The notes beneath the pieces are model-generated. The model made no database searches. It was not told the DNA's origin and saw nothing but the letters and a program-made list of their open reading frames with translations. 64,000 bases of DNA, from contig NZ_JAQUHV010000004.1 of the NCBI RefSeq assembly GCF_028681615.1, positions 62,001 through 126,000 of the forward strand, given 5' to 3'. Made by a program: the position numbers and the translations under genes. The DNA comes from Sulfuricurvum sp. (GTDB taxonomy: Bacteria > Campylobacterota > Campylobacteria > Campylobacterales > Sulfurimonadaceae). Positions 1 to 64,000 of the stretch are shown here, piece by piece (positions within the stretch are counted from its first letter, which is position 1; each line of letters opens with the position of its first letter).

Positions 1-209
1 GCATAGCTTTCATCAACTGTAAACAAGGAAACCACATTCATATCCGCAGCCAACATTTTGGCAAATTTTTGGCTCATGTCATTACTGAGAGGGCTTGAAT
101 CTTCAATGGCTAGCGGGACAGACCCTTCAACCCCTTTAACCACTTCAATAGTGGCATCCGATCCCCATAAAAATTGTATTAAAATTAAAAAAATACCAAT
201 AAATTTCAA
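1..209 (-). CDS. tolB: Tol-Pal translocation protein TolB (N-terminal part)
   Basis: This is the first 69 codons of a gene that continues beyond the left edge. The TTG start at 209-207 has a GGAG ribosome site (220-217) inside the end of the preceding tolA-like gene. The product opens with a hydrophobic signal peptide (KFIGIFLILIQFLWGSDA) and continues with the start of the TolB N-terminal domain. TolB is the periplasmic beta-propeller protein that links TolA to Pal and peptidoglycan-associated outer-membrane proteins. Its place directly after tolQ-tolR-tolA supports the call, since pal usually follows. The beta-propeller lies outside the window and cannot be checked. Confidence 0.8.
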   Translation of the reverse strand, partial: MKFIGIFLILIQFLWGSDATIEVVKGVEGSVPLAIEDSSPLSNDMSQKFAKMLAADMNVVSLFTVDESY

Positions 210-213
210 AAAA

Positions 214-963
214 CTACTCCTTAGCGGTTAATATAAATTCCAACACCGTATCTTTGCCCTCAGGATGATCCGGAAAACGTATCACACTCAAGCGATCTCT
301 CAACCAATCAACTTCACTATTAAATGAGGTGTTAGCAGAATAACTCAAGACTCGATAACTGATCAATTTCCCTGATCCGCTAATATTCATACGCACTCTG
401 GCAACTGCTCCCGCACTTCCGGCAGGCGGATGAAAGTTGGTATAAACCAGCGCCTGAATCTTAGCATGGTATTCGTTAACAATCGGTCCGCTTGATCCAC
501 CTTGAACAACCATTTTTACAGATGGTTTTGCAAGTTCAACTTTATTCACTTTGTCAGTAAAGTTTGGCGTATCTTTGTGAGTTAAAAGCTCTTTCTCCAA
601 TTTATTCAGCTGTTCGTTTTGTTTATTGTCTTCAAGAGGTTTTTTAATGGTTTTTTGAGGCTTCACTTGTGCAAAAAGATCCGAAATCTCAGGAACCTTT
701 TCAGGTTGAACAGCCGGTTTTTCCGGTTCAGCAGCTGATTCTGATTTTTCTACTTCTACTTTTGGAGAGGGTTCAGTATGTTCTGTACTTTTTGTATTAT
801 TTACAGCAAGTGAAACAGAAATGAACTCACTTTTTGTCATCGCAAACTGTTCGACTTTCGGAGAAAAAATAAAATTGTACCCTGCTAAAAAAAGAAGAAA
901 TGCAAAAAGGGTTATAGAGATAAGCCCGCTTAGAAAAAAATAACGTTCATGATTAAAACCCAT
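214..963 (-). CDS. tolA: TolA/TonB-like energy-transducing protein
   Basis: The protein spans the periplasm and passes energy from the TolQR proton channel to the outer membrane. It has one N-terminal membrane helix at about residues 9-33, a Glu/Pro/Lys-rich stretch at about 60-150 typical of the periplasm-spanning arm, and a C-terminal domain at about 165-249 of the TonB/TolA type. It sits between the ExbD/TolR gene and tolB, and its stop precedes the tolB start by only 4 bases, so the unit is best read as Tol-Pal rather than TonB iron transport. Its length of 249 residues fits short campylobacterial TolA proteins. Sequence alone does not separate TolA from TonB; the neighbouring tolB decides it. 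Confidence 0.75.
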   Translation of the reverse strand: MGFNHERYFFLSGLISITLFAFLLFLAGYNFIFSPKVEQFAMTKSEFISVSLAVNNTKSTEHTEPSPKVEVEKSESAAEPEKPAVQPEKVPEISDLFAQVKPQKTIKKPLEDNKQNEQLNKLEKELLTHKDTPNFTDKVNKVELAKPSVKMVVQGGSSGPIVNEYHAKIQALVYTNFHPPAGSAGAVARVRMNISGSGKLISYRVLSYSANTSFNSEVDWLRDRLSVIRFPDHPEGKDTVLEFILTAKE

Positions 964-995
964 TTGACAGCACCTGTGGTTGCTCTAAAATACAT

Positions 996-1391
996 TTAAC
1001 CATTAGTAGCTAATGATACATCTCGAAATCCGGCTTGTTTGACTGCACCCAAAATTGACATCACTTTTCCATAGTCCAGAGATTGATCTGCACTGATAAG
1101 CACAGTCGCTTTGTGATCAAGTGTCTGAGCAAAGAGAGCAAAGTTATCTGCGAAAGTATCTAGTTTAAACGGCTCTTTATTTACCGTGACTTCACCATCT
1201 TTACTGATCGTAATATTTACAGGAGGAATTTTAGTCAGTTCATGTTGAGCTGAACCCTTAGGAAGGCGAATCAGCTCTTCATACACGATATTTGGAGAAA
1301 TGACCATCAAAATTGCAAGGAGAACCAACATTACATCGACAAGCGGAGTAATGTTGAGTTCCGGTTTTTCATCCCAATCAAACATAGTCAT
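996..1391 (-). CDS. tolR: Biopolymer transport protein ExbD/TolR
   Basis: This 131-residue protein has the ExbD/TolR layout: a short cytoplasmic N-terminus, one membrane helix at about 15-33 carrying the conserved proton-path aspartate (D19 in TPLVDVML), and a periplasmic domain. Together with TolQ it forms the proton-driven stator that powers TolA. Its ATG overlaps the stop of the TolQ gene (ATGA), so the two are translationally coupled. A second ATG two codons later is an equally good start. Confidence 0.85.
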   Translation of the reverse strand: MTMFDWDEKPELNITPLVDVMLVLLAILMVISPNIVYEELIRLPKGSAQHELTKIPPVNITISKDGEVTVNKEPFKLDTFADNFALFAQTLDHKATVLISADQSLDYGKVMSILGAVKQAGFRDVSLATNG

Positions 1392-1954
1392 TTCTCTTTG
1401 GAAAGGAGCGCATCACCTTGCATACGAATAAGACCCGAAAGCTCATAGGCTCTGCGTTTCAATATTTGATGATAGGTATAAGCGAAAATAGCAACAAATA
1501 TCCCCGATGCGGTAGCTACCAAAGCATCCGATACCCCTGAAGCTATGATACTCATTGTCCCATTTGTTCCACCGATGTGCTTGAAAGTATCCAAAATAGA
1601 TACTACAGTACCAAAAAGTCCAATAAACGGTGTCGTAGATGCTACTACAGAAAGAAACATCAGCCCTTTGGTTGCTTCTTTGGTTGCCGCATAGGAAGCC
1701 ATATCAAATAATGAAGAAGAAAAATGCGAAGATGATGCAACGAAATGTTTTAAATAGGCATAATCAGGGATCTTTTGCGAACCTAATAACAGTGATTCAA
1801 GCGATTTATTTTCGGTGCTGATCCACTGGTTAAGAGAAAAAAAGCGGTAAAAAAAGATCCAATTAACGGAGATAAAATAAAGAGAAAGCACCAGTAACAC
1901 AAAGAGTGTTACCGAGTTACTTTTATCGTAAAAAGATGCAAATGTCTGAAACAT
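1388..1954 (-). CDS. tolQ: MotA/TolQ/ExbB proton channel family protein
   Basis: The 188-residue membrane protein has three helices at about 15-37, 97-121 and 139-162. The last two hold the glycine/threonine-rich proton-channel signature (ASTTPFIGLFGTVVSIL and the ASG...LVATASGIFVAI stretch). It forms the pentameric channel that works with TolR and TolA. It begins three bases after the atpC stop and overlaps tolR, which suggests cotranscription with the ATP synthase genes. The ExbB and TolQ families are close; the tolB downstream favours TolQ. Confidence 0.85.
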   Translation of the reverse strand: MFQTFASFYDKSNSVTLFVLLVLSLYFISVNWIFFYRFFSLNQWISTENKSLESLLLGSQKIPDYAYLKHFVASSSHFSSSLFDMASYAATKEATKGLMFLSVVASTTPFIGLFGTVVSILDTFKHIGGTNGTMSIIASGVSDALVATASGIFVAIFAYTYHQILKRRAYELSGLIRMQGDALLSKEK

Positions 1955-1957
1955 CGT

Positions 1958-2350
1958 TTAGACTAAGTTGTGTGCCGCAGATTCGATACGTGCTGAAACG
2001 GTGGCAAACATAACGTTTGAATCGGTAATGCTGTTGATAAGTGATTTCGCCTCATCAAGAGCTTTAGCGATATCCCCTTCACTCTCACCACGAATTGCAA
2101 CTGCACCGTCAACCAATACAACCACTTTATTATCAGTGATTTGGACGACACCCCAGTTTACAACAATCGATTCAGTTTTACCGTTCTCTTTTTGAATGTC
2201 AACTACTCCGGCTTGGAGCAATGTAGTCAAAGAGACGTGTTCAGGGAGAACACCAAATTCTCCCTCTTCACCCGGAAGGGTGACGCTTTTAGCAGGACCG
2301 TTGAAAATCGACCCGCTTGGCGTTAGCACTTCTAATTGGAGTGTTTCCAT
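1958..2350 (-). CDS. atpC: F1Fo ATP synthase epsilon subunit
   Basis: This 130-residue protein has the N-terminal beta-sandwich of the epsilon subunit (opening METLQLEVLTPSG, then LPGEEGEFGVLPEHV) and a C-terminal helical hairpin. It belongs to the central rotor stalk and can inhibit ATP hydrolysis. It is the last of seven consecutive ATP synthase genes on this strand and follows atpD by 26 bases. Confidence 0.95.
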   Translation of the reverse strand: METLQLEVLTPSGSIFNGPAKSVTLPGEEGEFGVLPEHVSLTTLLQAGVVDIQKENGKTESIVVNWGVVQITDNKVVVLVDGAVAIRGESEGDIAKALDEAKSLINSITDSNVMFATVSARIESAAHNLV

Positions 2351-2376
2351 AGTGTTTCCTTTAAGGCGAGAAGCAA

Positions 2377-4679
<2,303 letters not shown>

Positions 4680-4687
4680 AAAGATCC

Positions 4688-6205
4688 TTATTCAGCAACG
4701 AAAGTAGATTTAAACTCTTCGAGTGCTTTTTTCATCGTTGCCATCGTTTCATCATCAATTTTAGATGTTTTAGCAATGCTTTCGAAAATTTGAGGATAAG
4801 ATGCTTCTACGAACGGATAAAGATCCGCTTCAAATCTAACAACGTTAGAAGCAGACATATCATCGAGGAAACCTTCGTTACCTGCGAAAATAATCAATGA
4901 TTGTTTCTCAGCTGAAAGTGGAGAATACGGAGGTTGTTTCAACACTTCCACCATACGTTGTCCACGCTCAAGTTGTTTACGGCTTACTTCGTCCAAATCA
5001 GAAGCAAACTGTGCAAACGCTTGTAGTTCACGGTATTGAGCAAGGTCAAGACGCAATGTTCCGGCAACTTGTTTCGTTGCTTTGATTTGCGCAGCACCAC
5101 CGACACGTGATACAGAAAGACCTACGTTGATCGCAGGACGGATACCTGAGTTGAACAAATCAGTTTCTAAGAAAATTTGACCGTCAGTGATCGAAATAAC
5201 GTTAGTCGGGATATACGCCGCAACGTCACCCGCTTGAGTTTCGATAATTGGAAGAGCAGTCAAAGAGCCAGCACCCAATTCATCATTCAATTTAGCTGCA
5301 CGCTCTAATAAACGGGAGTGTAGATAAAAAACGTCACCCGGATATGCTTCACGGCCCGGAGGGCGGCGTAGGATCAATGACATTTCACGGTATGCTACCG
5401 CATGTTTTGAGAGGTCATCATAAATGATCAAACCATGTTGTGCATTGTCACGGAAATATTCACCCATTGTTACACCCGTGTACGGTGCAAGGAATTGAAG
5501 TGCTGCCGCTTCAGAAGCCGGTGAGGAAACGATGATTGTATAATCCATTGCACCAGCTTCTTCAAGACGACGAACAACTTGAGCAACGGTTGATTCTTTT
5601 TGTCCGATAGCAACATAAACACAAAGAACGCCATTACCTTTTTGGTTGATGATAGTGTCTAGAGCAACCGTGGTTTTACCTGTTTGACGGTCACCGATGA
5701 TCAACTCACGTTGTCCGCGTCCGATCGGAACAAGTGCGTCAATCGCTTTAATACCGGTTGCCATTGGTTCATGAACCGATTTACGGGCCATAATACCAGG
5801 AGCTTTCTCTTCTACGAAACGCATTTCTGTAGTTTCAATTGGTCCTTTTCCGTCGATCGGCTCACCAAGAGCATTCACAACACGACCGAGAAGAGCTTTA
5901 CCTACAGGAACGCGTAAAAGACGACCAAGACGTTTTACGCTCATCCCTTCACGAAGTTCTTTCCCTTTACCGAGAATAACAACACCGACGCTGCTCTCTT
6001 CAAGGTTCATTACAAGACCGCGTGTGCCGTCTTCAAATTCAACCATTTCTCCGGCCATAACGTTGTTCAAGCCATAAACTTGAGCGATTCCGTCTCCGTA
6101 TGAGATGATTTTACCGGTTTCATTAATGTCTACATTAAGTTCGAAATTCTCAATTCGTTCTTTAATGATTGAACTGATTTCGTCTGCTTGTACTTTTGCT
6201 ACCAC
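4688..6205 (-). CDS. atpA: F1Fo ATP synthase alpha subunit
   Basis: The 505-residue F1 subunit has the nucleotide-binding loop GDRQTGKT at 171-178 and the family segment [20 protein letters not shown]. Alpha subunits form the non-catalytic nucleotide sites of the F1 hexamer. The start is a GTG preceded by AAAGGAG. It follows atpH by 20 bases. Confidence 0.97.
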
Positions 6206-6225
6206 TATTTCTCCTTTCCCGAGGG

Positions 6226-6762
6226 TTAAATTGCTTTTAAAATGTGCTCAACAAGTTGAGCATTGAGGCGGCTTTTTGAAAAATTGATCTCAACGTTCAA
6301 ATCATCAACTTCAACGCGGATACCGTCAAAATCTGATGCAACGTAATCTAATGTGATTGTAGTACCTGTTTTAGTACCTAAATCACGAGCGATCAAATCG
6401 ACTGAAGCTTGATCAACAACGCTATTGCTGTAGATACGCCCTTTATACATTCGTTTTGAACTTGCAATCGAGCGTTTTAACTCTGACGCAAGAACAGGAA
6501 TCAAGAGTAAACGACCGTTTTCTGCTAATAATTTAACAAGGTTGTTTACCATTGAACTGTTTGCAGGAGCGACCATATCCAAAATTAATTGGCATTTAGC
6601 ATTCGCATTTACATCACTGCTATTTAAAATAGCAATGAATTTGTGATCATCATAGGCAACGGCAACACTACTGAGTAATGCTGATAAATTTTCCAATGAT
6701 TCCGCGTCACAGCTTTCCATTAAAGGTTTGATGTAACGTTTTGCAATGAGTTCATACTGCAT
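6226..6762 (-). CDS. atpH: F1Fo ATP synthase delta subunit
   Basis: This 178-residue protein fits the OSCP/delta family: a helical N-terminal domain and a C-terminal part ending in a short beta hairpin. It joins the peripheral stalk b subunits to the top of F1. Its ATG directly abuts the atpF stop codon, so translation is coupled. The family diverges quickly and the call leans on operon position as well as sequence. Confidence 0.9.
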
Positions 6763-7278
6763 TTATGCCACCTTCTTTTTCAAGATTTCGGTCATAGCTT
6801 CTTTACCCAAAGCTTCATTACTGCGATTCATAACATCACTCATAAGCTCACTTACGACTTCACGAACCATTTTTCGTTTATCAAGTTCCATCAATGCACT
6901 ATTTTGCTTTGCAATAACCTCTAAGTCTTGCTCACATTGTGCCAAAATTTTGTCAGACAAAATTTTGTTTTCTTTTTTACTTGACTCTGCTAATTCGCTC
7001 GCGAATCGTTCCGCTTCTTCGACTTTGTGTTCTGCCGCCTCTTTGAGACGTTTTGACTCTCGAAGACGCTCTTGAACTTTTTCTAGCTCATCGGCAATCC
7101 CCGAACTTCTACCGCTAAAATAGTTTTTAAGCGGCTCTGCCAAAACGTAAAACAAAATTCCGGCAAAAATCAGGAAGTTGATCGTTCGCTGAACGATATC
7201 CGTAGAGCCCTCACCAGCCGCATCTGAACCAAATAGATATGCGCTGAGAAGTAATACTGTAACGATTATTTTACCCAT
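6763..7278 (-). CDS. atpF: F1Fo ATP synthase subunit b
   Basis: This is a peripheral stalk subunit with a signal-like hydrophobic N-terminus (MGKIIVTVLLLSAYLFGSDA), a membrane helix at about 32-50 and a long charged coiled coil rich in Lys, Glu and Ala. I set the start at the ATG at 7278 (171 residues). The upstream GTG at 7290 overlaps the GAGG ribosome site that serves this ATG. The gene overlaps the ribosome site region of atpF' and is one of two b-type subunits here, as is usual in this phylum. Confidence 0.9.
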   Translation of the reverse strand: MGKIIVTVLLLSAYLFGSDAAGEGSTDIVQRTINFLIFAGILFYVLAEPLKNYFSGRSSGIADELEKVQERLRESKRLKEAAEHKVEEAERFASELAESSKKENKILSDKILAQCEQDLEVIAKQNSALMELDKRKMVREVVSELMSDVMNRSNEALGKEAMTEILKKKVA

Positions 7279-7286
7279 TGCATACC

Positions 7287-7709
7287 TCACATCTGACTTA
7301 GTTTTGCTGATACAGCAGATTCGAATGCAGGAACTTCATTTTGAAGTGTTGCAATCAACTGTGTGCGCTCTTGCGATAAATCGCTTTCGAACTTCGTGTA
7401 CTCAAGTGCTAATTCAGCACGTTTTGTCTCTATTTTGCTATTTGCCAGCGCTTTGGCCTCAGCAATAACTTTTTCTCTTAATGCCGCTGCTTCCAGTTTA
7501 GCATCACTCATAATCTTTTCTGCTTTGGCATGAAATGCAGCGATTTCGGAATCGTTGTTACCAACTTGCTCCAAATCTTTTTTAATATCTGCATCCCGTT
7601 TTTCCATATAGCTGAAAAGAGGTTTGTAAAGCAAACTGTTTAGTAGGGCAATAAGGACAAGGAAGACAATCAGTGTGCTGCCAAGCAGCATCGGACTTAT
7701 ATCTAACAT
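7287..7709 (-). CDS. atpF': F1Fo ATP synthase subunit b'
   Basis: This 140-residue protein has one N-terminal membrane helix (residues about 7-27, LGSTLIVFLVLIALLNSLLY) followed by an alanine- and lysine-rich coiled coil. It forms a heterodimeric peripheral stalk with subunit b. It opens the ATP synthase gene run; the a and c subunits are not in this window, as expected for Campylobacterota, where they are encoded elsewhere. Confidence 0.88.
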   Translation of the reverse strand: MLDISPMLLGSTLIVFLVLIALLNSLLYKPLFSYMEKRDADIKKDLEQVGNNDSEIAAFHAKAEKIMSDAKLEAAALREKVIAEAKALANSKIETKRAELALEYTKFESDLSQERTQLIATLQNEVPAFESAVSAKLSQM

Positions 7710-7777
7710 ACCACCTCCTAAAAGTTGCGTGATTATACAACTTATAAATTGAAGGGACAGTTAAACGTCAAAAGATA

Positions 7778-8620
7778 TTAAGAAAGTAGGTCTAAAAATG
7801 ATTCAATTTGATCATTATCTTCAAATTCAATGGTCATTTTGTAACCTTTTGTGCTACATTTATAACCAAGCATCTGTAAATGTTTTTTTACTGAAGTAAA
7901 ATTCAGCCCTTCAGCAGTATGTGAATCTTGTGAAGTTGGAGAAGGGAGTTTAATTTTTTTTACCATACTTTCCACATCCCGAACACTCAATTTTTGACCG
8001 ATAATGGAATCGATCATCATCGTTTGCTCGTTTGGTTCCAAACCAATAATGACTTTTGCATGTCCGGCAGTAATTTTTCCCTCTACTAATGCTTTACGTC
8101 CTTTTTCACTCAACTGCAATAGACGTAAGGTATTCGTTATTTGAGTACGGCTTTTGTGCACGGTTTGGGAAAGCTGCTCGTGGGTTAACTCATGTATATC
8201 GATCAATTCTTGATACGCTTGTGCCAAATCAATAGCATTCAGTTCATCACGTTGGATATTTTCAATCAATGCCTGCTGACGCATCTGTTCATCACTGACA
8301 TTAACAACAATTGCTTTAATCGTTTTATTTTTGGCAAGCTTACTCGCACGCAAACGGCGTTCACCAGCTATCAAGATAAAACCGTCTAAATCTTCTTTGA
8401 TAACGATAGGCTGCAACAATCCGTGTGTTTTAATTGATTCGGCAAGCTCTGCCAAAGATTCAGGATCAAAATGTTTACGAGGTTGATAAGGATTTGGACG
8501 TATTTTACTTAAAGAAATCTCTTCTACTCCGCCTCTTTTTGGAAGTTCATTATCATATGCTTCTTCGATTTCACTTAGAAGTGCGCCTAGCCCTCTTCCC
8601 AATGCTGATGCTTTCGCCAT
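7778..8620 (-). CDS. parB: Chromosome partitioning protein ParB
   Basis: The 280-residue protein has the N-terminal LGRGLGALL motif that stimulates ParA, the ParB/Srx nucleotide-binding core with GERRLRA at 86-92, and a helix-turn-helix at about 143-168. It binds parS sites and spreads along DNA as a CTP-dependent clamp. It follows parA by 9 bases. I did not find a canonical parS 16-mer nearby. Confidence 0.95.
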   Translation of the reverse strand: MAKASALGRGLGALLSEIEEAYDNELPKRGGVEEISLSKIRPNPYQPRKHFDPESLAELAESIKTHGLLQPIVIKEDLDGFILIAGERRLRASKLAKNKTIKAIVVNVSDEQMRQQALIENIQRDELNAIDLAQAYQELIDIHELTHEQLSQTVHKSRTQITNTLRLLQLSEKGRKALVEGKITAGHAKVIIGLEPNEQTMMIDSIIGQKLSVRDVESMVKKIKLPSPTSQDSHTAEGLNFTSVKKHLQMLGYKCSTKGYKMTIEFEDNDQIESFLDLLS

Positions 8621-8629
8621 ATTTTTCCT

Positions 8630-9415
8630 TTAGGCGATAATGGCATGTGCCAAATCTTGGTACGCCATAGATCCGCTCGATTTGACATCATACAAAATTG
8701 CCGGCTTTCCAAAACTCGGGGATTCAGCTAGTTTGACATTTCGTGGAATAACGATAAATTCATCACTTCCGCCCGATTTAAAAAGCTTAGCCTGAAAATG
8801 CTGTCGTAGATCGGCAAAGACCTGACGGGAAAGGTTATTTTGAGCACTGTACATTGTCGGTAAAAAACCTTTAATAGTCAGCTTTGGATTAATCGTCTTA
8901 CGAACCAATTTAACGGTGTTCAAAAGCTGCGCCAATCCTTCAAGTGCAAAAAACTCACATTGGATTGGAATAATGACGGAGTTCGATGCCGAAAGTGCAT
9001 TGATTGTCATTGGCCCAAGTGCCGGTGGTGAATCGATAATAACATAATCGTATTCGTCTTTGACTTGAGCAATGGCACGTTTCAAAATCAGTTCACGCCC
9101 TTTTGCATTGTCCGCATCATAATATTCTTTTTCAACTCCGACCAAACCGATATTCGAAGGGGCGATGAACAGTTTCGGCAATGCCGTCTTTAAAATAATT
9201 TCACGAAGTTTTTTTGCACCGATAAGTACATGATAGATATTAAACTCATAATTGTTGCGATGATACCCTAATGAGGTCGTTGCGTTTGCTTGCGGATCGG
9301 CATCGATCAGTAATACTCTTTTTTCAGCAACGGCTAGGGATGCGGCTAAGTTAACGGCGGTCGTGGTTTTACCCACTCCCCCTTTTTGATTGGCAATAAC
9401 AATAACTTCACTCAT
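8630..9415 (-). CDS. parA: Chromosome partitioning ATPase ParA/Soj
   Basis: This 261-residue Walker-type ATPase has the deviant Walker A motif KGGVGKTT (11-18), the switch [12 protein letters not shown] and the Walker B-like [11 protein letters not shown]. It drives segregation of ParB-bound origin regions. Its ATG overlaps the stop of birA (ATGA). The parAB pair next to the ATP synthase operon is typical of this phylum. Confidence 0.95.
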
Positions 9416-10047
9416 CGTAAACTAAATATCCTTTGGCCATCACATTCTAACGATCCGTCTTCTAATAAAACGGCCCGTTCCAATGCAACTTTTTCATTAT
9501 TGTTGTGGGTAAAAAAATCTCTACTGTTTTCAAATTCTATCTGGTAATTACTAAAAATCTGCTTCCACGATGGTAAATTTATAAACAACTCACTATAAGC
9601 TTTTGTTAAATCATATGCACTGATCGCAATATCTATTTTTCCAAAATCTTCTGGGGCTTCCATCAGATTAATACCAATGCCGCATACAAGTGTATCCCCA
9701 ATCAAATTGGTGATCACTCCACCGATTTTTTTATTTCCCAAATAAAAATCATTGGGCCATTTAAGCCATACCTTTGAACCAAACGAGTGCAAAAGTTCTT
9801 TCATCAAAAAAGCCATATAAATTGATGAAGACTCCAATCTCAAATCTGTAGGAAGGGATGCACGAGGCAGGGCTACAGATATAAAAAGGTTTCCTGTGGC
9901 ACTGATCCAACTATTGCCTCGAGAACCTTTCCCTATTGTTTGCGATGATGCACCTACACATACCGGGGCAGATAATCGTGCAGCTTTAAGTTCTTCCAAA
10001 AGAAAGCTTTGAGTCGATTCAAGCGACTCAAACCAATGGATTTCCAC
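9412..10047 (-). CDS. birA: Biotin--[acetyl-CoA-carboxylase] ligase BirA
   Basis: The 211-residue enzyme attaches biotin to the carrier protein of acetyl-CoA carboxylase. It shows the biotinyl-AMP loop GKGSRGNSW (39-47), KWPND (96-100) and KKIGG (106-110). There is no N-terminal DNA-binding domain, so it should be a ligase without the repressor function known in E. coli. The GTG start lies within the last 20 bases of fmt, so translation is coupled. Confidence 0.92.
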
Positions 10048-10939
10048 ACCCTATCCGTTTTCCGTTGAGATAATCAACGACTGAGGTCTCTTGTTTTGAA
10101 GGAGCTTGAACTTTAATAATGCGCAATGAACCTTTGCCGCATTGAACGACGATACTCTCTTTATCCATAGAAAGTATCATTCCAGCCGTACCGCTGCTGA
10201 GTTCCTCTTCGAGTTTCATTGCTTTGATTTTTAACCCTGAATCGATAAATATACCCGGCCACGGCGTGAATGCACGATAGCGGTTATAGATTTCGCGTGC
10301 ATCGGAAAAATCGATCAAACCGTCAGATTTAAGAATCTTCTTGCAATGCGTCGCGTCGTCATCATTTTGCTTTACCGCACTTTTTCGATTCCAGTTGCGG
10401 ATTACATCAAGAGTCAAATCCACTGCAGTATCGGTCAAACGTTTATACAGCGATTCCACCATCTCATCCGCACCGATGCTAACGGTTTCAATCTTGATAA
10501 TATCTCCCGTATCAAGTCCTTCATCCATCCACATCGCTGTTACACCGCTTATTGGGTCGTTGTTCAATAAACTTTGCTGAATCGGACTGGCACCTCGGTA
10601 TTGAGGGAGAATGGAAGCGTGTAAATTGACACAAGGGGCATGATCTAAAATCGCTTTCGGCAAAATCTGTCCGTAAGCCGCGACAATAATCATATCGCAA
10701 GGAATCGTCAAGAGTTCCTTGACTACCGCTTCGTCTCGTAATCGATTCGGCTGAATGACACGAAGATTTGCCTTTTCCGCCAACACTTTGACTATAGGCG
10801 GTGTCAAAATTCCTTTACGGCCCACCGGTTTATCCGGCTGAGTATAGACGGCTACAATCTCAATATCATCTGCCTGGATCAGAGCCTCTAAAATGGTTCC
10901 CGCATATTCGGGTGTTCCCATAAAAATAATACGGGTCAA
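10028..10939 (-). CDS. fmt: Methionyl-tRNA formyltransferase
   Basis: The 303-residue enzyme formylates initiator Met-tRNA. The N-terminal Rossmann domain carries the folate-site N105 and H107 in NLHASILPQYRGASP and the downstream DEGLDTGDI motif. The C-terminal OB-like domain begins at about 205. The TTG start, preceded by GAGGAAC, immediately follows the proB stop, and the 3' end overlaps birA. Confidence 0.95.
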   Translation of the reverse strand: MTRIIFMGTPEYAGTILEALIQADDIEIVAVYTQPDKPVGRKGILTPPIVKVLAEKANLRVIQPNRLRDEAVVKELLTIPCDMIIVAAYGQILPKAILDHAPCVNLHASILPQYRGASPIQQSLLNNDPISGVTAMWMDEGLDTGDIIKIETVSIGADEMVESLYKRLTDTAVDLTLDVIRNWNRKSAVKQNDDDATHCKKILKSDGLIDFSDAREIYNRYRAFTPWPGIFIDSGLKIKAMKLEEELSSGTAGMILSMDKESIVVQCGKGSLRIIKVQAPSKQETSVVDYLNGKRIGCGNPLV

Positions 10940-11710
10940 TTAAAGTTCCTCTTGGGCTTTAAACAAACTGCCGCCAAGATGTTCGCCGGCTATCAAAAAA
11001 CTGCGTGCATCGCTAAGATCAAATCCGCTTGCTAAAAACATTGCACCGCCGCGTTTGAGAAGAAAATCAGCTGCTTTGAGTTTAGTAACAATGCCGCCTG
11101 TTGCAAAATTGTGATTAGGAGTAACTTCCATTAAAAGTTCTTCAGGAGTAATGCTTTCTATTCGTGTTCTTACCATTGCATCCTCATACGTACGAGGATC
11201 TTTGTCGTAATAGGCGTCGATATCTGATAATATAACCAATAAATCCGCCCCAAAATGATAAGCGGCATATGCAGATAGCTGATCATTATCACCTAAAACA
11301 AGTTCTTCTGTTGCAGTTGCATCGTTTTCATTAATAATAGGAATTACATTATGTTTAAGGAGCGTTTCAATCGTATCTTTAGCTTTTTGAGACTGCTCAT
11401 CCGTATTAAAGTTGGCTGCTGTTACCAATACTTGGGAAGGGAGAATATTATGGTGTTCAAACATCTTTCGATATTTGTTCATCAATATCGGCTGACCGAT
11501 AGAAGCAAGGGCTTGCTTGTTCGCTAAAATTTTTTTATCAAGTTTGAGTTCTGTATACCCTGCAGCGACTGCACCGGAAGAGACAAGGATCACTTCATAG
11601 CTCTTTTTGAGCTCGGCAATAAAATCGACCAGATTTTGCATGCGGTCTTTTGCAATACGGTTCTGTTCGCTTAAAACAGCACTTCCGACTTTAACGACGA
11701 TCCGCTTCAT
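10940..11710 (-). CDS. proB: Glutamate 5-kinase
   Basis: The 256-residue amino-acid kinase opens with VKVGSAVLS and contains the [12 protein letters not shown] and GDNDQLSAY motifs. It carries out the first step of proline synthesis. It lacks the C-terminal PUA domain found in longer ProB proteins, a common form in Campylobacterota. It overlaps the obg stop (ATGA). Confidence 0.94.
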
Positions 11711-12804
11711 TTGCGCTCCGTTACGACCATTTGATAAAGTGCATACGTTAAAGGTTTGATATTGAGATTGATCGCCGAAGAGATCGGAGCGATAAATGCC
11801 GGTTTTGTACGATCATAAAACGCTTTATCAAAATCTTCTTGTTCATAAACCGGATACTCTTCACTAAAAGCAAAACGACTTTTGGTTACCGGAGCCAGAT
11901 TAACCAATTTCAAAAAGGCATTGGTTTTTTCAATCGCCTCTTCGGGGCTCATCGCATCGGCACGGGTCAATGCAATTGCAAAATTACGTTCTGCCAATAA
12001 GGGTGAGAATTTTTCGAGTTCTTGCTTTAGCGTTTCGTACTGATATTCTAACTCATGGTACGATGCCAAATCAATCATAAACAACAATGTTTTCGTACGT
12101 TCAATATGTCGTAGGAATTTAAGACCAAGCCCTTTCCCCTCTGATGCTCCACCGATGATACCGGGAATATCTGCCATAATATACGAATCGAACTCACCGA
12201 TATTGATTTGTCCGAGTTTCGGAGTCAATGTAGTAAATTCATAATTTGCCACTTCCGGACGGGCATTTGAAACTGTAGAGATCAAGGTTGACTTACCGAC
12301 ATTCGGAAAACCGACAAGCCCGACATCAGCGATCAATTTAAGATCAAGCCGGACAACCCGTGTAACAGCCGGTTCACCCGGCTGTGCATACATCGGTTTT
12401 TGGTTAGTTGAAGATTTAAAATGGACATTTCCAAGTCCACCGCGTCCTCCTTCTAAAAAGAGAACCTCTTTACCGTCTTCAAGAAGATCCAATAAAACTT
12501 CGCCTGTTTCGACATCAACAACCTGCGTTCCGGGTGGAACGACAACAACAAGTCGTTTACCCGCTTTACCTGCCATGTTCGAGCCGGAACCCGGCTGTCC
12601 TTTGTCGGCTTTTAGATTTTTGTTCCCTTGGAAATGGGCGAGGGTGTGTGTATTGTTATCAACTCTAAAATATACATCGCCCCCTTTACCGCCGTCACCG
12701 CCGTTTGGACCACCTTGAAGGACGTATTTTTCCCGTCTGAAAGCAACACACCCTGCTCCCCCTTTTCCGGATGAGACGGTAATTTCTACACTATCACTAA
12801 ACAT
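11707..12804 (-). CDS. obg: GTPase Obg/CgtA
   Basis: This is a ribosome-associated GTPase. The glycine-rich Obg fold occupies the first ~158 residues (opening [18 protein letters not shown]), followed by the G domain with GFPNVGKST at 165-173 and DIPG. I chose the ATG at 12804 (365 residues) because family members begin at this point. The in-frame start at 12849 would add 15 residues with no family equivalent. It follows the rplU-rpmA unit, from which a terminator at 12924-12941 separates it. Confidence 0.95.
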
Positions 12805-12923
12805 GGATGTCCTTAAAGTTATTTTGAACATTTGCCTCGGATGAGACAATTATTATTTGCTTAACACTATACTTCGTCATTAAAGTACACAATTAAAAAG
12901 ATAATTTTGGAAATTGTATCAAA

Positions 12924-12941
12924 ATCGGGCGAAAGCCCGAT
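12924..12941 (-). terminator. Intrinsic terminator after rpmA
   Basis: On the minus strand the sequence reads ATCGGGC-TTTC-GCCCGAT followed by TTTTG, a 7 bp GC-rich stem with a tetraloop and a short U tract. It lies 18 bases after the rpmA stop and should end the rplU-rpmA transcript, leaving obg to a separate or read-through transcript. Confidence 0.75.
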
Positions 12942-12958
12942 GTGAATCTTTGAGAAAA

Positions 12959-13216
12959 TTAAGCGGCAGGGATGATAGAAACTTGTTTGCGTTTTTTGTC
13001 TTTGCGTTCAAATGCAACGACACCGTCAACCAACGCATACAATGTGTGGTCTTTACCCATACCCATATTTTTACCCGGGTGAACTTTTGTTCCGCGTTGG
13101 CGGATAACGATGTTACCTGCTCTTACGAATTCACCACCGTATTTTTTGACACCGAGTCTACGTCCCGCTGAATCGCGGTTATTCTGTGTACTACCCTGAC
13201 CTTTCTTATGAGCCAT
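12959..13216 (-). CDS. rpmA: 50S ribosomal protein L27
   Basis: This 85-residue ribosomal protein has the highly conserved N-terminal region ([19 protein letters not shown]) and [18 protein letters not shown]. Its N-terminal tail reaches the peptidyl transferase centre. The protein begins directly with MAHKKG and has no Firmicutes-type N-terminal extension. It follows rplU by 28 bases. Confidence 0.97.
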
Positions 13217-13244
13217 GCTATTCTCCTACTATTCTTTAAATGAA

Positions 13245-13553
13245 TTACGCAGCGATCTTAACGATACGAACGCGTGTGTGATCTCTTCTGAAACCACGTT
13301 TCAATTTACTGTCTTTACGGCGACGTTTTTTGTAGATCACGACTTTACGGTCACGACCTTCATTGATAACCTCAGCAGTAACAACAGCACCCTCTACAAA
13401 TGGAGTACCGGTTTTAAGTTCACCGTTATTAACGGCAAGAACTTCTTTGATTTCGACGGTGGCTTTAGGATCTAGTCCCATTTTATCGAACAAAAGGATA
13501 TCACCCTCTTGAACTTTATACTGTTTTCCGCCGTTTTTGATAATTGCGTACAT
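13245..13553 (-). CDS. rplU: 50S ribosomal protein L21
   Basis: This 102-residue protein opens with [18 protein letters not shown] and contains the basic [16 protein letters not shown] segment near the C-terminus, both typical of L21. It forms the usual rplU-rpmA-obg order seen in many bacteria. Confidence 0.97.
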
Positions 13554-13614
13554 TAGCGTTCCTTACTTACAAGTCTACAAAAAGTGGCGAATTATAGCCA
13601 ACGTTTATTTAAGC

Positions 13615-13986
13615 TTAAATTAAAGCGATCGCATCGATCTCAACAAGTGCATTTTTCGGTAACGTTTTAACAGCAACCGTAGAGCGTGCAGGCTTATGAT
13701 TTCCGAATGCTTCGCCATAGATTGTATTCACAGCTGCAAAGTCATCCATACTATCGAGAAAAATAGTTGTTTTAACCACTTTATCTAATGAACTTCCTGC
13801 CGCTTCCAAAACCGCTTTGAGGTTTGAGATCACTTGAACACATTGTGCGCTGACATCACCGCTGAGCATCTCTCCTGCCGGGGTAAGTGCGATTTGACCG
13901 GAAGTAAAAACCATTCCGTTAGCAATTATCGCTTGCGAATAGGGTCCGATAGCTGCTGGAGCGTTTGGAGTATGAACAGATGTCAT
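13615..13986 (-). CDS. ridA: RidA family reactive intermediate/imine deaminase
   Basis: The 123-residue protein fits the RidA (YjgF/YER057c/UK114) family, with [20 protein letters not shown] near the start and the C-terminal [19 protein letters not shown] segment with the active-site arginine. It hydrolyses reactive enamine/imine by-products of PLP enzymes such as threonine dehydratase. It stands between L21 and a thioredoxin-like gene, with no obvious functional link to either. Confidence 0.93.
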
Positions 13987-14012
13987 TATAGTTTCCTTTG
14001 AGTATTGATCAA

Positions 14013-14408
14013 TTATTTTTTGTATTTTACCAAAGCATCATCAAGAATTGACTGATAATCCTCTACCGGCCAATATCCCGGCATAGAATAAATCACTTTT
14101 CCGTTATTGTCTAAAAAGTAATTCATCGGTACCATTTTTGCAGTCAAATTTTTCGGATAAACACTTTTATCACGGGTTACATGTACGGCTACAAATTTTG
14201 AATTCAATTTTGAAACAACATCTTCATCTTGAAGGGTCGTTGCCTCAAATTTACGGCACCATCGGCACTGTTCGCTCGTTATGAGAACCAATAAAGGCTT
14301 GGACTCTTTTTTCGCTTTTGCTTGTGCTTGCTCGTAAGTATCATTCCAAGCAATTTCTGCTGCAAAGAGATTAGCCATCAGTAATACTGCTAGTACTATT
14401 TTTTTCAT
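14013..14408 (-). CDS. Periplasmic thioredoxin-fold protein
   Basis: This 131-residue protein has an N-terminal signal peptide (to about residue 17, LLMANLFA) and a thioredoxin fold with a CRWC active site (C48, C51) inside [11 protein letters not shown], followed by the cis-proline region VPMNYFLD. It resembles DUF255/SoxW-type or thioredoxin_7 proteins that keep periplasmic or cytochrome-related thiols reduced. The exact substrate cannot be told from the sequence. It is probably cotranscribed with dapE upstream. Confidence 0.8.
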
Positions 14409-14437
14409 TTCTCGGCCTTTTTTTCTAAAACGAAATT

Positions 14438-15535
14438 TTACCTAAAATTATCAATCAACTTTGTAAAAACAGTATAAAGATTTTTCACTTCATCAATGGA
14501 TGTACGCTCATTCGGAGCATGGATCGTATCATTAATAACACCGAATTCAATTACGTCTATTCCGTATGCAGCGACAAAGCGGGCATCTGATGTCCCACCG
14601 GCCGTAGAATTTTTAGGCGTCAACTCGCATACAGACTCTATTGCATCCGAAAGGGCACGGACTATTTCAGTATCCGCATCCGTTACAAACGGCTCAGCCG
14701 ACTGATCGAGTCGGAGAGTATAGTCCAGCCCTTCCAAATGCTCCGCGATAAACGACTCAATCGATCCTTTGTCCGTACGAGTGGAGTTACGGACATTAAA
14801 CATCATCTTAAGTTTCCCCGGAGAAACGTTCGTCGTCTCGATTCCCGCACGGATATCCGTAATAACGATCTGACTTGGGGCAAAATATTCATCCCCATTA
14901 TCCAAAAAGGCACCCGCAATTTTTGAAAGTACCGGTGCAATTTTGTGAACCGGATTGATCGCTTTTTCCGGATAGGCGGCATGACCTTGTTTCCCGATTA
15001 TTTCAATAATCCCGTTAATCGATCCCCGTCGCCCAACTTTGATCGCATCCCCGAAAGTGACCTCACAGGTCGGCTCTGCGACAACGACGGCATCCGGGAG
15101 CAAATGGTGCTCCTTTAGATATTTTAATACCTCAACCGTTCCGAATTTTGCCGGACCTTCCTCATCAGAAGTCAGTAAAATCGAAAGTGTTCCATTAAAA
15201 TTTTCAACCTCGCTCAAAGCTTGTGTAAACGCTGCAACACCGCTTTTCATATCTTGGGCGCCGCGGGCATAAATATAGCCATCTTTTTCGGTTGCGATAA
15301 ACGGGTCGGTATTCCAGCCGTCTCCAGCAGGAACAACATCAACATGTCCTGCAAAACACAAATGCTTTCCTTCCCCGAAAGTACGATAAGCAAAAAAGTT
15401 TTTAACTCCTTCTTTATCGATGCGAATCACTTTGAAGTCACTCAAATAGTCTGATAAAAAATCGAAAATACCTCCATCTTCAGGAGTAACACTCTGTGAT
15501 TCCAAAAGTTGTTTAAATAATTCAATAACGTTCAA
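14438..15535 (-). CDS. dapE: Succinyl-diaminopimelate desuccinylase
   Basis: This 365-residue M20 metallohydrolase of the lysine/diaminopimelate pathway has zinc ligands in CFAGHVDVVP (H64, D66 motif), the bridging region GAQDMKSGV (D95) and the catalytic SDEEGPA (E125-E126). The start is TTG, whose TTGA overlaps the TGA stop of the MutS-like gene upstream, so the two are translationally coupled. Confidence 0.93.
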   Translation of the reverse strand: MNVIELFKQLLESQSVTPEDGGIFDFLSDYLSDFKVIRIDKEGVKNFFAYRTFGEGKHLCFAGHVDVVPAGDGWNTDPFIATEKDGYIYARGAQDMKSGVAAFTQALSEVENFNGTLSILLTSDEEGPAKFGTVEVLKYLKEHHLLPDAVVVAEPTCEVTFGDAIKVGRRGSINGIIEIIGKQGHAAYPEKAINPVHKIAPVLSKIAGAFLDNGDEYFAPSQIVITDIRAGIETTNVSPGKLKMMFNVRNSTRTDKGSIESFIAEHLEGLDYTLRLDQSAEPFVTDADTEIVRALSDAIESVCELTPKNSTAGGTSDARFVAAYGIDVIEFGVINDTIHAPNERTSIDEVKNLYTVFTKLIDNFR

Positions 15536-17565
15536 CTTAAATCCTCTTTTAATTGCGTCTCATATTCCAATCGTAAACCTTGAGGTGTCATTATAAAGCC
15601 CATCAGTTTGATTTTGCCTTGCAGAATTTGACGAGAATGGGTTTCACATAATGCTATAAGATGATGATGTTCTTTGACAGCATTATTTTTTTGAGGATTT
15701 CTCACCAATGCTCCGCAGATAACACATTCACATGCAACCACTTCACGATATCGTTTGATATACTCTTTTTGATTGCCCAATTCTAAAACATCATACTCTT
15801 TTGCCAAAGTTTCTCGTAATCGCTTGGCGTTTTGTAAAAAATGGGAGTTCATATGAAGCGACTCGGCAAACTCTAAACCATACACGCTGCTCCCGCGCCC
15901 AGGTTTAAGTATCCGGTCATAAATCAAACGATCATTCTCCTGATTGTAATGAACACTCAAATGCAAATTGACCACTTCACGCAAACGGCTAAGCTCACTA
16001 ATCATGGAAAGCTGATGTAAATGGGTAGTCATTAGAAAAAGAGAGCCTTTTTGTGAGAGTTCCATAATCGTACTTGCAACAATAGCAACGGCAGAGAGCG
16101 TTTCCGTCCCGTGACTGATCTCATCCCCTAAAATAAGGGAGCGGGACGTTGCACGGCTAAAGACAGTATTGAGTTCCAACATCTCTACTCCAAAGGTTGA
16201 GAGCGATTTTGCAACATTGTCACGCGATTGTATACGGGTATAGACCCCGTCAAAAAGTGAAAATTTCATCGCTTTTGCGGGGACATAAAAACCGGCTTGT
16301 GCCAGTGCTACGGCAATTCCGATACTTTTCATGAGAGATGACTTCCCGCTGGAATTGATCCCATACAGCAATACCCCGCGAATATTGGCACCGTCGTGTA
16401 CTTTTGAATCCAGCATGACCGTATCCGGATACGGCAAATCGAGATGATCGCGATCCCCCATGACAATATCATTGGGAACATACGCTATCCCCTGTGCTTC
16501 TACCAACAAATGGCGTAATCCGCTGATCTGTAAAAAATTTTCTTTTGATGATTCGATGATCGTCGGGCGTACAAGCGCATACTTTTGAGCACTCAAGGCT
16601 GAAACAACAGCCACATCGATTTGAGCGATCCAATCAATCGTGTTACGCATAAGAAAAATTTGAGACTCTACCCATTGACGGTCACCGAAATGATTTTTAA
16701 GCTCGACATCCCATCCATCTAAAAGTGTTTCCGAAGGAAGCAGATGTATCAGTTTATGTTTTACACAATAGGACTGGATTTCAATCACTATACTTAATGA
16801 CAATAGAAAAGACTCTATATTACTCTCACAACGACTTTGAAGTTGCCACCATAAAAGCTCAATATCCCCCATTTTTTCTAACCGTTCTTTTAACCATGAT
16901 GCATGGGGGTTAACTGCTTCAATCCAATCCAAACGGCGATTAAGCTCGCGAGAATTTTGGATTGGCAAAAAAAGACGAAGACGGCCTAAACGCTGTCCCA
17001 TAGGAGTCGACATGGTCAATAAAAGTTTAGTAATACTCGGTACTCTAAAATCGATTGCCGTCATTTCGAGTTGTTCGAGTGCATTATTACCCAATTCCAT
17101 CAGTTCTGTTGTTTCCAGAAAAATAGGATGTGCATATGCGGTTGTATCCGTATCCTTTAGATGATGGGCCAGCAATGCCAATGCCTGAGCGCAAAGCGGC
17201 CTTATTTCGAGGTTCAGATGTTCTATAGGCGTAAGGAGAGAGTGTACGTTAAATACTTTTTTAAACAGGGAATTTTGGCTTTCAATATCATAGGCTCTAT
17301 CATCATAAATAGCTTCAAACATGGCAAAATTACTTGCAATTTCTTCAAATAACTGTTTTGAAGATGCCCCAATGATAAGACGACGGCTGTTCGTAACAAA
17401 CAGCAAATGCAATACTTTATCAATTGCACCGTATGGATGGGAAGGTTCCGCTGCAATTTCAGACATCCATCCTTTTAATCCAAAGGGTTCAAACATTACT
17501 AAACCGATTGAATATCCATCGGCATTATAACTGATAAACAGTGCAGCCTGAGGTTCTTTAATCAT
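15532..17565 (-). CDS. MutS-family ATPase with C-terminal HNH domain (MutS7-like)
   Basis: The 677-residue protein has a connector-like N-terminus (about 1-140), a MutS core/lever region (about 150-340, with LLLTMSTPMGQRLGRLRLFL) and the ATPase domain with Walker A YGINSSGKSS (401-410), LILGDEIS (477-484) and TTHLHQL. The last 66 residues form an HNH-type zinc module with C614, C617, H633-H635, C640 and H643. This arrangement matches MutS7, described in some marine Campylobacterota, giant viruses and octocoral mitochondria. I see no N-terminal mismatch-recognition domain I, and the 141 bases to the divergent PAS gene leave no room for one. It could be a domain-reduced MutS7 or a related subfamily. 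The ATPase and HNH motifs look intact. It overlaps dapE. Confidence 0.75.
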   Translation of the reverse strand: MIKEPQAALFISYNADGYSIGLVMFEPFGLKGWMSEIAAEPSHPYGAIDKVLHLLFVTNSRRLIIGASSKQLFEEIASNFAMFEAIYDDRAYDIESQNSLFKKVFNVHSLLTPIEHLNLEIRPLCAQALALLAHHLKDTDTTAYAHPIFLETTELMELGNNALEQLEMTAIDFRVPSITKLLLTMSTPMGQRLGRLRLFLPIQNSRELNRRLDWIEAVNPHASWLKERLEKMGDIELLWWQLQSRCESNIESFLLSLSIVIEIQSYCVKHKLIHLLPSETLLDGWDVELKNHFGDRQWVESQIFLMRNTIDWIAQIDVAVVSALSAQKYALVRPTIIESSKENFLQISGLRHLLVEAQGIAYVPNDIVMGDRDHLDLPYPDTVMLDSKVHDGANIRGVLLYGINSSGKSSLMKSIGIAVALAQAGFYVPAKAMKFSLFDGVYTRIQSRDNVAKSLSTFGVEMLELNTVFSRATSRSLILGDEISHGTETLSAVAIVASTIMELSQKGSLFLMTTHLHQLSMISELSRLREVVNLHLSVHYNQENDRLIYDRILKPGRGSSVYGLEFAESLHMNSHFLQNAKRLRETLAKEYDVLELGNQKEYIKRYREVVACECVICGALVRNPQKNNAVKEHHHLIALCETHSRQILQGKIKLMGFIMTPQGLRLEYETQLKEDLS

Positions 17566-17661
17566 ACCATCACCACGTCGATTTTAATTTCTGGGAGTTA
17601 TTATATCTATAATAAAAAAAACAAAATAAAAATTTAACTTTTATTTTTGTAATAATCGAGT

Positions 17662-17667
17662 TATAAT
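17662..17667 (+). promoter_or_regulatory. -10 box of the PAS protein gene
   Basis: A perfect TATAAT lies 40 bases before the ATG of the PAS gene, inside an AT-rich stretch. No good -35 hexamer is visible, which is usual for sigma-70 promoters in this phylum. Confidence 0.5.
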
Positions 17668-17706
17668 CGCAAGCTTATATTCTAATCTAAGTTTAGGACA
17701 TCCATT

Positions 17707-18126
17707 ATGAAACGACCTACCCCGGTAAACGAAGAAGTTTTATTTGACGGACGAAGTTTGATTTCCGAAACCGATACTAAAGGCATTATTACCTATGTCA
17801 ACCGTAAGTTTACGGAAATGACTGGTTATACAGCCCAAGAAGCAGTCGGACAGCCACACAGTCTACTACGCCATCCAGATATGCCAAAAGCAGGCTTCGA
17901 AGGGATGTGGAAAATTATCCAAAGCGGTAAAATATGGGAAGGATACGTTAAAAATCTTCGCAAAGACGGAAAGTTTTACTGGGTTGTTGTACATATCGTT
18001 CCAAAACTCGATGAAGAGGGAAATATTATCGGCTACATAGCTTCACGCAAGATGCCGGATCGTAATCGTCTTAAAATCGTCGAACAGCAATATGCTGAAT
18101 TGCTCGCAGCAGAAAAAAACGGTTAA
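17707..18126 (+). CDS. Stand-alone PAS domain protein (Aer-like)
   Basis: This 139-residue protein is a single PAS fold with the sequence pattern of energy-taxis sensors: DTKGIITYVNRKFTEMTGYT, the HSLLRHPDMPK motif and a C-terminal WEGYVKNLRKDGKFYWV strand pair. Such domains usually bind FAD or haem and report redox state. No transmembrane, HAMP, kinase or MCP domain follows; the reading frame ends cleanly. It could act in trans on chemoreceptors. It is convergent with the MATE gene, overlapping its end by 4 bases. Confidence 0.8.
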   Translation: MKRPTPVNEEVLFDGRSLISETDTKGIITYVNRKFTEMTGYTAQEAVGQPHSLLRHPDMPKAGFEGMWKIIQSGKIWEGYVKNLRKDGKFYWVVVHIVPKLDEEGNIIGYIASRKMPDRNRLKIVEQQYAELLAAEKNG

Positions 18127-19427
18127 ACCTTATGGTTTAGCCACTTTTTCTGCTGATAAACTTTCCAAAACCACCATCCTTTAATGAATGTTTCAATTGT
18201 CATAGCAATATAAACTCCCAAAATTCCGCCTCCCGATTTTAGGACTAAATAAGATGGAATAATACGAAAAAGCCATAACGAACCTATCGAAATCTGCATA
18301 CTCATCTTGGTCGCACCGGCACCTCGCAATGCACCGCTTAGAACAAATGTCATTGCAAGCGGTATTTGTGAGATCCCCACAAGCCGCAGATAGAGTGCCG
18401 CTTGATCCATTGTTTCCGGATCGTTGGTAAAAAACTGGATCATAAGTTCCGGAACAATGAGCAGGACAATCCCCACACTCCCCATAAAAACCATTGCTAT
18501 TTTGGTGCTGAGAACTCCGGATGCATACGCATAATCATATTGCCGCGCACCGATGTATTGCCCTGCCAGTACCATAGCGGCTACCGAAAAACCAAAACCC
18601 GGCATGAATGCTAAAGCCTCTATCCGAAGTCCGATCTGATACCCTGCCAACGCCTCGGTACCCTGTGAAGCAATCATCATGACAAAGAGTAAAAAGGATG
18701 TTACCCCGACAACGCGTTCTACCGCTGCCGGAGTGCCGATAACAATCATTTTTTTGAAATCTCCCAAAGTAAAAATCGGATAGATATCCAAGACCCCGCC
18801 TTTTCGTTGCAAAAGCCATCCATACAGCACAACATTAAATCCATAGGCACATACGGTAGCATAAGCCGCTCCCTCTACTCCCATCGCTTCGAATCCGCCA
18901 TGCCCGAAAATGAAAAGATAATTCAATCCGCCGTTGAGCAATGCCGAAAAAATTTTGATGGCTAACGATGTTCGGGTATCCCCTGCTGCGGAAAGGGCAT
19001 TATAAGCTAAGGTATCGAGAAAAATAAGCCCCATCCCTAAGGAGAGAATTCCAAAATATCCGCTGCCAAGGTCTACGACATCGCTGCTTGAGCCCATCCA
19101 GCGAAAAAAATCAGCCGAAAATATCCATCCGATCCCCCCGACAATTAAAGATCCGGCTAAAGCTACCCACATCCCGACGTATACCACTGCCGAAGCACGA
19201 TTACGCCGTCCACTTCCGATATATCGGGAAATCAACGCACTCGACCCGATAGCATAAACGCTCATTAAAGCCTGAATCACCATCAGAAACTGCATTGACA
19301 GTCCGACAGCCGCCAGTGCCGCAACACCCAGTGCACCCACCATTAGCATATCGATAAGAATCTGTACAATATCGAGCAAATGTTTCAATGCAGCCGGAAT
19401 TGCCAGCCGAAGCACCCGTTGTTTCAT
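18123..19427 (-). CDS. MATE family efflux transporter
   Basis: This 434-residue membrane protein has about twelve helices and the two-fold repeat of MATE exporters. Motifs include the N-terminal IPAALKHLLDIVQILIDMLM segment and GSSALISRYIGSG. MATE proteins expel cationic compounds in exchange for Na+ or H+. It ends a three-gene minus-strand unit (MFS, small hypothetical, MATE). The substrate is unknown. Confidence 0.88.
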   Translation of the reverse strand: MKQRVLRLAIPAALKHLLDIVQILIDMLMVGALGVAALAAVGLSMQFLMVIQALMSVYAIGSSALISRYIGSGRRNRASAVVYVGMWVALAGSLIVGGIGWIFSADFFRWMGSSSDVVDLGSGYFGILSLGMGLIFLDTLAYNALSAAGDTRTSLAIKIFSALLNGGLNYLFIFGHGGFEAMGVEGAAYATVCAYGFNVVLYGWLLQRKGGVLDIYPIFTLGDFKKMIVIGTPAAVERVVGVTSFLLFVMMIASQGTEALAGYQIGLRIEALAFMPGFGFSVAAMVLAGQYIGARQYDYAYASGVLSTKIAMVFMGSVGIVLLIVPELMIQFFTNDPETMDQAALYLRLVGISQIPLAMTFVLSGALRGAGATKMSMQISIGSLWLFRIIPSYLVLKSGGGILGVYIAMTIETFIKGWWFWKVYQQKKWLNHKV

Positions 19428-19438
19428 AATATATGTAT

Positions 19439-19723
19439 TCAGTTTTGTAACTTCTGTGAAATTGCATGCATAACACTAAACAACTCGTCTTTTGTTTCGT
19501 AACGCAGTTCTACCCTATTGATCGGCACCTCACCTACCGGATCAAAATCGCAGATTAAGACATAGGCGATCAATACGATCGCATCTGCTTTTAATTCTGC
19601 CCATTCCAATGAAACCGATGCTGTTTCACCGGCAGCATGAATTAATGCCGCCGGATATAAACGAGTCACTTTAGACAAATCAATTTTATGTCCATTTGAC
19701 TCAAACCAAATCTCTTTATTCAT
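19439..19723 (-). CDS. Hypothetical protein, 94 residues
   Basis: I do not recognise this soluble protein. It has no signal peptide or membrane helix. The composition suggests a small alpha/beta fold, with a hydrophobic strand-like run at about 48-60 (AIVLIAYVLICDFDP) and a C-terminal helix. Its ATG overlaps the MFS stop codon (ATGA) and it lies 11 bases before the MATE gene, so the three are probably one transcript. A PH-like or regulatory role is possible but not supported by a motif. Confidence 0.65.
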   Translation of the reverse strand: MNKEIWFESNGHKIDLSKVTRLYPAALIHAAGETASVSLEWAELKADAIVLIAYVLICDFDPVGEVPINRVELRYETKDELFSVMHAISQKLQN

Positions 19724-20967
19724 CCTATCTCCTTAAGTACGAACGTCCGTCGAATCCATCCATAATAAAATGCCGCCAGTGCAAATACACTTCCCAAAAT
19801 CAAAGTAATAGTCCCTAATGAAACTCCTACCTGAGCTAAAGAGCCTATCAAAAGCGATACTGATGCTCCGACTCCTAAAAAAATCATATCGTTATACGCA
19901 ATGACACGACCGTAGAAATCACTATTGGTATGATGCTGCAAAAGGGTATAGGTATACGACCACAATGTCGTCGTCACAAAACCGACTCCGATCGAAGCGA
20001 TAACAGAAAAATAAAAATGTTCAATCGCGAATGCCCACAAAGCAATACTCAACGCTTCGGCAAGCAACAACCATCCCAGTCTAGAATTATTAATCCAATG
20101 CCCTAGTATCATCGGACCGATTACAAGTCCCAGTGCCCGTGCAGCATTAATTAACCCAATCCCTAATGAAACTGCAATGATTTGCGCATAGAAATGCTTA
20201 GCCGCTAATGCTACCAATGCATCAAATGCCGTAAAACCTACTACGGCATGCAAAATCATCAGATGCAAGACGATACGGTTATCACGAATGTATCCAAAAG
20301 TTTCCCTCATCATTTTTACAAAGTGATCCTCATTCGTCGATAACTCGATATTCATACGAAGTGATAAAACCAATATCAATACAACCATAAATAATCCGGC
20401 GTCCAATACAAAAGCCGCTGTAGTTCCCGCCCAGTAGACAAATAATCCGCTCAAAGCCATCCCAACCGTATAAGATAGTGACCATATTATCGAATGTATT
20501 TCATTTGCGATTTGAAGTGATTTCCCCTCCAGAATTCTAGGAAGAAGCGACATTTCTACCGTAAAATGGAAACTTGATGCCCCCATGCGAATAAATACTA
20601 AAAGATACAAAAACCATAACATACTAATATTGTCAACACTAATCAATGACAGGGTACAAACGATTTCAATAAAGGTAAGTATGATCATGAGCCGTTTAGG
20701 ATGAATCCGATCGAGAATGACTCCACTCAAAGGCGCTTGAAACACCCCCGGTAAAAAATGTATTGCCGCTACCAATGCAATGATAGAAGCACTAGCATCC
20801 ATTTGTATCAACAAAGTATAGATCGCGACATTGCTAAACCAAGCACCGAAATAGGCAATCAGCTGAATTATAGAAAGACGACGAAGCAGTGGTTCGTTCC
20901 GTAAAAGAGTTAAATAGCGTTTCATAACCGGAAGGTTATCATAGTTCGTTAAAGTTTTTATTTTCAT
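19720..20967 (-). CDS. Major facilitator superfamily transporter
   Basis: This is a twelve-helix MFS protein of the enterobactin-exporter-like (EntS/MFS_3) layout, with GVILDRIHPKRLMI as the loop 2-3 motif. I set the start at the ATG at 20967 (415 residues), but the ATG at 20925 (401 residues, MKRYLTLLRNEPLLRR) is equally likely because neither has a good ribosome site. The longest frame, from 21075, would run under the flaG ribosome site and start and is unlikely. The substrate cannot be inferred. It lies divergent to flaG, whose sigma-28-type promoter sits in its 5' end. Confidence 0.8.
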   Translation of the reverse strand: MKIKTLTNYDNLPVMKRYLTLLRNEPLLRRLSIIQLIAYFGAWFSNVAIYTLLIQMDASASIIALVAAIHFLPGVFQAPLSGVILDRIHPKRLMIILTFIEIVCTLSLISVDNISMLWFLYLLVFIRMGASSFHFTVEMSLLPRILEGKSLQIANEIHSIIWSLSYTVGMALSGLFVYWAGTTAAFVLDAGLFMVVLILVLSLRMNIELSTNEDHFVKMMRETFGYIRDNRIVLHLMILHAVVGFTAFDALVALAAKHFYAQIIAVSLGIGLINAARALGLVIGPMILGHWINNSRLGWLLLAEALSIALWAFAIEHFYFSVIASIGVGFVTTTLWSYTYTLLQHHTNSDFYGRVIAYNDMIFLGVGASVSLLIGSLAQVGVSLGTITLILGSVFALAAFYYGWIRRTFVLKEIG

Positions 20968-20976
20968 TGACGATTT
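20950..20976 (+). promoter_or_regulatory. Sigma-28 (FliA)-type promoter of flaG-fliS
   Basis: A perfect TAAAGTTT (20950-20957) is followed by an 11-base spacer and GACGATTT (20969-20976), close to the FliA consensus TAAAGTTT-N11-GCCGATAA. It lies 44 bases before the flaG ATG. The -10 element matches 5 of 8 positions. The element overlaps the 5' end of the divergent MFS gene. Confidence 0.65.
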
Positions 20977-21020
20977 AGCAAATACAAAATGTCTCAAACT
21001 TAATGACAAGGAGAAGCAAA

Positions 21021-21413
21021 ATGGAAATCTTGCAAACCACTGCCAAGATGCAACAGAGCCAAAGTGTTGCACCAAAAATAAATGCAGACCTAAATCCTAC
21101 GCAAAGTGTCCAACAAATTCAAAAAGCTCAGATCAATCAAGATAAAGTTGCACAAATCAATAATGATCAGAAAACTTCCAAAACCAATTCACAAGAACAA
21201 ATGAATAAATTGATCGATCAACTGAATCAATCACTAAACCCATTCAATACTTCTCTACGTTTTGGATTTGATAATTCGTCAGAAGATTTTTATGTATCAG
21301 TCATCGATACAAAAAGCAACCGTATGCTTAGACGTTTTCCTGTCGAACAAGCAGAGCAGCTTTTACCAAAAATTCAAGAAGTGCATGGTTTATTATTCGA
21401 TCAAAAAGGGTAA
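21021..21413 (+). CDS. flaG: Flagellar protein FlaG
   Basis: This 130-residue protein has a low-complexity Gln/Asn/Ser-rich N-terminal half and the FlaG domain at about 65-130, with FGFDNSSEDFYVSVID and the MLRRFPVEQAEQLLPKI ending. In Campylobacter and relatives FlaG influences filament length. I chose the ATG at 21021 because AAGGAG lies just upstream; the ATG at 21003 has no ribosome site and would include that AAGGAG as codons. fliS follows, which fits a late-flagellar unit. Confidence 0.88.
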   Translation: MEILQTTAKMQQSQSVAPKINADLNPTQSVQQIQKAQINQDKVAQINNDQKTSKTNSQEQMNKLIDQLNQSLNPFNTSLRFGFDNSSEDFYVSVIDTKSNRMLRRFPVEQAEQLLPKIQEVHGLLFDQKG

Positions 21414-21472
21414 TTTACTATAGCAAAGCAAAAAAATAAAATTTTATTCGAACACATTACCAAGGATATTTT

Positions 21473-21853
21473 ATGTATAACAATCTCGCGTACGACACTT
21501 ATAATCAAAATAACATAGGGGTTGAATCACCTGAAAAACTGGTTCAAATGATGTATGAAGGAATATTGCGTTTCAACATGCAGGCAAAACGCTCAATCAT
21601 GGATGGTGATATCGAAAGACGGACATATTGGATCAACCGGTCGAATGCCGTAATCATGGAACTTATAAATATTTTAGATTACAAACAAGGGGATATTGCC
21701 CATTATCTTTCAGGTCTTTACACCTATCAGCTTCGCCTTCTATTAGAGGCAAATATTTACAACAATCCGATAAAATTAGATGAAGTCAGCCAAGTTTTCA
21801 AAGGGCTTTTAGAAGCATGGAAAGAGAGCACTGATGTGGCTAACCAAGCTTAA
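21473..21853 (+). CDS. fliS: Flagellin export chaperone FliS
   Basis: This 126-residue helical-bundle protein opens with a tyrosine/asparagine-rich N-terminus (MYNNLAYDTYNQNN) and contains SPEKLVQMMYEGILRFN, typical of FliS. It binds the flagellin C-terminus in the cytoplasm and prevents early polymerisation. It follows flaG by 59 bases and has an AAGGAT site before its ATG. The next gene starts inside its last codons. Confidence 0.93.
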   Translation: MYNNLAYDTYNQNNIGVESPEKLVQMMYEGILRFNMQAKRSIMDGDIERRTYWINRSNAVIMELINILDYKQGDIAHYLSGLYTYQLRLLLEANIYNNPIKLDEVSQVFKGLLEAWKESTDVANQA

Positions 21854-22088
21854 AACGGCTCTCGTATTAGAAGAGATTGATCAAATCTCTTCTTTGCTAG
21901 ATCAGATGCCAAGTTTTACTTCGCTCGCAGAAATGGAAGAAGCAAATTATCTTCTATCACAAACCAAAACGCTAATTGAACGTAATAAAATTGAGACGGC
22001 ACACACGTTGCAGCAGCTCAAAAATACAATCGATTTCCTCAAATCCACCCAAATAGAACCATCCTCTTCATTAAATCTAAAATTTTAA
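21834..22088 (+). CDS. Small helical protein in the FliT position
   Basis: This is an 84-residue, mostly alpha-helical soluble protein. It starts inside the last 20 bases of fliS, so it is translationally coupled. FliT, the FliD chaperone, usually lies directly after fliS and has about this size and helical character, but I see no diagnostic FliT residues. The call is therefore by position and composition only. Confidence 0.6.
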   Translation: MWLTKLKTALVLEEIDQISSLLDQMPSFTSLAEMEEANYLLSQTKTLIERNKIETAHTLQQLKNTIDFLKSTQIEPSSSLNLKF

Positions 22089-22111
22089 CGCTATTCTCAC
22101 CCATTTTTTGA

Positions 22112-22148
22112 TAAAATCGCGACATTCACTCCATTAACACCATGGAGT
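22112..22148 (+). promoter_or_regulatory. argG promoter region with leader hairpin
   Basis: A TAAAAT -10-like box (22112-22117) is followed by a 7 bp inverted repeat, ACTCCAT (22128-22134) and ATGGAGT (22142-22148), with a 7-base loop. The repeat falls in the leader 28 bases before the argG ATG. It could be an RNA hairpin or an operator; no known arginine-repressor box is evident. Confidence 0.4.
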
Positions 22149-22175
22149 AAGGGTATCAACGATAAGGATGCAGTA

Positions 22176-23393
22176 ATGAAAAAAGAGGTTAAAAAAGTTG
22201 TTCTCGCCTATTCCGGCGGTTTAGATACAAGTGTCATTTTAAAATGGCTCCAAGATGAATACAAATGTGAGGTTGTCACGTTTACCGCAGATATCGGTCA
22301 AGGTGAAGAAGTAGAACCTGCTCGTGCCAAAGCAATCAGTCTTGGGATTAAACCTGAAAACATCTATATCGAAGACCTTCGTGAAGAGTTCGTACGTGAT
22401 TATGTTTTCCCAATGTTTCGTGCCAATGCGATTTATGAAGGAGAATATCTTTTAGGAACATCTATCGCACGACCACTTATCGCAAAAAGACAAGCAGAAA
22501 TAGCGCGTATTACCGGTGCTGATGCCGTCAGTCACGGTGCTACAGGTAAAGGAAATGACCAAGTCCGATTTGAGATGGGATATTTAGGGCAAAACAGTGC
22601 ATTGACCATCATTGCCCCTTGGCGTGAGTGGGATCTGAACTCTCGTGAAAAACTCCTTGCCTATGCTGCTGAACACGGTATTAAAATCGAAATGAGCGGT
22701 AAAAAGTCCCCATATTCCATGGATGCCAATCTTTTACATATCTCTTATGAGGGTGGAATTCTTGAAGATCCTGCCGCTGAACCGGAAGAGAGTATGTGGC
22801 GCTGGACGGTTTCTCCTCAGAATGCACCCGATGAACCTGAATATATCGAAATCGGCTATGAAAAAGGAGACCCTGTCAGTCTTAACGGTAAAGCCCTCTC
22901 ACCTGCGGTTATGCTTGAACAGCTCAATATCATAGCCGGTCGAAACGGTATCGGACGTGCCGATATCGTTGAAAACCGTTTTGTCGGTATGAAAAGCCGC
23001 GGATGTTATGAAACTCCGGGCGGTACCATTATGATTAAAGCACACCGCGCAATCGAATCCTTGACACTGGACCGTGAAGAAGCTCATCTTAAAGATGAAT
23101 TGATGCCACGCTACGCAAAACTAATTTATAACGGATTTTGGTTTGCGCCTGAGCGCGAGATGCTTCAAGCAGCTATCGATAAAACCCAACAAAATGTACG
23201 TGGAACAGTACGATTAAAACTCTACAAAGGAAACGTGATGGTTGTCGGACGAAGTTCTGATCTTTCTTTGTTCAATCCGGAGTATTGTACATTTGAAGAA
23301 GACTCGGTTTATGATCAAAAAGATGCGGGTGGATTTATCAAACTCAATGCATTGCGCTTCATTATTGCCGGTAAAGCTCGAAAAAACAAATAA
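22176..23393 (+). CDS. argG: Argininosuccinate synthase
   Basis: This 405-residue enzyme joins citrulline and aspartate using ATP in arginine synthesis. The N-terminal PP-loop [10 protein letters not shown] is at 11-20, with further family blocks [15 protein letters not shown] and [12 protein letters not shown]. It is the first gene of a plus-strand run with the FTR-rhodanese gene 16 bases downstream. Confidence 0.97.
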
Positions 23394-23409
23394 GTATAAG
23401 GGATAAAGT

Positions 23410-24150
23410 ATGAGTATTATTAAAATTGATATGAACTCACCTGAATTTCAGGCTGAACTCGAAAAAACAATCAAATTTACTGATAAAGTAATTAATCAGT
23501 TTAATTGGGCTTATAACCCGCAAGAAGAGATCAATGAGGGTGTTCAACTTGGGCTTGCTCGAAACAAAATGATGTATAACAAACGCTTTTGCCCTTGTTA
23601 TATGGTAGAAGAAGTAGACGGGAAATTTCAAAGCAGCGATAACAGATTATGCCCATGTACTCCTGCAATTGAGAAAGAAATACCGGAAGAAGGCGTATGC
23701 CACTGCCAGATTTTTTGCACACCTGAATTTGCTGCAGCCAAACGCATGGAAATGGGAATTGAAGAAGTTACCCATCAACATTCTCGCGGATTAACTAAAG
23801 AAGAATGTGAAATGTTATTGACGAAAAGTGATATCGACAGCGACGAATTAACATCGCTTTTCGAAGCCAGAGAACTTGGAATGGTCAACTTTAAAGTCGT
23901 GGATGTTCGCGAATGGATGGAATGGAAAATGGGCCGAATTGCCGGTGCCGATGTACTTGTACCAACCAGCAGTTTCTTCCAGACTTTGACTGAATCAAAA
24001 TTAGATAAAAACGAACACATTATCGTTTATTGTCATGTCGGAAGCCGAAGTGCTCATTGTCAACGTATCCTCCACGATATGGGATATACAAAAGTATCCA
24101 ACCTAGCACATGGTATCGTCTCTTATGGCGGTCAAATTGTCCGGGGATAA
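23410..24150 (+). CDS. Ferredoxin-thioredoxin reductase catalytic domain fused to rhodanese
   Basis: This 246-residue protein has two domains. Residues about 10-115 match the catalytic beta subunit of ferredoxin-thioredoxin reductase, with CPC at 61-63, CPC at 81-83, CHC at 97-99 and a seventh cysteine at 103, which together would hold a 4Fe-4S cluster and an active disulfide. Residues about 145-246 form a rhodanese domain with active-site C208 in YCHVGSRS and D165-R167 in VVDVRE. The linker contains a histidine-containing segment. The fusion suggests electron or sulfur transfer between an iron-sulfur disulfide reductase and a persulfide carrier. The natural partner is unknown. It is followed by rplI with only 12 bases between them. 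Confidence 0.85.
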   Translation: MSIIKIDMNSPEFQAELEKTIKFTDKVINQFNWAYNPQEEINEGVQLGLARNKMMYNKRFCPCYMVEEVDGKFQSSDNRLCPCTPAIEKEIPEEGVCHCQIFCTPEFAAAKRMEMGIEEVTHQHSRGLTKEECEMLLTKSDIDSDELTSLFEARELGMVNFKVVDVREWMEWKMGRIAGADVLVPTSSFFQTLTESKLDKNEHIIVYCHVGSRSAHCQRILHDMGYTKVSNLAHGIVSYGGQIVRG

Positions 24151-24162
24151 AAAAGGAATTAT

Positions 24163-24609
24163 ATGAAAGTTTTATTGACAAAAGATGTCAAAGGAGTCGG
24201 AAAGACCGGCGAGATTAAAGATGTAGCGGATGGTTACGGTAAAAACTTTTTGATCGGAAAGGGATTAGCACTCGCTGCAACCCATGAAGTATTAAAAAAA
24301 TATGAGTCCGACCAACGAAAAAAAGCGGCTAATGAAGCAGCTGAAATCGAGCGCCTGACAGCAATCAAAAACCAACTCACTGATATAAAAGTGGTTATTA
24401 CGAAAAAGTTAGGCAATACCGGGCATCTTTTTGGTGCGGTAACCAAAGAAGAGATTTCCGATGCCCTTAAAGCACAACATAATATTGAAATCGATAAAAA
24501 AGAACTCGATGCAAAACATGGCATCAAAACAACCGGCTTACATGATCTTGACCTTAAACTTGGTCATGGTATTCATGCTACCCTTCATCTAGAGATCAAA
24601 GGTGAATAA
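24163..24609 (+). CDS. rplI: 50S ribosomal protein L9
   Basis: This 148-residue protein has the N-terminal L9 domain ([20 protein letters not shown], then [10 protein letters not shown]), a long connecting helix rich in Lys and Ala, and the C-terminal domain with [14 protein letters not shown]. It is normal in length for the family. Its last 8 bases overlap the GTG start of era. Confidence 0.97.
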
Positions 24610-25480
24610 GGCAGGCTTTGTTGCTCTCATTGGGCGTCCTAATGCCGGAAAAAGTACGCTTATGAACTGGATTTTGGGTGAAAAAATCGCCCTTGTCAGT
24701 CAAAAAGCAAATGCTACCCGAAGACGTTCCAATGCAATTGTTATGCATAAAGATGATCAAATTATTTTTGTCGACACTCCGGGTTTACATCAAGCAGAAA
24801 AACTCCTTAACCAATACATGCTGGAAGAAGCGTTAAAAGCAATCGGAGATTGTGATATTGTTGTTTATCTTGCTCCCGCATCCGATAAAACAATCCATTA
24901 TGAAAAGTTTCTTGAGCTCAATTCCGATAAACGTAAACACATCATTGTTTTGAGTAAAATAGATCAAATTTCTCAAGCTGAACTCCTTAAAAAAATTGGT
25001 GAGTATAATCGTTTCAGTGAACATTTTCTTGCACTTATCCCGATGTCAGTCACGAAAAATGTCGGGAAAGATGATTTATTAGATACGATTGCCAAGCATT
25101 TAGATGAATCTCCCTATCTGTATGATCCTGAAGACATGACAACTGAAAAAATGCGTGACATCTATAAAGAGTTCATTCGAGAAGCTATTTTTGACAACAT
25201 TAGTGATGAAATCCCTTACGAATCCGATGTTATTATCGATAAAATCGATGAAGATTCTCCAGTGGAACACATCCGAGCCACTATTATCGTAGAAAAAGAC
25301 TCCCAAAAAGGAATCATCATCGGTAAAGGGGGAGCTGCCATTAAACGTATCGGGAAAAACGCACGGGAAAAAATTGAGCGTCTTGCCTCAAAACCGGTCT
25401 ACTTAGAACTTTTCGTATCAGTTAAAAAAGGGTGGACAAGCGATAAAAAATTCTTAAGTGATTTAGGATATGAGTGGTAA
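24602..25480 (+). CDS. era: GTPase Era
   Basis: This 292-residue GTPase assists 16S rRNA and 30S maturation. The G domain has GRPNAGKST (11-19), VDTPG and SKID, and the C-terminal KH domain has [14 protein letters not shown]. It starts with GTG inside rplI, so the two genes are coupled. It is the last gene before a 415-base gap. Confidence 0.96.
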
Positions 25481-25783
25481 AAAACTCCCTTTCCAAACCC
25501 CCATTATCGGCACTTAAATATCTGCCGGTATTCTCAAATCTACAAACTAATTCAAAAAGCACCTAAAAGAATAGTTGCATTGTACGATGCTGTAACGATA
25601 AACAATAATTTTTGTCTAAATTGAGATCTTTTAAAAAACAGTTTAAGTTTGATTCCGCTACAATCGAAACGTAACGAATATAAATTCCCCCGTTATATAG
25701 GGAATGAACTGGAAATGAAACAAAAATATTATCTTTTTATCGGCGAAAAAAACTCAAAAAAATATCGTTCGCTACAGTTTTTT

Positions 25784-25813
25784 TTGTAACTGCCGATTTT
25801 AAGGTTATATAAT
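25784..25813 (+). promoter_or_regulatory. Candidate promoter of the Msh/Cts-like operon
   Basis: TTGTAA at 25784-25789 (4 of 6 matches to a -35 box) is followed after 18 bases by a perfect TATAAT at 25808-25813. The predicted leader of about 75 bases would contain the palindrome at 25850-25863 and ends with an AGAGG ribosome site before the ATG at 25896. Confidence 0.5.
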
Positions 25814-25849
25814 GATTAAGAGTCAATCGAATCGCATTTTACGAATAAA

Positions 25850-25863
25850 TCCGCAAATGCGGA
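25850..25863. promoter_or_regulatory. Perfect 14 bp palindrome in operon leader
   Basis: TCCGCAAATGCGGA is a perfect dyad about 37 bases downstream of the candidate -10 box and 33 bases before the first start codon. With only two central bases it suits a dimeric DNA-binding protein better than an RNA hairpin. No known regulator is recognised. Confidence 0.4.
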
Positions 25864-25895
25864 AGAGTTCTCGTACATTTTAAATAGGATAGAGG

Positions 25896-27434
25896 ATGAA
25901 TAAAAGTAAACAACAAACCTATTCAACCATCGTATCAGCCAACCCCTACAAAGGGGATTATTATGTTGGTACATATGATACGATATCTGAAATCACTTCC
26001 CCATCGTATAAAAAAGAGCAATATGTAACTTCTTTTTTAAATACTAAGGGGTTTATCACGACCCTTATCGGGATTAGTAAAAATATTCCTGATGATGATA
26101 TATATGATGCATTAGAAAATAAAGTTTATGAAGAGCTCGCTCTTGATATGGCAGTTGAATATCATATCAAATATGTTGAAGCGATTCATCGTAGCACAGA
26201 GGGGGAACGTTTTTTTCATGTATTTGTAGTTGATCCATTAACTCTCGAACAGGATTATACTTCCATTGTAGGTACACTTAAATATATTGATTTAATTGTA
26301 CCTGTCCCATTACTCATAAAATCCCTGTATGTTAAAGAGCTTATGCCTTCTTCAGAAGTTCACTGCTTTATCTATTTTCAAGAGAATGATGCTTTTTTTT
26401 GTATTTATAATGAGCAAGAGTTTGTTTATGCAAAATCACTAAAGTTTTCATTGAAGCAAATGCATGAACGTTTCTGCGAACTTCTTGGTGAACAGAGTGA
26501 TCTTGACACATTTGAAAGTATGATATCCAAAGAAGGTCTAAATACATCAAGCCCTGACTACCAAAAAAATCTCATCAAACTTTTTGGCGAAATTTTCCTT
26601 CATGTCAGCGATGTTATAACCTATGCAAAAAGAGCATACGATATCAAAAAGTTTGACGAAATTTTCATCGGTACAGCCGTAGGTAGTGTTATCGGCTTAG
26701 ATGAATATGCACAAACATATCTGGGCTTAAAAGCAACTCCTTTTGATTTCGATTATGGGTTCAATACCAATGGTGTTAAAGTAGATCAAATTCATCAATT
26801 ATTGCATCTCTATAGTCGATTAGAATCTGATGAGCGTTATCATTGTAATTTTACTATATTCCATCGTCCACCTCCGTTTGCTCAACGTGATAGTGGCAAG
26901 CTTTTATTAGTTACAGCTGCTTCATTAGCTGCTGCTCTTCTTTATCCAGGGGTGTACTGGGGACTTTCATATATTGAAGAACTTCACCATGCCATGTTAA
27001 CGAAAGAATACGAGCAAGTTCATATTGAAAAAATGACACGTGAAGCAACTATCAATTTAAAATTAGCCAACAAAAGTGCAGCTCAAGTTCTTTTAGATGA
27101 ACAGAAAAATTTATATAAGCAAAAACAGGATACATTGATACAAGTACATGAGAAAAAAGTTAATTATCCGATGAAATCAAAAATTATGGCTGATTTTACT
27201 CGAAGTTTTAATCAATACCGTGTACAACTCAAAAGTATCTCATATGAAGAAGATTTGAATAACACTAAAACCTTTACATTTGGTTTAACATCATCTACCA
27301 CACAGGATATAACTGCTCTTTTAAAACATTTGACAGACATCAAACGTGATAAGTATGATTTTAATCTCGAACTCATTTCTTATAATGAGGAAGAAAAATC
27401 TTATTTGAGTGAATTAAAGGCGGTAATCAAATGA
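25896..27434 (+). CDS. PilM/PilN-like assembly protein (MshI-like)
   Basis: This 512-residue protein has a cytoplasmic N-terminal part of about 330 residues that resembles an actin-like PilM/GspL fold in length and strand pattern (for example the DEIFIGTAVGSVIGL segment). One membrane helix at about 335-358 follows, then a coiled-coil and small periplasmic domain as in PilN. It looks like a PilM-PilN fusion and occupies the MshI place at the head of the operon. Sequence identity to known families is low, so the assignment rests on topology and context. Its stop overlaps the next ATG. Confidence 0.6.
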   Translation: MNKSKQQTYSTIVSANPYKGDYYVGTYDTISEITSPSYKKEQYVTSFLNTKGFITTLIGISKNIPDDDIYDALENKVYEELALDMAVEYHIKYVEAIHRSTEGERFFHVFVVDPLTLEQDYTSIVGTLKYIDLIVPVPLLIKSLYVKELMPSSEVHCFIYFQENDAFFCIYNEQEFVYAKSLKFSLKQMHERFCELLGEQSDLDTFESMISKEGLNTSSPDYQKNLIKLFGEIFLHVSDVITYAKRAYDIKKFDEIFIGTAVGSVIGLDEYAQTYLGLKATPFDFDYGFNTNGVKVDQIHQLLHLYSRLESDERYHCNFTIFHRPPPFAQRDSGKLLLVTAASLAAALLYPGVYWGLSYIEELHHAMLTKEYEQVHIEKMTREATINLKLANKSAAQVLLDEQKNLYKQKQDTLIQVHEKKVNYPMKSKIMADFTRSFNQYRVQLKSISYEEDLNNTKTFTFGLTSSTTQDITALLKHLTDIKRDKYDFNLELISYNEEEKSYLSELKAVIK

Positions 27435-28066
27435 AATTACAAATCGAAGACTACCTGTATTCAATAGATCAGTCTCTATCACAAAAAAGTGATCGTGATA
27501 AAATGATGTTGTATGTAATGATATTTGCATCATTATTTGCACTTTCTTATTTCTTATTTTGGGAAAGTTCAGAAGCAGATTTCAAAGTATCGCACGAAAA
27601 AGCACTTAAAGCCCAAAATGATTTAAATGCTGATAAAAGTTATTTAGTATCAAATCCACCGGAAAAAATCGTTCAGATAGAACAAGAAACAGTTGCTTTA
27701 GGTAAACAACATGCTCTTTATGTTCAATATAACACATATATTAAAGAACAATTGGAACAAATTTCATCTTTATATTATGATGAAAAAGTTTGGGGATCAT
27801 ATCTTGATTCTGTCTCACGGTATGCTCGAGTATATAATGTAAAATTAGCCAAATTCGGAAATAGGCTACAATCTGACAACAGCTCATTCGGACATGTATT
27901 GGATATTACAATCTCTTCGGAAGGGCCGTATAAAAATACTCTCAAATTCATTAATGCACTTGAGCAAAGTCAACTGGTTGTTGATCTCCATGATTTCAAA
28001 ATCGTTGCCGATGAAAAACTCAAAGGGGACTTGGATATCTCAGTATGGGGGATTGTAAGACAATGA
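27431..28066 (+). CDS. PilO/MshJ-like periplasmic assembly protein
   Basis: This 211-residue protein has one N-terminal membrane helix (about 25-44), a coiled-coil stretch at about 50-120 and a C-terminal alpha/beta domain, the layout of PilO, GspM and MshJ. In pilus and type II secretion machines such proteins form the alignment ring between the inner-membrane platform and the secretin. It overlaps the genes on both sides by 4 and 4 bases (ATGA), implying tight coupling. Confidence 0.65.
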   Translation: MKLQIEDYLYSIDQSLSQKSDRDKMMLYVMIFASLFALSYFLFWESSEADFKVSHEKALKAQNDLNADKSYLVSNPPEKIVQIEQETVALGKQHALYVQYNTYIKEQLEQISSLYYDEKVWGSYLDSVSRYARVYNVKLAKFGNRLQSDNSSFGHVLDITISSEGPYKNTLKFINALEQSQLVVDLHDFKIVADEKLKGDLDISVWGIVRQ

Positions 28067-28560
28067 AAAAATATATACTTTTAGGGCTTATAAGCTTTTC
28101 AGAACTCTTTGCTTCAATTGTTCCTGTAGGTGTGCCTAGCAACTCTGTAGTGCAACCTCAAGGAGATAAAGAACTAACGTGGGTTGATGAACAGATTCAA
28201 GCTATTTTACCTTCACGCATAGGTATTCCCGATGGATTCATCAATTCGCTTCGTGATCCAATGAAGATGAAGAAAGTTGCACCAACTCAAATAGCTGGTC
28301 ATCTTCTTGCCCCGCCTAAATTAGGTAGTATGGGAATCATGACTCCACCGAAAATCATTGAAGAGCCGCTACGACTTCAAGCTATTATGAATAAATCGGT
28401 GCTGATTACTGGAAAATGGTATAAAGTAAGTGATAAAGTACGTAATTTTACACTTCTTGAAATCAAACCAAATTCCGTTTTATTAGCGGACAAAAAAGAT
28501 CAAAAACTCATTTTGTTTTTAACAAAACAAAATAATAATATAAAAATCATCACCAAATAG
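28063..28560 (+). CDS. MshK/CtsR-like small periplasmic protein
   Basis: This protein has an N-terminal signal peptide (MKKYILLGLISFSELFAS) and 165 residues from the ATG at 28063, which overlaps the upstream TGA (ATGA) and has GGGGGA upstream. The alternative ATG at 28045 would prepend six residues to the signal peptide. The last ~60 residues (about GKWYKVSDKVRNFTLLEIK) look like a PilP/GspC/MshK-type beta domain that touches the secretin. It lies directly before the secretin gene, as mshK does before mshL and ctsR before ctsD. Confidence 0.6.
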   Translation: MKKYILLGLISFSELFASIVPVGVPSNSVVQPQGDKELTWVDEQIQAILPSRIGIPDGFINSLRDPMKMKKVAPTQIAGHLLAPPKLGSMGIMTPPKIIEEPLRLQAIMNKSVLITGKWYKVSDKVRNFTLLEIKPNSVLLADKKDQKLILFLTKQNNNIKIITK

Positions 28561-28569
28561 GAAAGTATC

Positions 28570-30159
28570 ATGACATCTGTAATTAAACACCATGCACGAG
28601 CGTTTATGTTATCCGTTGCCACCGCTGCCCTTCTCACACCTACAGTTCAGGCAGATTGTAAGTATGAGCTTTTCAATATTTCCTCAGCCAAGGGGACAAC
28701 TGTCGGAGAATTTGTTGATCAACTAAGTGACGAATGTGGTATGAGTCTAATTGTCACCGATGAACAAGCAGAAGAAATTCTCAAAAAACCAATGAATAAA
28801 ACATTCCTGAAAGACCTCACAATAAACGAAGTGTTAGATTTGATTATAAAAGAAAATAATCTGCAATACACCTTGCAGAACAATATTTTAAGAGTATCGT
28901 ATCTTACAACAAAAACCTATAATATTGATTACATTATTTCTCAACGTAAAGGGACTGGTAGTGCAAACATTACTTTAAGTTCAAATACTAGTACTTCTAG
29001 TACTCCAAGTACTAGTAGTAGCGGAGCTACCAGTACCAGTAGCAATGTAGGAGGCAATAGTGCTTCATCTCAATCTGGAATCAAAATAACATCATCAGAT
29101 GAAGTACAATTTTGGGAAACATTGGATAAAGATATTGAATCTGTCCTCAATAGACCTGAAGACACTTATAAGGCAACTATACCTTTAATTAATAAAAGTT
29201 CAGGTTTGATTACCGTAACAGCAACTGGTCCTCAACTCAAACGTTTAGATACTTATATTGATGATCTACAGAAAAAAATGCAAACTCAAGTACTTATAGA
29301 CGTCAAGATGTACAGTGTTGTTTTTTCAGATGCTTCTTCGACAGGTATAGATTGGTCGCAATTATATGCTCTTCAAAATATAGGATTAGGATTTAATACA
29401 TATAATACAAAGAACATAGGTGACTTCTCCGGTACAGCAAAAAATAATATTATAGTAGACAACACTACAGTAACAGCTGGGGCTGTCCCACGTAATATAG
29501 GAACTATTTTCCAACTAGGGGCCCAAGGTAGTTTAACTGAAGTAATAAAATTTCTTAAAACCCAAGGGGATGTTTATTCCATTTCAAACCCTAAAATTTT
29601 AACACTCAACAATCAACCGGCCCTTATTACATCTGGAACTGAGTTATTTTATAAAACAAAAAATACTTCAACACTTGCAGGTGGTACGACAGGTACACAA
29701 GCAACTACAGAAGTTGTAAGCTCCGTCTTCTCAGGAGTTCTACTCGATATAACTCCTGAAATATCAAGTGATGGAAGCATTACGCTACGTATTAATCCAT
29801 CTATATCTGAAACAGCCAGTACTGTTTCTATAGATAATGCTGCACGAACCATGCCTCCAGACTTAAGTCGTCGTCAAATGTCTTCGGTGATAACCGTTAA
29901 AGATGGAAATAGAGTTATCTTAGGTGGTTTAATCAATACAAAAAATGTCAATGATTCAAATAAAGTTCCACTATTAGGAGATATTCCATTCCTTGGATAT
30001 CTCTTTAAAAGAGAAGGGATTACGAAGAAAACAGAAGAAATTGTTATTATAATTGAGCCACATATTATCAAAAAAGAGAAAGATACACTTAGCTTAGGAG
30101 ATTTGGGCTATACACGTCTTGGGACTAAAATAGAAGAAGCAAAGCAGGAAAGTAAATAA
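28570..30159 (+). CDS. Secretin (MshL/CtsD/PulD family)
   Basis: This 529-residue outer-membrane channel protein has a signal peptide ending near TVQA (about residue 28), an N-terminal STN-like domain (about 30-110), a Ser/Thr/Gly-rich linker at about 130-170, an N1-like domain, and the secretin domain at about 310-505 with ITSGTELFYK-like gate strands and VILGGLINTKNVNDSNKVPLLGD. The last block is the characteristic secretin signature. Such multimers let pseudopili or DNA cross the outer membrane. No lipobox is evident. Confidence 0.85.
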   Translation: MTSVIKHHARAFMLSVATAALLTPTVQADCKYELFNISSAKGTTVGEFVDQLSDECGMSLIVTDEQAEEILKKPMNKTFLKDLTINEVLDLIIKENNLQYTLQNNILRVSYLTTKTYNIDYIISQRKGTGSANITLSSNTSTSSTPSTSSSGATSTSSNVGGNSASSQSGIKITSSDEVQFWETLDKDIESVLNRPEDTYKATIPLINKSSGLITVTATGPQLKRLDTYIDDLQKKMQTQVLIDVKMYSVVFSDASSTGIDWSQLYALQNIGLGFNTYNTKNIGDFSGTAKNNIIVDNTTVTAGAVPRNIGTIFQLGAQGSLTEVIKFLKTQGDVYSISNPKILTLNNQPALITSGTELFYKTKNTSTLAGGTTGTQATTEVVSSVFSGVLLDITPEISSDGSITLRINPSISETASTVSIDNAARTMPPDLSRRQMSSVITVKDGNRVILGGLINTKNVNDSNKVPLLGDIPFLGYLFKREGITKKTEEIVIIIEPHIIKKEKDTLSLGDLGYTRLGTKIEEAKQESK

Positions 30160-30162
30160 CGG

Positions 30163-30972
30163 ATGGAGAATTCCCTTTTCTCAAAGCCACGAGATCTGTT
30201 TTTGGACATAGTCAATCCTCGGGACTACGTCCAAATCGATAGTGTTTCTCATATGTATCAATCACTCAAAAATTCTGTTCAAAAACCTCTTAAAATGATC
30301 TTACTTTATGGTAGACCTGGAACGGGGAAAAGTATGTTGCTGCATAAGTTGCACCACGACCTTTCAAAGCATCAAAAAGTATTAATGTTATCTACACCGA
30401 TGATTGATGAAGATGATTTTTTACGAGTAATGGCACAAAATCTATTTGGCCATGCACCACGGGAAGTGATGACACTAAATCGATTTTTAGAAATTGCAGC
30501 TGCACTTTCATTAACAGATATCCCTATCGTTTTACTTGATGAAGCACAGCTCTATTCTCCTTCATTGATGGAAAAAATTCGCCTTATTTCAGATGCTAGA
30601 GCTATAAAATTCGTTATTACTCTTCATAAAACAGATAAAGAAGACATCATTGCTAAAGAGCATTTCCAGACACGTATTTGGGAAAGTATAGAACTCCAAA
30701 ATGCCACTTCTGATGAACTAAAAATATATATTCAGAAAAAACTTTTAAAATCCAATTGTTTTGACGTTGCCAATATGTTCAACGATAAAAACATGAAGCT
30801 TATTACCAATCTAACCAAAGGCAACTATCGGGAAACGAATAAGCTTCTTTTTTCACTGTTTAGTTTATATTGTTGGTATGAAGAAAATAATCCTACTGCA
30901 ATTAAATACAATTCAATAAAACCAAAATGGATTGAAATGGCCGCTATTCATACGGGACTGATTCATGCTTAA
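30163..30972 (+). CDS. ExeA/MshM-like AAA ATPase (CtsP-like)
   Basis: This 269-residue cytoplasmic ATPase has Walker A GRPGTGKS at 50-57 and Walker B VLLDEAQ at 123-129, the general form of ExeA/MshM and Campylobacter CtsP. ExeA proteins help to assemble the secretin through a peptidoglycan-binding partner, but no peptidoglycan-binding domain is seen here. It starts 3 bases after the secretin stop and overlaps the next gene. Confidence 0.75.
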   Translation: MENSLFSKPRDLFLDIVNPRDYVQIDSVSHMYQSLKNSVQKPLKMILLYGRPGTGKSMLLHKLHHDLSKHQKVLMLSTPMIDEDDFLRVMAQNLFGHAPREVMTLNRFLEIAAALSLTDIPIVLLDEAQLYSPSLMEKIRLISDARAIKFVITLHKTDKEDIIAKEHFQTRIWESIELQNATSDELKIYIQKKLLKSNCFDVANMFNDKNMKLITNLTKGNYRETNKLLFSLFSLYCWYEENNPTAIKYNSIKPKWIEMAAIHTGLIHA

Positions 30973-31732
30973 TATTAAAAATTTAGAACGTCGTTGGCTC
31001 AAGTATAAAATACTCTCCTACATGCCATATATTCTTGTATTTATGATATCTATCGTCTTAATAATTGGAATTTCTATTTGGAAGCACTTAGATCAAAGTG
31101 AAATTCAAGTAAATGACACTCACAAGCAATCAGTAATACCGGTTACAGTTGTTAAACCATCGATACAGCCAGTGATTCCGGAAGAAAATACGACTTTTCT
31201 CGAACCTTCAATGGATTTTATTCAATCCTTTCAAAGCGTCCCTGTATCAACTGAAACATCTGATCAGCAACGCTCCAATGTTATTACTAAACCTGTTCAG
31301 GCACATACTACCGCTGTACAAACTCCTAAAGTATTAACCGTTCCAGAGTATACACCTCCTTCCCAAGCCGCACCTGTAGTATCAAGCAACACGAACAATA
31401 ATCAATTAATTTCAATCAAAGTGGATGAATCAAAACTTGATATAACTAGTTTAGAAAGACGTTTTAAAGAGACTTCTAATGCGAATCTAGGTCTTTTCAT
31501 TGCACGTTACTATTATGAACATGGAAACTATGATGGCGCTTATAATTATGCTTTGAAAACAAATAATGCGAATAGTCGAATCGATGAAAGTTGGATTATA
31601 TTTGCAAAATCACTTGTTAAACTTGGTAAAACAGATCAAGCTAAAAAGACCCTGCAAGTCTATATTTCACAGTCTAATTCAGAAAATGCAAAAGGATTAT
31701 TAAATTCAATCGAAAATGGAAATTTTAAATGA
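30965..31732 (+). CDS. MshN/CtsX-like TPR membrane protein
   Basis: This 255-residue protein has a short cytoplasmic tail, one membrane helix at about 20-39, a Pro/Thr/Ser/Gln-rich periplasmic linker (about 50-150) and a C-terminal TPR-like helical region (about 170-250, ARYYYEHGNYDGAYNYALK). This is the plan of MshN and also fits the membrane protein CtsX encoded near ctsP in Campylobacter. It overlaps both neighbours by a few bases. Confidence 0.6.
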   Translation: MLNIKNLERRWLKYKILSYMPYILVFMISIVLIIGISIWKHLDQSEIQVNDTHKQSVIPVTVVKPSIQPVIPEENTTFLEPSMDFIQSFQSVPVSTETSDQQRSNVITKPVQAHTTAVQTPKVLTVPEYTPPSQAAPVVSSNTNNNQLISIKVDESKLDITSLERRFKETSNANLGLFIARYYYEHGNYDGAYNYALKTNNANSRIDESWIIFAKSLVKLGKTDQAKKTLQVYISQSNSENAKGLLNSIENGNFK

Positions 31733-32271
31733 AATTTTTTATTTTAGTTCTTCTTTTATTCTCAAACTATCTCTATGCAGATGTAAATCAAAAACTTTTT
31801 GAACTCTATCAAAAAGGGATGTATACAGAAGCATGTAATTACGGATATTCTTTTTTTGCGCGTAACGAGCACAATGAACCTTTTGTCTCATTAGTAGGCT
31901 TTGCATGTTTGAAAGCAGATCAAATTGATCGTCTCTCACCAGTAATGTCACAATTAACACAAACACCTGATGCAAGATCAAACAGTGCCTATTTTGCTCT
32001 AATTGTTATGCAAAAAAAACTTTTAATGCGTGCTTTGTATGATAATCAACCCATCCAAAATCTAAAATTTCCAACGAGCACGTACCTTCTTTCTAAAGTA
32101 TTTGATCTTTATGTACAAAATCCGAAAAAGAATGATACCATTAAAGAATATCAAGACCCAAGCAATTTAAGACAAAGTTATAAGCTCTATACCATACAGA
32201 TAAATGACCTAAAGAGCATCGCTATAGATGAATATTATGATAAAATATTAACTGTTCACCACGTATATTAA
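31729..32271 (+). CDS. Unrecognised periplasmic protein in the pilus operon
   Basis: This 180-residue protein has a clear signal peptide (MKFFILVLLLFSNYLYA) and an all-helical, TPR-like mature part (LFELYQKGMYTEACNYGYSFF). I do not recognise a family. Its ATG overlaps the upstream stop and it lies 14 bases before the ATPase gene, so it is part of the operon. The standard MSHA order has no extra gene here. A role as lipoprotein-like pilotin or periplasmic scaffold is possible but unproven; no lipobox is present. Confidence 0.65.
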   Translation: MKFFILVLLLFSNYLYADVNQKLFELYQKGMYTEACNYGYSFFARNEHNEPFVSLVGFACLKADQIDRLSPVMSQLTQTPDARSNSAYFALIVMQKKLLMRALYDNQPIQNLKFPTSTYLLSKVFDLYVQNPKKNDTIKEYQDPSNLRQSYKLYTIQINDLKSIAIDEYYDKILTVHHVY

Positions 32272-32285
32272 AAAGGAATTCAGAT

Positions 32286-34022
32286 ATGGATCGTATTACA
32301 CATGATTTGCTTGAAAAACGCCATATCACGCAGCAACAAATCGATCGATTAACGTCTCGTGGGGTTCAAGATGATACGGTATTAGAAACACTCACCAAAG
32401 TAGGTGCGGTGTCAATTAATTTTATTAAACGTTTTATTGTAGAACAAATCCGTCTTGGACGGTATGAACTCTCAATTATTAAAAATTACCATTTTTTAGA
32501 TGAAGTATCCATATTAACTCATTTGGCAGAAGTCATTGAAGTACCGTTTATAGATTTAGATTCCATTGATATGGACTACCGCCTAGTCGAAAAAATCCCA
32601 ACAACCCAATTTAAACGCTATAATGCACTTCCAATTTCCCAAGATGACATGTACGTAGTTGTAGCCTTTGCTGATCCCCTTAATCTTGAAGCGCAAGAAT
32701 CAATCCAACGACTTTTTCCAAGAAAATCAATTAAAATTGCTATTTCTACAGAAAAACAGATCCAAGCCTATTTATTCAAAATAGAACTAAAAGATAGTGT
32801 AAAAGAACTTGTTGCCAATATCCGAAATGAATTACGCAATATTGGAACAATTGAAGAACAGCAAGAAGCTTCTTCTATCTTGCAGCTCATTGATGTTATT
32901 CTTAAAGCCTGTATCAAGGGGCGTGCAAGTGATATTCACATTGAACCAACCGAAAAAAACTGTGTAGTACGCGGACGGATTGACGGGAAATTAGCTGAAA
33001 TCTTTATATTTGACCGAGATATATATCCTCCGTTAGCTTCACGTATTAAACTTTTGGCCAATCTTGATATTGCTGAACGACGAAAACCTCAGGATGGTCG
33101 TTTTTCTGCTATAGTTATGGATGCTGAATTTGATTTTCGTCTTTCCACCCTTCCCATTATCTATGGAGAATCCATTGTTATGCGTATATTGGACAAAACC
33201 AAGGCATTAGTAAAACTCGAGGATTCCGGAATGGATACAATAAGTTATCAAAAACTTCTGAAAGGTCTTCAGACACCATTTGGTATCATTCTTGTAACCG
33301 GTCCCACAGGAAGTGGTAAAACAACTACTTTGTATGGGGCACTCAATGAGCTCCGTAATGTAGAAGACAAAGTCATTACAGTAGAAGATCCTGTCGAATA
33401 TCGTATGAATTTGATTCAACAAGTTCAAGTAAACCCTAAAGTTGGTCTCTCATTTGCCGATGCACTTCGTTCTATTCTTCGCCAAGATCCTGATAAAATC
33501 ATGATTGGAGAGATTCGTGACCAAGAAACACTTGAAATTGCTATTAAAGCAGCCTTAACTGGACATCTGGTTATTTCAACACTTCATACAAATGATGCTA
33601 TTAGTGCCATCACCCGTATGGCAGATATGGGAATTGAGCCTTATCTTATCAGCGGTGCTCTCGTTGCAGTTCAAGCTCAGCGGCTTGTTCGCCGGATTTG
33701 CAATCACTGTAAAAAAGAAGTTGATATTCCCCAAAATCTTCTCCAAGAGTACAGTGCATTTATTCCGCCTCATACTGTTTTTTATGAAGGAGCAGGTTGT
33801 AAAGAGTGTAACGGTTCAGGATATATGGGTCGGGAAATGATTTGTGAGGTTTTACCAATTACTGAAGAATTAGCGAGTATGATAGCTCGGGGAGCTTCAA
33901 AAGATGATTTAACAAAAGAAGCAAAACGAGAAGGATTTGTAGGAATGTTTGAAAATGGAATGGCTAAAGCGGTTCATGGGATTACAACATTAGATGAAAT
34001 ATTAAGGGTGGCAAAAGGATGA
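32286..34022 (+). CDS. Type IV pilus/type II secretion assembly ATPase (MshE/CtsE)
   Basis: This 578-residue GspE-family ATPase has an N-terminal MshEN-like region (1-170, with an RLG at 56-58), Walker A GPTGSGKT at 339-346, the Asp box, Walker B-type PDKIMIGEIRD and the His box GHLVISTLHTND. A CxxC...CxxC zinc motif follows near residues 465-510. It powers pseudopilus polymerisation at the inner membrane. Its TGA overlaps the ATG of the platform gene. Confidence 0.92.
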   Translation: MDRITHDLLEKRHITQQQIDRLTSRGVQDDTVLETLTKVGAVSINFIKRFIVEQIRLGRYELSIIKNYHFLDEVSILTHLAEVIEVPFIDLDSIDMDYRLVEKIPTTQFKRYNALPISQDDMYVVVAFADPLNLEAQESIQRLFPRKSIKIAISTEKQIQAYLFKIELKDSVKELVANIRNELRNIGTIEEQQEASSILQLIDVILKACIKGRASDIHIEPTEKNCVVRGRIDGKLAEIFIFDRDIYPPLASRIKLLANLDIAERRKPQDGRFSAIVMDAEFDFRLSTLPIIYGESIVMRILDKTKALVKLEDSGMDTISYQKLLKGLQTPFGIILVTGPTGSGKTTTLYGALNELRNVEDKVITVEDPVEYRMNLIQQVQVNPKVGLSFADALRSILRQDPDKIMIGEIRDQETLEIAIKAALTGHLVISTLHTNDAISAITRMADMGIEPYLISGALVAVQAQRLVRRICNHCKKEVDIPQNLLQEYSAFIPPHTVFYEGAGCKECNGSGYMGREMICEVLPITEELASMIARGASKDDLTKEAKREGFVGMFENGMAKAVHGITTLDEILRVAKG

Positions 34023-35266
34023 AATACTTCATAGCAACAATACTTACAAAAGGTAAAAAAGTTGAACATGGTTTTTATGCTGAAAATAAAAAAGAAGCTC
34101 ACTATTTAGCAAAAATAAAATTCTCAGGAATGATTTTAAAAATGGCTGAATCGTCTCCGCCTTTTAAGGATCAACTTCGTCATTTTAAAGAGAGTTTATT
34201 TGCAAATATTAAAAAACGAAAACTTAAACAAGACTCTTTAATTGCATCCATCCGCCAACTAGCTGTCATGGCAAATGCCGGTATTTCGATTCATGATTCA
34301 TTAAAAGAAATTGCTGATGCCACAACAGACAAGACCTTACAAATTGTATTAGGAACATTGGCAGATGATATCAATTCAGGACATAGTCTCTCTCACTCTG
34401 CACGTAAGTTTTCATTTGAACTAGGTAATCTTTCTCTAGCAATGATCGAATTGGGAGAAAAGACGGGTAATATGGCCGAAGCACTTCATAAACTTGCTGA
34501 TATGCTAGAAGAAATTCGTCGTAATATAATAAAGTTTAAAAAAGCAATGGCATATCCTCGGAATGTTATGATTGCAATGGCAATTGCATTTACGGTTCTA
34601 ATATCCTATGTTGTTCCACAATTTAAAACTATTTTTGAACAGCTGCATGCTGAGCTACCACTTCCAACTAAAATTCTTTTGTTTTTAGAACATCTTTTTA
34701 ATACATATGGTCTATACGTTGTTGCATTTATTTTTATTTTTATTTTTACCTTTAAATACATGATAGATCATTATAGAGATTTTAGATACAAATGGCACGT
34801 TTTTTTATTACATGTTTATCTGATTAAAAATATTATTATGTATGCAACACTAAATAGATTTACATTAGTTTTTGCAGAACTTGTTCGTGCTGGTATTCCC
34901 ATTGCAGAAGCACTTGAAACCTCAATTGCCATGATTGATAGTCTCCCGTTGCAAGAACGTTTATATACAGTTCGCTCAACTGTTGAAAAAGGGGGAACCC
35001 TCCATAACGGTTTGGCTGAAACAGGACTTTTTGAAAATATGATTATTCAAATGATTTCTGCCGGTGAATCAAGCGGTCAACTTGATGCGATGATGCAAAA
35101 AGTTATGGAATATTATAAAATGCGCTTTGATGCAATTATTGATGGTCTATCAGAAGCGATTGAGCCTATTATGCTACTTATGATTGCATGTATGGTCGTT
35201 TTGCTTGCATTAGGTATTTTCTTGCCAATGTGGGAAATGGGCAATGCCGTTCAAGGACGACGCTAA
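34019..35266 (+). CDS. Inner-membrane platform protein (GspF/PilC/MshG/CtsF)
   Basis: This 415-residue protein has the tandem T2SSF domains and three membrane helices at about 180-200, 220-245 and 378-402. Family motifs include RQLAVMANAGISIHDSLKEI in the first repeat and FAELVRAGIPIAEALE in the second. It anchors the ATPase and pseudopilin assembly. It ends the operon; no pilin, prepilin peptidase or minor pilin gene follows. Confidence 0.92.
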   Translation: MKYFIATILTKGKKVEHGFYAENKKEAHYLAKIKFSGMILKMAESSPPFKDQLRHFKESLFANIKKRKLKQDSLIASIRQLAVMANAGISIHDSLKEIADATTDKTLQIVLGTLADDINSGHSLSHSARKFSFELGNLSLAMIELGEKTGNMAEALHKLADMLEEIRRNIIKFKKAMAYPRNVMIAMAIAFTVLISYVVPQFKTIFEQLHAELPLPTKILLFLEHLFNTYGLYVVAFIFIFIFTFKYMIDHYRDFRYKWHVFLLHVYLIKNIIMYATLNRFTLVFAELVRAGIPIAEALETSIAMIDSLPLQERLYTVRSTVEKGGTLHNGLAETGLFENMIIQMISAGESSGQLDAMMQKVMEYYKMRFDAIIDGLSEAIEPIMLLMIACMVVLLALGIFLPMWEMGNAVQGRR

Positions 35267-35287
35267 AAAGAGGAGCTAACCCTCCTC
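35265..35287 (-). terminator. Intrinsic terminator overlapping the uvrD stop
   Basis: Read on the minus strand, GAGGAG and CTCCTC form a 6 bp stem with a 6-base loop, followed by TTTTT. The hairpin contains the uvrD stop and its last codons, so transcription would end within bases of the coding end. On the plus strand the same hairpin follows the operon stop but lacks a U tract. Confidence 0.65.
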
Positions 35288-37354
35288 GCTTGAACCTTTG
35301 GCGACCAAAGTGGTGTAGATTTCATCTTTGGGAATCAACCCTGCTTCAAATAAAAACTGTGAAGGGACAAAATTACTTTTCTTGATTTTGTCATATTTTG
35401 CATAACTTAAAAAAAGACGGTCTTTTGCTCGTGTGACAGATACATAAAAAAGGCGTCTCTCTTCTTCAATACTTCCGCTTCGAGACATCAGCTTTCTATT
35501 CGGAAATCGCCCATCCATCAAATCGATTACATAAACTTCCTGATACTCCAACCCTTTTGAAGCATGAATGCTGAGCAGATGAACCCCTTCGCCCTGCGTC
35601 AGATCTTGTGAGCCCAGCACCATTGCATTTAAAAATCGTTCATGATCTTTATAAGGACGGGAAAGTTCGAAAAGCAACGTACATTTTCGACGAATTCTCT
35701 CTTTGGATTCCGTTTTTGCACGCTCATCAATAGAACCGTTTTCTGTAGTAGCCCGTCTAGTTGAAAGCATCTCAATTACGTGTCCGTATAAAGCGGAAAG
35801 AGCAATTTTTTGAACAGCTGCTTTTGGCTCTTTAATATCTCGCAATTGCCGGAAAAGGATAAATAAATCGTGTAAAAAAGTGGCCGAATCTTTCGTCAAC
35901 TTTGCATGTTTTAAAATCGGATTGCCCATAAAATTTGGGTCCATTCTAAGCTTGGCAAACCGCCCTGCACTTCCGAGCTCCGCATAATCATCAAATAGGC
36001 CCAATTGGTGATTTAGCCGTCGTTTCTCAAATGGATTTGAGATCTCTGAATCTGGTGAATATAATCCGCGTAAAAATGAACCGCGACCCAATTTTTGCAA
36101 GGCGACAAAAAGTTCTTTGGCAATTGCACTTCCTACCCCTTTAGCATAATCAAACAGATGGATAAATGCCATCATATCCGATTCATTGACGAGCAATGTG
36201 TACATGTCCAAAAGGGCTTTAATCTCTTTGGAGTCAAAAAAACTGGTTCCTCCACGCCGACGGCACGCTATCCCCATTTCACGCAGAGTCGCTTCGATTC
36301 CGTCCGCTGAAGCATTGTTACGAAAAATCACTGCTATTTCTTCACGCGGTGTTGATGAATCTCCGATTTTCTGAGCAATCCCATGATATTGATCAAACAG
36401 TTCATCATAAATAAGCAAAGCAGGACTTTGGGCTTCTGCCGTTCGGGTTACTTCAAGTGCTTTAGGATAGATCCGTTCATTATAGGCTATTACTGTATTG
36501 GCCAAAGAGAGAATCGGAACTGTTGAGCGATAATTTTTATTAAGGGTATATACTTTGGCATCGGGAAAATTGGTTGTAAATGAGCCGATAATCGAGATAT
36601 CAGCACCGTTAAAAGCATAAATACTCTGGTCATAATCCCCGACACAAAAGAGTGAGGGTGGACGCATAGCGTTGATTAATGTCCCTTGAAGTGCATTCGT
36701 ATCCTGGTATTCATCAATCAATACTTCTTTGTATCCCAAATTACTCTCGCGTGCCAAATCGCGCATATGAAGGAGCAAATCATTGAAGTTAACAAAACCG
36801 TACTCTTTTTTCAGCGCTTCGAATTCATCGATAATATCAGCATAAATAGCGGCATAAACCGCATGTTCATCTTGCCGGGTTAAAATCCATTCTTCAAAAT
36901 TAACATTAAGCTCCGTATTTTGGTAAAACGAATAAACATCGTAAAGATAATTGGCACCATAGGCCGATGTTGCGCAATCAATATGACTAAAGGTCCGTTT
37001 TTCATAAACGCTGCGAAAAAGTGTTTTAAGTTCACGCGGCTGCTTGAGAACGACTTTCCCTTCTTTTCGTTTGAGCCACCGATAGCTCACCGCATGAAAT
37101 GTCCCGGCATCGATCTTGGATGCAATTTCGCGACCGAAAAATGCTGCTACACGCTCAACCATTTCCTGCGCCGCTTTATTGGTAAAAGTGAGAAGTAAGA
37201 TTTCTTCGGGTTTTACATTTTGAGAGATAAGATAGGCAATACGCCCTACGATCGTAGAAGTTTTTCCGGTACCTGCCGACGCAATAATAAGATTATGACC
37301 GTACGGAGCAGTTGCGGCAGTATATTGTTGATCGTTAAGACGCGAGAGAGGCAA
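35276..37354 (-). CDS. uvrD: UvrD/PcrA/Rep-family ATP-dependent DNA helicase
   Basis: This 692-residue superfamily 1A helicase has Walker A ASAGTGKTS at 25-33, motif Ia LTFTNKAAQEM, motif II IDEYQDTN, motif III-like VGDYDQSIYAFNGAD, motif IV NYRS and motif V VHLLSIHASKGLEYQEV. It unwinds DNA in repair and replication restart. The TTG start is preceded by AAGGAG. Sequence alone does not decide between UvrD and Rep roles. Confidence 0.9.
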   Translation of the reverse strand: MPLSRLNDQQYTAATAPYGHNLIIASAGTGKTSTIVGRIAYLISQNVKPEEILLLTFTNKAAQEMVERVAAFFGREIASKIDAGTFHAVSYRWLKRKEGKVVLKQPRELKTLFRSVYEKRTFSHIDCATSAYGANYLYDVYSFYQNTELNVNFEEWILTRQDEHAVYAAIYADIIDEFEALKKEYGFVNFNDLLLHMRDLARESNLGYKEVLIDEYQDTNALQGTLINAMRPPSLFCVGDYDQSIYAFNGADISIIGSFTTNFPDAKVYTLNKNYRSTVPILSLANTVIAYNERIYPKALEVTRTAEAQSPALLIYDELFDQYHGIAQKIGDSSTPREEIAVIFRNNASADGIEATLREMGIACRRRGGTSFFDSKEIKALLDMYTLLVNESDMMAFIHLFDYAKGVGSAIAKELFVALQKLGRGSFLRGLYSPDSEISNPFEKRRLNHQLGLFDDYAELGSAGRFAKLRMDPNFMGNPILKHAKLTKDSATFLHDLFILFRQLRDIKEPKAAVQKIALSALYGHVIEMLSTRRATTENGSIDERAKTESKERIRRKCTLLFELSRPYKDHERFLNAMVLGSQDLTQGEGVHLLSIHASKGLEYQEVYVIDLMDGRFPNRKLMSRSGSIEEERRLFYVSVTRAKDRLFLSYAKYDKIKKSNFVPSQFLFEAGLIPKDEIYTTLVAKGSSEEG

Positions 37355-37390
37355 GAGGCTCCTTGAAGCCCCTAAAAAGCAGGAGCTAAA

Positions 37391-37771
37391 TTATGATTTA
37401 AAATTTTTGATCGGTTCTGCTAATCCGAAACCGGGATGATTTTTCACATCCAATACCGCTTGAGCCATAGTCGCATTGTCTTGATTAAAAATAAGCGGAG
37501 CAATGAAGTTAATACACGATTCATCGAGCGGGTCTTGAATAACTGCGATATTATATACAACTACCTTGGAATTTTCATTAATATCCAATAATACACGAAT
37601 ACTCGTAGGCAAATCAAACGAATATTCGCGTAACGCATAAGGATTTACCACAGTAAAACTGACACCTCCATCACAACCTCTAAGAGTTGCGAACAACTCA
37701 TCAATCTCATGCAACTCCACACATTGAATATTCTCAAAGCCTAATATAGTCGATTTCACTTCATATTGCAT
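37391..37771 (-). CDS. fliW: Flagellar assembly factor FliW
   Basis: This 126-residue beta-rich protein has the family block LGFENIQCVELHEIDELFATL and the C-terminal NFIAPLIFN. FliW binds flagellin and antagonises the translational repressor CsrA, so flagellin level controls its own translation. It stands upstream of uvrD, transcribed in the same direction, and is divergent from valS. Confidence 0.9.
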   Translation of the reverse strand: MQYEVKSTILGFENIQCVELHEIDELFATLRGCDGGVSFTVVNPYALREYSFDLPTSIRVLLDINENSKVVVYNIAVIQDPLDESCINFIAPLIFNQDNATMAQAVLDVKNHPGFGLAEPIKNFKS

Positions 37772-37831
37772 TGTTGTCCTTTAAACTATCATTATTCATG
37801 TGAAAGCAAATCGCGTTCCTCTGAATTTTGG

Positions 37832-37837
37832 TATAAT
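37832..37837 (+). promoter_or_regulatory. -10 box of valS
   Basis: A perfect TATAAT with an upstream TTTTGG context lies 32 bases before the valS ATG at 37869. It falls inside the longer reading frame that begins with GTG at 37800, which argues against that upstream start. Confidence 0.55.
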
Positions 37838-37868
37838 TCGCGATATTTTTTGTTACCAAGGCCTTACT

Positions 37869-40487
37869 ATGTCATCTACCCATTACGATCCCAAAAATAT
37901 TGAAGAGACTTACTATCCTATCTGGGAGAACCGAGGCTATTTTGAAATTGACGGAAACCAAGAAATCGTAAAACCCAATAAACATTTCGCCATCATGATG
38001 CCTCCTCCGAACGTTACGGGGCGACTACATATCGGACACTCACTTACTTTTACTCTCCAAGACATCATCGTCCGCTATAAACGGATGGACGGATACATGA
38101 CACTGTGGCAGCCCGGGACCGACCATGCGGGGATCGCGACCCAAAACGTCGTAGAAAAACAGCTCTTGACGGAGGGAAAAACAAAAGAAGAACTCGGACG
38201 CGAAGCATTTTTAGAGCGAGTATGGGCATGGAAAGAAGAGAGCGGCGGAATCATGGTCGGACAACTCCGTAAACTCGGTGTCTCTCCTGCATGGAGCCGT
38301 GAGCGCTTTACGATGGATGAGGGGCTAAAATCCTCTGTCAAAGAGGCATTTGTACACCTTTATAACCAAAACCTTATCGTTCGCGGAAACTACATGGTCA
38401 ACTGGTGTACCCATGATGGAGCCCTCAGTGATATCGAAGTGGAGCACGAAGAGCACCAAGGAAACTTTTACCATATGCGCTACCCGTTCAGCGATGGAAG
38501 CGGTCATATCGTCGTTGCGACCACCCGCCCGGAAACCTATTTCGGCGATACCGCCATCATGGTGCATCCCGATGATGAGCGTTACCTCCACCTCATCGGA
38601 CAAAGTGTCACCCTCCCCCTCATTAACCGCGATATTAAAATCATCGCCGACAGCCATGTTGATCGTGAATTCGGAACAGGTGTCGTTAAAGTCACCCCGG
38701 CCCATGATACGAACGACTACGAAGTGGGCAAACGTCATGATCTCGAATTCATCACCGTATTCGATGAAAAAGGGATGTTGAATCACCACGCAGGCGAGTT
38801 TGAAGGGCTAGAGCGCCTCGAAGCACGCTCCGTTATCGTCAAACGTCTCGAAGAGGCGGGATTTATCGAAAAAATCGAAGAGCATACCCATCAGGTAGGG
38901 CATTGCTACCGCTGTAAAAATATCGTCGAACCCTACATCTCCAAACAGTGGTTTGTCCGCAAAGAGGTAGCGCGCGGCTCCATCGATAAAACCAATGAGG
39001 GGCTAACTCAGTTTTTCCCTCCGCACTGGATCAACAGCTACAACGCGTGGATGGGTGATTTACGCGACTGGTGTATCTCTCGCCAGCTTTGGTGGGGACA
39101 CCGTATTCCGGTATTTTACTGCGATGATTGTAATCATGAGTGGGCAAGTTTGGAAGAAAATCCAACTTCATGCCCTCATTGCGCAAGTAAAAACTTCACC
39201 CAAGACCCTGACGTTCTCGATACATGGTTCAGCTCCGCTCTCTGGCCGTTCTCGACTCTGGGATGGGGGAACGGTGATACTGCGCAAGATCAACTCTTCC
39301 AAAGCGAAGATATGGCTCGCTTTTATCCGAACACCCTCCTCATCACCGGTTTCGACATCCTCTTCTTTTGGGTAGCCCGTATGATGATGATGGGGGAGAG
39401 TTTTACGGGAGAATTGCCGTTTAACCACATCTACCTCCACGCATTGGTACGCGATGAAAACGGTCAAAAAATGTCCAAGTCCAAAGGAAACGTGATCGAT
39501 CCACTCGACATGGTCGAAAAATACAGTGCCGATGCACTCCGCTTTACGTTGGCTGTCCTTGCGGCTCAAGGACGCGATATCCGCCTCAGTAACGACCGAT
39601 TGGAACAAAGCCGTAACTTTACCAACAAACTCTTCAACGCGTCCAAATTCCTCCAAATGAATGTTCCGACATTCAAAGATTTGACGGATCAAGAGATTAC
39701 GACCCCATTGGGTCGCTATATGCTCAGCCGTTTCCACCGTGCTACGGCAGAGACGAGAGCGTTCTTGGATGAATACCGCTTTAACGATGCGGCTACGGTG
39801 CTTTACCGCTTCTTGTGGAATGAGTTCTGTGACTGGGGTATCGAGCTTGGAAAAGCGTCCAAAGAGAGCGTTAACGAGCTGGGAAGCATCTTTAAAGAGT
39901 CGATGAAACTTCTTCATCCGTTTATGCCGTTTATCACCGAGTACCTCTATCATGAGCTTTCAGGGACAACGCTTGAAGAGGGAAATTCCATCATGGTAAT
40001 GGCTTACCCTGAAAATACCCAAACGGATGAGGCTATCGAAGCGGAATTCGCAATCATCATGGATGCCATCGTCACGATCCGCCGTGCAAAAACCCTCGTC
40101 GATCTCGGAAACCAAAAAATTGACCTCGCTTATCTCAAATGCGGCGGCAATCAAGCAATGATGGCACCGTTTATCGTGCGCTTGGCAAAAGTCGAAACAC
40201 TCCACTTTACCGACTCCAAAATCGACAATGCGATCAGTGATATCGGTGAAGCTGTTGAAGTCTATCTACCTACCGATGCGATTGATCTAACACCGATTAT
40301 CGACCGCCTCACCAAACAACGTGAAAAACTCCAAAAAGAGGCCGATAAACTGCGTGGCATGCTCTCAAATGAGCGTTTTGTCGCCAATGCTCCGGAAGCC
40401 GTAATTGCCGAAAACCGTAATGGACTTGCCGATGCCGAAGATAAAATCGGTAAAATTGACGCTCAACTCAGCTCATTAGGCAACTAA
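37869..40487 (+). CDS. valS: Valyl-tRNA synthetase
   Basis: This 872-residue class I synthetase has the HIGH motif PPPNVTGRLHIGHSL, a CP1 editing domain (about 150-370), the KMSKS motif in KMSKSKGNVIDP, an anticodon-binding domain and a C-terminal coiled coil. I set the start at the ATG at 37869 (MSSTHYDPKNIEETY) because of the AAGG site and the family N-terminus. The reading frame opens 69 bases upstream, but the -10 box of its promoter lies inside that extension. Confidence 0.96.
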   Translation: MSSTHYDPKNIEETYYPIWENRGYFEIDGNQEIVKPNKHFAIMMPPPNVTGRLHIGHSLTFTLQDIIVRYKRMDGYMTLWQPGTDHAGIATQNVVEKQLLTEGKTKEELGREAFLERVWAWKEESGGIMVGQLRKLGVSPAWSRERFTMDEGLKSSVKEAFVHLYNQNLIVRGNYMVNWCTHDGALSDIEVEHEEHQGNFYHMRYPFSDGSGHIVVATTRPETYFGDTAIMVHPDDERYLHLIGQSVTLPLINRDIKIIADSHVDREFGTGVVKVTPAHDTNDYEVGKRHDLEFITVFDEKGMLNHHAGEFEGLERLEARSVIVKRLEEAGFIEKIEEHTHQVGHCYRCKNIVEPYISKQWFVRKEVARGSIDKTNEGLTQFFPPHWINSYNAWMGDLRDWCISRQLWWGHRIPVFYCDDCNHEWASLEENPTSCPHCASKNFTQDPDVLDTWFSSALWPFSTLGWGNGDTAQDQLFQSEDMARFYPNTLLITGFDILFFWVARMMMMGESFTGELPFNHIYLHALVRDENGQKMSKSKGNVIDPLDMVEKYSADALRFTLAVLAAQGRDIRLSNDRLEQSRNFTNKLFNASKFLQMNVPTFKDLTDQEITTPLGRYMLSRFHRATAETRAFLDEYRFNDAATVLYRFLWNEFCDWGIELGKASKESVNELGSIFKESMKLLHPFMPFITEYLYHELSGTTLEEGNSIMVMAYPENTQTDEAIEAEFAIIMDAIVTIRRAKTLVDLGNQKIDLAYLKCGGNQAMMAPFIVRLAKVETLHFTDSKIDNAISDIGEAVEVYLPTDAIDLTPIIDRLTKQREKLQKEADKLRGMLSNERFVANAPEAVIAENRNGLADAEDKIGKIDAQLSSLGN

Positions 40488-40488
40488 T

Positions 40489-40890
40489 TTGCAATTTCGG
40501 GAACTCTCCGCATCCGAGTTGGTTGAGGGATTCGCCCTCCTCACAACCCTCCGACCGGAACTCACTTCCGAAGCGTTTGATGCATTCATAACCTCACAAT
40601 ATCCCAAAGACTACCGACCCATCGGTGCCTATCAGCGAGGCGAGTTACAGGTCTATACTGGGGTGAGTATACGGGAGAATTTGGAGTTGGGACGACATTT
40701 GATCGTGGATGATTTTGTAACCTATACCGGATGCGAGCATCTGAGCGGCGAAATGATCGATTATTTAGGCGATTACGCCAAAATGCACAAATGTCAAAGT
40801 ATTTTAATATGGGGAAAACAGAGGGGACTTTCTATTGATGATTTGAATGGATTCCGCCCCAAAAGGGACGGTTATATAAAAACCTTCTAA
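40489..40890 (+). CDS. GNAT-like hypothetical protein
   Basis: This 133-residue protein starts with TTG one base after the valS stop. The region with LVDDFVTYTGCEHLSGEMID and the order of strands suggest a GNAT acetyltransferase-like fold, but the acetyl-CoA loop (Q/RxxGxG/A) is not clear and the substrate is unknown. It is presumably cotranscribed with valS. Confidence 0.6.
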   Translation: MQFRELSASELVEGFALLTTLRPELTSEAFDAFITSQYPKDYRPIGAYQRGELQVYTGVSIRENLELGRHLIVDDFVTYTGCEHLSGEMIDYLGDYAKMHKCQSILIWGKQRGLSIDDLNGFRPKRDGYIKTF

Positions 40891-41457
40891 TTATTCTTCA
40901 ATACCTTCAACTTCAATGATGAGTTTTACATCATCTCCTACAACAAAACCGCCTGCTTCAATTGCTTTATTCCAGTTCAGACCGAAATCTTTACGATTAA
41001 CTTTTCCCGTCAAAGTGAATCCTGAACGCTGATTTCCCCATGGATCCGTAATCACTCCCCCCATCTCGATATTTAACACCTCTTTTTTCGTCACTCCGCG
41101 GATGGTCAAGTTACCGGTCATTTTTGTTTTGGTAGCACTTGTCATGGTAAATGTAATTTCAGGATAATTTGCCGCATCAAAAAAATCGGCACTTCGTAAG
41201 TGATCATCACGTTTAGAGATTCCTGTATCGACAGACGCTGTTTTAATATGACCGCTAAGCGATTTAAACATACCTTTGTTCAAATCATACGTCCCGTTAA
41301 AATCGCTAAACTTTCCGCTTACGGTACTGATCATCATATGTTTAACGTTGAATCCTACACTGGTATGTGCAGGATCAACTTTATAAACTGCAGCTGAAGC
41401 CAATCCGGATCCAATCAACAATCCGGCCAACACTGTCACTAAAAAACTCTTTTTCAT
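40891..41457 (-). CDS. YceI family periplasmic lipid-binding protein
   Basis: This 188-residue protein has a signal peptide (MKKSFLVTVLAGLLIGSGLASA) and the YceI lipocalin-like barrel with YKVDPAHTSVGFNVKH at the start and NWNKAIEAGGFVVGDDVKL at the end. YceI proteins bind isoprenoid or polyprenyl chains in the periplasm. I chose the ATG at 41457 because AAAGGA lies seven bases upstream; the TTG two codons earlier would overlap that ribosome site. Confidence 0.85.
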   Translation of the reverse strand: MKKSFLVTVLAGLLIGSGLASAAVYKVDPAHTSVGFNVKHMMISTVSGKFSDFNGTYDLNKGMFKSLSGHIKTASVDTGISKRDDHLRSADFFDAANYPEITFTMTSATKTKMTGNLTIRGVTKKEVLNIEMGGVITDPWGNQRSGFTLTGKVNRKDFGLNWNKAIEAGGFVVGDDVKLIIEVEGIEE

Positions 41458-41585
41458 CGTCAATCCTTTGGAGTTAATCTGAGGATATTGTATGCGGTTT
41501 TTCTCAATGAATAATTAACGTAAGAATAATGGATAATAAATTTAAGCTTCGTTATACTTTTACCACACTATTTCAAAGGTCTCTA

Positions 41586-42269
41586 ATGCAGCTTTGTGTC
41601 GCTCTCGATCTCCCAAGCCAAGAAGAAAATCTAGCTCTTATAGAAAAAATCAAAAACTACCCCGTATGGCTCAAAGTGGGGCTCCGATCCTATATACGTG
41701 ATGGAAAGCCCTTTATTGATGCGATCAAAAATATCAATCCCGAATTCAAAATTTTTCTTGATCTCAAACTTTACGATATTCCCAATACTATGGCGGATGC
41801 GGCAGAATCGATTATGGGGTTAGGTGTTGATATGTTCAATGTCCATGCTTCTGCCGGACGCAAAGCAATGCGTGAAGTGATGAAGCGTCTTGAGCCTTAT
41901 GAAAATCGACCTTTAGTGCTTGCGGTAACCGCTTTGACTTCATTTGAAGAGAATGAATTCACTCACGTTTACGGAGAGAACATTGCGCTCAAAGCCGATC
42001 GTTTCGCGCAGGATGCCCATGAGGCAGGACTGGACGGTGTTGTATGCAGTGCGTATGAAAGTGCATCAATCAAATCGCTCACTTCAGATGCCTTCATCAC
42101 TCTGACCCCGGGTATACGTCCATTCGGCGAAGATGCTGGTGATCAAGAACGTGTTGCCACGATCGAAACGGCACATACCGAAAAAGTAGACTTTATCGTT
42201 GTCGGTCGTCCGATTTACAAAGCTGAGAATCCTGCCGACGTGGTGGAAAAAATATTACAAAATCTCTAA
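41586..42269 (+). CDS. pyrF: Orotidine 5'-phosphate decarboxylase
   Basis: This 227-residue TIM barrel enzyme makes UMP from OMP. It has the catalytic DLKLYDIPNT motif, and VGRPIY near the phosphate-binding loop. I set the start at the ATG at 41586 (MQLCVALDL), preceded by AAAGG; the frame upstream to 41529 adds 19 residues that family members lack. It is single-domain, without fused OPRT. Confidence 0.94.
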   Translation: MQLCVALDLPSQEENLALIEKIKNYPVWLKVGLRSYIRDGKPFIDAIKNINPEFKIFLDLKLYDIPNTMADAAESIMGLGVDMFNVHASAGRKAMREVMKRLEPYENRPLVLAVTALTSFEENEFTHVYGENIALKADRFAQDAHEAGLDGVVCSAYESASIKSLTSDAFITLTPGIRPFGEDAGDQERVATIETAHTEKVDFIVVGRPIYKAENPADVVEKILQNL

Positions 42270-42306
42270 TTATTCCGTAATATTTTTGTAATAACTTTCA
42301 TCTAAA

Positions 42307-42334
42307 CTTCCGTAAAAACACCATTCTACGGAGG
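42307..42334 (+). promoter_or_regulatory. Hairpin covering the ribosome site of the next gene
   Basis: CTTCCGTA (42307-42314) can pair with TACGGAGG (42327-42334), giving an 8 bp stem with one G-U pair and a 12-base loop. The 3' arm contains GGAGG, the only good ribosome site for the ATG at 42343. Such a stem would hide the site when folded. Confidence 0.45.
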
Positions 42335-42342
42335 TTCCCCTT

Positions 42343-43065
42343 ATGAAAAAATTTCTGCTTCTTATCCCTGTAGGAGTGTTGGCCGCAACAGGAGTTTTTT
42401 GGTTCACGGCCGAGAAAAACATTGCTTCCATTCAAAATGCACCCTCTAATGCAAATCTTCCTCACGGTTCTCAAAAGCTCTTTACCGAAAGCGAACGATC
42501 TCTTCGCCAGATTGTCCGACATGGAGATGAACAATCTATCCAAAAACTCAATGCATCACTTGAGGCAATAAACACTGAACTTTTACAACGTCAGAAACAA
42601 GGATTTGCAGTTAAAGATATCGAAGCACATTTATCGCAGTATAAACACGACAGTATGCTGTTAAGTGATAAATTCACACCGTATTTAAAACAACTGCACC
42701 AATTCGACCAATACGAAGAGACACACGAAAAAAGTTTCATGACAGCTATCGAGCAAATCGGCCTATATGAGCTCAAAACATCTTATGAAGAGTTGGGTAA
42801 ACTCCGTACAGACTATATTAAAGAACCCTCCGATACAACCAAAATAGCTTATGAGACTCAATTAAATAAAGTAACCCAGATTATTACGGAACTCTATCTG
42901 GACAGTACGATTGACAAGCCGCTTTTTGATTATCTGGCAAACCATAAACACTATTTTGAGACGATTGATACCGCCTATAATGAAATCGGGTTTGAGCGTA
43001 TCCATCAATTACGCACAAACGGCTATGCGATCAAAACCGGATTGCAACTTCTTCCTACTCTCTAA
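42343..43065 (+). CDS. Hypothetical protein with N-terminal membrane anchor
   Basis: I do not recognise this 240-residue protein. It opens with a hydrophobic signal or anchor helix (MKKFLLLIPVGVLAATGVFWF), and the rest is predicted to be helical and hydrophilic, with many charged and polar residues and no cysteines. A four-helix periplasmic sensor-like fold is possible. It follows pyrF by 73 bases. Its ribosome site lies in a possible hairpin. A sigma-54-type promoter for a 48-codon gene follows immediately. Confidence 0.6.
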   Translation: MKKFLLLIPVGVLAATGVFWFTAEKNIASIQNAPSNANLPHGSQKLFTESERSLRQIVRHGDEQSIQKLNASLEAINTELLQRQKQGFAVKDIEAHLSQYKHDSMLLSDKFTPYLKQLHQFDQYEETHEKSFMTAIEQIGLYELKTSYEELGKLRTDYIKEPSDTTKIAYETQLNKVTQIITELYLDSTIDKPLFDYLANHKHYFETIDTAYNEIGFERIHQLRTNGYAIKTGLQLLPTL

Positions 43066-43067
43066 AT

Positions 43068-43087
43068 TTTGGAATACTCCTTGCTTA
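43068..43087 (+). promoter_or_regulatory. Sigma-54 (RpoN)-type promoter
   Basis: TTGGAATACTCCTTGCTT has GG at 43071-43072 and GC at 43083-43084 with exactly ten bases between, and it matches the campylobacterial flagellar form of the consensus (TTGGAAN6TTGCTT). The expected transcript start is about 12 bases after the GC, roughly 20 bases before the ATG at 43116. Confidence 0.6.
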
Positions 43088-43115
43088 AAAAGTGAAAATC
43101 ACTCGAGGAGTACAT

Positions 43116-43262
43116 ATGAAATTTATGGATAAAATCGAACTTGTCGTCAAACTAAAAGAAAAAATTGTCGAAGCCAAAGCTTCAAATGAAGCACTTGCAA
43201 CGCAATTGCAAGTGCTTTTGGATCAAATTGTCAGTACACCCAAAAACTCTCCTGCAATTTAA
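43116..43262 (+). CDS. Small helical protein, 48 residues, sigma-54-controlled
   Basis: This short gene is preceded by GAGGAG five bases before its ATG and by a sigma-54-type promoter. The product is mostly a predicted amphipathic helix or coiled coil (KIELVVKLKEKIVEAKA and LATQLQVLLDQIV), with an acidic and basic mixture and no signal peptide. The function is unknown; control by RpoN would link it to flagella or chemotaxis. It is followed by a possible terminator stem at 43270-43290. Confidence 0.6.
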   Translation: MKFMDKIELVVKLKEKIVEAKASNEALATQLQVLLDQIVSTPKNSPAI

Positions 43263-43269
43263 TCCACCA

Positions 43270-43290
43270 AAGCACCTATTTAAGGTGCTT
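43270..43290 (+). terminator. Weak terminator-like hairpin after the 48-codon gene
   Basis: AAGCACCT (43270-43277) pairs perfectly with AGGTGCTT (43283-43290) around a 5-base loop. No U tract follows, so termination may be partial. Confidence 0.4.
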
Positions 43291-43306
43291 GTTATCTACA
43301 GCTACG

Positions 43307-43312
43307 TATAAT
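43307..43312 (+). promoter_or_regulatory. -10 box of tRNA-Ser
   Basis: A perfect TATAAT lies 22 bases before the mature tRNA 5' end and is followed by a GC-containing discriminator (TACGCC), as is common for stable RNA genes. Confidence 0.5.
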
Positions 43313-43333
43313 TACGCCTCTTCAATCATATAT

Positions 43334-43423
43334 GGACGAGTAGGAAAGCGGCTGAATCCACCTCCCTGCTAAGGAGACGTACTGGCAACGGTACCGAGAG
43401 TTCGAATCTCTCCTCGTCCGCCA
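43334..43423 (+). tRNA. tRNA-Ser (anticodon GCU)
   Basis: This 90-base class II tRNA has acceptor arms GGACGAG (43334-43340) and CTCGTCC, a long variable arm, the T-loop TTCGAAT and an encoded CCA end (43421-43423). The anticodon loop CTGCTAA places GCT at 43368-43370, reading AGC/AGU codons. The outermost anticodon-stem pair is C-A rather than Watson-Crick; the rest fits. It is the only tRNA seen in the window. Confidence 0.92.
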
Positions 43424-43689
43424 CTCATAAAACCTCCAATATTTACTGACTTTAAAGCCTATTTTTACAACGCTTTTACTGTAGCTTTTTACTACTATTT
43501 GAAAATTTTCTCTATGAATCTCATATTATCTTTATTATGGAATAATTGCGGAATGACGCAGGAATACCTTCCGAGCTGAATGTGGTAAAACATTAGGTCA
43601 TGACGATAAATCGCTCTTTGGATCGAATTTACCTGAAAGCAGAAGTATTAATATTACAAATATACGCGCTTATAGATACAAGGAAAATT

Positions 43690-44292
43690 ATGATGAAAAA
43701 AATTATTCTTGGCCTTTTAATCGGCACTTCTGCGTTTGCAGCACATCAAGTAGAATTTAATCTTAATGACAAAGAAGTTGAAGGACAAGTGCTTTTTGAT
43801 TTGTCAAAAATGGGGGTTCCGCTGGAGGGAGCTTACGCTGGAGCACGGATATTAAATGGGGATGAGAGAAACAGCGATAAAATCGAAAATATCAGTCAAT
43901 TTAAAGAAGTATCATTTTTGATAATGCGTCCGGTGAAGAGTGTCGAAGGCTTGTCTTTAGGTCTTGGGATTAAAGGGGTATATACCAAATTTGACGGTGC
44001 GCATTATTCCGCCATCCCTTTAGGATTAGAAGCGAATATGAAATTGCCCTTGGCAACTCCGTTTCCATTGCATGTAAATGGTGCTTTGTATTATGCCCCT
44101 TCCGATTTGACATTTCTTGACGGTGATAAATACCTAGAGGTTCGTACTTACCTTGACGCAGAGGTAATCCATAATAAACATATTGAAGTGGGCTATCGTA
44201 ATATTGACCCCGATCTTATAAGTCACCCTTATAGCAGTCACAATGTTACCTACAATGAGGCATTCTACGGTGGACTTCGGCTCGACTTCTAA
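43690..44292 (+). CDS. YfaZ-like outer membrane protein
   Basis: This 200-residue protein has a signal peptide (MMKKIILGLLIGTSAFA) and an alternating-residue pattern of beta strands ending in an aromatic residue (GGLRLDF), as in outer-membrane barrels. It resembles the YfaZ family in length and strand layout. I chose the ATG at 43690 because AAGGA lies just upstream; the frame opens 30 codons earlier without a ribosome site. The function is unknown. Confidence 0.65.
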   Translation: MMKKIILGLLIGTSAFAAHQVEFNLNDKEVEGQVLFDLSKMGVPLEGAYAGARILNGDERNSDKIENISQFKEVSFLIMRPVKSVEGLSLGLGIKGVYTKFDGAHYSAIPLGLEANMKLPLATPFPLHVNGALYYAPSDLTFLDGDKYLEVRTYLDAEVIHNKHIEVGYRNIDPDLISHPYSSHNVTYNEAFYGGLRLDF

Positions 44293-44347
44293 ACACACAC
44301 TGAAAATTTAAAGAGAAAATAGGAAGCAGCATCGCGGTCAAGTTACT

Positions 44348-45031
44348 TTATTTACCTATTTGACTTCGCAAATGTAATTCTCCACCCTTTTGTGCATACA
44401 CGAGTAACGCAGCAATACTCACTCCGCGGTCTGCAATCCGTTCGAGATTTTTGAGTGTACCGAGGACATTAATATATTCCATAGAATGTTCTGAATTGGT
44501 CATAATCAATGCAAGAATATCTTTTTCAATGATGGAAAAAATATCATCGTTTATCGATTCTTCAATAACAACTTTTCTGTAAAGATCATGCGCATTGCAA
44601 TGTTCAATATCCATCATAAAATCATAAATATATTCGAGTGTGTGTATGGTTGTCTTATGAAGATAAACGATCGGATCATTAAACGGGCTTAAATTAAATG
44701 TATCAAAAATATAGTCGCAAAAGCGTTTACAGTATTTATCGATGCTATCAACAATACGATCAATTTCATTCGTCATTTTTAGATAAACAATCAGGTCTCT
44801 AAGCTCATTGGCTTCAGGGCCGAAAAGAGCGATCGTTTGGATGGTCTTCGTATCGATGTTATCTGTAACAGCTTTTATCGTTTTTATCTTTGATTGGACG
44901 GATGCATATATGTCACGGTCACGATTTTCAAAAGCTTCAAGGGATTGTTTGCTTGATAAGAGAATATCGTGAAGCAGCATAGAGATCATTTCGCGGATTT
45001 CAATCAATTTATGTTCATAGCTCGGCAGCAT
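44348..45031 (-). CDS. PhoU-like regulator
   Basis: This is an all-helical 227-residue protein with two PhoU-type repeats, the second carrying the NVLGTLKNLERIADRGVSIA segment with the metal-binding E-x-x-x-D pattern. PhoU proteins restrain the PhoR-PstSCAB phosphate sensing system or act with Na/Pi cotransporters. No pst or pho genes lie nearby. I set the start at the ATG at 45031 because AAAAGG precedes it; starts at 45064 and 45076 are possible. Confidence 0.72.
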   Translation of the reverse strand: MLPSYEHKLIEIREMISMLLHDILLSSKQSLEAFENRDRDIYASVQSKIKTIKAVTDNIDTKTIQTIALFGPEANELRDLIVYLKMTNEIDRIVDSIDKYCKRFCDYIFDTFNLSPFNDPIVYLHKTTIHTLEYIYDFMMDIEHCNAHDLYRKVVIEESINDDIFSIIEKDILALIMTNSEHSMEYINVLGTLKNLERIADRGVSIAALLVYAQKGGELHLRSQIGK

Positions 45032-45146
45032 CGTATAAAGCCTTTTGGATAAAGTGTGACACATTATAGGTCCCAATCATCACTCACATATTACAAAAGC
45101 CTTTTTACCCGTAATCTTTATCTCAGACATACTGAATCGTATTACG

Positions 45147-45443
45147 CTACCAATATTTTATGACCATAAATAGGATGATAAATAAAATCCCGATTATCGC
45201 AATAAAGAAAAACTTATCGGCAATATTTTCAAGTTTTTCTTCTTTTTGTATATCTTGTGTCCTTATGGATAAAAATAAAAAAATAACAGATCCAACAAGC
45301 AACAAAGCAATAACCGAAGTAAACTCATCTATAAAATTATTTTTTGAAGCATTGTTTATATGGATGGATGTTATTACAAAAAGACAAAATCCGAGAAGAT
45401 TCGCCGATGTGCTTAATATATGTTGGGAAGTGCTATTGGCCAT
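45147..45443 (-). CDS. Hypothetical three-helix membrane protein
   Basis: This 98-residue protein has hydrophobic helices at about 10-26, 41-58 and 76-96 and a charged loop (RTQDIQKEEKLENIADK). I do not recognise a family. It lies 28 bases downstream of the TPR-like gene on the same strand and may share its transcript. Confidence 0.65.
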   Translation of the reverse strand: MANSTSQHILSTSANLLGFCLFVITSIHINNASKNNFIDEFTSVIALLLVGSVIFLFLSIRTQDIQKEEKLENIADKFFFIAIIGILFIILFMVIKYW

Positions 45444-45471
45444 TTCATACTACTTATCAATAACTTCAAAC

Positions 45472-46290
45472 TCACCAATTATCATCACCGGAATCTGACA
45501 GTGTATCAGAAGAGTTATCATCCCATGAGGAATTGTCTTCTACTCCGAAATCGTTGCCGCCCATATCATAGGAAGGTTCATTATTCACGATTGGCGTATT
45601 GTTTATATTCTCATGCATATTGTTTGATGATGAACCATCCATGAAGTGGTGCATCAGTTCTTCCCCTGCTACAAAACCGGCACCGGCAGCAGCCCCGGTT
45701 GCCAAACCGGACATTATTCCACCGCCCAATCCACTGCTTTGCGGAGGATAAGACGGCCCATACGGATTATTTGGATTCGGATAGTTTGCATATCCTCCGC
45801 TTGTACCGCCGTTGTACTGAGCAGGATATCCGTTGTTTCGTGAAGAAAAAGAACGGATAGCTAACCAGACCAGCACAAGAGCACCTAAAGCCAAAAGTAT
45901 CATTGTCCATGGAATAGGATGATTATTGGATTGGGCGGCACCTACGGGACTTGTATTCATCTGTACATTAGAAGAGATAGCCAAATGCTGTTTTAAACTT
46001 TGAACGGCTTGCGGTTTAGCAAACGGTAAACCGGGTGCAAGTTTTTCAGCATTTTCAAGTTCATTTTTGGCATCAGACAAATTGCCTTGTCGAACCAGTA
46101 TTTCTGCATCAACATAATGTGCTTTAGCACTTTCGGGATGCACTTTTAAGACTTGTTCAACCATTCGGTGGGCACCGTTCAAATCTCCTGACTCTGCGGC
46201 CTGATAGACTTGGTGAATACTCGTAACAGTGTCAGCGTATGCAAAAAAAACACTCATAAGCACTACACCTGCAATTTTAGAAAATGACAT
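45472..46290 (-). CDS. TPR-containing membrane protein with Gly-rich and acidic tail
   Basis: This 272-residue protein has a signal peptide (to about residue 19), two or three TPR-like helices (about 20-105, AKAHYVDAEILVRQGNLSDA), one membrane helix at about 127-146, a Gly/Tyr/Pro/Asn-rich region (about 150-200) and a C-terminal tail of about 50 residues rich in Asn, Asp and Ser. I do not recognise the whole protein. The TPR half suggests protein-protein contacts in the periplasm. Confidence 0.7.
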   Translation of the reverse strand: MSFSKIAGVVLMSVFFAYADTVTSIHQVYQAAESGDLNGAHRMVEQVLKVHPESAKAHYVDAEILVRQGNLSDAKNELENAEKLAPGLPFAKPQAVQSLKQHLAISSNVQMNTSPVGAAQSNNHPIPWTMILLALGALVLVWLAIRSFSSRNNGYPAQYNGGTSGGYANYPNPNNPYGPSYPPQSSGLGGGIMSGLATGAAAGAGFVAGEELMHHFMDGSSSNNMHENINNTPIVNNEPSYDMGGNDFGVEDNSSWDDNSSDTLSDSGDDNW

Positions 46291-46384
46291 TTTTTTCCTT
46301 TATCTTTTTAGACGTTTTGTTCAAAATAATTCTAAACAAGATATACAAATGAATACATAATGAGTATAGATATATGAGATAAAT

Positions 46385-46415
46385 GCTCTTTCAATGTGAC
46401 GAGTAAAGAAAGAGC
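46385..46415. repeat. 8 bp inverted repeat before a four-codon frame
   Basis: GCTCTTTC (46385-46392) and GAAAGAGC (46408-46415) are perfect complements with a 15-base spacer. The repeat lies just before an AAGGAG ribosome site at 46423-46428. Confidence 0.5.
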
Positions 46416-46572
46416 TTAACTTAAGGAGTTGAAGAATGAAGCCCTTTTGATTTGTTCAAACCATTGGGTTAAAGAAGTATGAATCAAAATGGTAAACGAA
46501 TAAGAATATTTTATTATTGAACTCTATTTATTACAGTACGGTCACTTCAAATCCAAGTATTTACCATCCTTT

Positions 46573-46578
46573 TATAAT
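46573..46578 (+). promoter_or_regulatory. -10 box of the PAP2 gene
   Basis: A perfect TATAAT lies about 29 bases before the TTG start at 46607. It falls inside the longer reading frame that opens at 46517, which supports the shorter start. Confidence 0.5.
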
Positions 46579-46606
46579 ATTCTCAAAATTTATAAAAAGG
46601 GCTTTT

Positions 46607-47248
46607 TTGCCAACGAACAGATATATCATTTATACGTCAATTGCCGTAGTGTTAAGTGCATGTTTTTCCTATTTTTTTGTAGACAGATCTCTTGCCCTTT
46701 ATTTTCATAATTTGCACAGTTATTGGGTTGATCCCTTATTTCACGATATTACTAAAATCGGAGATTCTCAATATAGCTTGTTTTTAACCTTTACTCTTTT
46801 TTTATTCTCTTATAAAAAAAATCATCAATTTGCCTACAAAGCTTTATATCTCTTTAGTATTGTAGCCATCAGCGGTCTTTTGGTCGATCTGATAAAAATC
46901 ATTGTCGGACGTTTACGACCTGATATGTTATTTGAACATAATATGTATGGATTTGTAGGTTTTCACTTGGGTTCAGAGTTCAATTCATTACCATCGGGTC
47001 ATTCTGCAACAGCTTTTGCGCTATGTATCGGACTCACACTACTATCTCCGAAACATAAAATGCTGTTTCTTATGATTGCCGTTTTGGTTTGTGCCAGTCG
47101 TGTAATACTCAATTTCCATTACTTGAGTGATGTTTTGGTCGGAGGCCTCATAGGCGGGTTGGTAGCATATTTTATGTACCAAAAATATATGTTGCATCAT
47201 AAACTATTTCATACTTCTGAAGTTACGTTAAACAGTAAAACTCATTGA
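46607..47248 (+). CDS. PAP2-family lipid phosphatase
   Basis: This integral-membrane phosphatase has the three PAP2 motifs: KIIVGRLRP, PSGHS and SRVILNFHYLSD. It probably dephosphorylates a polyprenyl pyrophosphate or a lipid A phosphate. I chose the TTG at 46607 (213 residues) with AAAAAGGG upstream; the frame runs back to 46517, but its start lies upstream of the likely -10 box. It heads the unit with the flippase-like and glycosyltransferase genes. Confidence 0.85.
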   Translation: MPTNRYIIYTSIAVVLSACFSYFFVDRSLALYFHNLHSYWVDPLFHDITKIGDSQYSLFLTFTLFLFSYKKNHQFAYKALYLFSIVAISGLLVDLIKIIVGRLRPDMLFEHNMYGFVGFHLGSEFNSLPSGHSATAFALCIGLTLLSPKHKMLFLMIAVLVCASRVILNFHYLSDVLVGGLIGGLVAYFMYQKYMLHHKLFHTSEVTLNSKTH

Positions 47249-47264
47249 TTACGGTGTTACCTCA

Positions 47265-48266
47265 GTGCAATTAACAAAAGCTACAATAAACAAAGATTCT
47301 GCGGAACAACTATCAGAAACTCCGTTCAATGCAGTACTCAGTAGGATACGTATGTTTAACATGATCAATATTCTAAAATTCTCTTTCTCCCTCCTTTTTT
47401 TATGGATCGCATTTAGAGTGGTGAACTTTCATACGGTTGTTCCTATCATTATGCATGCTGACAGAACTTTTATTATTTTCGCTTTTATTCTTCAATTGGC
47501 CAGTACGATCCTTGCTTCCTATCGATGGTCACTTATTATGGGTGCACTCCATTTTCATCAAACCTTTTTATTTTATTTGGGAAGTTATTTCAAAGGAGCT
47601 TTTTTCAATCAGGCATTGCCCGGGAGTATCGGAGGTGACGCAGTTCGAGGGCTTGAGCTTGGGAGTATGGGATACAGTAAAAAAGAAGCTTTCGCCGGTA
47701 TTTTCATAGACCGTATTGTCGGACTCGTAGGACTTTTGATTTTAAATTTCAGTGCAAATTTATTGAGTCATGATCTTTTACCAATATGGCTGTTTCATCT
47801 GGTCAATATGATTTGTATCGGCGGTATAATAGGCTTTAGTACTCTTATCGTATTACATAAAATACAATGGCTCCATACCTATAAAGCCACCCGTTTATTT
47901 GCAAATCTTTCGCATCGTTTTCGACAAGTCTATGCTACCAGACAAACGATCCTCGTTCAGGTCGGATTATCAGTCATCATCCATTTTTTATCTGTTTTGG
48001 CGTTTTATGAAATAGCCCGTTCAGTCGGGATTCCTTTGCCGCTGAGCCTTTTTTTGGTCGTAGTCCCTCCGGTCTTTTTGCTTACCATTGTTCCGATATC
48101 ACTGGCGGGTTGGGGAGTGCGTGAAAGTGCGATGGTCGGGATTTTTATCCTAGTCGGCGGTTCCAAAGAGGCTATCCTCTCCGTTTCTCTTTTATATGGA
48201 ATCATGCTGATTATCGCGAGCTTACCGGGGTTGTTGATTTGGGCCAGAGGGAAAAGGCTTGTTTAA
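47265..48266 (+). CDS. Flippase-like membrane protein (lysylphosphatidylglycerol synthase TM region family)
   Basis: This 333-residue protein has about seven to eight helices and matches the UPF0104/LPG_synthase_TM family with FFNQALPGSIGGDAVRGLEL, the family hallmark. Such proteins are thought to move lipid-linked sugars or lipids across the membrane. The start is GTG, 16 bases after the PAP2 stop. Relatives often lie beside glycosyltransferases, as here. Confidence 0.82.
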   Translation: MQLTKATINKDSAEQLSETPFNAVLSRIRMFNMINILKFSFSLLFLWIAFRVVNFHTVVPIIMHADRTFIIFAFILQLASTILASYRWSLIMGALHFHQTFLFYLGSYFKGAFFNQALPGSIGGDAVRGLELGSMGYSKKEAFAGIFIDRIVGLVGLLILNFSANLLSHDLLPIWLFHLVNMICIGGIIGFSTLIVLHKIQWLHTYKATRLFANLSHRFRQVYATRQTILVQVGLSVIIHFLSVLAFYEIARSVGIPLPLSLFLVVVPPVFLLTIVPISLAGWGVRESAMVGIFILVGGSKEAILSVSLLYGIMLIIASLPGLLIWARGKRLV

Positions 48267-48286
48267 TATTTTGGTAGGAGCGAAGC

Positions 48287-49519
48287 ATGCATGTTGATAC
48301 GATGAGGAATGTCGATTATTGGGTCGGGATTCCGTTGTGTTTTGTCGGGACTCTCATTCAAAAATCATTATCATGGCTCCCATCCAAACGTACTGCCTCC
48401 CCTACAAACATTCTTTTGATCGAACTCTCGGAAATGGGAAGTACCATCCTTGTTGATCCTGCGATGCAAAAACTCAAACGCGAGTTAAACGCAAATCTTC
48501 ACTTTGTCATCTTTAAAAAGAACAAACCAAGCCTTGATCTTCTCAAAACCGTACCGGAAGAGAATATATTTACCATCCGTGAAGAAAGCCTTTTCTCACT
48601 TGTTGCCGATACGATCCGTTTTTTATTTTGGACACGGGCGAAACAGATCGATACCGTAATCGATTTGGAACTTTTTTCCCGTTTTACGGCACTTTTGAGC
48701 GGTTTCTCCGGTGCACAGAGAAAAGTGGGTTTTCATGCATTTTACAATGAAGGGCTTTATCGCGGATCAATGCTGACACATGAAGTGGCCTACAACCCTC
48801 ACCAGCACATCAGTAAAAACTTTATCGCGCTGGTCAATTCTTTGCTGATTAACAGCCATCAAATTCCCTACAGCAAAACTGCAGTAGGTGATGAAGAAAT
48901 CGTTTTAAATAAAGTGTCAGTACCCCCTGAAGAGCAATACAAAATGCGACAAAAAATAGCTGACCAGTATCCTCTCTACGATTCAAACTACCATCATATA
49001 GTCCTCTTTAACGCCAATGCCAGTGATATGATGCCCCTTCGCAGGTGGGATCAAAAAAATTATATCCATCTTGCGAAACGGATATTGGACGCTCACCCTG
49101 AGATCATCATTCTTCTCACCGGTGCCCCCGCTGAATTTGAAGGATTGCAAAATATTCCCGATGCTCTGCCATCGGATCGATGCATCAATTTTGCCGGAAA
49201 AATAGCGTTTTCTGAGTTGGTTGCTCTGTATGAAATCTCCGAATTCATGCTTACAAACGATTCGGGACCGGGACATTTTTCTGCTGTTACCTCCATGCCC
49301 TCTTTTGTGTTTTTCGGCCCGGAAACACCAAAACTGTACGGATCATTGGGTATCACTACTCCCATTTATGCCGGACTTGCATGTTCACCGTGCGTGAGTG
49401 CCACCAATCACCGTAAATCTGCGTGCAACGACAATCTTTGTATGCAAGCAATCGGTGTAGATGCTGTCTATTCGCTTCTTCAGCCTTCATTGCTTAAAAG
49501 CCGTTTTGAACAGGTGTAG
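48287..49519 (+). CDS. Family 9 glycosyltransferase (heptosyltransferase-like)
   Basis: This 410-residue protein has the GT9 fold of two Rossmann-like domains, with ILLIELSEMGSTILVDPAMQ early and the nucleotide-sugar region LTNDSGPGHFSAV near residue 325. Heptosyltransferases WaaC/F/Q add heptose to the LPS inner core. A hydrophobic patch at residues 13-30 may bind the membrane. The acceptor and donor sugars are unknown. Confidence 0.85.
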   Translation: MHVDTMRNVDYWVGIPLCFVGTLIQKSLSWLPSKRTASPTNILLIELSEMGSTILVDPAMQKLKRELNANLHFVIFKKNKPSLDLLKTVPEENIFTIREESLFSLVADTIRFLFWTRAKQIDTVIDLELFSRFTALLSGFSGAQRKVGFHAFYNEGLYRGSMLTHEVAYNPHQHISKNFIALVNSLLINSHQIPYSKTAVGDEEIVLNKVSVPPEEQYKMRQKIADQYPLYDSNYHHIVLFNANASDMMPLRRWDQKNYIHLAKRILDAHPEIIILLTGAPAEFEGLQNIPDALPSDRCINFAGKIAFSELVALYEISEFMLTNDSGPGHFSAVTSMPSFVFFGPETPKLYGSLGITTPIYAGLACSPCVSATNHRKSACNDNLCMQAIGVDAVYSLLQPSLLKSRFEQV

Positions 49520-49521
49520 AG

Positions 49522-50970
49522 ATGCCTCATAAAAAAATCTTTTTTTTAATCCTTTTTTTTACCGTTATGCGGCTTGTGGTCGCACCCTCATTCGGTCTGG
49601 GTGTTGATGAAGCGCATTATGTCCTTTACGGACATTTTCTCGATTTAAGCTATGTTGATCATCCTCCACTTGTCGGATGGACTCAGGCGCTGTTTGCACA
49701 TCTTTTTGGGGAAAGCGTTTTTTGGGCGCGCGTTCCGGCCATACTTCTAATGATGCTCATTTCATGGGAAAGTTACCGCTTTCTCCTTTTTTCAAAAGCT
49801 ACAGAATCCCAAGCGCTTTGGGGCGTTACTGCCCTGAACAGCTCTTTTATGTTTGGAGCAATCGGGCTTATGCTTTTGCCTGAAAACTTTCTCCTTGCAT
49901 TGGTTTTTCCCATCATAATGAGCGTATTACGGATTGAGGCAGATGGGAAAACAACGGATTATATATGGTTGGGAATATGGCTTGGGTTGGCGGGGCTCTC
50001 CAAATACACGGCAGTTATTCTATTACCGCCCCTACTTTTGTATATCCTGTCAAAACGGCGCTTTGATTTACTGATCAATCCACGCATTCTTTTGTCCGCG
50101 ATCATCGGATTTATTTTGATCTTACCGGTCATCTTTTGGAATGCTTCACATCAGTGGGTTAGTTTTGCCTATCAATCCTCTCATGTTGCAGGAAGCACTG
50201 TTATCGCTTTTAAACCGTTTATCCGATCTTTGGCAGCCCAATTCGGCGCATATAACCCTTTTTTATTTATTATTGCAATCTATGGAATCATTGTTTCGTT
50301 TCGCTCTAAAAATTCGGCTATCATCCTTGCCCTGTGGATCGGCCTGTCAATTGAACTCTTTTTTATACTTACATCGTTTTTAAAGCCGGTTTTACCTCAT
50401 TGGCCTGCACTCTTTTATCTTTTATTTATCCCGATAGGAACCGTTGCTCTGCTGTCTCGCGGAGGAAAATACGGATCGATTGCACGCGGCAGCATTCTCA
50501 TTTCATTGCTGCTAAGTCTTCTAATACATGCCGAACTTTCCGCGAAGTGGGGGGATTTTCCGGATTACAAATCTCCGTTTCGCGATATTTATGGATTTGA
50601 TACTCAAATTCGTGACGGTGTAACCTTACTTAATGCCCTTCCCACCCCTAAAAAGGCATTAGCCGTCACCAACTGGAGCTATGGTAGCCGTCTGCATTAC
50701 TATGCACTCCCTTATGGAATTAAAACATTTGTTTTGGATAATTACAACCGACAATTCGCTCTCTGGGAAAAAGAAAGTCCTATCGGATATGATTTAATCC
50801 TGCTTCATTCGCATTTTTCCGACATTCCTGATTCCCTTCAGTGCGAAGAAACTCAAACGCTCAAAAAAGAAGACATCCTTTTAAACGGCAGAAAGGTCGA
50901 TACGGTAGAGTATCTGTGGTGTAAAAATTATCAGGGTATTGGGCAGACAAAAGTGACCGCCACTCAGTAA
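49522..50970 (+). CDS. GT39/ArnT-like lipid-linked glycosyltransferase
   Basis: This 482-residue polytopic membrane protein has the GT-C type plan: a periplasmic-loop DE motif early (LGVDEAHYV) followed by the YVDHPPLVGW segment and many helices. It resembles ArnT (aminoarabinose transferase) and dolichyl mannosyltransferases that use a polyprenyl-phosphate sugar. It starts 2 bases after the GT9 stop. Target lipid A or glycan is not identified. Confidence 0.82.
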   Translation: MPHKKIFFLILFFTVMRLVVAPSFGLGVDEAHYVLYGHFLDLSYVDHPPLVGWTQALFAHLFGESVFWARVPAILLMMLISWESYRFLLFSKATESQALWGVTALNSSFMFGAIGLMLLPENFLLALVFPIIMSVLRIEADGKTTDYIWLGIWLGLAGLSKYTAVILLPPLLLYILSKRRFDLLINPRILLSAIIGFILILPVIFWNASHQWVSFAYQSSHVAGSTVIAFKPFIRSLAAQFGAYNPFLFIIAIYGIIVSFRSKNSAIILALWIGLSIELFFILTSFLKPVLPHWPALFYLLFIPIGTVALLSRGGKYGSIARGSILISLLLSLLIHAELSAKWGDFPDYKSPFRDIYGFDTQIRDGVTLLNALPTPKKALAVTNWSYGSRLHYYALPYGIKTFVLDNYNRQFALWEKESPIGYDLILLHSHFSDIPDSLQCEETQTLKKEDILLNGRKVDTVEYLWCKNYQGIGQTKVTATQ

Positions 50971-51010
50971 GTCTCATTCCCGATCTGTTTTAAATAGTCC
51001 TTTATTTCTG

Positions 51011-51016
51011 TATAAT
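51011..51016 (+). promoter_or_regulatory. -10 box of the Mrr-like gene
   Basis: A perfect TATAAT lies 25 bases before the ATG at 51042, with GAGGG as ribosome site in the leader. Confidence 0.45.
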
Positions 51017-51041
51017 TGATCTAAATTTTTGAGGGACAATC

Positions 51042-51572
51042 ATGGCAAATCTCCTTACACTCCTCGTTATTGTTGCAGCCGGATATTGGGTGATGCTCAT
51101 CATTTCTCGTAAAAAACGAGAGTTGAGCGAAAAAGAACTCTATCAAAAAGAACAATTTTTAAAAGACACACAATCAATCCTTAAAACTGAATCACCCTCA
51201 TATAACAAGCCGTCTGCTCCAATACAGCCAAATACTTCCTCTCCTGACAGCCTATACTGCACAACAGTTGAGCAATCTTTCCAAAAACAAGGATTTACCA
51301 TTACAGATAGTGTTAAAGCAGATGGAATTGATTTTATCGGATTAAAAGATAAAGAGTTACTCTTAATTCGGTGCGAAAATCGTCTCAAAGAGATCACAAT
51401 ATCCGATCTAAAAACATTTATTGCAGACTGTGCAGTCTATATTGATAAAAATCCTATATTTGAGGGAAGGTCGAGCATGCGTATCTATGCAACCAACTGC
51501 CCTATTACCGAAGAAGCGCAAGAGTTTATACGTAACAATCCGTCCACCTTGCGTCTATTTACAGAAGATTAA
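51042..51572 (+). CDS. Membrane-anchored Mrr-like nuclease-fold protein
   Basis: This 176-residue protein has one N-terminal membrane helix (about 3-21), a polar linker with Ser/Pro-rich stretch (about 45-70), and a C-terminal domain that resembles the Mrr restriction-endonuclease-like fold: DGIDFIGLKDKELLLIRCE. In that motif the D-x(n)-E/Q-x-K catalytic lysine is replaced (RCEN, with D97 and E112). If the fold is right it may be inactive or modified. The function is unknown. Confidence 0.55.
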   Translation: MANLLTLLVIVAAGYWVMLIISRKKRELSEKELYQKEQFLKDTQSILKTESPSYNKPSAPIQPNTSSPDSLYCTTVEQSFQKQGFTITDSVKADGIDFIGLKDKELLLIRCENRLKEITISDLKTFIADCAVYIDKNPIFEGRSSMRIYATNCPITEEAQEFIRNNPSTLRLFTED

Positions 51573-51578
51573 AAGAGT

Positions 51579-52274
51579 TTAACGGTCATGTCCATGGTCG
51601 TTTCCCCGTCCATTATCACTGCGGTCTTGGTTTTTGCCTTGGTTGTCATTTTTACCATGGTTGTTCTTATCTCTTTGATCATTACGTAAACCTCGATCAT
51701 CACGGCGCTCCTCTTGTCTCATCTCCCGATATTCATTACGATCTTTAGTTCCACGGTAATACTGATCAATATTTATATATCTTTCGCCTTTTCTACGACG
51801 ATCAATGACTTCGTCCGGACTGATATGATGGTAATCGGATAGGAAGCGAACATTTACCAAATCAACGATTTCGGCATCCCGTAAATGGTGTCTATTATTA
51901 CGATAACCATACGCTTCACCGTACGGAGGGCCAAAGTGCTGATGGCTGTTAATAACATAAATTCTGTATGGATCCAGTCCAAGACGGAAGGTAATATCCC
52001 ACCAGCTAAAACCTCGCAATCGCAAATCGCTGATATATCGGGCATCTCTATGGGATTCACGCGCCAAATAATAAACAACACTCATTTCATCCCGTGGTAT
52101 TGAACGCTCTATTACGACAATTTCTTGTGGAGGAACACGATAATAGTCACCGATGGAGAGAGAAAAGCCATTGATCCCTCGATCAGAGCCGGAAACTCCG
52201 ACATCAAAATTTGTAGCACTTAGCGATGTATACATACATCCGCTCATTAAGACTAAAAGTACCTTTTTTTTCAT
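51579..52274 (-). CDS. Hypothetical secreted protein with Asn/Asp/Arg-rich tail
   Basis: This 231-residue protein has a signal peptide (to about residue 20) and an N-terminal region with many aromatic residues. The last ~60 residues are a low-complexity run of Arg, Asn, Asp, Gly and His. The tail resembles a flexible, possibly metal- or nucleic-acid-binding segment. I do not recognise the core. The gene is convergent with the Mrr-like gene, 6 bases apart. Confidence 0.6.
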   Translation of the reverse strand: MKKKVLLVLMSGCMYTSLSATNFDVGVSGSDRGINGFSLSIGDYYRVPPQEIVVIERSIPRDEMSVVYYLARESHRDARYISDLRLRGFSWWDITFRLGLDPYRIYVINSHQHFGPPYGEAYGYRNNRHHLRDAEIVDLVNVRFLSDYHHISPDEVIDRRRKGERYINIDQYYRGTKDRNEYREMRQEERRDDRGLRNDQRDKNNHGKNDNQGKNQDRSDNGRGNDHGHDR

Positions 52275-52388
52275 ACTACCATCCCCCTCTATCTTTTTCT
52301 AATAGTATCGTACAAATTGTTAGCATACAGTAAACGGATTTTCTACAGAATAATGAGATAAAATAACGTTTACAATTAAGGAGCCATA

Positions 52389-53213
52389 ATGATAAAAAAA
52401 TGCCTTTTCCCAGCTGCCGGGTATGGTACTCGCTTTTTGCCTGCTACCAAAGCAATGCCCAAAGAGATGCTTCCCGTATTGACAAAACCATTAATCCAAT
52501 ACGGCGTCGAAGAGGCCGTTGAAGCGGGAATGAATACGATGGCAATCGTAACAGGGCGCGGTAAACGGGCATTGGAAGATCATTTTGACGTAAGCTATGA
52601 ACTCGAGCACCAAATCCAAGGAACTTCAAAAGAGCATTATCTCGATGAGATCCGTACCCTAATCGACAAATGTACCTTTTCCTATACACGTCAAAATGAG
52701 ATGAAGGGGTTAGGACATGCTATCCTCACCGGAGAAACATTAATCGGGAATGAGCCTTTTGCCGTTCTATTGGCGGATGACTTATGTGATGGTGACAATG
52801 AAGGTGTATTGACCCAGATGGTTGCACTCTATAATAAATATAAATGCTCTATCGTCGCAATCGAAGAAGTTGATCCAAGCCAAACTAACCGTTACGGAAT
52901 TATCGAAGGTAAAGAGATAGAAGAGGGAGTCTATATGATCACTAATATGGTTGAAAAACCTGATCCGGAAGTCGCTCCAAGCAATCTCGCAATTATCGGA
53001 CGCTATATCCTCACTCCAGATATTTTCCGTATCATTGAACGGACAAAACCCGGTAAAGGGGGAGAAATCCAGATTACTGACGCTCTAATGTCCCAAGCCA
53101 TGAGCGGAATGGTTCTTGCCTATAAGTTTAAAGGGAAACGATTCGACTGCGGAAGTGTTGAAGGATTTGTAGAAGCAACCAACTACTTCTACGAGAAAAG
53201 TAACGAAAAATAA
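52389..53213 (+). CDS. galU: UTP--glucose-1-phosphate uridylyltransferase
   Basis: This 274-residue nucleotidyltransferase has the start motif FPAAGYGTRFLPATKAMPKEM and the catalytic VLLADDLCDG. It makes UDP-glucose for LPS and capsule precursors. A TAAAAT box at 52359-52364 may serve it. It has the family length. Confidence 0.95.
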   Translation: MIKKCLFPAAGYGTRFLPATKAMPKEMLPVLTKPLIQYGVEEAVEAGMNTMAIVTGRGKRALEDHFDVSYELEHQIQGTSKEHYLDEIRTLIDKCTFSYTRQNEMKGLGHAILTGETLIGNEPFAVLLADDLCDGDNEGVLTQMVALYNKYKCSIVAIEEVDPSQTNRYGIIEGKEIEEGVYMITNMVEKPDPEVAPSNLAIIGRYILTPDIFRIIERTKPGKGGEIQITDALMSQAMSGMVLAYKFKGKRFDCGSVEGFVEATNYFYEKSNEK

Positions 53214-53270
53214 AAACTATAGAACCAAAGGTACTGAGCCTACTACTGAAGTAAACCTAGTGTTTGCGTA

Positions 53271-53297
53271 GCAAAACCGGATTTTGTTCTGTTTTGC
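53271..53297. terminator. Hairpin between galU and amidase genes
   Basis: GCAAAAC (53271-53277) and GTTTTGC (53291-53297) form a 7 bp inverted repeat with a 13-base loop in the 92-base convergent gap. It has no strong U tract and its role as bidirectional terminator is tentative. Confidence 0.35.
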
Positions 53298-53305
53298 GTA
53301 TAAAA

Positions 53306-54859
53306 TTAACTGTTATTTGCGAAATAGTGCATTACACCGTCGACCAATCCGTCCACCATCCAACGCTGATATTTATCATCCGCAATCCGAACGGCTTCAT
53401 CCGGATTACTGATATATCCGACTTCAACCAATACAGCAGGCATCTGTGCTCCGACTAGAACCCAAAAAGGTGCTTCTCTTACACCGTTATCATGAACATT
53501 AGGGAATTGTTTGCGCAAACTTCCCAATATCCCTTTTTGCAAATCTATACCCAATTTATTGGAAGCAATAATTTTTTCTTTATTCAAGAAACTTAAAAAA
53601 CTGAGTTTTCCGTAGGCACCCATTTCACCCATATCTTGAGAGTTTTCCGAAGCTGCAACACGCATAGCACGCTCGCTCCGCGTAGGTGAGAGGAAATACG
53701 TCTCAAGTCCTTGGGCTGCAGCGGGATCTGATGTTTTAGGGATAGAATTGGCGTGAATAGAGATGAATAAATCCGCCTCTTTATCATTCGCAAATTTAGT
53801 GCGATCTTTCAATTCAATAAACGTATCGTTACTACGGGTCATATGTACGGTGTAGCCTTGCGAGCGAAGTTTATCGGCCAGTTTGGTCCCGATTTGCAAC
53901 ACTATGTCTTTTTCCATGAAGCTATTGCCGGTCGCACCGCTGTCTTTTCCCCCGTGACCCGGATCGATCACGATTATTTTTTTACTTCGGTCACGCGGCG
54001 TGACCGTTACAAGCGGTGGGAGTGCAGCGATTAGAGGAGGTTCCTGTACTTCCGGCTTAGCTACCGGAAGAGTTGCAAGAGGAGAGGTGATTTTCGGAGG
54101 CTCAAGAGAAAGGTCAATGTAAAGTGTTGCCCCCTGTGGAGCTACTTTGATTGAGATAGCCTGATTATGTTCAATAACCAAACGGATCGTTTTGGAGTTA
54201 AATTGCGACATTTGTATTCGATTGATATTTTGATGTTCTAATGTCTGACTTCGTGAAAGCGTAGACGAATCGATATCGATGATATATCGGAATCGCTGTT
54301 TATCCGCCTCGATAATTTTTGACATTTTGATTTCAGAGGACTGTACAGGAGAATCAAAAAGCAATTCCAGCCCTTTGTCTTTCCATTTGGCATCAAGTAA
54401 TCGGTGTCTCATCGTCATAGACACTTCAGGTTTATGAAGAATCGGTTCAATTTTGATCATTTTTTCCGGTTCAGGCGTAGCAAACTTATTGACGAACGAT
54501 GTCGGTTTAATTACCGTCTCCGAAGGAGTTTTTTCACTCTCTTTTGTCGTTGCCGCTGCAGGAACTGAATCAATCGATTTTCCGTTTATCTTTGCAAGAT
54601 CGGCTTGATATTTACTAACGTCAATTCCGAGTTTTCCTCCACTTTGAACAATCCCTTCTAGGGCTTCATGAGCTAATGTCGTGTTTTTGTCCAGCATAGC
54701 TCGGAGGTATAATGTTTTAAACTCATTATATCCTCGAAACTGCTCGATTTCATCATTGCTCTCTAAGGCCTTGGTCGCTGAATCCAAACGTTCGGATAGA
54801 TTAACTCCCATCAGAGTTGTCATCATCAACAATAGAATCAAGAGGATACGGGACAGCAC
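53306..54859 (-). CDS. amiA: N-acetylmuramoyl-L-alanine amidase
   Basis: This 517-residue protein has a signal peptide, a helical N-terminal region, an AMIN-like beta domain (about 150-255) and a C-terminal amidase_3 domain from about 290. The zinc ligands lie in VIDPGHGGKD, SIHAN and the catalytic glutamate in VEVGYISN. Such enzymes split daughter cells by cleaving peptide stems from peptidoglycan. It lies just downstream of the nitronate monooxygenase-like gene. Confidence 0.93.
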   Translation of the reverse strand: MLSRILLILLLMMTTLMGVNLSERLDSATKALESNDEIEQFRGYNEFKTLYLRAMLDKNTTLAHEALEGIVQSGGKLGIDVSKYQADLAKINGKSIDSVPAAATTKESEKTPSETVIKPTSFVNKFATPEPEKMIKIEPILHKPEVSMTMRHRLLDAKWKDKGLELLFDSPVQSSEIKMSKIIEADKQRFRYIIDIDSSTLSRSQTLEHQNINRIQMSQFNSKTIRLVIEHNQAISIKVAPQGATLYIDLSLEPPKITSPLATLPVAKPEVQEPPLIAALPPLVTVTPRDRSKKIIVIDPGHGGKDSGATGNSFMEKDIVLQIGTKLADKLRSQGYTVHMTRSNDTFIELKDRTKFANDKEADLFISIHANSIPKTSDPAAAQGLETYFLSPTRSERAMRVAASENSQDMGEMGAYGKLSFLSFLNKEKIIASNKLGIDLQKGILGSLRKQFPNVHDNGVREAPFWVLVGAQMPAVLVEVGYISNPDEAVRIADDKYQRWMVDGLVDGVMHYFANNS

Positions 54860-54866
54860 GCTGATG

Positions 54867-55958
54867 CTACTCCCCTTTTGTTAATTTTTCCATCAACTCT
54901 TTGACAGAAATAATTTTATCGATTCGGTAGCCGTTACTGCCTGAAAAGAAAAGGCCCAATTCGACATCTCCGTTATAGGCATCACTTAAACGGTCTGCAA
55001 TACAAAAACCGACCTCTTTTGCTTCAACGCCGCGATTACAAGGGGCGACACAATTGGAGATACACTTAATCGACGGACCGGTACGGGTATCGATAAGATT
55101 TCGTAAGTTCGTTCGTACTCCGCGGGCAGGATATCCTACCGGAGATTTCATTAGCGTAATATCCTCTTCTTTTGCATCCATAAGAACTTGTTTAAAGTTT
55201 TCATGAGCATCACACTCATAAGTACCGATAAAACGGGTACCCATTTGTACTCCGCTCGCGCCCAATGCCATCATAGCATCGATATCGTTTTTGTCCCAAA
55301 TTCCCCCTGCTGCTATAACAGGAATATTGCCCCACAAAGCAGCTTCTTCAACGACGGGACGAACGAGATTTTCGAGCTGATACTCTTCCATTGCACATTG
55401 CTCGTACGTAAATCCTTGATGTCCTCCGCTTAGCGGCCCTTCCAGAACAACCGCATCAGGAAGACGGTTATAACGTTTCTGCCAGCGTTTACAAATAATT
55501 GAAAGCGCTTTAGCCGAAGATACAATAGGTACAAGAGCGACATCGGGATAATCCGCCGTAAATTCAGGCATATTTGTCGGTAATCCGGCACCGGTAATAA
55601 TAATATCTATTCCGGCTTCACATGCATCATGCACAACTCTGCCGTAATCATTGATGGCATACAATACGTTACAGGCTAACGGAGCATCACCACAGACTTT
55701 TCGCGCATTTTCAACGATTGCCATAAGTCCTTTTTTGGAGTAAAAATTCTCCGCATCCAAAGGTCGGTTTGCGATCAGTTTATCCGCGAACGCTTTATTC
55801 TCATAGTATCCGGTTCCGACAGAACTGATAACACCAAGACCGCCTTCTGATGAAACAGCCCCCGCTAATTTATCCCAGCTGATACCGACACCCATTCCGC
55901 CTTGAACGATAGGAATCCGAATGGTATGTTTGCCGATTTGAATTGGTTTGAAGCTCAT
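54867..55958 (-). CDS. Nitronate monooxygenase/FabK-like FMN protein
   Basis: This 363-residue TIM-barrel flavoprotein has the FMN-site segments [30 protein letters not shown] and [13 protein letters not shown], of the nitronate monooxygenase/2-nitropropane dioxygenase family. A FabK enoyl reductase role cannot be excluded. The four cysteines near the C-terminus ([10 protein letters not shown] and a later GFCIAD) are notable. Its ATG overlaps the tyrS stop. Confidence 0.85.
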
Positions 55959-57157
55959 TGGGTCACCTTTAATCGCGCAAATTTTCGTTTTCCAACCTGC
56001 AGAATGTATTCACCCGCTTCCAGTTGGTACTGTTCGTCGCTCAGTTTATTTTGATCGATTTTAACAGAGCCTTGCTTAATCTCCCGACGGGCTTGGGAAG
56101 TAGAAGGGCTGAGGGCACAATCCACTAAAGCTTTGGCAATCCACACAGCCCCTTCAATGGTAAATTCATCCATTTCAGTCGGAATTTCACTTTGAGCATG
56201 AACACGCTCGAATTCTGCCTGAGCATTCACTGCCGCATCGTGAGAATAAAATCGTTCCGTAATTTCCAATGCCAATGCTTCTTTTACCTTTTTAGGGTGC
56301 AGAGAACCGTTTTCGACTCCGATTTTAAGAGCTTCGATCTCATCCAGACTTAGAGCGCTTAAAAGTTCATAATAACGCCACATCAGCGTATCACTGATAC
56401 TGAGGATTTTCCCGAACATCTCGTTCGGAGCATCTGCTACGGCGATATAATTCCCTAATGATTTGGACATTTTCTGTACGCCGTCCAACCCTTCCAAAAT
56501 CGGCATCATAAGCACTGCCTGCTCTTTGCCGATTTCATACACACGCTGTAGATGGCGTCCCATCAAAAGGTTGAATTTTTGGTCGGTTCCGCCGATTTCG
56601 ATATCGCTTTTGAGATGGACACTGTCATATCCTTGAAGGAGAGGATACAAAAATTCGCTGATGGAAATTGAAATCCCCGCTTTATGCCGTTTATCAAAAT
56701 CGTCGCGTTCCAACATACGTGCTACGTTATACGTGGTAGTGAGTTCCAGCATACCTGCCGCACCCAAAGGGTTGATCCACTCCGAGTTAAAGACGACCGT
56801 TGTTTTTTCAGGGTCGAGAATTTTAAATACTTGGCTTTTATAGCTTTGCGCATTTTCTTCGATCTGTGCCGGAAGCAATTTTTTACGGGTCTCGCTTTTA
56901 CCGGTCGGATCTCCGATCTGTGCCGTAAAATCGCCGATCAAAAATTGGATATGAGCTCCGAATTTTTGAAAAGCAGCCAACTTTTGAAGCAAGACCGTAT
57001 GTCCCAGATGCAAATCGGGAGCGGTAGGGTCAAAACCGGCCTTAACCGTATACGTTTCACCTTTTTCAAAATAATTTTTAAGAAGTGTTTCAATACGTGC
57101 TTCATCGATAATTTCGGCAGTACCTCGTCTAATCTCTCGTAAGGCTGTTTGTATCAT
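55955..57157 (-). CDS. tyrS: Tyrosyl-tRNA synthetase
   Basis: This 400-residue class I synthetase has the HIGH-type motif [11 protein letters not shown], the KMSKS motif [12 protein letters not shown] and a C-terminal S4 RNA-binding domain (about 335-400). The catalytic core includes [10 protein letters not shown]. It belongs to the longer TyrZ-like bacterial form. It is preceded by spoT with 3 bases between. Confidence 0.95.
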
Positions 57158-57160
57158 GAT

Positions 57161-59320
57161 TTATCCTTGGCTTCGGTACGCATCATCCGTCCGAAAAAAT
57201 TGTATGATTTTCCCTTTTCTCTCCAATTTGGAGCGCAAGCGGTTAATATCCGCTTCGAGGGTTTGAAATTCCATTTCGCAGTATTGCGTATGCTCCGATT
57301 TCTCTTTTCCGAGTTCAATACTGTTGATATCGGCACCCATTTTTGCCATATAGGTAAGCAAATCGGCCAAAGCTCCCTGAGCGCTTTGCATACTGATGAT
57401 AAGATGGTAGCGGTAATAGTGCTGGGATTTCCAACGCACAAAGACCATCGGTTCTCTACGATCGATCATCACTGCGGCATTTTTACACATTTTATGGTGG
57501 ATATGGGCTTTGCCATCTTGTAAAAAAGCAACGATTTCATCCCCCGTTTTCGGATGGCAGCAATAATCAAAAACCGCATCACTGACGCTGCTGTTTGAAT
57601 ACACTTCCAGCGAAGCGAATACATACGGTTTGACCTTAAACCGGTTTCGGGATAAGAAAGCACTAAAACGTTTATTCTCCCCTATCTCTTGACTAAACCG
57701 GTTCACGGTTTCTTTGAGTAAATCCAATTCTCTCGGAATACGGGGGCGTTGCTCTTCGAGGTGGGTTTGCGTGAATAATTCATCCGTTTTGACAGAGTCG
57801 ATACTAAAAATCGTCGTCATAATATTGACACCCGTATCGGTATCGATGGCACGGATACGCTGGTTGCAGTTAGCGCGCATACTCGCTTTGGCTCGAGACG
57901 TTTTAACCGCATCAATCCAACTACATCGATTGATTTTTTTCGATGCCGTGGTGATTTTGACAATGTCTCCGTTGTGCAATTCACTCAATAAAGATGCTTT
58001 TTCTTTATTGATCAAACACCCCTCAGCACTGTCTCCGATCTCCGTATGAACCGCATAGGCAAAATCAAGAGCGACTGCACCGCGCGGAAGGGTAAACGGT
58101 TTTCCTTTCGGGGAGAAAACACTGATGTCTTCGCTGAAAAGATCATTTTTGATCAGTTCATAAAATGCTTCGACCGATTCGTTTTGATACTGAAGATTAT
58201 GAAGCCAATCAAGACTGATCGGATTGTTTCCGCCGCTTTTGTATTTCCAGTGTGCCGCGACACCGAGTTCTGCCGTTTTATGCATTTCATAGGTACGGAT
58301 CTGCACCTCGAAAATCGCCGTCGAATCAAATACCGACGTATGAAGCGTCTGATACCCGTTCTCTTTAGGAATTGCTATGTAATCTTTAAAACGTGAACTG
58401 AGCGGTTGAAAGTTGAGATGTACCATTCCGAAAACCCGATAACAGTCAATCGGTTTTTTAACCAAAATACGAACCGCCAACAGGTCCAGAATCTCATCGA
58501 TACTGATCCCTTTGCGCTGCATTTTAAGATAAATGGAATAGTGATGTTTAACACGGCTGAGGATTTCAAAATCTTCCTGGCAAAATCCGTTTTCCAGCAT
58601 CATTTTGGTCAGTTTTTCGCAGAAATTGCTTAAGCGGGCATTGATTGAGCGGTAATTCTCTTCCAAATACATATCAATAGCCCGTTTCTCTTCGGTAAAC
58701 AGATATTGGAAACTCAGATCTTCCAATAAGTTTTTGAGAAAAGAGATCCCAAGGCGACTTGCAATTGGAGCGTAAACAACCAGTGTTTCTTCCGCAATAC
58801 GGTGCTGTTTCGCAGGTGCCAATGCACCCAACGTCAGCATATTATGGAGACGGTCACACAGTTTCACCACCAAAACACGGACATCTTCAATCGAGGCAAT
58901 AAGCATTTTTCGGAAAGAAAGAGCCGATACAACCAGCTTTTCATCCGAATGCGAAGGGATCAGTTCGGCATCTCGGATGGTATCAATTTTGGTCAATCCC
59001 TCAACCAGATGGGCAACATCCACACCGTAGTCACGGGAAACTTCTTCAATCGTGATATGGGTATCTTCGATGACATCATGGAGCAATGCGGCAATTACCA
59101 TTGCTTCATCCCCCGTTATATTTGCAACAATCGATGCAACTAAAACAGGATGAACAATATACGGTTCACCGCTTTTTCGGAACTGGTTTTGATGTGCCTG
59201 CTGAGAAAATGCCAAAGCATTTTGAATAGCTGAGGAAGGATTTATATGCTTGTAGAGATATGCGATCGCACTCTCAACATCATTGATCCCAGTTACTTTT
59301 TCAATATCTATCGTATTCAA
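57161..59320 (-). CDS. spoT: Bifunctional (p)ppGpp synthetase/hydrolase
   Basis: This 719-residue Rsh enzyme has an N-terminal HD hydrolase domain with HDVIED at 81-86, a synthetase domain with IAIPKENGYQTLHTSVF, a TGS domain (about 390-450) and a C-terminal ACT-like region. All hydrolase motifs seem intact, so it should both make and degrade (p)ppGpp; Campylobacterota generally have a single such enzyme. Its stop lies 3 bases before the tyrS start. Confidence 0.93.
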   Translation of the reverse strand: MNTIDIEKVTGINDVESAIAYLYKHINPSSAIQNALAFSQQAHQNQFRKSGEPYIVHPVLVASIVANITGDEAMVIAALLHDVIEDTHITIEEVSRDYGVDVAHLVEGLTKIDTIRDAELIPSHSDEKLVVSALSFRKMLIASIEDVRVLVVKLCDRLHNMLTLGALAPAKQHRIAEETLVVYAPIASRLGISFLKNLLEDLSFQYLFTEEKRAIDMYLEENYRSINARLSNFCEKLTKMMLENGFCQEDFEILSRVKHHYSIYLKMQRKGISIDEILDLLAVRILVKKPIDCYRVFGMVHLNFQPLSSRFKDYIAIPKENGYQTLHTSVFDSTAIFEVQIRTYEMHKTAELGVAAHWKYKSGGNNPISLDWLHNLQYQNESVEAFYELIKNDLFSEDISVFSPKGKPFTLPRGAVALDFAYAVHTEIGDSAEGCLINKEKASLLSELHNGDIVKITTASKKINRCSWIDAVKTSRAKASMRANCNQRIRAIDTDTGVNIMTTIFSIDSVKTDELFTQTHLEEQRPRIPRELDLLKETVNRFSQEIGENKRFSAFLSRNRFKVKPYVFASLEVYSNSSVSDAVFDYCCHPKTGDEIVAFLQDGKAHIHHKMCKNAAVMIDRREPMVFVRWKSQHYYRYHLIISMQSAQGALADLLTYMAKMGADINSIELGKEKSEHTQYCEMEFQTLEADINRLRSKLERKGKIIQFFRTDDAYRSQG

Positions 59321-59341
59321 TGATGTGACTTTAGTAAAAAA

Positions 59342-59557
59342 TTAGTCTCGGTCTACAAAGCCTTTGATAGTGATGTGCCCTTCAGCAATCTCCATCAAAG
59401 CAATGTCCGCCGTTTTAGCTTTTTTTACATCAACATTTAGTTTTGTTGTTGCTCCGTTTAGAAGCTCTTCTGAGCGTTTTGCGACGGCGATAGCCAATTG
59501 GTAACGGTCGATGTTTGCAGTTTCAAGTGCTTTTGCAGTCAATTGTTCGAGTCTCAT
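59342..59557 (-). CDS. rpoZ: RNA polymerase omega subunit
   Basis: This 71-residue protein has the omega core with RYQLAIAVAKRSEEL, and the residues that clamp the beta' C-terminus. It lies 21 bases upstream of spoT, the classic rpoZ-spoT neighbourhood. Omega also forms part of a ppGpp site in other bacteria. Confidence 0.93.
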   Translation of the reverse strand: MRLEQLTAKALETANIDRYQLAIAVAKRSEELLNGATTKLNVDVKKAKTADIALMEIAEGHITIKGFVDRD

Positions 59558-59577
59558 GTTCTTTCCTTATGTGAGAT

Positions 59578-60351
<774 letters not shown>

Positions 60352-60383
60352 CTAAGCCGATAAGAAGAGAAGGAAAATCTGGG

Positions 60384-61712
60384 GTGAAGCTGTTCGACAC
60401 AATTAAGGCTTGGTTCAAACCGCCTCCAATGCACTCTGCTCCACGCTACGGAAGAGGAATTCACGCACTTCCGAACCCTAAAGAAAAAGAACTTTTCGAA
60501 AGCGCTGCAGAGGCCCTGATCCGGGGTGATATTCTTGATGGATATGAGTATTTTTTATCGTCGATTATCCACACCGAAACAGCCTTTGTCTATCCCCATC
60601 TGAGTATCGGACGAGAGGACGGAATACTCCAATTCAGCTTATTTCAGGGATACGCAGTAATCAAAGGGAAAGTCACCCCGACTTCACTCGAAGCGTACGC
60701 CGATATTGCCGTAAGTTCCAAACTCCACGTAGCAACCAAACGCCGCTTTTTAGAACGTAATTTTCAGCTCACCTATTGTCGCTTTAGCAATTCAGAGGGG
60801 ATCATCAAACTCTCTATTTTGTTAGACAATGCGACCATCACTCCTCAAAAAATATTTTTTCCGCTGCGAGAAATTGCTCTCAACGCAGATTTTGAAAAAG
60901 AGTTCATCGCCAGCGAATTTGAAGAATCGGCACTCCTCGACTACGGCCATCTTAATCCGGTTGATCCGATCAAAATTCAACGAAATTATGAGATTATGCA
61001 AAAATGGATTCAAGAAACGAAACAAAGTCTTATAGGACTGTTATCCAACGATAATACAGGGATGGCATCGTTTAGCTATCTTGCGCTTTTGCTCCAAATC
61101 GACTATCTTTTCCTTCCTCATAAAAAAATGGCAAAAAATATCAGCGAAAAAATAAACGGCTATTTTATGGATGATGAAAAACTCACCGAAGATAAAAATG
61201 CGGATTTGGAAAAATATCTGAATGAACTCGAAACGATGGATATCAACACCTTTTCTACCCAATTTTACGATTCTGTGTATACCTTTTCCCCGTTCGAGCA
61301 GGCAATGCATGATGAAATTGCCTCCTTCATCGACGAATCGTTGATTAAAGTGCGCTGGTATAAAAACAACCGTTCCACCTATGTTATCAGTGTTATTTAT
61401 CGCTACATCTCTCTGTATATTCTCTATAATTACGGCCTGCACCCCTCACTGCGGGCATTGCTTCATTTGCATGTCGAAGTCTATGCCTTCGACTTTTTTG
61501 AAGGAGAAGGGGAAATTCCGCTCTATGATCCTATTACGCGAACGTTCAAAGAAACCCTTATAACCCAGCGTATTGCTGAAGCGATCGAACCGTATACGAG
61601 TCGTTACAAAGGACTTCAGAATTTTGCTAATCTTTTGAACTTCAGTGATTTAGATCACTTTAGCCAAAGTTTTTATCTCCAACTCAAAACTCTCGATTAT
61701 ACGGAAGTATAA
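60384..61712 (+). CDS. Hypothetical protein beside a protease-YbjN-like gene
   Basis: I do not recognise this 442-residue soluble protein. It has no signal peptide or membrane helix. The first third has a mixed alpha/beta pattern with LSIGREDGILQFSLFQGYAV and LEAYADIAVSSKLHVATKRR, resembling a YbjN/type III chaperone-like fold. The rest is helical. It starts with GTG after AAGGA and ends 2 bases before the protease gene, so the two are probably one operon. Confidence 0.6.
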   Translation: MKLFDTIKAWFKPPPMHSAPRYGRGIHALPNPKEKELFESAAEALIRGDILDGYEYFLSSIIHTETAFVYPHLSIGREDGILQFSLFQGYAVIKGKVTPTSLEAYADIAVSSKLHVATKRRFLERNFQLTYCRFSNSEGIIKLSILLDNATITPQKIFFPLREIALNADFEKEFIASEFEESALLDYGHLNPVDPIKIQRNYEIMQKWIQETKQSLIGLLSNDNTGMASFSYLALLLQIDYLFLPHKKMAKNISEKINGYFMDDEKLTEDKNADLEKYLNELETMDINTFSTQFYDSVYTFSPFEQAMHDEIASFIDESLIKVRWYKNNRSTYVISVIYRYISLYILYNYGLHPSLRALLHLHVEVYAFDFFEGEGEIPLYDPITRTFKETLITQRIAEAIEPYTSRYKGLQNFANLLNFSDLDHFSQSFYLQLKTLDYTEV

Positions 61713-61714
61713 AA

Positions 61715-62812
61715 ATGAATACATCAACCCAAAAAATGGTCGAGCAGACAATCGAAAGCATCGTCCAGATTACCAACCCCTACGGAAGTGGAAGCGGATT
61801 TTTGATCGATGGCCTTATAATCACCAATTCGCATGTAGTCAGCGGTCTTAAAGAGGTCCTGATCAGTACGAAAACGCTTCCAAAAACCATCGGGACGGTA
61901 GTCTATGATGATCCGGCATTCGATCTCGCATTTATCCGTTCACCCATTCCTATCGAGCGCAATCACCCTTTAGTCCTCTCTTCAGAGCCCGTACAAGACG
62001 GAGACGGAGTCATCGCCATCGGCCATCCCTACGGTCTGAACTACTCTACGACAGAAGGGATTGTCTCGAAAGCATCCCGATTGCAGGGAGAAGTGGAATA
62101 CATTCAATTTGATGCCGCGATCAATCCCGGAAACAGCGGAGGGCCGCTGCTCAATGAGTCAGCGGAAGTGATCGGCGTTAATACCTTTATTATTCAAAAT
62201 TCAAATAATCTCGGATTCGCGCTCCCCTCGTATACCCTCAGTGAAGCACTCAGCCAATTCAATCTCCTCAATAAAGATGATATTATCCGCTGTGTTTCCT
62301 GCAAAAATTTAATTCATGAACCTAGTATTCAAAATGACTATTGTCCAAAATGCGGTACAAAACTCGAAGTGGCCAAACGGCGGCGGGAAGGCTACACCCC
62401 CTCCGGCGTTGTAGCATTGGTCGAAAAGATTTTGGAAAAGTTGGAAATCAATGTTACCCTTTCTCGTCGCAGTCAGAGAAGCTGGCGTTTTGAGAGAGAA
62501 AAGTCACGCATCGATATCAACTACTACGATAACGGAATCGTAATCGCCGATTCGGCACTCTGCCGTATTCCGCAGGAAAATATCGATCTCTTGTACGATT
62601 ATCTACTCAGTGAAAATGCGAAACTGGAGCGATTGCAGTTCGCGATCAATGAAAATACCGTATACCTCTCCTACATTGTTGTGGATTCTTCACTGAGTGA
62701 AGAGTACGGAACCGCATCCCTCAAAAAACTTTTTGACAATGCTCCGCTCTATCAAAAACTCCTGATCGAGCGGTTTAAAGCGCTGGAACCGAAGTTTGAT
62801 GAGTTTGAATAA
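61715..62812 (+). CDS. Cytoplasmic trypsin-like protease with zinc ribbon and C-terminal alpha/beta domain
   Basis: This 365-residue protein starts directly with a trypsin-like domain (S1C/HtrA-type) with the catalytic triad H40 (TNSHVV), D70 (FDLAF) and S141 (GNSGGP). No signal peptide or PDZ domain is present. A zinc ribbon follows (C193, C196, C210, C213). The last ~135 residues, including DINYYDNGIVIADSALCRIP, look like a YbjN/type III secretion chaperone-like fold. The fusion suggests a regulated intracellular protease with a substrate-binding domain. This is an inference from domain order; target proteins are unknown. Confidence 0.7.
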   Translation: MNTSTQKMVEQTIESIVQITNPYGSGSGFLIDGLIITNSHVVSGLKEVLISTKTLPKTIGTVVYDDPAFDLAFIRSPIPIERNHPLVLSSEPVQDGDGVIAIGHPYGLNYSTTEGIVSKASRLQGEVEYIQFDAAINPGNSGGPLLNESAEVIGVNTFIIQNSNNLGFALPSYTLSEALSQFNLLNKDDIIRCVSCKNLIHEPSIQNDYCPKCGTKLEVAKRRREGYTPSGVVALVEKILEKLEINVTLSRRSQRSWRFEREKSRIDINYYDNGIVIADSALCRIPQENIDLLYDYLLSENAKLERLQFAINENTVYLSYIVVDSSLSEEYGTASLKKLFDNAPLYQKLLIERFKALEPKFDEFE

Positions 62813-62819
62813 GTTTTTC

Positions 62820-62835
62820 TGCCTCGAATGAGGCA
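62820..62835. terminator. Hairpin in the convergent gap
   Basis: TGCCTC-GAAT-GAGGCA is a 6 bp stem with a tetraloop between the protease and DUF502 genes. No U tract is close on either strand, so termination is only possible. Confidence 0.4.
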
Positions 62836-62863
62836 AGCTTTAGTGCCATAGCGGCTAGCGCAG

Positions 62864-63481
62864 CTAATGGGATTTTATTTCATTAGCGTTCTGAATCAGC
62901 ATGGATACCTTTTCTTTTTGCGGGAAATCGGCTCCCATACTGATGATAAATGAGGATGCTTCCTGAAGCGTGAGCGAGGTTTTCTTAATCAGGGTTTCAT
63001 CTACCAGTACCGTATAGCCGCTCGTAGGATTCGGAGATGTCGGGATAAACAGTACGCAGATATTTTCATGACGATTCAGTAAATACGCCGGGACCCACAC
63101 CCCCTCTTTGGGATATTCGACCAGAACAACCTCTTTCTTCGTCCCGTCTTCACCGCCTGAGAGCATCGCAGCAAGTTTTTTCGAAACCGAATAGACGGAG
63201 CGGATGGCAGGTATTTTTTCAAATGTACTGTCGATCATTGAGATAAAAATCGAACGCCCGTACTTTTCGATCGAAAATCCTAAAAGGGCGAAAATGCCTA
63301 CAACACCAGCCATTAATGCTAACGTCACTTCAAACGAATCGGTGTACTCATGAAGCGACGAATACGCGCTTACACCCAAATTTTTCAAATAGTTGACCAC
63401 TACGATCACCAAAATCAAAGGAAACAGGGATAATGCCCCGACAAAGATATAACGAAGTAGTAGTTTGAATTTTGCACTCAT
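62864..63481 (-). CDS. DUF502 family membrane protein
   Basis: This 205-residue protein has two membrane helices (about 10-32 and 50-68) and a C-terminal soluble domain with VLVEYPKEGVWVPAYLL, and IPTSPNPTSGYTVLV as the DUF502 signature. The function of the family is not established. It is divergent to the M3 peptidase gene. Confidence 0.85.
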   Translation of the reverse strand: MSAKFKLLLRYIFVGALSLFPLILVIVVVNYLKNLGVSAYSSLHEYTDSFEVTLALMAGVVGIFALLGFSIEKYGRSIFISMIDSTFEKIPAIRSVYSVSKKLAAMLSGGEDGTKKEVVLVEYPKEGVWVPAYLLNRHENICVLFIPTSPNPTSGYTVLVDETLIKKTSLTLQEASSFIISMGADFPQKEKVSMLIQNANEIKSH

Positions 63482-63571
63482 TTTAGAAAACCTTTATTCT
63501 ATGACAAATTGTCGAATTATAGAATACTTTTTGATACACTTTACTACAATAACGCAACTATAGGAGACACA

Positions 63572-64000
63572 ATGCAACCTTTTGCCGATTTTAAACTCGA
63601 TTTAGAGACTTTTATTCCTGATTTGAATTCCCTGATCGAAATTAACCATAAAACTATTGCCGATTTACTGGCGATCCCGAACAAAACCTATGCCAATTTC
63701 GTTCGCCCGTTTGATCTGATGGAAGAAGATATGGAGCTTTTATTTACGCCGTTGTCCCATATCAATGCCGTTAAAAATTCCGAAGAATCTCAAAAAGTCT
63801 ATGCGGATGCTCTCCCGATTCTCACAGACTATTCCACTTTTATCGGACAAAACCTCGCTATCTATGAAGCGTTTAAAGTGATTAAAGAGAACGAATACGA
63901 CAGCCTCAACACGGAAGAACGCCGAATTTTAGATCTCAATATTCTCCATTTTGAGCTTGCAGGCGCACATCTGGATGATGCTTCCAAACAACGCCTATCC
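63572..64000 (+). CDS. M3-family oligopeptidase (N-terminal part)
   Basis: This is the first 143 codons of a gene that continues past the right edge. The ATG at 63572 has TAGGAGA just upstream. The product opens MQPFADFKLDLETFIPDL and shows the helical N-terminal lobe of oligopeptidase A/PrlC-type peptidases (FVRPFDLMEEDMELLFTPLSHINAV). The zinc site HEFGH lies beyond the window, so the peptidase assignment rests on the N-terminal lobe. Confidence 0.7.
   Translation, partial: MQPFADFKLDLETFIPDLNSLIEINHKTIADLLAIPNKTYANFVRPFDLMEEDMELLFTPLSHINAVKNSEESQKVYADALPILTDYSTFIGQNLAIYEAFKVIKENEYDSLNTEERRILDLNILHFELAGAHLDDASKQRLS

Follow-up and report, generated by a model that had tools for sequence, protein, structure and literature searches.

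The stretch of DNA analysed here (the window; 64,000 nucleotides) comes from contig C4 of a genome of 2.66 Mb whose nearest named relatives are Sulfuricurvum species (W5 identity up to 95%). Nine open reading frames, W1 to W9, run along a single strand from 25896 to 35266, and we refer to them as operon A. The initial annotation had described this run as richer in AT than its neighbours and had seen neither a pilin nor a prepilin peptidase nearby. An ORF check placed all nine frames at the coordinates given below, with junctions of -4, -22, +9, +3, -8, -4, +14 and -4 bases in order, and GC content was 0.346 as opposed to 0.416 for the remainder of the window. No prepilin peptidase is encoded in the operon, nor is a pilin, and 48 long named loci of the same type also proved pilin-free in and about 20 kb around the operon.

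W1 (25896–27434, +) is MshI-like and had no Pfam match. Its AlphaFold model (pLDDT 84.8) contains a helix at residues 333–440 followed by a small alpha-beta end, and the best match to its fold was Pseudomonas aeruginosa PilM (5eoy; Foldseek E 1.6e-13, probability 1.00). On this model, W1 is a predicted PilM–PilN fusion, in which an actin-like PilM is joined through a transmembrane/coiled-coil segment to a PilN-like domain. W2 (27431–28066, +) is assigned as an MshJ/PilO-like inner-membrane protein by its position and by weak Pfam matches, both below cut-off (PilO, E 0.0038; T2SSM, E 0.016). W3 (28045–28560, +) is MshK/PilP-like (34% identity over 74 aa with the MshK of the same genome) and the positional counterpart of CtsR, whose place in one cts locus (L089) holds a W3-like protein. 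The outer-membrane secretin, W4 (28570–30159, +; Pfam Secretin, E 1.2e-45), is of the MshL/CtsD type and passes the NCBIfam MshL equivalog cut-off (267.4 versus 250.2 bits). W5 (30163–30972, +) is an ExeA/MshM-type AAA ATPase and CtsP counterpart, as judged from AAA_22 (E 2.1e-12), a phylum survey and a tree. W6 (30965–31732, +) is a single-pass membrane protein with C-terminal TPRs (ANAPC3/TPR, E 2.3e-7) in the MshN/CtsX position, an assignment supported by the resemblance of C. jejuni-group CtsX to the MshN of the Sulfuricurvum genome. W7 (31729–32271, +) is an exported protein, modelled as TPR-like helices plus a beta meander (AlphaFold pLDDT 93.1), that had no PDB match at E<0.001 and is absent at the cts locus and from several families. 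The operon ends with W8 (32286–34022, +), a GspE/MshE/CtsE-type assembly ATPase (T2SSE, E 1.4e-129) with an MshEN domain and degenerate c-di-GMP motifs, and W9 (34019–35266, +), a GspF/MshG/CtsF-type inner-membrane platform (T2SSF, E 4.5e-49).

Upstream of the operon stands the gene for the era GTPase (24602–25480, +), a conserved neighbour that marks the usual location of A operons, which follow hslV-hslU-era in most genomes. The nine-gene order is kept across many genera, which rules out chance. AT-richness was considered as a mark of recent transfer and rejected, because the A operons of relatives show a GC dip of 1–10 points as well. The missing adjacent pilin, together with a broken gene at 25505–25884, could suggest that operon A is a degenerate or inactive remnant; however, its nine frames are all open and overlap, and they are conserved throughout the order, and we find this reading scarcely credible. 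The broken gene, between era and W1, is what is left of a carboxypeptidase-like gene of about 430 aa that is intact in relatives, where it is accompanied by a gene of 316 aa with an L,D-transpeptidase fold; a second copy of the 430-aa gene was not found in this Sulfuricurvum genome. We take the two genes to resemble the cell-shape genes Pgp1/Csd4 and Pgp2/Csd6. Five regex matches to the pilin motif near named A operons turned out to be carboxypeptidases. Just downstream of operon A, beyond uvrD, lies fliW (37391–37771, −), which in Campylobacter relatives instead flanks a minor-pilin cluster (Q-D-O-P or ctsT).

The genome encodes three filament machines: operon A, an Msh operon with pilins (operon B, L027) and a type II secretion system (T2SS; L026, contig C6). 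Operon B, at C2:93–107 kb, starts with Q (LamG-containing), D, O, P and C pilins and continues with I-J-K-L-M-N-E-G. The latter order had also been proposed for operon A, and synteny and phylogeny bore it out as I-J-K-L-M-N-(W7)-E-G, so that mshE, mshG, mshL and mshM stand together in the window. An ordinary msh arrangement with adjacent pilins, which the initial annotation had named as evidence against its reading, does occur in this genome, but at the paralogue B and not at A. Operon A shares with Vibrio msh and with operon B its gene order, an MshL-type secretin and a locus free of any prepilin peptidase. A and B differ in that B has the Q-D-O-P-C pilins alongside and canonical c-di-GMP motifs in its MshE, and A has neither; the B operons of relatives carry two major pilins beside them. 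Denise et al. found a prepilin peptidase in no MSH locus (PMC6668835), so its absence from operon A is not odd. The initial annotation had suggested that the pilins might be encoded elsewhere. In line with this, we found 15 prepilin-like genes (N-methylation matches) and a sole prepilin peptidase (C3:209.8 kb), all outside operon A, and no mshA pilin adjoins it; two PilT-type ATPases are also present. Two additional major-pilin-like genes (L028 6352–7328), between glnA and pckA, we assign to none of the three machines.

The T2SS shares a homologous secretin, GspE and GspF with operon A, and the C. jejuni Cts machine was first described as type II secretion-like, according to the title of a paper cited in PMC10046745. 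A role of operon A in protein secretion is nevertheless very improbable, given that a distinct T2SS, with pseudopilins of its own, is encoded in this genome. GspG–K are present at L026 and absent from the A locus; the T2SS operon has neither ExeA/MshM nor a PilM–N fusion, it is more distant in sequence, and the secretin and ATPase of operon A are closer to Msh-type than to T2SS-type proteins.

In Vibrio cholerae MshE, c-di-GMP is bound by two RLG...Q motifs of 24 residues each (PMC5013675). In all 14 ATPases of B operons, the key glycine and glutamine are present in both motifs, although in one ATPase the first R is replaced by H. By contrast, 30 of 33 A ATPases have lost both MshEN motifs, two keep both and one more keeps motif I. 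W8 has lost both, as have all three cts ATPases. Most A ATPases have probably lost c-di-GMP binding, as judged from these motifs. This bears on the possibility that operon A is an ordinary MSH machine whose pilins merely lie elsewhere, a reading encouraged by its gene order, by the MshL equivalog and by Denise et al., who report MSH in Epsilonproteobacteria and permit mshA as a loner (PMC6668835). Yet the same genome has operon B, with Q-D-O-P-C pilins, the I-to-G genes and intact c-di-GMP motifs, and A and B fall into distinct clades. Operon B, with its own pilins and intact motifs, is the true MSH of the genome, and we consider it improbable that operon A is another. The B secretin (L027 9573–11090) fails the MshL equivalog (225.4 bits; cut-off 250.2); the equivalog therefore accepts the secretin of the pilin-less operon and not that of the pilin-bearing one, and automatic naming indicates the wrong operon.

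A search of 249 Campylobacterota genomes returned ExeA relatives in 137 of them, from 35 of 55 genera. The loci that we read were mostly of two kinds, A without an adjacent pilin and B with pilins. Operon A is conserved across Campylobacterota, and A and B are distinct clades and ancient paralogues. Among the variants, one family (three loci) has A without E and G, with HDOD and RNase R genes following instead, and two genomes of this type (G028 and G006) additionally hold a complete B operon; another family lacks an adjacent platform gene. In a further family (four loci), nothing of the machine is left but an orphan gene for an ExeA-type ATPase; at the two of these loci that were read (L095 and L120), genes for an SH3-type protein and aroE come next. 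Arcobacteraceae-like genomes carry an extra M-N-W7 mini-cluster beside uvrD (L108 and L115), distant from the A operon (family names of the compared genomes are putative throughout).

The last part of the operon had been equated with Campylobacter ctsR-D-P-X-E-F, and both synteny and phylogeny support this. Three genomes of one Campylobacteraceae genus have the order rplM-rpsI-cadF-(hydrolase)-nifJ-ctsR-D-P-X-E-F (L088–L090), and the rplM-rpsI-cadF-nifJ context, which we take to be that of the C. jejuni map, identifies these loci as cts. In G102, CtsP (202 aa), CtsX (195 aa), CtsE (519 aa), CtsG (171 aa), CtsT (100 aa) and ProC (243 aa) equal the published C. jejuni lengths (PMC8308473). As single-gene GspE and ExeA trees left the position of cts unresolved, we concatenated secretin, ExeA, ATPase and platform from 47 operons. 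In this tree, C. jejuni-group cts falls inside A, within the Campylobacteraceae A operons (SH-aLRT 100), and AU tests rejected both its grouping with B (p 0.0046) and its placement outside A (p 0.0046). Because cts forms a long branch (stem 1.46), its placement leans also on complementary distribution and shared gene order; the ExeA survey gave no second, B-type match in the sampled Campylobacteraceae genomes. The two machines have in common the core L-M-N-E-G, including orthologous secretin, ExeA ATPase, GspE and GspF, as well as a positional K and the absence of adjacent pilins. They differ in that operon A keeps the PilM–N, PilO-like (W1, W2) and W7 genes, which the cts locus lacks, and sits at hslU-era, whereas the cts locus adjoins nifJ. 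Gene order and the tree make operon A a full-length orthologue of Cts, the reduced machine of C. jejuni.

The pilins served by such a machine can be read from genomes with a single assembly-type ATPase, that of A/cts. These are G139; G102, G147 and G078 of the C. jejuni group; and five from Campylobacteraceae (G215, G104, G142, G205 and G160). Each has 3–9 prepilins, which the A/cts machine must therefore serve. Pilin genes recur at three places: upstream of priA; in a Q-D-O-P cluster beside hpf (with recG in many genomes and fliW in Campylobacter); and, as a FimT-like singleton, next to a glycosyltransferase gene. All three are present in the Sulfuricurvum genome (L028, L029 and L030), so that the pilins encoded elsewhere can be assigned to conserved, named locations. 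At matching places, the C. jejuni group has a pilin in the Cj0683 position (145 aa in G102) and fliW-proC-ctsT-Cj1078-Cj1079, and its CtsG adjoins tsaD. Like Cts, then, operon A goes with unlinked pilins at the same kinds of places (priA and the fliW/Q-D-O-P region), one of them upstream of priA.

When compared outside the N-terminal motif, the third priA pilin of the Sulfuricurvum genome resembles its counterparts from other families at E 4e-27 to 4e-6 and a single C. jejuni-group counterpart at E 7e-4; the Cj0683-position protein of G102 links back through the same pilin set (E 6e-5). The direct match to the C. jejuni group is weak, and the suggested link is partly by position. Efficient DNA uptake depends on Cj0683, for which a two-hybrid assay showed interaction with CtsE, and Golz et al. 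reported no homologue outside Campylobacter (PMC10046745).

The Sulfuricurvum priA pilin cluster continues into priA-ispG-dnaB-comEC, and its ComEC is readily recognized (Pfam E 2.9e-19). Since ComEC is near-universal (248 of 249 genomes), we rejected its presence as a discriminating marker. As to position, comEC and a pilin cluster are no more than 8.5 kb apart in nine of ten genomes for which both coordinates were listed, against 0.38 expected, a count to which we attach no formal probability because the genomes are related.

This location weighs on whether operon A mainly builds an adhesion or twitching pilus, with Q as tip adhesin and PilT for retraction, DNA uptake being confined to the C. 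jejuni lineage. Q-D-O-P is kept in most A genomes, with Q lost in the C. jejuni group; the Sulfuricurvum Q is a large protein with Calx-beta/Ig domains. PilT homologues are likewise present in A-only genomes outside the C. jejuni group, as in most A genomes, and G102, G147 and G078 have none. In addition, C. ureolyticus, whose annotation includes MshL/MshM and pili, is said to move by type IV pili (PMC3758288). However, in the majority of the genomes tested the pilin genes are grouped with comEC, most A operons no longer have the c-di-GMP adhesion switch, and Aliarcobacter butzleri is naturally transformable (PMC8308473), with A operons carried by Arcobacteraceae-like genomes (family inferred). 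We therefore regard a mainly adhesive or twitching pilus as unlikely. The two roles are not mutually exclusive, and the presence of Q and PilT in genomes other than those of the C. jejuni group is also compatible with adhesion or twitching, which may be an additional role.

Given the observed gene content, cts orthology, pilin places, single ATPase of A-only genomes and loss of c-di-GMP motifs, we think it likely that operon A, as an Msh-derived paralogue and full-length Cts orthologue, encodes the trans-envelope core motor (cytoplasmic ring and ATPase, platform, alignment complex, secretin and ExeA-type ATPase) of a type IV pilus whose chief conserved task is DNA capture for natural transformation. 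The pilus is probably retractable and perhaps adhesive besides. In such a machine, pilins processed by the sole prepilin peptidase would be polymerised by W8 and W9, and W1–W3 would keep the inner membrane and the secretin W4 in alignment; W5 and W6 probably handle secretin or peptidoglycan, as suggested by the ExeA family. Filament subunits would come from three unlinked places, namely the pilins before priA, Q-D-O-P beside hpf/recG and the FimT-like singleton. In Sulfuricurvum, which keeps Q and PilT homologues, the fibre assembled by operon A from these pilins would bind DNA and may be retracted by PilT homologues, drawing DNA through the secretin to ComEC for transformation. As Sulfuricurvum also has operon B and a T2SS, some pilins could be shared between machines.

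As to origins, we lean slightly towards a duplication of an Msh-type adhesion machine in early Campylobacterota, after which one copy shed its linked pilins and, mostly, its c-di-GMP switch to become an order-wide DNA-uptake pilus. Cts would then be a stripped end state without PilM–N, PilO, Q and a retraction ATPase.

Cts in C. jejuni and MSH systems in Epsilonproteobacteria (PMC6668835) are already known. In the literature that we searched, which was partial and included few subscription journals, we found neither Cts described as a reduced orthologue of a pilin-less Msh paralogue nor the dispersed pilin assignment, and nothing on point on an Msh–Cts link or on Sulfuricurvum competence. A. 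butzleri is transformable and was reported to lack ctsP, ctsX, ctsR and ctsT (PMC8308473), yet four Arcobacteraceae-like A operons (L077–L080) have M and N at the expected places. Published absences, such as that of ctsP and ctsX from Arcobacter or a Cj0683 unique to Campylobacter, look like limits of BLAST when set against these sequences, and divergence may underlie all four absences reported for A. butzleri as well as the apparent uniqueness of Cj0683. If correct, this reading would provide an evolutionary origin for the competence machine of C. jejuni, identify in environmental relatives the parts that it lacks and its partner pilins, and offer an example of a pilus motor leaving second-messenger control.
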